Positions 1 to 27,008 of a stretch of 27,008 nt of DNA are shown here, in pieces. The notes below the pieces were generated by a model. It was not told where the DNA came from. It made no database searches and saw only the letters and a list, made by a program, of their open reading frames with translations. Source of the DNA: a virus; the IMG/VR virus record IMGVR_UViG_3300032087_001990, positions 1 to 27,008 of that record; one strand, 5' to 3'. The translations under genes and the position numbers were made by a program. Each line of letters begins with the position of its first letter. Positions within the stretch are counted from its first letter, which is position 1.

Positions 1-392
1 AAAGCAATAGCACCGCCAGTATTCCAATTACCTCTTGTTTCATGTATCTCTGTAGAATCTCTTAAAAATCTTATTCTATTTTCTCTACTTGCTGTCGTTT
101 GATACATTCTTGCTGTAAATTGTAGTAATACTTTATTGGTTGCTTTTGTTGGTGTAAAAGTAAAAGAATACGCATCTTGGTATGTTGATGAAGATGTAGA
201 AAATGCAGAGTTAAATGCTTCATGTTTAAATTGTACAAGACTTCCAGCAGGGTAATCTGCTGTACTTCCATTAGTTAATACAGTTCCTGTATTATCAGGT
301 ATGTTTAATGTTCGATCTGTGTTGGTATTTGGAGCCTGAAAGGTTAGTGTTCCTGACCCTGAAGCGTTTCCTTGAATTCGTACATTGCTCAC
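1..392 (-). CDS. Tail-fibre-like structural protein, GTG start, partial at left edge
   Basis: An open frame of about 130 codons begins with GTG at 392-390, three bases after the stop of the upstream gene, and runs off the window edge. Its first residues (VSNVRIQGNASGSGTLTFQ, then APNTNTDRTLNIPDNTGTV) closely match the start of the protein at 1643-2236 (MSQIKLSPNASGTGVFTID, then APNSNTNRTLTLSD), so the two share an N-terminal module and probably an attachment point on the fibre. The rest, with runs such as FTPTKATNKVLLQFTARMYQ, looks like a beta-rich head domain common in marine phage fibre proteins. The only ATG nearby (385) is in another frame that closes after 13 codons, so GTG is the likely start. 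The role as a distal tail adhesin is inferred from the paralogy and the fibre-gene neighbourhood. The C-terminus is not in this window. Confidence 0.75.
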   Translation of the reverse strand, partial: MSNVRIQGNASGSGTLTFQAPNTNTDRTLNIPDNTGTVLTNGSTADYPAGSLVQFKHEAFNSAFSTSSSTYQDAYSFTFTPTKATNKVLLQFTARMYQTTASRENRIRFLRDSTEIHETRGNWNTGGAIA

Positions 393-395
393 TTG

Positions 396-578
396 TTACT
401 CTGCCTCTGCGATTGTGAGTGTACCTGCATCAACTTGACGCATGATTTCGTTGTAGTGTCTGTTTCCAACTTTTAATGGAACACACATTTCTTCTCCATC
501 TACTAAACATTTAATACCTATATTTGTTTCAGTATCTGTAAAAGAATCTCTGTAATATTGTGCATTTGTAATATTCAT
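396..578 (-). CDS. Small protein of the tail-fibre cassette, unknown function
   Basis: A 60-residue acidic protein of 60 codons with an ATG start; its stop is three bases before the GTG of the next gene and its start lies just beyond the stop of the 581-1630 gene. The C-terminal half (NRHYNEIMRQVDAGTLTIAE) resembles a small protein I recall near fibre genes in marine T4-like phages, but I know no function for it. There is no signal peptide or membrane segment. The position inside a run of fibre genes suggests a chaperone or accessory role in fibre assembly; that is inference only. Confidence 0.7.
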   Translation of the reverse strand: MNITNAQYYRDSFTDTETNIGIKCLVDGEEMCVPLKVGNRHYNEIMRQVDAGTLTIAEAE

Positions 579-580
579 TT

Positions 581-1630
581 TTATAACTCCGAATCAAATA
601 ATATAAAAGATAATCCAACATTATATTGTCTTAATATGCCAGGTCTACCAGCAGTTAATCCAGAAGCCGATGCAGTAGCAGATATTGAATGTGGAGTTAT
701 GTGACTAGCACTTATACTGGTTACTACATAACTAGATACTCCATCAATGATTTGAAATCTACCAGCAGTTTGAAAAGAAACAGATGGGTCATCTCTCAAT
801 ACAACTGGAGGTCTAACAACAGCATTGCAGGCAGAAGCTGAAGTAGTTCCAGAACCATAAGGGGCAAAATCCTCATTAGTGGAAAACATATAGCAATACC
901 TTTGACAATCTAATAATTGCTGACCATAACTTTTTCTTTCAAAGGTTGAATTAGTTGGCGATTTTTCAAGTTGGACATCTGTAATGTAAAGAAACTCACC
1001 AGCACTAGTCGTAGTTACATCACTCCAAATGAACACCACTACATTCTTTGCACCTGATGTGTCAATCGTAGCAGTTGTAGTATAAGTAGCATAACTAGTT
1101 GTTAAGTTTAAATTCGCTGGAGTGTTTTCATAGGTGTAATTTGTAGCAAGTGTTGGGTCAGTTCCCTCTGCACCCCAAGCAGATATTATATCATCTGTAA
1201 GAGTATCAGCAGTTCCGTCCCATGCAATAATGGCACACTTAACATTATCTAAATTAGTAGTGCTAGATACTTTTGCTTTGAAAGATAAAGTAACTTCTTG
1301 ACCAATTAAATCAACACAATTTATCTGCTCAATCTTTTGTGCAATACCAAACTTTTTATTAGCTGTTTCTACATCTAGTGCAATGGCATACAGTTGATTG
1401 GTTGGAACAGTTGTTGTTTCTTGAGTTATATCTACTACATCATTACCATCACTAAATAACTGCCATCTGTCTAAAGTATATTTAGTATCATTGTTTTTAC
1501 TATCAGTAGAGGTATATGTGGATGACCTTTGATTCACAGAAAAATCTCCATTAATGACTTTGTTTCTTTCAGAAAGAATATATTCTGTTCCATTTCTGTG
1601 TTGTAATGTATCTACTTTTAATGTACTCAT
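581..1630 (-). CDS. Tail-fibre/adhesin structural protein
   Basis: A 349-residue protein preceded by a good ribosome site (AAAAAGGATAATAA before ATG). The first residues (MSTLKVDTLQHRNGTEYIL) form a short fibre-attachment-like segment. Residues about 25-235 contain a beta-sandwich-like region (NKVINGDFSVNQR, then YTLDRWQLFSDG, later VTLSFKAKVSS and FLYITDVQLEKS) of the kind seen in carbohydrate-binding-like domains of phage fibres. The stretch QLEKSPTNSTFERKSYGQQL followed by LLDCQRYCYMF is one I recall as recurring in marine phage fibre proteins. The C-terminal ~100 residues probably form the receptor-facing tip. The sequence shows the NGDF...W...QLE pattern; glycan binding at the host surface is inferred from similar proteins. 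Confidence 0.75.
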   Translation of the reverse strand: MSTLKVDTLQHRNGTEYILSERNKVINGDFSVNQRSSTYTSTDSKNNDTKYTLDRWQLFSDGNDVVDITQETTTVPTNQLYAIALDVETANKKFGIAQKIEQINCVDLIGQEVTLSFKAKVSSTTNLDNVKCAIIAWDGTADTLTDDIISAWGAEGTDPTLATNYTYENTPANLNLTTSYATYTTTATIDTSGAKNVVVFIWSDVTTTSAGEFLYITDVQLEKSPTNSTFERKSYGQQLLDCQRYCYMFSTNEDFAPYGSGTTSASACNAVVRPPVVLRDDPSVSFQTAGRFQIIDGVSSYVVTSISASHITPHSISATASASGLTAGRPGILRQYNVGLSFILFDSEL

Positions 1631-1642
1631 TTATTATCCTTT

Positions 1643-2236
1643 TTATCCTAGCAACCAACCAGACCAAACTGATGTTCCAGAATTGATATCTATTTGACTA
1701 CCACCTACTGAAGATGCTATTTGACAATATAACTCATCAGCAGCAGTTAGTAAAAAAACACCAGAAAAAACTATTTGGTTATAATCTGAATCTCCTGATT
1801 CATTAGAAATTGTATTAAGAACCTCATGGATTTGACCACTTTGATTGTATAGTCTTAATCTCATATATCTACCACTATCAGAAGATGATGTAGAATAAGT
1901 AGTATTTGCCATCATATAATATCCAGTAACAGGCACAACAAATTTATAAGTTGTTGTATTAAAATTATTTCCTAAATCAAATCTAGTTCCACTATTGGTA
2001 GCACTTCCACTATCATTTGCATAAGGAATAGTATAATCTGTGGCTGCATCTACAATAGTAAGAGCATCATTACTAACTCTAAAACCTACTTTTGTTGTTG
2101 ATGGAGTTTCGTGAACATAATTTAAATCTTTATCAGAATCTGATAGTGTTAATGTTCGATTAGTGTTACTATTTGGAGCATCTATCGTGAACACCCCTGT
2201 GCCACTAGCGTTTGGACTCAATTTTATTTGTGACAT
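1643..2236 (-). CDS. C1q-like head-domain fibre protein
   Basis: A 197-residue protein with a ribosome site (GAGGAATAAAGT) embedded in the end of the upstream gene. Residues 1-35 match the N-terminus of the partial gene at the left edge. Residues about 45-197 look like a C1q/TNF-like jelly-roll: VGFRVSNDALTI, a FDLGNNFN turn, KFVVPVTGYYMMAN, FSGVFLLTAADELYCQI, and a terminal SGWLLG. The pattern of a V-P-V-x-G-Y-Y strand followed by a polar strand and a hydrophobic last strand is typical of C1q domains, which trimerise. It probably forms a trimeric receptor-binding tip on a fibre. The fold assignment comes from sequence pattern; the binding partner is unknown. Confidence 0.75.
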   Translation of the reverse strand: MSQIKLSPNASGTGVFTIDAPNSNTNRTLTLSDSDKDLNYVHETPSTTKVGFRVSNDALTIVDAATDYTIPYANDSGSATNSGTRFDLGNNFNTTTYKFVVPVTGYYMMANTTYSTSSSDSGRYMRLRLYNQSGQIHEVLNTISNESGDSDYNQIVFSGVFLLTAADELYCQIASSVGGSQIDINSGTSVWSGWLLG

Positions 2237-2239
2237 ACT

Positions 2240-2500
2240 TTATTCCTCATCTTCTGCTTCTATTCTTGCTTGTCTTTGAGCAGCAGTTTCAAGGTTAGCA
2301 GCCATAACTATTTCATCATCAGTACCTGATACAGTTCCTCCTTCTGCTCTTATTCTTGTTATTTCACTATCAACAACTCTTTTTATAACCTTTTTACATT
2401 TGACTTTAACAGCGTTTTCAATCCATTGTTGTGGTGAAATACATTCATATGCTAATGCTTTATTTTCAGCATCTGTTAATGTGATTGTATAATCTGTCAT
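2240..2500 (-). CDS. Small fibre-cassette protein, unknown function
   Basis: An 86-residue protein, ATG preceded by AAGGAAATATT. The N-terminus (MTDYTITLTDAENKALAYEC) followed by ISPQQWIENAVKVKC resembles a small protein that I recall next to fibre genes of several marine phages, without an assigned function. The C-terminus (ETAAQRQARIEAEDEE) is highly charged and likely helical. It lies three bases from the next gene, whose ribosome site is inside its last codons, so the two are probably translated together. A fibre-folding or assembly helper is possible; nothing in the sequence proves it. Confidence 0.7.
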   Translation of the reverse strand: MTDYTITLTDAENKALAYECISPQQWIENAVKVKCKKVIKRVVDSEITRIRAEGGTVSGTDDEIVMAANLETAAQRQARIEAEDEE

Positions 2501-2512
2501 AATATTTCCTTT

Positions 2513-3082
2513 CTATCCTATTAAAGCAACTGCAAAATGACCGAGACCTGAAGATAATAAAGTTCCCATTTGAATAGTGCCTGAATTTACAAGAACTTCA
2601 ACATAATCATTTGCGTCCATGTAAACAACAGCACAGGATGTAAATCTATTGCTATAACTTTCAGACCCTTCTCTACCTACTCTTGAAACTCTACCTACAC
2701 CATTGACATTTATATCTACCACTCCTGATGTATTCTGCTCAGTACCAAATTGAAAAGTAATAACATAAAAACCATCAACAGGTGCAGTAAATATTCCCGC
2801 TGATAAATCACCTCCAGCATCTCGTACTACATTAGTATAAAAGCCTGATATATTTCCGCTAGTATAATTTGTTCTAGTGCCAGATGGTAAATTTGCGAAA
2901 CATCCAGTTTGATTAGGTTTTAAAACATTTCCTGAACTATCAATATGAATACTATTTGCTGTAGCACTTGAATCAATGTTCAAAGGATAATTTGTGCCTG
3001 AACCTACTACAGCACCAGATGCAGTTGGAACTGTGAGATTGTTTATACTTCCATTTCCTGTTCCACTTAATGATAGTGCCAT
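2513..3082 (-). CDS. C1q-like head-domain fibre protein
   Basis: A 189-residue protein with a strong ribosome site (AAAGGGGAAAAATAA). The N-terminus (MALSLSGTGNGSINNLTVP) and the region YPLNIDSSATANSIHIDSSG resemble fibre stalk/attachment segments of marine phages. Residues about 60-189 form a C1q-like domain: GIFTAPVDGFYVITFQFGT, then VDINVNGVGRVSR, CAVVYMDANDYVEVLVNSG, and a terminal HFAVALIG. A second C1q-like protein is encoded at 1643-2236, so the phage may display alternative or layered tips. The fold is inferred from the pattern; a role in host recognition is inferred from context. Confidence 0.75.
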   Translation of the reverse strand: MALSLSGTGNGSINNLTVPTASGAVVGSGTNYPLNIDSSATANSIHIDSSGNVLKPNQTGCFANLPSGTRTNYTSGNISGFYTNVVRDAGGDLSAGIFTAPVDGFYVITFQFGTEQNTSGVVDINVNGVGRVSRVGREGSESYSNRFTSCAVVYMDANDYVEVLVNSGTIQMGTLLSSGLGHFAVALIG

Positions 3083-3095
3083 TTATTTTTCCCCT

Positions 3096-3845
3096 TTAAA
3101 CTATTGTCCATACTGAGCCAGCAGGTATTGTTACAGTAACACCTGAATTTACTGTGATGGGCCCAGCACTCATTGCATTTCTATTTGTTGTAATTGTGTA
3201 ATCACCAGTAACATTTTGGTCATTTTCATAGAATACAGGATTTCCAGCAGCTCCTGTAGCACCGCCACCAACTGCACCCCATGCCGTTCCATCATAACCT
3301 TCAAAAACATTATCATCTGTATTAAATCTAAATTTACCTGAAACACCTGTTCCTCTATCTGAAGTTCCACCTTTTGGAACTGTAACTGAATCTGTTCCAG
3401 GCAATACTATGTTATCTTCTAACTTTGCAGAAGTAACATTTGAATCTGCAATTTTAACTGTAGTAACATTTGAGTCTGCGATTTTATCAGTAGTAACATT
3501 TAAATTTGCAATTTTAGCAGTGGTAACATTTGAATCTGCAATTTTAACAGTAGTTACTGCACCATTTTCAAGTATAGCAGTTGCATTTAAACTATCTAAT
3601 GGTCTACCAAGATAAAGAATAAAAATTCTAGACGCATTTGCAGGAGCACTTGCAAATGTAATATTTAAACCAGAAACTGTATAAGAATATTCTGGTTCTT
3701 GAATAATCGCATCTAAAGAAACTAAAATTTGAGATGCAATAGCAATAGTATAATCTAGTGCGAAAGTGGTTGTACTTCCATCACCAGTAATAACTTGTCT
3801 GTGATATGCACCGTAACTTGGTTGATTTCCTAAATAATTACTCAT
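3096..3845 (-). CDS. Tail-fibre protein with adapter domain and 10-residue repeats
   Basis: A 249-residue protein. Residues about 15-85 form an adapter-like domain (GDGSTTTFALDYTIAIASQI, then YSYTVSGLNITFASAPANAS, then RIFILYLGRPL), similar to the N-terminal virion-anchoring domain of T7-type fibres and to the three modules of the upstream protein. Residues about 95-145 are five to six tandem 10-residue repeats of the type NVTTxKIADS, a shaft motif known from many phage fibres. A region like GTSDRGTGVSGKFRFNTDDN follows, with VFEGYDGTAWGAVG, and the C-terminal ~45 residues (NPVFYENDQNVTGDYTITTN onward) end in a short beta-rich tip. A late promoter box lies 22 bases upstream of the start codon. 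It is a structural fibre protein with good confidence; its order on the virion is not known. Confidence 0.8.
   Translation of the reverse strand: MSNYLGNQPSYGAYHRQVITGDGSTTTFALDYTIAIASQILVSLDAIIQEPEYSYTVSGLNITFASAPANASRIFILYLGRPLDSLNATAILENGAVTTVKIADSNVTTAKIANLNVTTDKIADSNVTTVKIADSNVTSAKLEDNIVLPGTDSVTVPKGGTSDRGTGVSGKFRFNTDDNVFEGYDGTAWGAVGGGATGAAGNPVFYENDQNVTGDYTITTNRNAMSAGPITVNSGVTVTIPAGSVWTIV
3433..3552 (-). repeat. 30-bp tandem repeats encoding a fibre shaft
   Basis: Four near-identical units of 30 bases begin at 3433, 3463, 3493 and 3523 on the plus strand with GTAACATTT or a close variant, and decayed copies flank them. The 30-base period keeps the frame and encodes ten residues per unit (NVTTxKIADS) in the fibre protein. 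The units are contiguous, without spacers. Confidence 0.85.
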
Positions 3846-3866
3846 TAATTTTTATTCCTTTAATTT

Positions 3867-3874
3867 TATTTATA
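3867..3874 (-). promoter_or_regulatory. T4-type late promoter box
   Basis: The minus strand reads TTATAAATAAAAT, an exact TATAAATA late box, ending 22 bases before the ATG at 3845. It overlaps the stop codon of the preceding gene. The same spacing is seen for the box before gp5. T4 late boxes are recognised by the phage late sigma factor; use here is inferred. Confidence 0.65.
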
Positions 3875-4670
3875 ACTGGTATCTAACCATAATGTCTGAA
3901 TTGTTTAACGGTGTAAATGTAAATGTTAATACTGCACCAGATATTGTATAGTCATCAGTAGGTTGCATACAAGTACCATTATAATATACAAAAGCATTAT
4001 TTGTTGTTACTGCATTTGATAATGTAAAAATAGATGTTGAACCATTACCACTAAAAGTATCTAACTGATAATCTGGGCCTCTACGAAGAACACCTCTAAC
4101 ACCTAAATGTTTTACTAAAATAACAGCTGCAGATGCAGGTGCAGATGTAAATGTTAATGTTGCACTTGATAATGAAAAATCTGTGGTTGATTGTTGAACA
4201 GAACCATTAACTGAAACTAAAATTGAATTTGCATTAGGTGGAGTTTCTGAAAGAGTAAACGCAGTTGTTGAAGCATCACCTGTAAAACTATCTGTTGTAA
4301 ATGATTTTAAATTTGCAGATAATGCTGTATCAGTAACAGAACCAGTTGGTGGTGTATTACTTACATTTGCATAACCTCTATGAATCACATAAATTGATGC
4401 ACTACCACTTGGTGCAGATGCAAATTTTAAAATTTTAGGTTGTGCGTCTGCTGTTTGATGAATAGTATAATCAGCAGTAGGTTCTTGTACTACATTATCA
4501 ACTACTACTAATAAACCTGTTGCAACTGAACCAGGCACAGCTAAATCTAAAACTTTAGAATTTGCATGACCGTTGTTTGTACCAAGTGCAGAACCTAGAA
4601 AATCTTCTTTTTTGAAAGTGGGTGCAAGTTGATTAACATATGGTACACCCATATATGATTCATTTGACAT
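3870..4670 (-). CDS. Tail-fibre protein built from three adapter-like modules
   Basis: A 266-residue protein, ATG preceded by AAGGAAATTTAA. It consists of three diverged copies of a ~65-75-residue beta-rich module. Copy 1 is at about residues 28-105 (VPGSVATGLLVVVDNVVQEP, then DYTIHQTADAQP and IYVIHRG). Copy 2 is at about 125-195 (SFTGDASTTAFTLSETPP, then SVNGSVQQSTTDFSLSSATL and VILVKHLG). Copy 3 is at about 205-266 (FSGNGSTSIFTLS, then YYNGTCMQPTDDYTISGAVL and IMVRYQL). Each has the order G-S-T-x-F-x-L, V-N-x-x-x-Q, D-Y/F-x-I/L, FTSAP, and a terminal hydrophobic strand. The same module forms the N-terminal domain of the 3096-3845 product. It is probably a fibre connector; polymer arrangement is unknown. 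Confidence 0.75.
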   Translation of the reverse strand: MSNESYMGVPYVNQLAPTFKKEDFLGSALGTNNGHANSKVLDLAVPGSVATGLLVVVDNVVQEPTADYTIHQTADAQPKILKFASAPSGSASIYVIHRGYANVSNTPPTGSVTDTALSANLKSFTTDSFTGDASTTAFTLSETPPNANSILVSVNGSVQQSTTDFSLSSATLTFTSAPASAAVILVKHLGVRGVLRRGPDYQLDTFSGNGSTSIFTLSNAVTTNNAFVYYNGTCMQPTDDYTISGAVLTFTFTPLNNSDIMVRYQL

Positions 4671-4680
4671 TTAAATTTCC

Positions 4681-5025
4681 TTATGTAACATCTTCTAAAA
4701 CTGAAGCAACTACATCAACTGTAGCCGCAGAAGCATAAATTTGAACTTTATCATCACCATTTAAAACAATCTTTTGTCCAGATACAACTTTTAATGTTGA
4801 ACCAACAGGTATAATTGCGTCTTTAACAATATGATAACTATTTGTTGAACTACTATCATATATTAAAACAGTTGCAGTAATAGAAGAAGTGCCAGTATTT
4901 GCAACATCTAATTCAATCAGAATAGAGTTTACTGTGCTACCATTATTTGCAGTATAAATGTCTGTTGGTGAACCTGAACTTGTAGAAACACTTGTTGCAA
5001 ATGCGTTTTTAAAATTATTAGCCAT
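4681..5025 (-). CDS. Small virion structural protein
   Basis: A 114-residue beta-rich protein with a ribosome site (ATAAGGAAAGAAATAAACA before ATG). The central pattern (DIYTANNGSTVNSILIELDV, then ITATVLIYDSSSTNSYHIVK, DAIIPVGSTLKVVSG, and NGDDKVQIYASAATVDVVAS) matches a family of short structural proteins that I recall near tail genes of marine phages: an IYTA...V strand, a charged pair followed by A-x-I-P-x-G-S, then an L-x-x-G-D/D-K-V-Q strand. No signal peptide or membrane segment is visible. It could be a fibre-attachment or decoration protein; the sequence does not distinguish these. Confidence 0.7.
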   Translation of the reverse strand: MANNFKNAFATSVSTSSGSPTDIYTANNGSTVNSILIELDVANTGTSSITATVLIYDSSSTNSYHIVKDAIIPVGSTLKVVSGQKIVLNGDDKVQIYASAATVDVVASVLEDVT

Positions 5026-5043
5026 TGTTTATTTCTTTCCTTA

Positions 5044-5577
5044 TTATCCTAATGCAATAGAAACTGCGATTGCAAAACCCTCTGTTCCAATGAAACCACC
5101 AGCTGTTGGAAATGCTAAATTACCTGTCATAGTACCACTACCATCAACTATGTTTCCTGTAATCGAAACACCTGTGTTTGTTGCTTCTATTTTTGTTGAA
5201 TTATTATACTTAATTGTAACACCTGAAGCACCATCTATATCAATACTATTATTACCATCAAGTAATAAATCACCTGTGCCGTTATGTGTAATGTAACTGT
5301 TTGAACCATCATGATACATTTGTAAATCGTCATCAGTACCAAATTTAATTCTTTCACTTGCAACTCCTGTTGAATCGTCAAAGTCAATAACAGTTGGTAA
5401 TAAGACTGAACTTAAACCTGATTCTAATGCTTGAATTGCTTCGATAACATCTGTTACTGCTCCACCGTTTATCGTTGATGGTAAGTTTGCAATATCACCT
5501 ACATCAGTTGCAAGTTCATTGAACTCTGTTCTCCATTGTTCAAAAGTAAAGGTTGCTGGTGTGTTTCTATCTGCCAT
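5044..5577 (-). CDS. Tail-fibre protein with beta-helix-like stalk
   Basis: A 177-residue protein whose ATG overlaps the preceding stop as TAATG. Residues 1-40 (TFTFEQWRTEFNELATDVGD) resemble the helical N-terminal anchor common in marine phage fibres. Residues about 65-140 contain IKFGTDDDLQMYHDGSNSYI, then THNGTGDLLLDG and ASGVTIKYNNSTKIEATNTG, a repeated short-strand pattern that I recall from fibre stalks of T4-like cyanophages. The C-terminus (GGFIGTEGFAIAVSIALG) is short and hydrophobic. It is a likely structural fibre component; receptor and position on the virion are unknown. Confidence 0.75.
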   Translation of the reverse strand: MADRNTPATFTFEQWRTEFNELATDVGDIANLPSTINGGAVTDVIEAIQALESGLSSVLLPTVIDFDDSTGVASERIKFGTDDDLQMYHDGSNSYITHNGTGDLLLDGNNSIDIDGASGVTIKYNNSTKIEATNTGVSITGNIVDGSGTMTGNLAFPTAGGFIGTEGFAIAVSIALG

Positions 5578-5804
5578 TATTCTTTATCCACTAATTTTAG
5601 TAAAAGAGATTTTATTTCATGCATCTCACATTTTAAATTATTTATATCTCGTACACAATCTCTTAATTCGTCTTTTTGTTTTTTAAATGCTTTTGATTTT
5701 GCAACTGCGGCTTGATATGCGTTCATATCAGTATTAACAACTCCTCTAGAATTTACATCTCTAGCAAGTTTTGGATAGTTTTCTACTTTAAGATATTCAG
5801 TCAT
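5577..5804 (-). CDS. Small coiled-coil protein, unknown function
   Basis: A 75-residue, lysine-rich protein. The first ~40 residues (VENYPKLARDVNSRGVVNTD, then MNAYQAAVAKSKAFKKQKDE) are followed by a likely short coiled coil (LRDCVRDINNLKCEMHEIKS, then LLLKLVDK). The ATG lies two bases after the stop of the giant structural gene without a clear ribosome site, so translation is probably coupled; its own stop overlaps the next start as TAATG. Proteins of this kind occur beside fibre and structural genes in marine T4-like phages as I recall, without known function. Confidence 0.7.
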   Translation of the reverse strand: MTEYLKVENYPKLARDVNSRGVVNTDMNAYQAAVAKSKAFKKQKDELRDCVRDINNLKCEMHEIKSLLLKLVDKE

Positions 5805-5805
5805 A

Positions 5806-8800
5806 TTATGTCGCTAATGCAATCGCTCTTATGTTTTTAATTCTTGGTGGTTCAGTAGAATTTGTTCCTTGCATACGAATCTTAATTGCAAAAGAAATAA
5901 ATTCCGATAAATCGTTTGCAGTAAATTCTCTTTCAACAAAATCGTAAAGATTTGCTGATGAGTTTACTGTTGTATCTGAAACACCAGTAGTATTAAAATA
6001 ATTCCAACCTAATTCATCAAAATCTGAAGCATCATCTGAACGAAGTATTTTATACATCACTTGAATTTCTGCACTATTGAATTTAACTGCATCAAATAAA
6101 ACTTTAATTGCAGTTGCAGGATTCTTTAATGTAACTTTTCTTGTACAATAAATTGCTTCGTTCTTATCACCATCTGGTTCTTCAGGGCCGATATACTCAT
6201 CTGTTGGGAAATAATTTGCTGAACTATCAACATTATCTAATCTGTTTGCAACACAAATTGCAACTTTTCTATCTAAATCAATAACTGGTGATAAGTTATC
6301 TTTAGTTGATGTCATAGTAAATGTTGAGAAGAATGATTTAGAACCTGATAATTCATTTGTTTCATTGATTGTTGAACAAACCATTCTTGGATTTTCAAAA
6401 TAATAATTATCATTTATTGGAACTGTTTCTGCACTTGCAGATGCAGCTAACTGGAATGATGTTTGAGAACCACTAACAGATGTTGAACTTGTTGTACGAA
6501 GTTTACAAGTCAATGTTGTATCTGGGAATTCAATAGTAGGAACTGCCATTTGAATACTATCAATCTGTGCATTTTCTGTTGCAGTAACACTTGAACCACC
6601 AACTGTTCCAGCTGAAGTAGCTGATGTTGTAGTTGTAATAGTATAATAATCAATACCAATATTACCTATTGCAGTATGTGTCTTATTAATTTCTGATAAA
6701 GGAACTCCTTTGACTTGATGTAATTCAACAGTAGCACCATCATCATGAGCAGAAGCAGTAGCTGAAGGACTACTTAAAGTGAAAGTTGTGTTACCAGAGA
6801 GAGTACCTAACAATACTTCATCATTAATTTTTATCTCCATAGCACCATTTACAAAATCAGCTGTTGAATTTATTGTTAATGATGTAGCACCTATTGATAC
6901 AGCACCATTTAATGTTGTTGTAATACCTTCAGAAACAACACCAGAAATTGTAACATTATTTGTTATTGAGTGCATATTATGATCTCTGTGATTTATCTTA
7001 ACCACAGTAGGTTGACTTGAATCTGCTAACATTCTAATTGGATTTGTTTCTAGTGTTTTAACAGGTAGTGCATCATTTGTTAATGTGATACTTGCTTGTT
7101 TTGATGTATCAAACTTTGCACGATATAAGTTAAACTTCAAATCTTCTAAATCGTATGCACTCCATGTTGTATTGTTCTGTGACTTAAACAATACACCAAG
7201 ATATGGTTGTTCTGAAACTAATCTACTACCACCAACATCTAATTCACCCATTCTAGAAATCCATGCAAGATATTTTACTGAATCTGTAAATAATACAATA
7301 CAATGTTCTACACCATTTTTTACATAGACTGGTTCGTCAAATGTAAATGTTGTAGCTACAGTTGCATCACTAGATGTACTAACATCAGCAGGTAATAAAG
7401 TTTTACTTCCATTTGGAACAACTTTAGTTGTTGGATAACCATTTTGCATTTCACGAATCTGACAAGTAACTGGAATGTTCTCATCTTTTTGTGAGAAGAA
7501 AATATCAACTTTAGTTAAGAACTCACCACCTTCTTGTTGAGGCATGAATGATTGTGCAAGCGGATCCCACCATCCAACGATTCTATCTCTAGTTACATTT
7601 CTATTTACATTTCTTCTTTCTGTAACTCGTCTAACTTCAATTCTTGCATTTCTTGTTGCAACAATAGATTCTTGAATTGTATTTAAAATACCAGTTGCAG
7701 AGAAAATTGCTTGTGCAAATGTTTCAGGGTCTGGAACTTGAACATTAGTTTGTGAAGATGTTAATCTAAAGTTTCTTTCTCCTGTTCTAAATTTAGGATT
7801 ACCAGAAACTTTAGGGTCTGGTAATGCAAATGTTCCTGATACTGAACCAGCTGCATCTGTAACTAAATCTCCACCAAGTGAACCACCAGTAGGTGTAACA
7901 TATGCACTAATTGCTTGTTTATCAAAGAAAGGATAAACTTTTGTAAGAGGTTTCATACCAGTTGCACTAAATGAAATATTTACTGCACGACAGAATGGTA
8001 TTAATGCACGAGCAATAATTCTATCACCTAATGATTCATAATCTATTTGAGTAACGATTGCAGTTTCAATACCTGAACGAGTTCTTCTACCAGTTTCTGT
8101 TCCAATACTTCTTTCAATTACTGGTCTAAATGGAACTTGGGGTCTTGCTCTTGCCCAACTCTTTTCTCTAAATTTCGTTGTACTTGTTGCATGAAATCCT
8201 GTCCATTGTGTTTGCCATGCGTTCCAAACTGTTCCAAGTGAGTTTCTATTCTCTGCAAGAACAGTATCAAAGTTACCTTCTTTATTGATAATTAAATCAG
8301 GAGCTCTTTCAGTTTCAAACCAACTATCACCTGATGGTGTTAGTTTACAAATACCAGTCCATGCAAATGATAAAACAGGATTTAAGTTTTCAACTCTAGT
8401 TGCATAAACTTGTGATGCAGTAATTGTATGAGTATAAGGTAATGTTAGAATATCACCAGTCTTTTGGTAATTATCATTTGTTCTATCTGCATCAGTTAAG
8501 TTTTCTTCTGATAATGAAATACCTTTCATGAAATACTTCGGTCGCATTTCTTTGTTTTCCATATCCATTGCAACACGATAGTCAGGGTGTTTCACATCAC
8601 CAGTATTGTGACCTGCACAATTATCAACTAAAAATCCAGACTTGAATCTATCAAGACCATTTGAATCTTGTATCTGTAAAGATTCTGCATCTTTCTCTAA
8701 AAGATTTAATGCAGTATAATATTCCATATTATTAATTCTTGATTCAAGATTACCAATGTCTTTCATAGTATATCGTTTATTATTAAATGTAGTATGAGAA

Positions 8801-11800
8801 GCATCAGATAATTGAACCACATATGGATTTAAATTTATTTTTGCTAATGTCATAGCAGTATCTAATGTTTTTGGTGGCTCTGGTTGTTCAGCAGGAGCAC
8901 CTTGTACAACTTTGAAATCACCCTCTGGTGTTAAGAATAAGAAATCAATTCTTGCAAGATAGTTTTCAAAGTCATACTGAAAACTAGAATTATCTTTTGG
9001 AATGTTTACAGTAGATGAACCATTTCCTGTATAACTTCTTGCTGTAAAGTTAAATGAATAATCTGTTACAGTATATGTTGTTTGATTTTGTATTGCAAGT
9101 GTTGTTGAAGTTATATCAGCAACTCTTGGTCTAAAGTCAACTGTATCTCTTAAATCATATTCACCACTTGGTTGTGGTGCTTCAGGGTCAATACGAGTTG
9201 CACTATAAACTGGAATCTCTTTATAATCAATAGCTGCATAAGAATCTACTGTAAAGAAATCACCAGCACCATGTGAGAAATAATCACATACAATTAATAA
9301 TCTACCTATTGGTACAGTTGCAGTTGGTTTTCTTGTTAATCTCGCAATATCGTAAAAGTTATCTCTTTGTCCTGTATCAAGAACAAAATCATTTGTAATA
9401 TTTCTAGAACCTTCTGTAAATGTTCCAAGTGTTGCAGTTGCACCACTCTCTGCACCAGTAATTGTTTCACCAGAACTAAATGCAGTTTCATTTAAAGTAA
9501 TAAAAGTAATTGGTGATGTTGGATTAATAATTGTTGCAATTGCACCAGATGTACCACCAGTAATCTTTTCACCTTTTGTAAATGTTCCAACAATACCTGT
9601 AACAGTCCATTGAGGTAAAACAGGGTCTGCTGTTGATAAAGAATCAAATACACCGTGTAATTTATAAACATCAGCAACACCTAGTGAAATATCTTTATGA
9701 TGTGCAGATGTTCCGTATTCTTCACCACCACCAACACCAGCATTTATTACTCTAGTGATGTGCATACGATTTCTAGTTTTTGTTTTTTCACTAACAGATG
9801 TTCTTGTTAATGTTGCAATAATATTTACTACTGCACCATTTCCAAATATAGATGCACTTGTTAAAGTTAAAGAATTTGAACCTACACCTGTAACAGTAAG
9901 ATTATCAACATTAACAATATCACCAGCAGCACCAGTAGGAGTACCAGACACAGATTGAATTGCAACAACATAATCAGTATTTGTTACTGAATTAAATGTT
10001 TCATTTGCACCTGCTGTTATTGTTAATTCACCAGATGCGTTTGATGTTTGTGTAAACCCTCTCCTTACAACTACTGTTGTATCAGAAATACCAGTATTAG
10101 CTTCTGTCTTTAATGTTTTAATAGTATTCTTTTGTAATTTTCTTAAAAGAATATTTCTATTCTGGTCATTAATCTTTGAACGCTTTCTTACTACAGGAAC
10201 TGATGTTACAGCTGTAGCAGTTGCAGTCAAGGTAAGAGTATCATCATCTGTTATTGTAGCAATTACTCTATCACCAACACCAGAAATATTGATAATATCT
10301 CCTACACGAAGCTCTGTTAAGAATGATGTACCAAAACCACTAACATTTATTGTTCCATCAGTTGTTAATGATCCAGTAAGTGAAAATTCATTTTCTAAAA
10401 CTAAATCTGCTGTAAAGGCTGTATCAGTATCAGAAGAAAATAACTGTTTTACTTTACTAAAGTCTTGTGTAACTACACTACTAACTGTTAAATCTGTACT
10501 ACCACTATCTTCTATAAGTTCATCACTTCTAGTAACTCCAGTTGATTTAAGATTTTCTCCAGAAGAAAAATTACCAACAACTGATGTTAATTGTAATGTT
10601 GTACCACTTGCAGATTTAACAAATCCATATGCACCAGTATTTACACCTGTAACTTTAGCACCTTCTGGAACATCTGCACCAACAACTGTTCCTGATAAAG
10701 TAATAGTTGTAAACATACGAAGGTCAAAAAGATAAACCTTAAATTGTGTGTCTGTCGTAGATGCTGATGCAAGTATGTCTAAACCTGTATTACCAGAATG
10801 ATGTTCTATTGCTCTTGCACGAGCAACACCAATTTGTGTTCCGTTTGAAGAACCTTGAGCTGCATTTAAAGTATCAAATAATCCAATCTCTTTATATGGG
10901 TTATCTATTTGTCCAGATATTTCAGGTGAAGTTTCTGGTATGTTATTCATGTTTGTTGCAAGAACATAATTACCAACTTCAACTGGAGTTACAGCTGCAT
11001 TATGAGATTCTACTTCTCTAGGTTTAGGAACATCAATAAATGTAGGGCCGACTGTTTCTATTTCATAACCTTTAACATATGCTTTACCAGGCGATAATTC
11101 TACTGTTAGAAAATCATCTGATGCAGTATTACCACTATCAGTTGTTATACCTGTATTGTAAACACCATCATTTAATCCGTCATTTAATGTTTCTCTAATT
11201 CTAACACCAAATTCTTTTACTGTGTAATCACCAGATTCATCATATGTTCTTCTTGCAAGAGTTTCACCAAGAACAGAATATTCTGTGTTTCTTGCTTTCT
11301 CTTGTAATACACCATTACTAATTCTCATTAATTCAACAAAGTTTTCATCAGCAGTTGAATCTAAAGCAAGTTTTGCTAAAGTTAAAGTCATCTTTAATCT
11401 ATGAGCACCCTTTGCATTTTCGTTTGTAGAACCAGCTGCATTGTCTAACAATGAACTATCTTGTTCTGGTGTTTCTAAAGTTTCTGAAATTGATAAACCA
11501 ACTCGATAAGATGGAGTGTTTGTGTACTTGTCTAAAATAAGTCTTTGTTCTGCAACTCTAACAAAATTACCACGAACAAAATAAACACCCTCTTGAATGT
11601 TTGCAGATGAACCAGTTGCAGTAGCATCTGATGCTTGTAGAACTGCACTATCAATATTTGCACCAAAAGAACTAATAGTACCATCTGCTGATATATTTTC
11701 TCCATCTGCAAATACTGTTGTGACATTATCACTACCAGTTGAAACATATTTTACATATAAAGTAATTGGGTCATCAGTTGTAGCAGCAACTGCTTGAATG

Positions 11801-12129
11801 ACTTGTGCTTTTACACCAGATGAAGTACCAGTAATAATTTTACCAACATACTGACTAATGTATCCTGATATATCATTTGATTGATATTGTGATTGTAATT
11901 TTACAGCATAGTAATCATCTGTAAAACCAATAGCGCCAGGTATTACTAATGTGCCTTCTTTGAAAACATGACGACCATGTCTTTCAATTTGATTCTGTAA
12001 TATACTTTGGAGTTGTGTTAACTCTCTTGCTTGAACAGAAAAGCCTGGTCTGAATAAAACTCTATGAAAGTCTTTACTTTCTGTAAAGTCATCATAGTAT
12101 GGGGATACATTTAAGTTTGTCTTTTGCAT
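5806..12129 (-). CDS. Giant virion structural protein, DUF4815 type
   Basis: A 2107-residue protein, by far the largest here. The N-terminus (LNVSPYYDDFTESKDFHRVL, then FRPGFSVQARELTQLQSILQ, then NQIERHGRHVFKEGTLVIPG) matches what I know as the DUF4815 start found in large structural proteins of T4-like cyanophages and pelagiphages. Short GExITGxTSGAxATI modules lie near residues 93, 852 and 885. Further on are segments such as YYTALNLLEKDAESLQIQDS (about 1130-1160) and DPLAQSFMPQQEGGEFLTKV, and the C-terminus ends FISFAIKIRMQGTNSTEPPR. There is no transmembrane segment or enzymatic motif that I can identify. It follows gp8 by three bases and precedes the fibre genes, which suggests a baseplate-periphery component or fibre-anchoring connector. 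I cannot assign it to a T4 counterpart. Confidence 0.85.
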   Translation of the reverse strand: MQKTNLNVSPYYDDFTESKDFHRVLFRPGFSVQARELTQLQSILQNQIERHGRHVFKEGTLVIPGAIGFTDDYYAVKLQSQYQSNDISGYISQYVGKIITGTSSGVKAQVIQAVAATTDDPITLYVKYVSTGSDNVTTVFADGENISADGTISSFGANIDSAVLQASDATATGSSANIQEGVYFVRGNFVRVAEQRLILDKYTNTPSYRVGLSISETLETPEQDSSLLDNAAGSTNENAKGAHRLKMTLTLAKLALDSTADENFVELMRISNGVLQEKARNTEYSVLGETLARRTYDESGDYTVKEFGVRIRETLNDGLNDGVYNTGITTDSGNTASDDFLTVELSPGKAYVKGYEIETVGPTFIDVPKPREVESHNAAVTPVEVGNYVLATNMNNIPETSPEISGQIDNPYKEIGLFDTLNAAQGSSNGTQIGVARARAIEHHSGNTGLDILASASTTDTQFKVYLFDLRMFTTITLSGTVVGADVPEGAKVTGVNTGAYGFVKSASGTTLQLTSVVGNFSSGENLKSTGVTRSDELIEDSGSTDLTVSSVVTQDFSKVKQLFSSDTDTAFTADLVLENEFSLTGSLTTDGTINVSGFGTSFLTELRVGDIINISGVGDRVIATITDDDTLTLTATATAVTSVPVVRKRSKINDQNRNILLRKLQKNTIKTLKTEANTGISDTTVVVRRGFTQTSNASGELTITAGANETFNSVTNTDYVVAIQSVSGTPTGAAGDIVNVDNLTVTGVGSNSLTLTSASIFGNGAVVNIIATLTRTSVSEKTKTRNRMHITRVINAGVGGGEEYGTSAHHKDISLGVADVYKLHGVFDSLSTADPVLPQWTVTGIVGTFTKGEKITGGTSGAIATIINPTSPITFITLNETAFSSGETITGAESGATATLGTFTEGSRNITNDFVLDTGQRDNFYDIARLTRKPTATVPIGRLLIVCDYFSHGAGDFFTVDSYAAIDYKEIPVYSATRIDPEAPQPSGEYDLRDTVDFRPRVADITSTTLAIQNQTTYTVTDYSFNFTARSYTGNGSSTVNIPKDNSSFQYDFENYLARIDFLFLTPEGDFKVVQGAPAEQPEPPKTLDTAMTLAKINLNPYVVQLSDASHTTFNNKRYTMKDIGNLESRINNMEYYTALNLLEKDAESLQIQDSNGLDRFKSGFLVDNCAGHNTGDVKHPDYRVAMDMENKEMRPKYFMKGISLSEENLTDADRTNDNYQKTGDILTLPYTHTITASQVYATRVENLNPVLSFAWTGICKLTPSGDSWFETERAPDLIINKEGNFDTVLAENRNSLGTVWNAWQTQWTGFHATSTTKFREKSWARARPQVPFRPVIERSIGTETGRRTRSGIETAIVTQIDYESLGDRIIARALIPFCRAVNISFSATGMKPLTKVYPFFDKQAISAYVTPTGGSLGGDLVTDAAGSVSGTFALPDPKVSGNPKFRTGERNFRLTSSQTNVQVPDPETFAQAIFSATGILNTIQESIVATRNARIEVRRVTERRNVNRNVTRDRIVGWWDPLAQSFMPQQEGGEFLTKVDIFFSQKDENIPVTCQIREMQNGYPTTKVVPNGSKTLLPADVSTSSDATVATTFTFDEPVYVKNGVEHCIVLFTDSVKYLAWISRMGELDVGGSRLVSEQPYLGVLFKSQNNTTWSAYDLEDLKFNLYRAKFDTSKQASITLTNDALPVKTLETNPIRMLADSSQPTVVKINHRDHNMHSITNNVTISGVVSEGITTTLNGAVSIGATSLTINSTADFVNGAMEIKINDEVLLGTLSGNTTFTLSSPSATASAHDDGATVELHQVKGVPLSEINKTHTAIGNIGIDYYTITTTTSATSAGTVGGSSVTATENAQIDSIQMAVPTIEFPDTTLTCKLRTTSSTSVSGSQTSFQLAASASAETVPINDNYYFENPRMVCSTINETNELSGSKSFFSTFTMTSTKDNLSPVIDLDRKVAICVANRLDNVDSSANYFPTDEYIGPEEPDGDKNEAIYCTRKVTLKNPATAIKVLFDAVKFNSAEIQVMYKILRSDDASDFDELGWNYFNTTGVSDTTVNSSANLYDFVEREFTANDLSEFISFAIKIRMQGTNSTEPPRIKNIRAIALAT

Positions 12130-12132
12130 TTT

Positions 12133-13605
12133 TTAAAATTCCACTATTACTTTAATATCTTCGGTTTGGTCTGAAGCTCTTGCTATTGGTCTACGATTTT
12201 CAACATATAACATCTTACCACTATCAGGTTCTAATTCTGGGTTTGCATATCCTGTATTAAATGTTATTGTTGAACCACCTGCAAGTGATACTACTTCAGA
12301 TGCAGTTGATTGTGGTGTTCCTGTTGCAGTAGAATCTGCACCAGTAATTACATTTGCACCACTAAACGCAGTTTGATTACCTTCACTATCAATACCATAG
12401 TTTGCATATCTTTCTTGTGTATAGTAAATGATATTTCTTGTTGCATCAAATTCAACAACTCTACCAACTGCACCAGTTGTTGATTGTGTTATCTTTTCAT
12501 CTGCATCATATGGTTGACTAGGTGCAAATGCAAGTTTTACTGCATAAGTTTGTCTTATAGTAGAGGCTGTTGCAACTGTTGTTGTTCCAAAATTATATGG
12601 GTCTTTAACAATACCAAGATGTCTAAACTCATTTTCAGTTGTTAAGTCATCACCTTCTGCTTGTTCTAATTTAATGTTCATCATAACATAGTGACCACCT
12701 AATTCTCTAACAGCATCTTTACCATGACCGCCTGGTGGGGAAATAATAGGATCAACTACACCATTTGTTCCAGCACCCATAGTTGTTGCAGTTGTTAATC
12801 CACTATCACTATAAACATTAGTTAAATCTACTGATCCAAATGTATAACCTGAACCAGCTGCAAAAACTTCTGTTGCACTTCCACCACTACCAAAAGATGC
12901 AATTGCATTAGCAGATACATGAATTTTTACGATACCACCTGTACCATCACCATCAATTGGTGAATAGTATGTTCCATCTGTGTAACCAGCACCAGCTGTA
13001 ATTCTTACAACATCTACTGAACCATTTACGGCAGCTGCAGAAACAGTAGAATCTGTTGATACATGAAGAAAGTCTGTTGTTAAAAACTTGTCAATCTCTG
13101 ATACAGTTAAACTGTACATATATTGTAAGTAATAACCACCAAGAAAGAAAGGTGTTGGTGAGGTAGAAGTTGGTTCTGCACCTGAATATGCAGTACCACC
13201 ATTGTTATCTAAAACTTTATAAACTCTATAATCTGATGTTACAAAATAGAATGTAGAATTATATAAGTTAGTTGCACCTGATGTTGCAGTATTTGATGCA
13301 CTAACATCATGTTCGTACATATCAAAGGTAGTTGCGTTTGCCCAGTTTCTTCTAGGAATTGTGAACGAAACATCTGAAGCTGCAATTGCGTTTGCACCAG
13401 TCATTGCATCCCAATAGTAATAATCATTTGTCACCATGTCTGCTGGGGATGGTGGTGCAGTATCTGTTCCACCTGAAGTGCTAGATGTAAAAGGTGTTGA
13501 TTTACCTATAAACATATAATACTGTGATGGTGATGCTTCAGAGAACGATTCATGAAACTGTTCTGCATTATGTTGTCTAAAATTTTCAGTTATAATAGCT
13601 GCCAT
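12133..13605 (-). CDS. 8: Baseplate wedge protein gp8-like
   Basis: A 490-residue protein, longer than T4 gp8 (334). The C-terminus YVENRRPIARASDQTEDIKV (about 467-486) aligns with the T4 gp8 end (YMENRPPIIMAMDQTEEINI), which makes the assignment strong. Near the N-terminus, MFIGKSTPFTS followed by SFTIPRRNWAN matches the T4 segments FGRSEPWSS and AVIPRRDWGD. The extra length lies mostly in the middle (about residues 180-300, Gly/Ser/Thr-rich). A DEKITQSTTGAVGRVVEF module at about residue 365 resembles modules in gp7 and the giant protein. In T4, gp8 dimers join wedge proteins gp10, gp7 and gp6 in the baseplate. A hairpin with a late-box variant precedes the gene. Confidence 0.92.
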   Translation of the reverse strand: MAAIITENFRQHNAEQFHESFSEASPSQYYMFIGKSTPFTSSTSGGTDTAPPSPADMVTNDYYYWDAMTGANAIAASDVSFTIPRRNWANATTFDMYEHDVSASNTATSGATNLYNSTFYFVTSDYRVYKVLDNNGGTAYSGAEPTSTSPTPFFLGGYYLQYMYSLTVSEIDKFLTTDFLHVSTDSTVSAAAVNGSVDVVRITAGAGYTDGTYYSPIDGDGTGGIVKIHVSANAIASFGSGGSATEVFAAGSGYTFGSVDLTNVYSDSGLTTATTMGAGTNGVVDPIISPPGGHGKDAVRELGGHYVMMNIKLEQAEGDDLTTENEFRHLGIVKDPYNFGTTTVATASTIRQTYAVKLAFAPSQPYDADEKITQSTTGAVGRVVEFDATRNIIYYTQERYANYGIDSEGNQTAFSGANVITGADSTATGTPQSTASEVVSLAGGSTITFNTGYANPELEPDSGKMLYVENRRPIARASDQTEDIKVIVEF

Positions 13606-13631
13606 TTTTTATTTTCCAGTTTTTTAATTAA

Positions 13632-13661
13632 ATTGTTTCAACTTATTTATTAAGAAACAAT
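13632..13661 (-). promoter_or_regulatory. Hairpin enclosing a late-promoter variant, upstream of gp8
   Basis: An 8-bp perfect inverted repeat (ATTGTTTC / GAAACAAT) with a 14-base loop lies in the 60-base gap before gp8. On the minus strand the loop contains AATAAATA (13651-13644), one base from TATAAATA and fitting the NATAAATA form that I recall from cyanophage late promoters. No T-run follows on the minus strand, so it is not a canonical terminator. The ribosome site GGAAAATAAAAA lies outside the hairpin. Confidence 0.45.
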
Positions 13662-13665
13662 ATCG

Positions 13666-14187
13666 TTATTCTTTAGGATATAGTGCTTTAATTCTTGCAA
13701 CTTCTTCTCGCCACGCATCTAATCCATTTTCTGTAATATATTCTATTTGAAACTGAACTTCACCATAATCTGCCATTCTTCTTTCTCTATAAGTTATTGG
13801 TGGTTCAGTATCATCAATCATATAATCTGGTGGATTACAAATAGACACGCAAGTAGGACTATCTACTCCACCAATTTCTTCTATCTTTGCATTTATAGCA
13901 TCAGTATCACTTTCATCCATTTCATAGAATTTTGCAACTTTTTGTTGAGTAGTTAAACTACGAAAGTTTAAAGGAATACCTTGATTGTTATGAGTTGGAG
14001 CAGGTTTATCTGTAACAACCCATGCACCATCTGTAAATTCTCTTGTTTGTGTATCTGCATCATAAGTTGGTGGTGGTAATGATGTTGAGTTTGCTGGGTG
14101 TAAATACACACCAGGCTCTAATGGAGATTCAAAAGCTTTAACTTGTTCTCCAGTTACTTTATCATAACACACTATAAAATTAGACAT
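13666..14187 (-). CDS. Tail-fibre-assembly-like protein
   Basis: A 173-residue protein with a ribosome site AAAGGTAAAAATAATT. The N-terminal part (VTGEQVKAFESPLEPGVYLH, then PANSTSLPPPTYD, then FTDGAWVVTDKPAP) follows the layout of phage tail-fibre assembly proteins: a short intro, a P-G-x-Y-L-x-P-A-N-S-T strand, then a D-G-x-W-V segment. The C-terminus (YGEVQFQIEYITENGLDAWR, then EEVARIKALYPKE) fits a common C-terminal pattern of phage proteins placed after fibre genes (MADxxD/QxxYx...GxxxW...VxxIKxxYPK). It sits directly after the collar-domain protein, which could be the fibre it helps fold. Chaperone function is inferred from pattern and position. Confidence 0.65.
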   Translation of the reverse strand: MSNFIVCYDKVTGEQVKAFESPLEPGVYLHPANSTSLPPPTYDADTQTREFTDGAWVVTDKPAPTHNNQGIPLNFRSLTTQQKVAKFYEMDESDTDAINAKIEEIGGVDSPTCVSICNPPDYMIDDTEPPITYRERRMADYGEVQFQIEYITENGLDAWREEVARIKALYPKE

Positions 14188-14205
14188 AATTATTTTTACC
14201 TTTCA

Positions 14206-14910
14206 TTAAAATTTTATACAATACAAACAGGTGGCATTAAATGGAAATGTTTGACCACCTCTAGTTAAATCATTACCTGCAACACCACCAGCGGCATTGT
14301 CACGCAAAGCGAGAGCATCTGTATCAATACGATCTATTCTTAAACCGTACTCGTTCCAACCACCAATCCAACCATTAACCCACATATTACCAAAAAATGT
14401 TAAATTATTTCCACTTGCTTGTGAAGGTTCATTTGGGTTTACTGGAGGATTTTGGGAATTATCATTCTTAAACATACCTCTTGTAGCAGTACCTCTAGTA
14501 TATCTAGATTGAGGATAGTTTGGGCCTCCTACATTTTCCATTCTAAATCTATGACCGTGGTCTTTGATAGTATCAACAGTTTTAGTACCCACACTACCAC
14601 CATCATATGTTCTTGTATATGTTTGAGAACCTGCACCTCTTACAAAACCACCTCTTAAGTCTGGAAGATTAAATGTTGTAGCACCATCTCCAGTTCCCCA
14701 AGTAGTGCTGATTACAGCATACAATTCAGAATAAGTTGTTCTACTTATTGCAGAACCATCACATGAAAGAAATCCAGCAGGTGGTGAAGTTTCTCCATGA
14801 GAAATTACAGTTCCTATTGCAACACCAGCACCGTTAGGTATTGCGTCAGTATTGATTGTTGAACTATTGTTCATCAATTCTGCGATTAATTTTGAATTAC
14901 TTGGAGCCAT
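14206..14910 (-). CDS. Tail-collar domain fibre protein
   Basis: A 234-residue protein with a clear phage tail-collar domain (Pfam Tail_Collar type) at about residues 30-95: GTVISHGETSPPAGFLSCDG, then AISRTTYSELYAVI, then TTFNLPDLRGGFVRG. The C-terminus ending FNATCLYCIKF is typical of collar-domain short fibres. In T4 such a domain occurs in gp12 (short tail fibre) and at the C-terminus of gp10. Here it follows directly after a protein with the gp10 N-terminal motif, so it may act as a separate gp10 C-terminal part or as a short fibre. Ribosome site AGGATAAAGAAAA. Structural role confident; gp10 versus gp12 identity open. Confidence 0.85.
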   Translation of the reverse strand: MAPSNSKLIAELMNNSSTINTDAIPNGAGVAIGTVISHGETSPPAGFLSCDGSAISRTTYSELYAVISTTWGTGDGATTFNLPDLRGGFVRGAGSQTYTRTYDGGSVGTKTVDTIKDHGHRFRMENVGGPNYPQSRYTRGTATRGMFKNDNSQNPPVNPNEPSQASGNNLTFFGNMWVNGWIGGWNEYGLRIDRIDTDALALRDNAAGGVAGNDLTRGGQTFPFNATCLYCIKF

Positions 14911-14931
14911 TTTTCTTTATCCTATATTATG

Positions 14932-15732
14932 TTATGCACCTAATGTTGGTAAGTCAATTCCAACTACATTCCAATCGTTACCATTCCAAATAAAAGTTGC
15001 ATTGTCACCAACATCTTCCCAAATGAGTGAAACTGGAACATTTGCAGAACTTAAATTACCACCTGATTGTGTCATTGTTACATTACCACCGTCAACGGTC
15101 ATAATAATAATTTTTCTTTGACCAACAAATCGACCAGTACCCATTGTTATTGTCATTGCACCAGCAGTTGAATCTAAAAGACTAACTTCTGTATCAACAT
15201 CTACTGCACCAGCAGTTGTAATATTTTCTGTTGAAGAGCCTTGTAATGTTGAAGTTTTGTTTGGTAATGTTACTACTTCATTACCACCACTAAAAACTGA
15301 ATGTGCAGGCGCTTGTAATGATACATAATGTGCGTTTGCACTTTCACAATATAATCTTATTTGTGATGCATTACCATCATTTTTTATATCTATTATACCA
15401 GACTCAAAAGTAATTCTATCATTACCACCTATTTTTATATCAATCTGGTCATCTGTATCACAAGTTATACTTGTGTCAGCATCTGCATCTAAAATTAATT
15501 CTGTACCATTCATATCAAATGAAGTAGCAACAATAGCAGATGTTAAAGTTTTATTTGTAAGTGTTTGTGTTGCAGTATTTAATGTTATTGTGTCAGATGA
15601 TAATGTTGTACCATCACCAAGTAATGTATAAACCTCTGCAAAGTTAGCATTAACTTTTGTAGCACCATCTCGTAAATTATCACCAGTACCATCATTTGCT
15701 GTTGTTCCTATATCAATATCTTGTTTTGACAT
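14932..15732 (-). CDS. Baseplate protein with gp10-like N-terminus
   Basis: A 266-residue protein. Residues 6-25 (IDIGTTANDGTGDNLRDGAT) and 26-41 (KVNANFAEVYTLLGDG) align with the N-terminus of T4 gp10 (INIGNVVDDGTGDYLRKGGI, then KINENFDELYYELGDG), the part that attaches gp10 to the wedge. The remainder is beta-rich and fibre-like (TLTNKTLTSAIVATSFDMNG, then DADTSITCDTDDQIDIKIGG, and a C-terminal WNGNDWNVVGIDLPTLG). It lacks the collar domain of T4 gp10, which is encoded by the next gene. A late box lies 28 bases upstream of the start and the ribosome site is AAAAAGGATATT. It probably anchors a short fibre on the wedge; whether it carries a full gp10 role is unknown. Confidence 0.75.
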   Translation of the reverse strand: MSKQDIDIGTTANDGTGDNLRDGATKVNANFAEVYTLLGDGTTLSSDTITLNTATQTLTNKTLTSAIVATSFDMNGTELILDADADTSITCDTDDQIDIKIGGNDRITFESGIIDIKNDGNASQIRLYCESANAHYVSLQAPAHSVFSGGNEVVTLPNKTSTLQGSSTENITTAGAVDVDTEVSLLDSTAGAMTITMGTGRFVGQRKIIIMTVDGGNVTMTQSGGNLSSANVPVSLIWEDVGDNATFIWNGNDWNVVGIDLPTLGA

Positions 15733-15759
15733 TATTTAATATCCTTTTTAACTTAATAT

Positions 15760-15767
15760 TATTTATA
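15760..15767 (-). promoter_or_regulatory. T4-type late promoter box
   Basis: The minus strand reads ATTATAAATAATAT, an exact TATAAATA late box ending 28 bases before the ATG at 15732, in the 42-base gap after gp7. It is expected to give late transcription of the gp10-like gene and those downstream. Confidence 0.65.
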
Positions 15768-15774
15768 ATAGTTT

Positions 15775-18399
15775 TTAAACTTCATCAAAAGTTTCTACAT
15801 TAGAATCGAATCCTTCTGTAGTTGCATCAAAAGTAAATGTACCACTTGTAGATTTTATAATAATTTCAGATGCAGGTGGAACACTTGTTTTTGTTTGATA
15901 TGCAGAAAGAGGTATACTACCATCAGATGCACTTACTTGATTAATTCTAACATCACCAAACTGTTCTATTGTAAAATAAGTTGAATCACTAGCTTCACTT
16001 CGTATTGTTCTGTATATGCCTGGGTAGTTTGGTATGACACCTTGAGATCCATCTACTGTTTGAGGTGGTAAACTAAATGCATACATTGGTAACAAATCTA
16101 AAGTTGGGCCGAGAACAAGTCCTTTTAAAGTATTACCAATAGAAGTATCAATTCTTACTTGTAAAGTGGTTTCTCTAGTGTTATCTGCAAAATCTGTATG
16201 TGTTTCTTCACCAGTTATAGGATTAACAGTATTAACACTTGTACCATCTGTTGATGTTCCCAATCTTCTTCTAAATACAGTTTTGAAGATAGTCTTAAAT
16301 GTTGTTGCAAGTTCTGGAGTAAATGTTCTTTCACCAGTATAATCTACCACATCACCAGCAGTAGGTGTATTCATTGATGCACTTATTAATGTTGAGAATG
16401 ATACTTCTCCAAAAACATTCCAACCAGCAGGGTGAATGGTTTGTCTAATACTTTCACGCCATAAATTAATTGATTGACCAACACGAACCACATAAGAATA
16501 ATCTTGATAATATCTACTATCTTGTATTCTCATTGTTATATTAGATACTTTACCTCTATCATTATTGAATGAACCTACTGAAGTTCCAATTGTTCCTACT
16601 GATGTTGTACCAACACCAACATCTGATTGATGAATTGTTGCAGTTGCACCAGTTATAGCTGTTATTGTATCACCTCGAATAAAATCTACTTGTGTACTTA
16701 ATTCTAATATTTTTCTATTTGCGTCATAATCAACAACAGTTGCAGTATGACTTGTTAATGTATCACCTGCACTAAATGAGCCTACAACATCTTTTACGAT
16801 AATGTTTCTATTGAAAAATAAATCTGGTGGTGTCGAATAGTTAAGACCAAAGTTTGTAATTGATATTGTTTTTGCATGACCAATTCTTGGTGACTTTGTT
16901 GATAGTGCATGAAGGTTTGCACCAGTACCTGAAGATGTTACTGTAATAGTAGGTGTCTTTTTATAACCTTGACCACTATCAATCATTTTAACTTTTGTAA
17001 TTTCACCTATCTCACTTGAAACACCCAAATCATTGAAAGTTTCTTCTTCAATAATTATTTGACTACCATCTTCTAAAGTTAAATAATCAGAATCACCAAC
17101 AGTTTGTTCATGTTGCATAAATTCATTATCTTCATATCGAATAAAATCATTTGTCTGTAATAACATATGATTAGGTGATGTTAAATTTTCTAATAAGAAT
17201 CCACCACCAACAACAGCAATTTTTGCAGAAGCACCAATACCATCAGTTGTTGTATTATTAAATACTATACTATCTCCAACTGAATAACCTGAACCACCAC
17301 CATCAATAAGAATCTCATCAACAGTACCAGGCCCAATACTTTCAATAATTGCAGTAACTTCATTATTACCACCAGTTCCAAATGCAACAGGATCGTTTAT
17401 ATTGTAATATGAACCACCGTCAGATATTGATGTATCTGTTACTACACCTTTTATTATACCTGATATTTCTACATCTAATGTTGTGTCAACTGATTCTACA
17501 CTTTCACCAATTGTGAAAGAACCTATAATAGAATCTTCATCTAAAGTAATCTCTGTTACTGTTTCTGCACCTTCTCTAAAATTAATAACTGTTTGTATAC
17601 GACCTTTTGCACCTGATGTAACACCAGTAACAATTTGTCCTATTGCATTTGAAAAATCAGATAAACCACTCTGTACAATACGAATAACTTTATTGACTAA
17701 CCAAATACCATCTGATGGTCTTAATAGGTTATCTTTTGGATAAACTATTGTTGGTGTTTCGTCAAATAAAATTCTAAAGAATAATTTGTGACCATCTCTT
17801 GTACCCTTAGCCGCATACATATCTTTAATACTTTTAAGAAGTTTTCTTTTTGATATGTCTGATGCAAGTGTATTTGGTAAAGATTCCATAAATGATGCTT
17901 TGAACTTATCAAGAAAATCATATACAGTTCCGTCTACATCTGCATAGTCTAGTAATTGTTGAATATTCTGAACTGGGTTTGCACGATATGAGGATATAGT
18001 TGAAGTGGCACCTGAAGTATTACCAGTAATTGTTTCACCAGTAATAAATTGTTGTTGTGCAGTAATGAATAATCTATTGTTATCATCAAAGTCATCAACT
18101 AAAATTGTTGCAGTAGCTTTTGATATTGAACCTGTAATTGTTTCGCCAGCAGTAAACTTTCCAACTGATTCTTCTAAAACTATCTTCTCATTCTGTTGGT
18201 CTAAAATATAATTCTTTGTAAGTGTTTCTTCTATAAGATACTCATTTGAACCAGTTAAAATTAACTCACCTGCTTCTAAAAACTGATAGTAATGTTTTAA
18301 GAACAACGCAAAAGTTGGATGGTCAGCCTTTACATACTCTGGTAATTGAGTTTGTATATGAGATGATACTTTATTTTTTAATGTTGGATTATATGCCAT
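15775..18399 (-). CDS. 7: Baseplate wedge protein gp7-like
   Basis: An 874-residue protein (T4 gp7 is 1032). Two segments align with the C-terminal part of T4 gp7. IKDMYAAKGTRDGHKLFFRI (about 191-210), followed by LFDE, matches FYSTKGIEASYKFLFKVLYNE. RVGQSINLWRESIRQTIHPA, then GWNVFGEV (around residue 655), matches the T4 segment ending SDVIRFVHPVGFGF. Between these are GETITGxTSGATxTI modules (85-98, 121-134) and GQIVTGVTSGAKGRI (about 254-268), which recur in other baseplate proteins here. The N-terminal ~600 residues of T4 gp7 have no recognisable counterpart, so the protein seems reorganised around the C-terminal core. It starts one base after the gp6 stop with no clear ribosome site. T4 gp7 is the scaffold of the wedge. 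Confidence 0.85.
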   Translation of the reverse strand: MAYNPTLKNKVSSHIQTQLPEYVKADHPTFALFLKHYYQFLEAGELILTGSNEYLIEETLTKNYILDQQNEKIVLEESVGKFTAGETITGSISKATATILVDDFDDNNRLFITAQQQFITGETITGNTSGATSTISSYRANPVQNIQQLLDYADVDGTVYDFLDKFKASFMESLPNTLASDISKRKLLKSIKDMYAAKGTRDGHKLFFRILFDETPTIVYPKDNLLRPSDGIWLVNKVIRIVQSGLSDFSNAIGQIVTGVTSGAKGRIQTVINFREGAETVTEITLDEDSIIGSFTIGESVESVDTTLDVEISGIIKGVVTDTSISDGGSYYNINDPVAFGTGGNNEVTAIIESIGPGTVDEILIDGGGSGYSVGDSIVFNNTTTDGIGASAKIAVVGGGFLLENLTSPNHMLLQTNDFIRYEDNEFMQHEQTVGDSDYLTLEDGSQIIIEEETFNDLGVSSEIGEITKVKMIDSGQGYKKTPTITVTSSGTGANLHALSTKSPRIGHAKTISITNFGLNYSTPPDLFFNRNIIVKDVVGSFSAGDTLTSHTATVVDYDANRKILELSTQVDFIRGDTITAITGATATIHQSDVGVGTTSVGTIGTSVGSFNNDRGKVSNITMRIQDSRYYQDYSYVVRVGQSINLWRESIRQTIHPAGWNVFGEVSFSTLISASMNTPTAGDVVDYTGERTFTPELATTFKTIFKTVFRRRLGTSTDGTSVNTVNPITGEETHTDFADNTRETTLQVRIDTSIGNTLKGLVLGPTLDLLPMYAFSLPPQTVDGSQGVIPNYPGIYRTIRSEASDSTYFTIEQFGDVRINQVSASDGSIPLSAYQTKTSVPPASEIIIKSTSGTFTFDATTEGFDSNVETFDEV

Positions 18400-18400
18400 A

Positions 18401-20245
18401 CTAGTATGATGTATTTGTTACATATGATGTTCCTGCTGAAGAACCACCAGATTCTATTGTATCTACTCCACCATTTATTGTTATGTTATCAAAGTCAATT
18501 TCTAATAATTGATTTCTAACAGAAACAATATCATTTGAACTAGGTATAACTGTAACACTTATTGTTCCATCTGTGTTAGTTGTTTCAGTAACATTTAAAG
18601 ATTCAGCAGTTACTAAACCTGTTGCATAATTAATACTACCTGCGGCTGAATCAACATATGTTCTTGTTGTTCCTGCAACTAGATAATAAACTCTAACATT
18701 ACCGTTACCATCATCATCAAGAAATAATTCATTATTATTACCAACTATTTTGAATCCAGTTGAAACTATAATACCACCACCAGCATTATTGTGACCAGTA
18801 TGTGGATTGTAAAGTGCGTTTGCAAAATCAAATTCATATTTCTTTGTTGTATTTAAAGTTGCAGTTACTGACTTCTTAATTTTTACTGTGGTAATATTAG
18901 AAAGAATTGAAACATCTGTTGCATCAATTAATCTAGAAAGTTTTGAGAATCTAAAAATCTTATCGAACTTTGATAAATCAGATGTGTTGTAATTTGTAAT
19001 TGTTGTTAAAACATTTGTTGACAAATCACTTGCAGTTTTTGTTGTTGCATTTGAACTAAATTTAAAATTAACATTTAATAATATCTTAATAGTTTCTGGG
19101 TCTACAATTGTTGGTCGAACAGATGCAACATTATATTTGTTAAGTGATTCTTCTATTACAAGTTTTTGAGCTTGCGTTAGATTAATACCTGAAGTTGTTT
19201 TAATTGAAATATATACTTGACCAAATCTTGGTGGGTCATTATCTTCACCACCCCAAACTTGAACTGAATTTGTATCTGCAAAAACTTGTGGTATAATAAC
19301 TTTGTAATCATCAGTTGTTACTGCACGACCTTGTGATGCAAAATCTAATGGTGCATTATATTTTATTGAAGAAATAGATTCTGGTTCTGCACCACCAGCT
19401 GCACTTACAACTGTTGCAATTGTTAAATTAGTTTCACCACCAACTGATGTTCCAGAAAATGATGATGCACTATTCGCTTTACCTTTGTTTGTTACAATGT
19501 ATTCTAGAATAACAATGTTACCATCTGATACATCTTTACCAACAACATTATCACCAAAATAAACTTCAAACTTACCATCTTCTACTTCTTGTAAGAAATA
19601 AACATTTGATGCGTCAGTTAATTGTGTGATATCTGTTGCAAGTGTAAATGTTGTAGTTGTTAAATCAGATACAGAATTTTGAACAGAAACTTTTAATGTT
19701 GTTGTGTCTGCACGATTATCTGTAAGTAAATATCTTTTCTCTAAATTACTTTTATCAACTGTATATTTTACAGTTGAAAGTGTTCCTTCATAAACTGGAG
19801 TGTTTATAAATCTTAAAACTCCATTCTCTCTGTTTGCAGTTAGTGCTTCATTTACAACAAAATTATAATTCACATCATCTATCTGTGTTGTGAATGATGT
19901 TCCTTTTGCCATAGTGACTGATGTTGGTATAGGATTATTAATTGTAATGTCAAGATAAGCAACTGGTGCTCTTGCAGAACGAGGTGTATAACCTAAAGTC
20001 TTTGCATGAGATACAACTGATGAACGAACTGTTGCAGTATCAAGATATGCTTCATTCAAAGCCATGTTTGCGTTCATACCAAGATAGTGTGTATTGTATG
20101 CAAGTAAATCTATGAGAACAGAAAGACCTGAACCCTCAAAATCATAATCAGAAAACTCTGTCTGATTTTTCATAAATGTTTTTAAGTTTGTTTTGATATC
20201 GTCAAAATCTAATTCTGTAACTTGAAGTTTTTTTGGAGTTGCCAT
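18401..20245 (-). CDS. 6: Baseplate wedge protein gp6
   Basis: A 614-residue protein close to the length of T4 gp6 (660). The N-terminal block (NQTEFSDYDFEGSGLSVLID, then LLAYNTHYLGMNANMALNEA, then YLDTATVRSSVVSHAKTLGY, then TPRSARAP) at about residues 27-95 is the signature of gp6/gpJ-type baseplate proteins: D-Y-D-F-E-G-S, L-L-A-Y-N, L-D-x-A-x-x-R-x-S-V-V-S-H-A-K, Y-x-P-R-S. Further downstream, PLDFASQGRAVTTDDYKVII and PRFGQVYISIKTT match the conserved central region of the family. In T4, gp6 dimers form the continuous ring of the baseplate inner wedge and interact with gp25 and gp53. It lies one base after gp25 and before gp7, as in T4-like gene order. Confidence 0.95.
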   Translation of the reverse strand: MATPKKLQVTELDFDDIKTNLKTFMKNQTEFSDYDFEGSGLSVLIDLLAYNTHYLGMNANMALNEAYLDTATVRSSVVSHAKTLGYTPRSARAPVAYLDITINNPIPTSVTMAKGTSFTTQIDDVNYNFVVNEALTANRENGVLRFINTPVYEGTLSTVKYTVDKSNLEKRYLLTDNRADTTTLKVSVQNSVSDLTTTTFTLATDITQLTDASNVYFLQEVEDGKFEVYFGDNVVGKDVSDGNIVILEYIVTNKGKANSASSFSGTSVGGETNLTIATVVSAAGGAEPESISSIKYNAPLDFASQGRAVTTDDYKVIIPQVFADTNSVQVWGGEDNDPPRFGQVYISIKTTSGINLTQAQKLVIEESLNKYNVASVRPTIVDPETIKILLNVNFKFSSNATTKTASDLSTNVLTTITNYNTSDLSKFDKIFRFSKLSRLIDATDVSILSNITTVKIKKSVTATLNTTKKYEFDFANALYNPHTGHNNAGGGIIVSTGFKIVGNNNELFLDDDGNGNVRVYYLVAGTTRTYVDSAAGSINYATGLVTAESLNVTETTNTDGTISVTVIPSSNDIVSVRNQLLEIDFDNITINGGVDTIESGGSSAGTSYVTNTSY

Positions 20246-20246
20246 A

Positions 20247-20690
20247 TTATCTTAATCTCTCTAAAAATATACTTGTTGTCTGTAAGTCTGATGATACATT
20301 CTGTAAATAAAATTCTATAACAACTTCATATGCGTTGCTGTCAATGTTTCCTATACAAATAACATTTGATAATTCTACTCTAGGTTCAAAGTTTTTTATA
20401 ACATCTTCAACATATCGACCTAGAAGATTTGCTGTGGGTTCAGAAACTGGTTCAAATAATGCTCTACGAACATCTGAACCTATTTCTGGGTGAAAAGGTT
20501 TCTCATAAAAGTTAGTATTAACTAGATTTCTTACACTTCTCTTGACAGCTTCGACATCAGTTAATGTTGCAATATCTTTTGTTACTGGATGTTTTGCAAA
20601 ACTTAAATTGATATCTTTGTATGTTCTTGAACTTCTACCAGAATTATTCGTAGCAGATGCGTCATAAAATGCAGATGGGTTAACACTCAT
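20247..20690 (-). CDS. 25: Baseplate wedge protein gp25
   Basis: A 147-residue protein of the GPW/gp25 family, similar in length to T4 gp25 (132). Diagnostic segments are YKDINLSFAKHPVTKDIATL (24-43), SVRNLVNTNFYEKPFHPEIG (52-71), SDVRRALFEPVS, and the EPR motif at residues 102-104 (NFEPRVELSN), which stabilises the gp6-gp25-sheath-initiator contact in T4-like baseplates and related injection systems. A strong ribosome site (ACAGGAGAAATAA) and a late box 20 bases upstream precede it. In T4 gp25 joins the inner baseplate to the first sheath ring, so with gp6 and gp7 it makes up the wedge core encoded here. Confidence 0.95.
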   Translation of the reverse strand: MSVNPSAFYDASATNNSGRSSRTYKDINLSFAKHPVTKDIATLTDVEAVKRSVRNLVNTNFYEKPFHPEIGSDVRRALFEPVSEPTANLLGRYVEDVIKNFEPRVELSNVICIGNIDSNAYEVVIEFYLQNVSSDLQTTSIFLERLR

Positions 20691-20709
20691 TTATTTCTCC
20701 TGTGTATTC

Positions 20710-20717
20710 TATTTATA
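20710..20717 (-). promoter_or_regulatory. T4-type late promoter box
   Basis: The minus strand reads GTTATAAATAGAAT, an exact TATAAATA late box ending 20 bases before the gp25 ATG, in the 37-base gap downstream of the PAAR-peptidase gene. It would provide late transcription of gp25-gp6-gp7. Confidence 0.7.
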
Positions 20718-20727
20718 ACGAAAACAC

Positions 20728-21699
20728 TTATGCAAGTACATCTAATGCCCAACCATATTGAGATGTTCTAGAACCATTAGGGCCCCAATGTCTTTCACCA
20801 CCAATATCTACATGAAAGAACTCTCCACCATCTTTTGATGGAAAATAACACCCAACACCCTTAATACCTTTATCTTTTAATATTTGTAAGAATCTTGCTC
20901 TATCTTCTACACTAGAATTACTAAATCTAATATCGGTTGCAATACCTTCTGTATGAGTGCTTTTCTTAGCTCCACCAACTTTTTTATTATATTCTGGTGC
21001 TCTAAATGCACTTGTAATTGTTAAAGGACTACCCCATTCTTTAGATACTTCTTCTAATATAGTTTTTAATCTAGGGTCTATTCTTGAATCTGTGTGTGAA
21101 AGAAAGTTTAAATAGATACTATCTTTCGCTTCAGGGAATAAGTTACCATCAAACTTTACATTTGCATCTGGTGTATCTATACTACCTGTTTCTTGTGTTA
21201 CTGGTGATCTACCACCAAGGCCACCATCACCATATTCTAAACCTTCATTTGTATCAACATCAATTCCTAGATCACCATCAAATGTTCTACCATTAAGAAT
21301 ACCAGTTGCATGAGTTGAACTGATGTTTAATGTTGGTACATCATATGCAGTCTTTACTGCATCAACTGAATCTGCAACTTGTTCTAATAACAAAACACTT
21401 GAACCACTATTTGCAATTACATTTCCTGAAGCACTACCAGCCGCATTGGGCACCCATGAACCATGACCACCTGTAGCATCTGACAATCTATGAACACCAA
21501 TATTGTTCACAATAACATCTCCTGAACCAACTACTGCTGGATCACCACAACTTGTTTTATCACCAATTCTAACAGCTGATGCACTATTTACAAAAACATT
21601 AGGTGAACCTTGTGCATATGATGTTGAGTGAAATGGATTTGGTGTAGGTGATGCGTGTCCTACATGAGAGTCTGTTCCTTTTCTTACTATTCCTGGCAT
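20728..21699 (-). CDS. PAAR spike-tip protein fused to M15-type zinc peptidase
   Basis: A 323-residue two-domain protein. Residues 1-~100 are a PAAR-type domain (GIVRKGTDSHVGH, then AVRIGDKTSCGDPAVVGSGD, then VIVNNIGVHRLSDATGGHG, then NVIANSGSSVLL), as in the T4 gp5.4 tip that sharpens the central spike. Residues ~100-185 are a Gly/Asp-rich linker. Residues ~190-323 are an M15 D-Ala-D-Ala-type peptidase: ITSAFRAPEYN (228-238), STHTEGIATD (247-256) and FFHVD (294-298). H249, D256 and H296 fit the three zinc ligands of the family. The domain would cut peptidoglycan peptide stems during injection. It lies nine bases after the gp5-like gene, whose product it should cap. Domain calls are strong; function in entry rather than lysis is inferred from the fusion to PAAR. 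Confidence 0.9.
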   Translation of the reverse strand: MPGIVRKGTDSHVGHASPTPNPFHSTSYAQGSPNVFVNSASAVRIGDKTSCGDPAVVGSGDVIVNNIGVHRLSDATGGHGSWVPNAAGSASGNVIANSGSSVLLLEQVADSVDAVKTAYDVPTLNISSTHATGILNGRTFDGDLGIDVDTNEGLEYGDGGLGGRSPVTQETGSIDTPDANVKFDGNLFPEAKDSIYLNFLSHTDSRIDPRLKTILEEVSKEWGSPLTITSAFRAPEYNKKVGGAKKSTHTEGIATDIRFSNSSVEDRARFLQILKDKGIKGVGCYFPSKDGGEFFHVDIGGERHWGPNGSRTSQYGWALDVLA

Positions 21700-21708
21700 A
21701 TATTATTC

Positions 21709-22662
21709 CTAGTTTAAATTAATAACTTTAGAATCAACATCTACTTCTGTTGAAGCATCAATATCAAGTGTACCAGTAATATTTGTTTGTTGATCTGCAA
21801 GATATGTTTCAGTAACTTTCTTTGTTACAGTTTCTGTTTTCGTTCCTAGAATATTAATATCAACATCACCATCAACTTTAATATTCCAGTTTTGTTTGAT
21901 GTAAGTATTACAACTTCCATCTATTGTTAGATTGACTGTTCCTTTTACATAAGCATAATCAGAACCTGCAACGATACAATAATTATCACCAACAACTTTA
22001 GTAACTTTATTACCACCACCATCAATCTCGTAGAATGTTCCTGATGTGTGTTGTTCGTTTATTCTTTCGTTGTTTGGTGTGTCATCAAATTCTTTTATGT
22101 GACCTGATTCAGATTCAAAGACATGATTGTATGGATATTCAGGTTGGAATGGTGGAGCAGGTTGAGCCCAAGGTGTACCAGATGCAGTATCAACTTCTGT
22201 ATAGTTTGCTTGGTCTTTAAGTTTCTCTTGATACTTTACATGATTTGTATCACCTCTTGCAAGTCTATTGACATCACTTTCATTTAGTAAATCTGATTTA
22301 GGATATTTACCATTGGGATCGTTGAAACCTTTAGATGTATCTGCAACATTTCTAGGTATGCCTGGAATACTTCCCATGATAATACTTTCTTGCATAGTAT
22401 CTGCATCACGAAAAAATCCAACAACCCAAGTGCCTTCAACTAGTAGTGGTGGTGTTGTTCCTATACCACCAACAGCACTTGTCGATACTGGAAACATTGG
22501 TAAACTCCACGGCAAATCTTCCGTAGGCAATTTAGTTTTATCTTCTGTATGATAGCCGTATATTCTTACTTTTAAACGACCAAGTTTTTCAGGGTCTTTT
22601 CTATCTTCAACTACACCGATAAACCAATAGAATCCATCACGACCTAAAAAATGATTTTCCAT
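21709..22662 (-). CDS. 5: gp5-like baseplate hub/spike protein without lysozyme domain
   Basis: A 317-residue protein, much shorter than T4 gp5 (575). Residues 10-~100 are the gp5 OB-fold: FYWFIGVVEDRKDPEKLGRL then KVRIYGYH, matching T4 NWFVGVVEDRMDPLKLGRVR, plus LPTEDLPWSLPMFPVS and VEGTWVVGFFRD. KGFNDPNGKYPK (111-122) matches the T4 segment after the OB-fold. Residues ~178-213 (NHVFESESGHIKEFDDTPNN) begin the spike stem and ~214-317 are the triple beta-helix (GNKVTKVVGDNYCIVAGSDY, then VNLTIDGSCNTYIKQNWNIK, repeated short strands). The T4 lysozyme domain that sits between OB-fold and helix is absent; residues ~125-177 are only a Pro/Gln-rich linker. A hairpin and late box control its start region. 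Confidence 0.92.
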   Translation of the reverse strand: MENHFLGRDGFYWFIGVVEDRKDPEKLGRLKVRIYGYHTEDKTKLPTEDLPWSLPMFPVSTSAVGGIGTTPPLLVEGTWVVGFFRDADTMQESIIMGSIPGIPRNVADTSKGFNDPNGKYPKSDLLNESDVNRLARGDTNHVKYQEKLKDQANYTEVDTASGTPWAQPAPPFQPEYPYNHVFESESGHIKEFDDTPNNERINEQHTSGTFYEIDGGGNKVTKVVGDNYCIVAGSDYAYVKGTVNLTIDGSCNTYIKQNWNIKVDGDVDINILGTKTETVTKKVTETYLADQQTNITGTLDIDASTEVDVDSKVINLN

Positions 22663-22668
22663 AAAAAA

Positions 22669-22700
22669 ATTCCTCTTTACAAGTATTTATAAAGAGGAAT
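22669..22700 (-). terminator. T-tailed hairpin covering the gp5 ribosome site
   Basis: An 11-bp perfect inverted repeat (ATTCCTCTTTA / TAAAGAGGAAT) with a 10-base loop is followed on the minus strand by seven Ts (22669-22663, the first of them in the stem) and then the gp5 ATG. It fits an intrinsic terminator for transcripts coming from 22730-23164. The 3' arm also contains AGAGGA, the ribosome site of gp5, so any read-through RNA would hide it in the stem. Confidence 0.8.
22684..22691 (-). promoter_or_regulatory. T4-type late promoter box in the hairpin loop
   Basis: TATAAATA on the minus strand occupies most of the hairpin loop, ending 22 bases before the gp5 ATG. With the usual late-promoter geometry, RNA would start near 22678, within the 3' arm, so a late transcript lacks the 5' arm and leaves AGAGGA free. 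T4 genes such as e and soc use this arrangement; its use here is inferred. Confidence 0.75.
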
Positions 22701-22729
22701 CAAAGGGAGTTAAAATGAATAACTTTGTT

Positions 22730-22999
22730 TTAATAACAAACTAATTGATATTTTGGAATACCTTGTCCGTTATAAACTGGTGAACTCCAACACTTTGTGA
22801 ACTTACCTCGTTCAATAGCTGTGTCAGTATGAATGTGAGAATTCTTGAATCGTACTGTTGAATCAATTGTTCTCTTTAAAATGTTCTTACCAACATTGGT
22901 TAGAATTGAATCTGCGAATCTGTCAAAACCACTTTCAAATTCAAATGCGTTAGTATTGAAACTAACTGTTAATAATATAATTGTAAATAACTTTCTCAT
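22730..22999 (-). CDS. Small secreted protein, unknown function
   Basis: An 89-residue protein with a strong ribosome site (AAGGAGAATAAATT before ATG). Residues 1-18 (MRKLFTIILLTVSFNTNA) form a classical signal peptide with two basic residues, a hydrophobic core and a likely cleavage after NA. The mature ~70 residues (FEFESGFDRFADSILTNVGK, then NILKRTIDSTVRF) are charged and include two cysteines (KCWSS and LVCY) that could form a disulfide in the periplasm. It is the second gene after a perfect sigma70 promoter and is followed by the hairpin before gp5, so it should be expressed early or constitutively, unlike its structural neighbours. I do not recognise a family. Exclusion of other phages or envelope change are possibilities only. 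Confidence 0.7.
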   Translation of the reverse strand: MRKLFTIILLTVSFNTNAFEFESGFDRFADSILTNVGKNILKRTIDSTVRFKNSHIHTDTAIERGKFTKCWSSPVYNGQGIPKYQLVCY

Positions 23000-23002
23000 A
23001 AT

Positions 23003-23164
23003 TTATTCTCCTTGTTTATCTAAACAAAACTCATTCCAGATTAATTCTAAATCTGAATCTACATACCCACTATCTTTAAATGCTTTTGCAACTTTATCTT
23101 TCAACTCTTGTAAAGTTTCGCAATCAGGTAATACATAATCAATATATTCATCTGGTGTAATCAT
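23003..23164 (-). CDS. Small acidic protein, unknown function
   Basis: A 53-residue acidic protein (MITPDEYIDYVLPDCETLQE, then LKDKVAKAFKDSGYVDSDLE, then LIWNEFCLDKQGE). The frame extends upstream to 23239, but that part covers the sigma70 promoter and is an unlikely coding region; the ATG at 23164 follows AGAGAGAAAATTT and lies about 28 bases after the expected RNA start, so I chose it. ATG codons at 23191 is also possible. No membrane segment or known motif is visible; the middle is likely helical. It is the first gene of a two-gene unit with the secreted protein, three bases away. Function unknown. Confidence 0.65.
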   Translation of the reverse strand: MITPDEYIDYVLPDCETLQELKDKVAKAFKDSGYVDSDLELIWNEFCLDKQGE

Positions 23165-23198
23165 AAATTTTCTCTCTATTTTGTTAATCATTAAGTAT

Positions 23199-23227
23199 AT
23201 TATATGACAAATATGACTTGTTGTCAA
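23199..23227 (-). promoter_or_regulatory. Sigma70-type promoter
   Basis: On the minus strand TTGACA (23227-23222), a 17-base spacer and TATAAT (23204-23199) match the bacterial sigma70 consensus at all twelve positions with optimal spacing. RNA would begin near 23192 and cover the genes at 23164-23003 and 22999-22730. It is the only such promoter I found, and it implies use of unmodified host RNA polymerase. Confidence 0.85.
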
Positions 23228-23237
23228 TACAAAATGC

Positions 23238-23259
23238 AAAAAAAGATTTCTTTAAAATC
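23238..23259 (-). terminator. Weak intrinsic terminator at the end of the accessory operon
   Basis: On the minus strand GATTT, a five-base loop and AAATC are followed by seven Ts (23244-23238), seven bases after the stop of the 44-codon gene and just upstream of the sigma70 promoter. The stem is short and AT-rich, so efficiency is doubtful, but its place between two transcription units fits. Confidence 0.5.
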
Positions 23260-23265
23260 AAGGAC

Positions 23266-23400
23266 TTACAAGATAGACAATATATATGCAAGAATTATAT
23301 ACGGTAGTGCGAAGAAAAAGCCTATCATTAATAAGACATTGAATAGAAAATAGAAAGAAATTATTCCATCAATCTTTTTATATTTAAGTCTTTTTTTCAT
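23266..23400 (-). CDS. 44-residue membrane protein, unknown function
   Basis: A short frame of 44 codons from ATG at 23400 to TAA at 23266, starting five bases after the stop of the oxygenase gene. The product begins with a basic stretch (MKKRLKYKKIDG) followed by a hydrophobic span of about 30 residues (IISFYFLFNVLLMIGFFFAL, then PYIILAYILSIL) that would give one long or two short membrane segments, N-terminus inside by the positive-inside rule. There is no clear ribosome site, so translation may depend on the upstream gene. It fills what would otherwise be a 166-base gap ahead of the terminator. Reality is supported by placement and composition, not by a known family. Confidence 0.55.
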   Translation of the reverse strand: MKKRLKYKKIDGIISFYFLFNVLLMIGFFFALPYIILAYILSIL

Positions 23401-23405
23401 AGTAA

Positions 23406-24008
23406 TTATTTATTATGTTCAAAAATTAAATTACCTGCAACACTTGTTCTGATAACATTAGATTTAAATGGTGATACTGTATGATTTAACTCACTAGGAA
23501 AAATAAACATATGACCTGACTCTGGAATAAAACTATAACTACCTATAAAGTGTTTTGGTAGATAATGACTAATTACAAATTCAATTGAACCAGGCCCATC
23601 AGTTGTACCTTCATGTTCTCGTTCTTCTTGAAGTAATTTTTCAGGAACATCTATATACAAAACAAAAGAAACATCAGCATTAGTATGATTATGTGGTGGA
23701 TTGAAATCACCACTTTTCATATAATTTATCCACAATGAATTTACTTCATATTTTCCTTTTATAAGAGTATTATCATTTGTATGAACTGCAAGATTATTTT
23801 TGTAATTATTAAATATAGGTTGCATCTGTTCTTCAAACCATTTTATTGTATCTTCTTCATAAGACCATTGACTTTTTAGATGTCCTGCTAAAGAAGAATT
23901 TGCACTCGTTTTTAATGTACTACCAATAACATTTAAACGATACAAAATACTCTTGTCAATTTTATATGACATGAATAACGGCCCAAAGTAATGTTTTTTA
24001 CTTTGCAT
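23406..24008 (-). CDS. Putative 2OG-Fe(II) oxygenase
   Basis: A 200-residue protein that overlaps the upstream gene by 11 bases. The pattern SLWINYMKSGDFNPPHNHTN (91-110), then ADVSFVLYID, and the distal GHMFIFPSELNHTVSPFKSN (165-184), then VIRTSVAGNL, fits phage-type 2-oxoglutarate/Fe(II) oxygenases: H108 (or H106) and H176 as likely iron ligands and R187 for 2-oxoglutarate. Compared with the paralogue at 24234-24818, the aspartate of its HxD motif is N110 here, and an acidic residue (D112) lies two further on, so iron binding may differ. The insert with KLLQEEREHEGTTDGPG is extra. Substrate unknown; DNA, protein or small-molecule hydroxylation are all possible. Confidence 0.75.
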   Translation of the reverse strand: MQSKKHYFGPLFMSYKIDKSILYRLNVIGSTLKTSANSSLAGHLKSQWSYEEDTIKWFEEQMQPIFNNYKNNLAVHTNDNTLIKGKYEVNSLWINYMKSGDFNPPHNHTNADVSFVLYIDVPEKLLQEEREHEGTTDGPGSIEFVISHYLPKHFIGSYSFIPESGHMFIFPSELNHTVSPFKSNVIRTSVAGNLIFEHNK

Positions 24009-24222
24009 AATCTACAATACCAGTTGCATAATTCTCTGCACAATCTTCTGCATATCGTAATGAGTGTTCTGATACATCTATACTAAAAAGAACTTCATTA
24101 TCTTTATCTTTAATATCAACATGGAAACCTTTGTTTCTTAAGTAACCAGTTTCTTCTTTTACAATAACTGCAACTCTACCTGATTCGTCATCATAATAAT
24201 ATTCACTTATTTCTTCATGCAT
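23998..24222 (-). CDS. Small acidic protein, unknown function
   Basis: A 74-residue protein, ATG preceded by AGGAGAATATATT. The sequence (EEISEYYYDDESGRVAVIVK, then EETGYLRNKGFHVDIKDKDN, then EVLFSIDVSEHSLRYAEDCA) suggests a small alternating beta fold with a C-terminal helix. The YYYDDE...VAVI...GFHVD layout resembles small proteins I recall from marine T4-like phages, with no function known to me. It lies between the two oxygenase genes, overlapping the second by 11 bases, so it may act with them; this is inferred only from position. Confidence 0.7.
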   Translation of the reverse strand: MHEEISEYYYDDESGRVAVIVKEETGYLRNKGFHVDIKDKDNEVLFSIDVSEHSLRYAEDCAENYATGIVDYAK

Positions 24223-24233
24223 AATATATTCTC

Positions 24234-24818
24234 CTATAATTTAATATTAAAAGTAACACTAATTCTTTCACCATCACTTTTGTTTTTTGATACCATGTGA
24301 TCCAAGTATCCAGGCCACAATATCATTCTTCCAACTACTGGTAAATACGATACTTCACTATCAATTTCATTTGTAAGAAATGTTAATTTATGATATAAAA
24401 CATTAGGTGCTGGATTTTTAAAAAATATTTTACCAGAATCTTTTACTGCGTTGATATAAAAGACACCAGAAATATCTGTATCAGAGTGCATATGATATTC
24501 TTGAAACATACCTTTAGTTGAATAGTTAATCCAAGATGATACGATTCTTACATTGTAGTTTTTATTTGGATCAACATTTAAATTTTCATAAAGATATTCA
24601 TCTACACTTTTATGAATATGTTCTAATAACAACGGACAACTAAACTGTAAAACATTACACTCGACACTATCATCATAGTTAAAAGTAGATGACATATTAC
24701 CATACCAAGTTAGTTCTGATTTATGTCTTTCAATCTCTGCAACTGTTTTAATTTCTGCAAGAATATTCTTTGGACAATTATCTATAACCTTTATAGGTAC
24801 TCCAAATACTTTATGCAC
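24234..24818 (-). CDS. 2OG-Fe(II) oxygenase
   Basis: A protein of 194 residues if the GTG at 24818 is used, or 200 from a TTG at 24836; I prefer GTG because it overlaps the preceding stop as TAGTG and neither start has a strong ribosome site. Numbered from the TTG, SSWINYSTKGMFQEYHMHSD (100-119), then TDISGVFYINA, and GRMILWPGYLDHMVSKNKSD (169-188), then GERISVTFNI, match the phage 2OG-Fe(II) oxygenase family (Pfam 2OG-FeII_Oxy_5 type): HxD as H117-S-D119, distal H180, and R191 for 2-oxoglutarate. Such genes are frequent in marine T4-like phages. The substrate is unknown. Confidence 0.85.
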   Translation of the reverse strand: MHKVFGVPIKVIDNCPKNILAEIKTVAEIERHKSELTWYGNMSSTFNYDDSVECNVLQFSCPLLLEHIHKSVDEYLYENLNVDPNKNYNVRIVSSWINYSTKGMFQEYHMHSDTDISGVFYINAVKDSGKIFFKNPAPNVLYHKLTFLTNEIDSEVSYLPVVGRMILWPGYLDHMVSKNKSDGERISVTFNIKL

Positions 24819-25087
24819 TAATATTCCATTTCCCAATAGTTAAATAAATTCTCAAATGCAATCTTGTAGAATGAATACTCGTTGTTTACTAGTAAATCAT
24901 TATGATAATAATCTAGTAATTCTTTTCTCTGATCTTCAGTTAAGTCATCAGTATCTTCTACATCAAAGAAATCCTGAATCACATAATTCAGTTGGTCAGC
25001 CATATAACTTTCAAGTAATTCTTCGTACTTGTGTATTCTTGGCCATGTAAATGGATAATTTTTTCTTTGTCTTTTTCTAGAAGTCAT
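24818..25087 (-). CDS. Small helical protein, unknown function
   Basis: An 89-residue protein. I place the start at the ATG at 25087, which follows AAAGGATTGAAC, rather than the upstream start at 25126 that would overlap the previous gene by 50 bases. The N-terminus is basic (TSRKRQRKNYPFTWPRIHKY) and the rest acidic and helical (EELLESYMADQLNYVIQDFF, then DVEDTDDLTEDQRKELLDYY), with an aromatic C-terminus (NLFNYWEMEY). The stop shares a base with the GTG of the oxygenase gene. I do not recognise a family; the charge split could suit a nucleic-acid or protein adaptor. Confidence 0.65.
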   Translation of the reverse strand: MTSRKRQRKNYPFTWPRIHKYEELLESYMADQLNYVIQDFFDVEDTDDLTEDQRKELLDYYHNDLLVNNEYSFYKIAFENLFNYWEMEY

Positions 25088-25355
25088 GTTCAATCCTTTT
25101 CTCAAATAATTCATATTGTAAGTCATTAATGTTTTCGTTCATGTAAAAAACCTCAAAGTCACTATCTAATCTTTCTTGATATACAACTCCTTTGAAATTT
25201 ATTATTTCTGTATGTCTGTGTATTGAACCATCAGCTAACTGATAGTGCCAAATTTTGTAACACTTTAATACTTTTGTATTCCATAAATCAGGTACTCCTT
25301 TCTCGTCAGGGTCATTTAAATGATCTTCAATTTCTGGTACGACTACTCCACTCAT
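25077..25355 (-). CDS. Small protein, unknown function
   Basis: A 92-residue protein whose ATG overlaps the upstream stop as ATGA; the ribosome site (AAAGGAAAGAA) lies in the end of that gene. Residues 1-25 are acidic (PEIEDHLNDPDEKGVPDLWN); then KVLKCYKIWHYQLADGSIHR, HTEIINFKGVVYQERLDSDF and EVFYMNENI suggest a small beta-rich domain with a helical C-terminus (NDLQYELFEKRIEHDF). No signal peptide, membrane segment or known motif is visible. It is part of the interlocked chain from purN to the oxygenases. Confidence 0.7.
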   Translation of the reverse strand: MSGVVVPEIEDHLNDPDEKGVPDLWNTKVLKCYKIWHYQLADGSIHRHTEIINFKGVVYQERLDSDFEVFYMNENINDLQYELFEKRIEHDF

Positions 25356-25504
25356 TTCTTTCCTTTAATTGTTTCAATATAATTATCACCTTCAAAAATG
25401 TTTGCATGATATCCAGTTTTCTTTACACACTCTCTTGCATCTTCTAGTGTCTTAAAAGTAACATCATGAAAACAATCTGTTTCAAAAAAATAAACTCTAA
25501 ACAT
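25352..25504 (-). CDS. 50-residue protein, unknown function
   Basis: A 50-codon frame from ATG at 25504, five bases after the purN stop, to a TGA that overlaps the next ATG as ATGA. The product (MFRVYFFETDCFHDVTFKTL, then EDARECVKKTGYHANIFEGD, then NYIETIKGKK) has a strand-helix-strand look: RVYFFETD, a T-L-E-D-A helix, then a second strand, as in small proteins common in T4-like marine phages as I recall. The exact interlocking at both ends and the ordered pattern make it a real gene with fair confidence. Function unknown. Confidence 0.7.
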   Translation of the reverse strand: MFRVYFFETDCFHDVTFKTLEDARECVKKTGYHANIFEGDNYIETIKGKK

Positions 25505-25509
25505 ATCTT

Positions 25510-26097
25510 CTAGCCCCAACCACCAATACCTAACATATCTCGAACGACTTTGTGATACATACTATGTTCTAATGCATGAACTTGTTGTTCAACTTCTTTG
25601 TAAGTATATCGTACTTGATTCGTATGTTGTGCATTGTGATTTCCTATTGTGTTAATAATCCAAAGAGGTTCTTGTGCAATGATTTCACCTTCATCAACTT
25701 TCTCATTCACATAATGAATCGTAACTCCCATGACTTTACAACCATAATCGTAAGCTCTACGAATTGCATCTGTACCTTTAAACGCAGGTAGTAAACTTGG
25801 ATGTATGTTAATAATTCTTTTGGGATACTTCTTTACGAACTCTTTTGATAACACTCGCATGAATCCTGCAAGAACTAAAAACTCAACCTCTTGCATAAAT
25901 GTTTCGTCAAGTAATCTTTCTAACTCTTTAATCTTGGGTTCAACAAATGTATGAATATGTTTCTTGTGTGCAAAATCTAATCCCTTTGCATCAGGGTTAT
26001 TACTTCCTACCCACGCAATTGGAACTAGTGCATCAACCAAGGCTTTCAAATTCGTACCAGTACCAGAAATCAATACACCAACTTTTTTCTCTTTCAT
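25510..26097 (-). CDS. purN: Phosphoribosylglycinamide formyltransferase (PurN)
   Basis: A 195-residue protein of the PurN (GAR transformylase) family, which transfers a formyl group from 10-formyl-tetrahydrofolate to GAR in purine synthesis. It shows the phosphate-binding loop VLISGTGTNLKALVDAL (8-24; the usual form is SGSGSN), VGSNNPDAKGLDFA, VLAGFMRVLSKEFV (75-88), INIHPSLLPAFKGTDA (96-111) with catalytic N97 and H99, and VTIHYVNEKVDEGEIIAQEP with D135. Length is slightly below the usual ~210. After residue 145 the usual C-terminus is replaced by a segment containing NTIGNHNAQHTNQVRYTYKE, not typical of bacterial PurN. Likely an auxiliary metabolic gene supplying purines for phage DNA. It is coupled to a 25-codon frame upstream by ATGA. 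Confidence 0.92.
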   Translation of the reverse strand: MKEKKVGVLISGTGTNLKALVDALVPIAWVGSNNPDAKGLDFAHKKHIHTFVEPKIKELERLLDETFMQEVEFLVLAGFMRVLSKEFVKKYPKRIINIHPSLLPAFKGTDAIRRAYDYGCKVMGVTIHYVNEKVDEGEIIAQEPLWIINTIGNHNAQHTNQVRYTYKEVEQQVHALEHSMYHKVVRDMLGIGGWG

Positions 26098-26171
26098 TTT
26101 CTATTACTCGTTAAGATTATTAAGATAATTATGAGTATTAATGGTACTAAACTGATTATAAAGTTAGTCAT
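26094..26171 (-). CDS. 25-residue hydrophobic peptide
   Basis: A 25-codon frame from ATG at 26171 to a TGA overlapping the purN ATG (ATGA). It starts six bases after the TAG of the upstream gene. The product is almost entirely a membrane span (MTNFIISLVPLILIIILIIL followed by TSNRK). It fills the whole 80-base gap between its neighbours, and the ATGA junction suggests coupled translation with purN. It is too short to assign; a leader that only helps purN translation is the alternative. Confidence 0.5.
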   Translation of the reverse strand: MTNFIISLVPLILIIILIILTSNRK

Positions 26172-26177
26172 ATTTTT

Positions 26178-26423
26178 CTACCATCTTCTCTCTTTCACAT
26201 CTCTTGGACAGCCGCCTTTACCAGGCGTGTTCAATCGCATACCATTCTCACACTCGTAAGAACACATATAGATTTGTTCTTGTTCATTGATGGGTACATA
26301 ACTTGTAAACATACACCACATCTTGTCTTTACCCAACGCAGGTAAATCATATTCAGACCAGTCAATGTCACTAGTGACATCACTCGCAAATAATAATAGA
26401 ATTAATAAAAATAAGTTTCTCAT
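26178..26423 (-). CDS. Small secreted cysteine-rich protein, unknown function
   Basis: An 81-residue protein from ATG at 26423, which overlaps the upstream stop as ATGA; a GTG at 26441 in frame is an alternative start. Residues 1-~18 (MRNLFLLILLLFASDVTS) form a signal peptide. The mature part (DIDWSEYDLPALGKDKMWCM, then FTSYVPINEQEQIYMCSYEC, then ENGMRLNTPGKGGCPRDVKE) has four cysteines in WCM, MCS, EC and GCP contexts that could form two disulfides in the periplasm. Apart from the signal peptide, the sequence does not resemble the other secreted product at 22730-22999. I do not recognise the family. Confidence 0.7.
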   Translation of the reverse strand: MRNLFLLILLLFASDVTSDIDWSEYDLPALGKDKMWCMFTSYVPINEQEQIYMCSYECENGMRLNTPGKGGCPRDVKERRW

Positions 26424-26524
26424 AATAACGGATAGATACACACATAGAAAAAAACTACATGAAGTATCACAGATAATAAAATGGGTTTTAAAAGGGTTTT
26501 ATGCGTCTTTAAAAAATCAATCAT
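26420..26524 (-). CDS. 34-residue membrane peptide
   Basis: A 34-codon frame from ATG at 26524, inside the last codons of the upstream gene, to a TGA that overlaps the ATG of the secreted protein (ATGA). The product (MIDFLKTHKTLLKPILLSVI, then LHVVFFYVCIYPLL) has a short basic start and one hydrophobic span. It exactly fills the 93-base gap, and the two precise overlaps favour a real gene, although no ribosome site is evident and no family is known to me. Confidence 0.5.
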   Translation of the reverse strand: MIDFLKTHKTLLKPILLSVILHVVFFYVCIYPLL

Positions 26525-26750
26525 CAAATCTATCTCCTTTAGTTAATTGATTCATTTTCTCAACTAATATATTGGTAGACAAACACAAATTAGAAATGGT
26601 TTCAACTTGTTTCGTAATTGAATCTTCAATAGACAGAATGGAAGTTTCCAACTCTGTCATTCTTCTCTTGTGATAGTCGAACTGTTTCTCAAGTAAATCT
26701 AGTTGAGATTTCAATTCTTCTATCACTTTTTGTTCATGGTAATCAAACAT
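26517..26750 (-). CDS. Small coiled-coil protein, unknown function
   Basis: A 77-residue protein, highly helical, with heptad-like hydrophobic spacing in residues ~10-70 (VIEELKSQLDLLEKQFDYHK, then RRMTELETSILSIEDSITKQ, then VETISNLCLSTNILVEKMNQ), so it most likely forms a coiled-coil oligomer. It starts one base after the upstream stop without a clear ribosome site and overlaps the start of the 34-codon gene. No signal peptide or membrane span is visible. Family unknown. Confidence 0.7.
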   Translation of the reverse strand: MFDYHEQKVIEELKSQLDLLEKQFDYHKRRMTELETSILSIEDSITKQVETISNLCLSTNILVEKMNQLTKGDRFDD

Positions 26751-26751
26751 A

Positions 26752-27006
26752 CTAATTACTTATGGTTCTTGAATAGTTGTGTGGAAGTCTTGCACCACAA
26801 CCAACGACTGGACAAGTGTCATACGACCTATCGTCATAGTCAGGTATGTCTTTCTCACGATAGATACCACCGTCCATCTCAACAATAATATCTCTGATAT
26901 GTTTGATTTGTGTATTGATATCGAACTGCGAATCAGAACTAATGTTCCATTGTTCTCGCATGATATCAATAGCTCTCAATACAACAGAATCGTGAACTCC
27001 ATGCAT
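26752..27006 (-). CDS. Small protein, unknown function; start near window edge
   Basis: An 84-residue frame from an ATG two bases from the window edge; the true start may lie further right. The N-terminal half is helical (SVVLRAIDIMREQWNISSDS, then QFDINTQIKHIRDIIVEMDG). The C-terminal half (DYDDRSYDTCPVVGCGARLP, then HNYSRTISN) has a CxxxC pair with a nearby histidine that could bind metal, although it does not fit a standard zinc finger. An alternative start is the internal ATG of MREQW. I do not recognise the protein. A second open frame nested at 26760-26969 on the same strand is judged a shadow. Confidence 0.55.
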   Translation of the reverse strand: MHGVHDSVVLRAIDIMREQWNISSDSQFDINTQIKHIRDIIVEMDGGIYREKDIPDYDDRSYDTCPVVGCGARLPHNYSRTISN

Positions 27007-27008
27007 TG

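Follow-up and report, generated by a model that had tools for sequence, protein, structure and literature searches.

The elements known as PeSLs were reportedly described by Arbiol et al. in 2010 and by Comeau et al. in 2014. In the passages on them in two citing papers (PMC4503421, PMC4177764), the name stands for the promoter-early stem-loops of T4-type phages. The early promoters of T4 itself are very strong promoters built from UP, −35, TGn and −10 elements (PMC2988021), and the T4 genes e, soc, 49 and I-TevI provide a precedent for a late switch in translation (PMC3014915).

Here, we compare these systems with a region of a marine T4-like phage that lies between its accessory and its late genes. 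The window, by which we mean the whole stretch of DNA that was analyzed (27,008 nucleotides; IMG/VR record IMGVR_UViG_3300032087_001990, positions 1 to 27,008), is a fragment of 27 kb from the record of a T4-like phage. Its main genes are encoded on the minus strand, as are all the features of the unit and of the gp5 leader given below. We consider it likely that the region consists of a PeSL-like early unit followed by a composite hairpin switch at gp5. The basis of this reading is the sequence elements, the multiplicity of the promoter cassette, its fixed spacing, the predicted folds and the layout in relatives, from which we infer timing, termination and translational control. The unit elaborates on an arrangement known from phage T4, and is not a foreign insert.

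The position of the unit agrees with the original prediction, which placed it between accessory and late genes. Upstream are genes for a PurN-type formyltransferase and two 2OG-Fe(II) oxygenases, together with small ORFs. Downstream, the late tail block begins with a gp5-type baseplate hub protein with an OB domain (21709..22662, assigned by protein family searches), followed by a PAAR/M15-peptidase protein. Close relatives of the window are IMG/VR contigs with identities of about 92–97%. In one relative of 79 kb (G012), the contig stops at the promoter cassette that is orthologous to the one in the window. It contains replication genes (DNA polymerase, clamp loader, recombination nuclease subunit and ribonucleotide reductase), and among phage records the nearest match of its DNA polymerase is the enzyme of Methylophilales phage Melnitz, with 68% identity. 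Melnitz (MZ577097, Kyanoviridae) is also the nearest cultured relative that we found for the window phage.

The promoter of the unit is composed of a −35 element TTGACA (23222..23227) and a −10 element TATAAT (23199..23204), both matching the consensus, with a spacer of 17 bp between them. The perfect promoter that had been claimed is thus borne out, with 12 of 12 σ70 consensus positions at 23227–23199 of the minus strand, and it is the sole perfect match within the window. Block shuffling gives an expectation of about 0.05 such matches per strand in a 27-kb window, and a lone perfect match per 27 kb is by itself only mildly unlikely. In the 79-kb relative, 12 perfect promoters (perfect −35 and −10 elements, spacers of 16–18 bp) are found on the coding strand and none on the other, with 0.1 expected, and Melnitz has seven under a slightly wider spacer rule. 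Because of these numbers, the perfect σ70 promoters are to be regarded as the phage group's own early class. Like the T4 early promoters, the window promoter combines near-consensus σ70 elements with an UP-like tract and lies on the coding strand of an early region. It differs from them in having an exact TTGACA and an upstream box of its own, and in lacking the extended −10 (TGn), as no TG precedes its −10 element. In Melnitz, three tandem perfect σ70 promoters lie within 180 bp (72881–73060, minus strand), opposing the surrounding genes.

The predicted transcription start and a conserved leader, AATGATTAACAA, are located at 23180..23192 on the basis of the sequence and a comparison of the copies. 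An ATG at 23191–23189, that is, at the predicted +2, is in frame with the 53-aa ORF of the unit and could extend its protein to 62 aa. The leader motif ATGATTAACAA is seen at the predicted +2 of cassette promoters (window 23191–23165; L110–L113, with copies at 55762, 71606 and 74793 of G012; L120 1533), and in all copies of the phage group the frame of its ATG is that of the Shine-Dalgarno-led start (27 or 30 nt). In a wider set of 13 promoter-associated cases, the leader ATG is in frame in nine. The idea that it generally acts as an in-frame leaderless start at +2 was rejected, since L319 and L314 are clear exceptions despite a perfect −35. Early mRNAs could possibly carry a 5′-terminal AUG.

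Like the PeSLs, the window cassette combines a terminator-like element with a host-type early promoter of the σ70 class, is present in many copies per genome (seven in the 79-kb relative) and lies at the boundaries of swapped modules. The family differs from PeSLs in that most of its stems are degenerate but the 5′ box of the stem is kept, and in that the T-tract doubles as an UP element, with a fixed 41 bp to the −35. In the window, the upstream stem-loop is a weak T-tailed hairpin (23238..23259), a degenerate terminator stem of 5 bp with one G–C pair (GATTT/AAATC), which at −1.9 kcal/mol (z −0.06) is no better than shuffles. It is unbroken in 17 of the 27 distinct IMG/VR cores described below and broken in the other 10. 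The flanking T-tailed hairpin is accordingly not as had been described: it is weak in the window and broken in several homologous cassettes. Since the stem is too weak for a convincing terminator, the stem-loop half of the PeSL is degenerate here. Real terminators do occur at this position in paralogues of other contigs (G031, L160, L176) and at 31650 in Melnitz; such stems have −9 to −15 kcal/mol, an example being AAGTCCTTG-TTTTT-CAAGGACTT-T8. It is because of these true terminators that we group the cassette with the PeSLs.

The UP-element-like tract covers about −57 to −41 (23232..23248), the position known from T4-type early promoters, and the window copy has 9 of 14 consensus positions. 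Using the 14-position consensus taken from PMC2412878, the T-tracts of the family score a mean of 10.5/14 as UP elements at the canonical position, compared to a background of 5.9. Most simply, the compact cassette would be a composite of the PeSL type whose terminator stem has decayed, with the U-tract now acting as an UP element.

The overall layout of the cassette is TAAGTNNYTGATTTTAAA, about 6 nt, a T-tract, about 11 nt, and TTGACA. Each of the seven copies in the 79-kb relative stands before unrelated genes, and the last of them is the orthologue of that in the window. The window stretch is one of about eight near-identical early-promoter cassettes ahead of small accessory genes. A gapped search of IMG/VR, in which core lengths of 41–53 bp were permitted, yielded 64 cassette stretches with 27 distinct cores, every one of them exactly 47 bp long and with exactly 41 bp from the start of the box to the −35. 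In a looser scan of a wider sequence set, this spacing is mostly 41 bp, with 31, 51 or 52 bp in a few cases; many of these sequences had been retrieved by the exact box, so the conservation of the box is here partly due to selection. The box itself, TAAGTCCTTGATTTTAAA (23251..23268), is identical or nearly identical in about 10 copies of the group and in the 27 IMG/VR cores. Its TAA terminates the 44-aa ORF that lies upstream, and in several other copies the TAA likewise doubles as the stop codon of the preceding gene. When bacterial genomes were scanned for the cassette, the only match was a gammaproteobacterial MAG, in which the box is at contig ends, 35 bp ahead of a TTGACA without a good −10. 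At L204 (G026, about 21073–21192, minus strand), three tandem TAAGTNATTGATTTTAAA-type boxes with T-tracts lie ahead of a single promoter.

According to the ORF list, the unit holds only the two genes originally proposed, and both are also seen in relatives. The first gene (23003..23164) encodes an acidic 53-aa protein, and 3 nt separate it from the second (22730..22999), which encodes an 89-aa protein with a predicted signal peptide and two C-terminal cysteines. The signal-peptide-like N-terminus agrees with the proposed secretion of this product, and export is indeed predicted. Neither protein had a convincing match in searches of PHROGs, Pfam, NCBIfam and PADLOC or by tblastn against phage records. 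The AlphaFold2 model of the 89-aa protein has a pLDDT of 55, exceeding 70 only in a C-terminal two-strand hairpin between the cysteines. Among relatives, its gene has 1–3 synonymous changes and 1 amino-acid change, too few for a firm dN/dS. A further small, secreted and cysteine-rich ORF (about 81–87 aa, no family match) is found in the accessory region of the window at 26178–26441.

We now consider the other end of the unit, where the gp5 leader folds into a hairpin (22668..22701) of 15 pairs with −16.5 kcal/mol and z from −5.3 to about −7, followed by U7 and then the gp5 ATG. Folding suggests that it is a probable terminator of early transcripts and blocks the ribosome-binding site of gp5. 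The downstream hairpin of the original prediction is thus real and strong, but it is not a plain terminator, because a T4-type late promoter box TATAAATA (22684..22691) and, in the 3′ arm, the gp5 Shine-Dalgarno sequence GAGGA (22671..22675) lie inside it. The window has five TATAAATA boxes, each of them on the coding strand, and four lie shortly ahead of a start codon, which is the placement that late promoters should have. Among the four late-box genes of the window that were tested, only gp5 has a strong stem over its ribosome-binding site (z about −7, compared to about +1 to −1.8 for the other three). To represent the late RNA, its 5′ end was set 6 nt past the box by analogy with T4, which means that the 5′ arm is missing. 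The predicted probability that the gp5 Shine-Dalgarno is unpaired is then 0.00 in the read-through RNA and 0.38 in the RNA from the late promoter. According to this model, the late RNA leaves the site just 38% unpaired, which is a point against the switch. The corresponding predicted values are 0.001 and 0.88 for Melnitz, and 0.00 and 0.95 for L031.

The arrangement resembles that of T4 gene e in that the hairpin hides the ribosome-binding site in upstream-initiated RNA, and in that the late promoter TATAAATA falls within the 5′-arm sequence, leaving the late RNA free. It differs from the T4 case in its location at gp5, with which the tail genes of the late block begin, and in that the stem is followed by U7, so that it can also terminate. 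The late promoter overlaps the Shine-Dalgarno hairpin in both the window and Melnitz. In the Melnitz leader (76310–76370), the TATAAATA box is in the hairpin at −29, as in the window, the Shine-Dalgarno is in the 3′ arm, a U-run is present, and an early region with perfect σ70 promoters lies upstream. The 10-bp stem around the box is, however, unrelated to that of the window, and a tRNA-Leu takes the place of the 53-aa and 89-aa genes. The structure is thus kept despite sequence change at Melnitz gp5, as it is at L031 and L040, where the stems are likewise unrelated. In seven other gp5 relatives (L013, L014, L015, L016, L020, L037 and L057), the predicted occlusion of the Shine-Dalgarno is weak or absent. 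An Rfam search gave nothing above threshold.

Several other explanations have to be weighed against this picture. The original prediction regarded the unit as inserted, host-type and possibly moron-like. In a rival reading of this kind, a self-contained pair of foreign genes, equipped with a host promoter and terminators of its own, would have been acquired recently between accessory and late genes. The unit does have its own promoter, a strong downstream hairpin and ORFan genes, and the relative G001 has an additional 54-aa ORF directly after the cassette; in this contig the cassette is nearly identical to that of the window, and the 44-aa, 53-aa, 89-aa and gp5 genes are 93%, 81%, 99% and 97% identical, respectively. 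In G002 and G005, the cassette and the first gene differ after the same methyltransferase, and these comparisons together show module exchange at the cassette. The same cassette is, however, repeated throughout genomes of the phage group before unrelated genes, with the 12 promoters and seven copies of the 79-kb relative as the clearest count. Regarding the presence of the unit at the same place in relatives, all six closely related contigs that cover it carry the unit, but in gp5 relatives that are more distant, the genes ahead of gp5 are different ones. L048 and L064 have a perfect early promoter about 1 kb ahead of gp5, and Melnitz has tRNAs there and a perfect promoter 2.1 kb ahead. Since the distant relatives hold other genes, the place is a recurrent early/late boundary of variable content and not a clean insertion site. 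A simple moron or foreign insert was therefore rejected, given the multiplicity of the cassette, which largely refutes this reading, and a presence/absence pattern that is not clean; we regard a recent acquisition as very improbable. The remaining parts of the claim fared better, as sequence and comparison support both early expression by unmodified host σ70 polymerase and the isolation of the unit from the late genes. The suggested role of the 89-aa product as a periplasmic superinfection-exclusion or early envelope-modifying protein would fit its signal-peptide-like N-terminus, the two cysteines near its C-terminus, the predicted early expression and the few amino-acid changes among relatives. 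Against it, neither a homologue nor a usable fold was found, and there are about five other signal-peptide-like ORFs in the 79-kb relative (about 5–6 small ones in total), which means that export alone says little on function. This role is unlikely, and superinfection exclusion in particular is a guess.

Two further alternatives concern the two hairpins. The upstream box could be a protein-binding activator site, for example for IHF, that bends the DNA for the early promoter, the hairpin being incidental. This would account for a box that is kept while the opposite stem arm decays, and for box-to-−35 spacings of 31, 41 and 51–52 bp, which are close to whole helical turns. Moreover, TAAGTCCTTGATT matches exactly the IHF consensus, a string taken from published papers, and the first 13 nt of TAAGTCCTTGATTTTAAA fit this consensus, YAANNNNTTGATW. 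Against this, the consensus is loose and frequent in AT-rich DNA (12+16 matches in 79 kb), 3 of the 27 cores deviate from it at one base, the 51–52 bp cases are partly owed to an additional T-tract, and the consensus may not apply to the phage's host. The match and the near-helical-turn spacings are suggestive, and not proof of a protein site; we consider an activator site with an incidental hairpin possible but doubtful. An equally tentative combination would be that the TAAGTNNTTGATTTTAAA box is a former terminator arm turned into a positioned IHF/HU-like site at whole helical turns from early promoters, the cassette then being an insulator, activator site and strong promoter that spreads as a unit through marine T4-like phages. 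As for the gp5 hairpin, its 15-pair stem followed by U7 would also fit an intrinsic terminator and nothing more, with the overlap of TATAAATA and the Shine-Dalgarno being a coincidence of an AT-rich leader. The U-run does suggest termination as well. But the layout recurs with unrelated stems at Melnitz gp5, L031 and L040, and the three other late-box genes of the window have no such stem, which makes a terminator-only hairpin quite unlikely.

We thus return to the PeSL-like early unit with a composite gp5 hairpin switch, in which the early, host-polymerase-driven part appears well supported. The region would be the last early transcription unit ahead of the late genes. It would open with the PeSL-like cassette, consisting of the conserved box with its T-tract, the UP element and the consensus σ70 promoter, which unmodified host RNA polymerase would use right after infection to produce a single short mRNA that encodes both the 53-aa and the 89-aa protein. 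At its other end, the unit would close with the composite hairpin ahead of gp5. When transcription arrives from upstream, the 15-pair stem and U7 should terminate it, and in any read-through RNA the hairpin would hide the Shine-Dalgarno of gp5. At late times of infection, the late polymerase of the phage would initiate at TATAAATA inside the hairpin. The 5′ arm would then be untranscribed, no terminator would form, and gp5 would be translated. An attractive rationale, which we infer, would be that gp5 and the following peptidase gene are better kept off early.

This arrangement would provide a readable map of early and late expression for abundant, hardly cultivated marine T4-like phages, and the cassette could be used to locate early accessory genes, which are candidates for host takeover, in metagenomic contigs. 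With the gp5 leader, a switch of the T4 gene e type would act on a structural gene, and this in phages that are remote from T4. The constant spacing of 41 bp offers a directly testable hint at host architectural proteins or α-CTD contacts in early takeover.

Some further observations on late boxes can be mentioned. A second late-box gene of Melnitz, at 129242, has a hairpin of 8–9 bp ending in the Shine-Dalgarno (TCCCTTTTT/GAAAAGGGA), which may be a further switch of the gene e type. Late boxes in divergent orientation, TATAAATA...TATTTATA, are found between opposed genes at matching places in G012 (52492/52531, i.e. L112 12492–12531) and Melnitz (62721/62762), and also in G022/G043.
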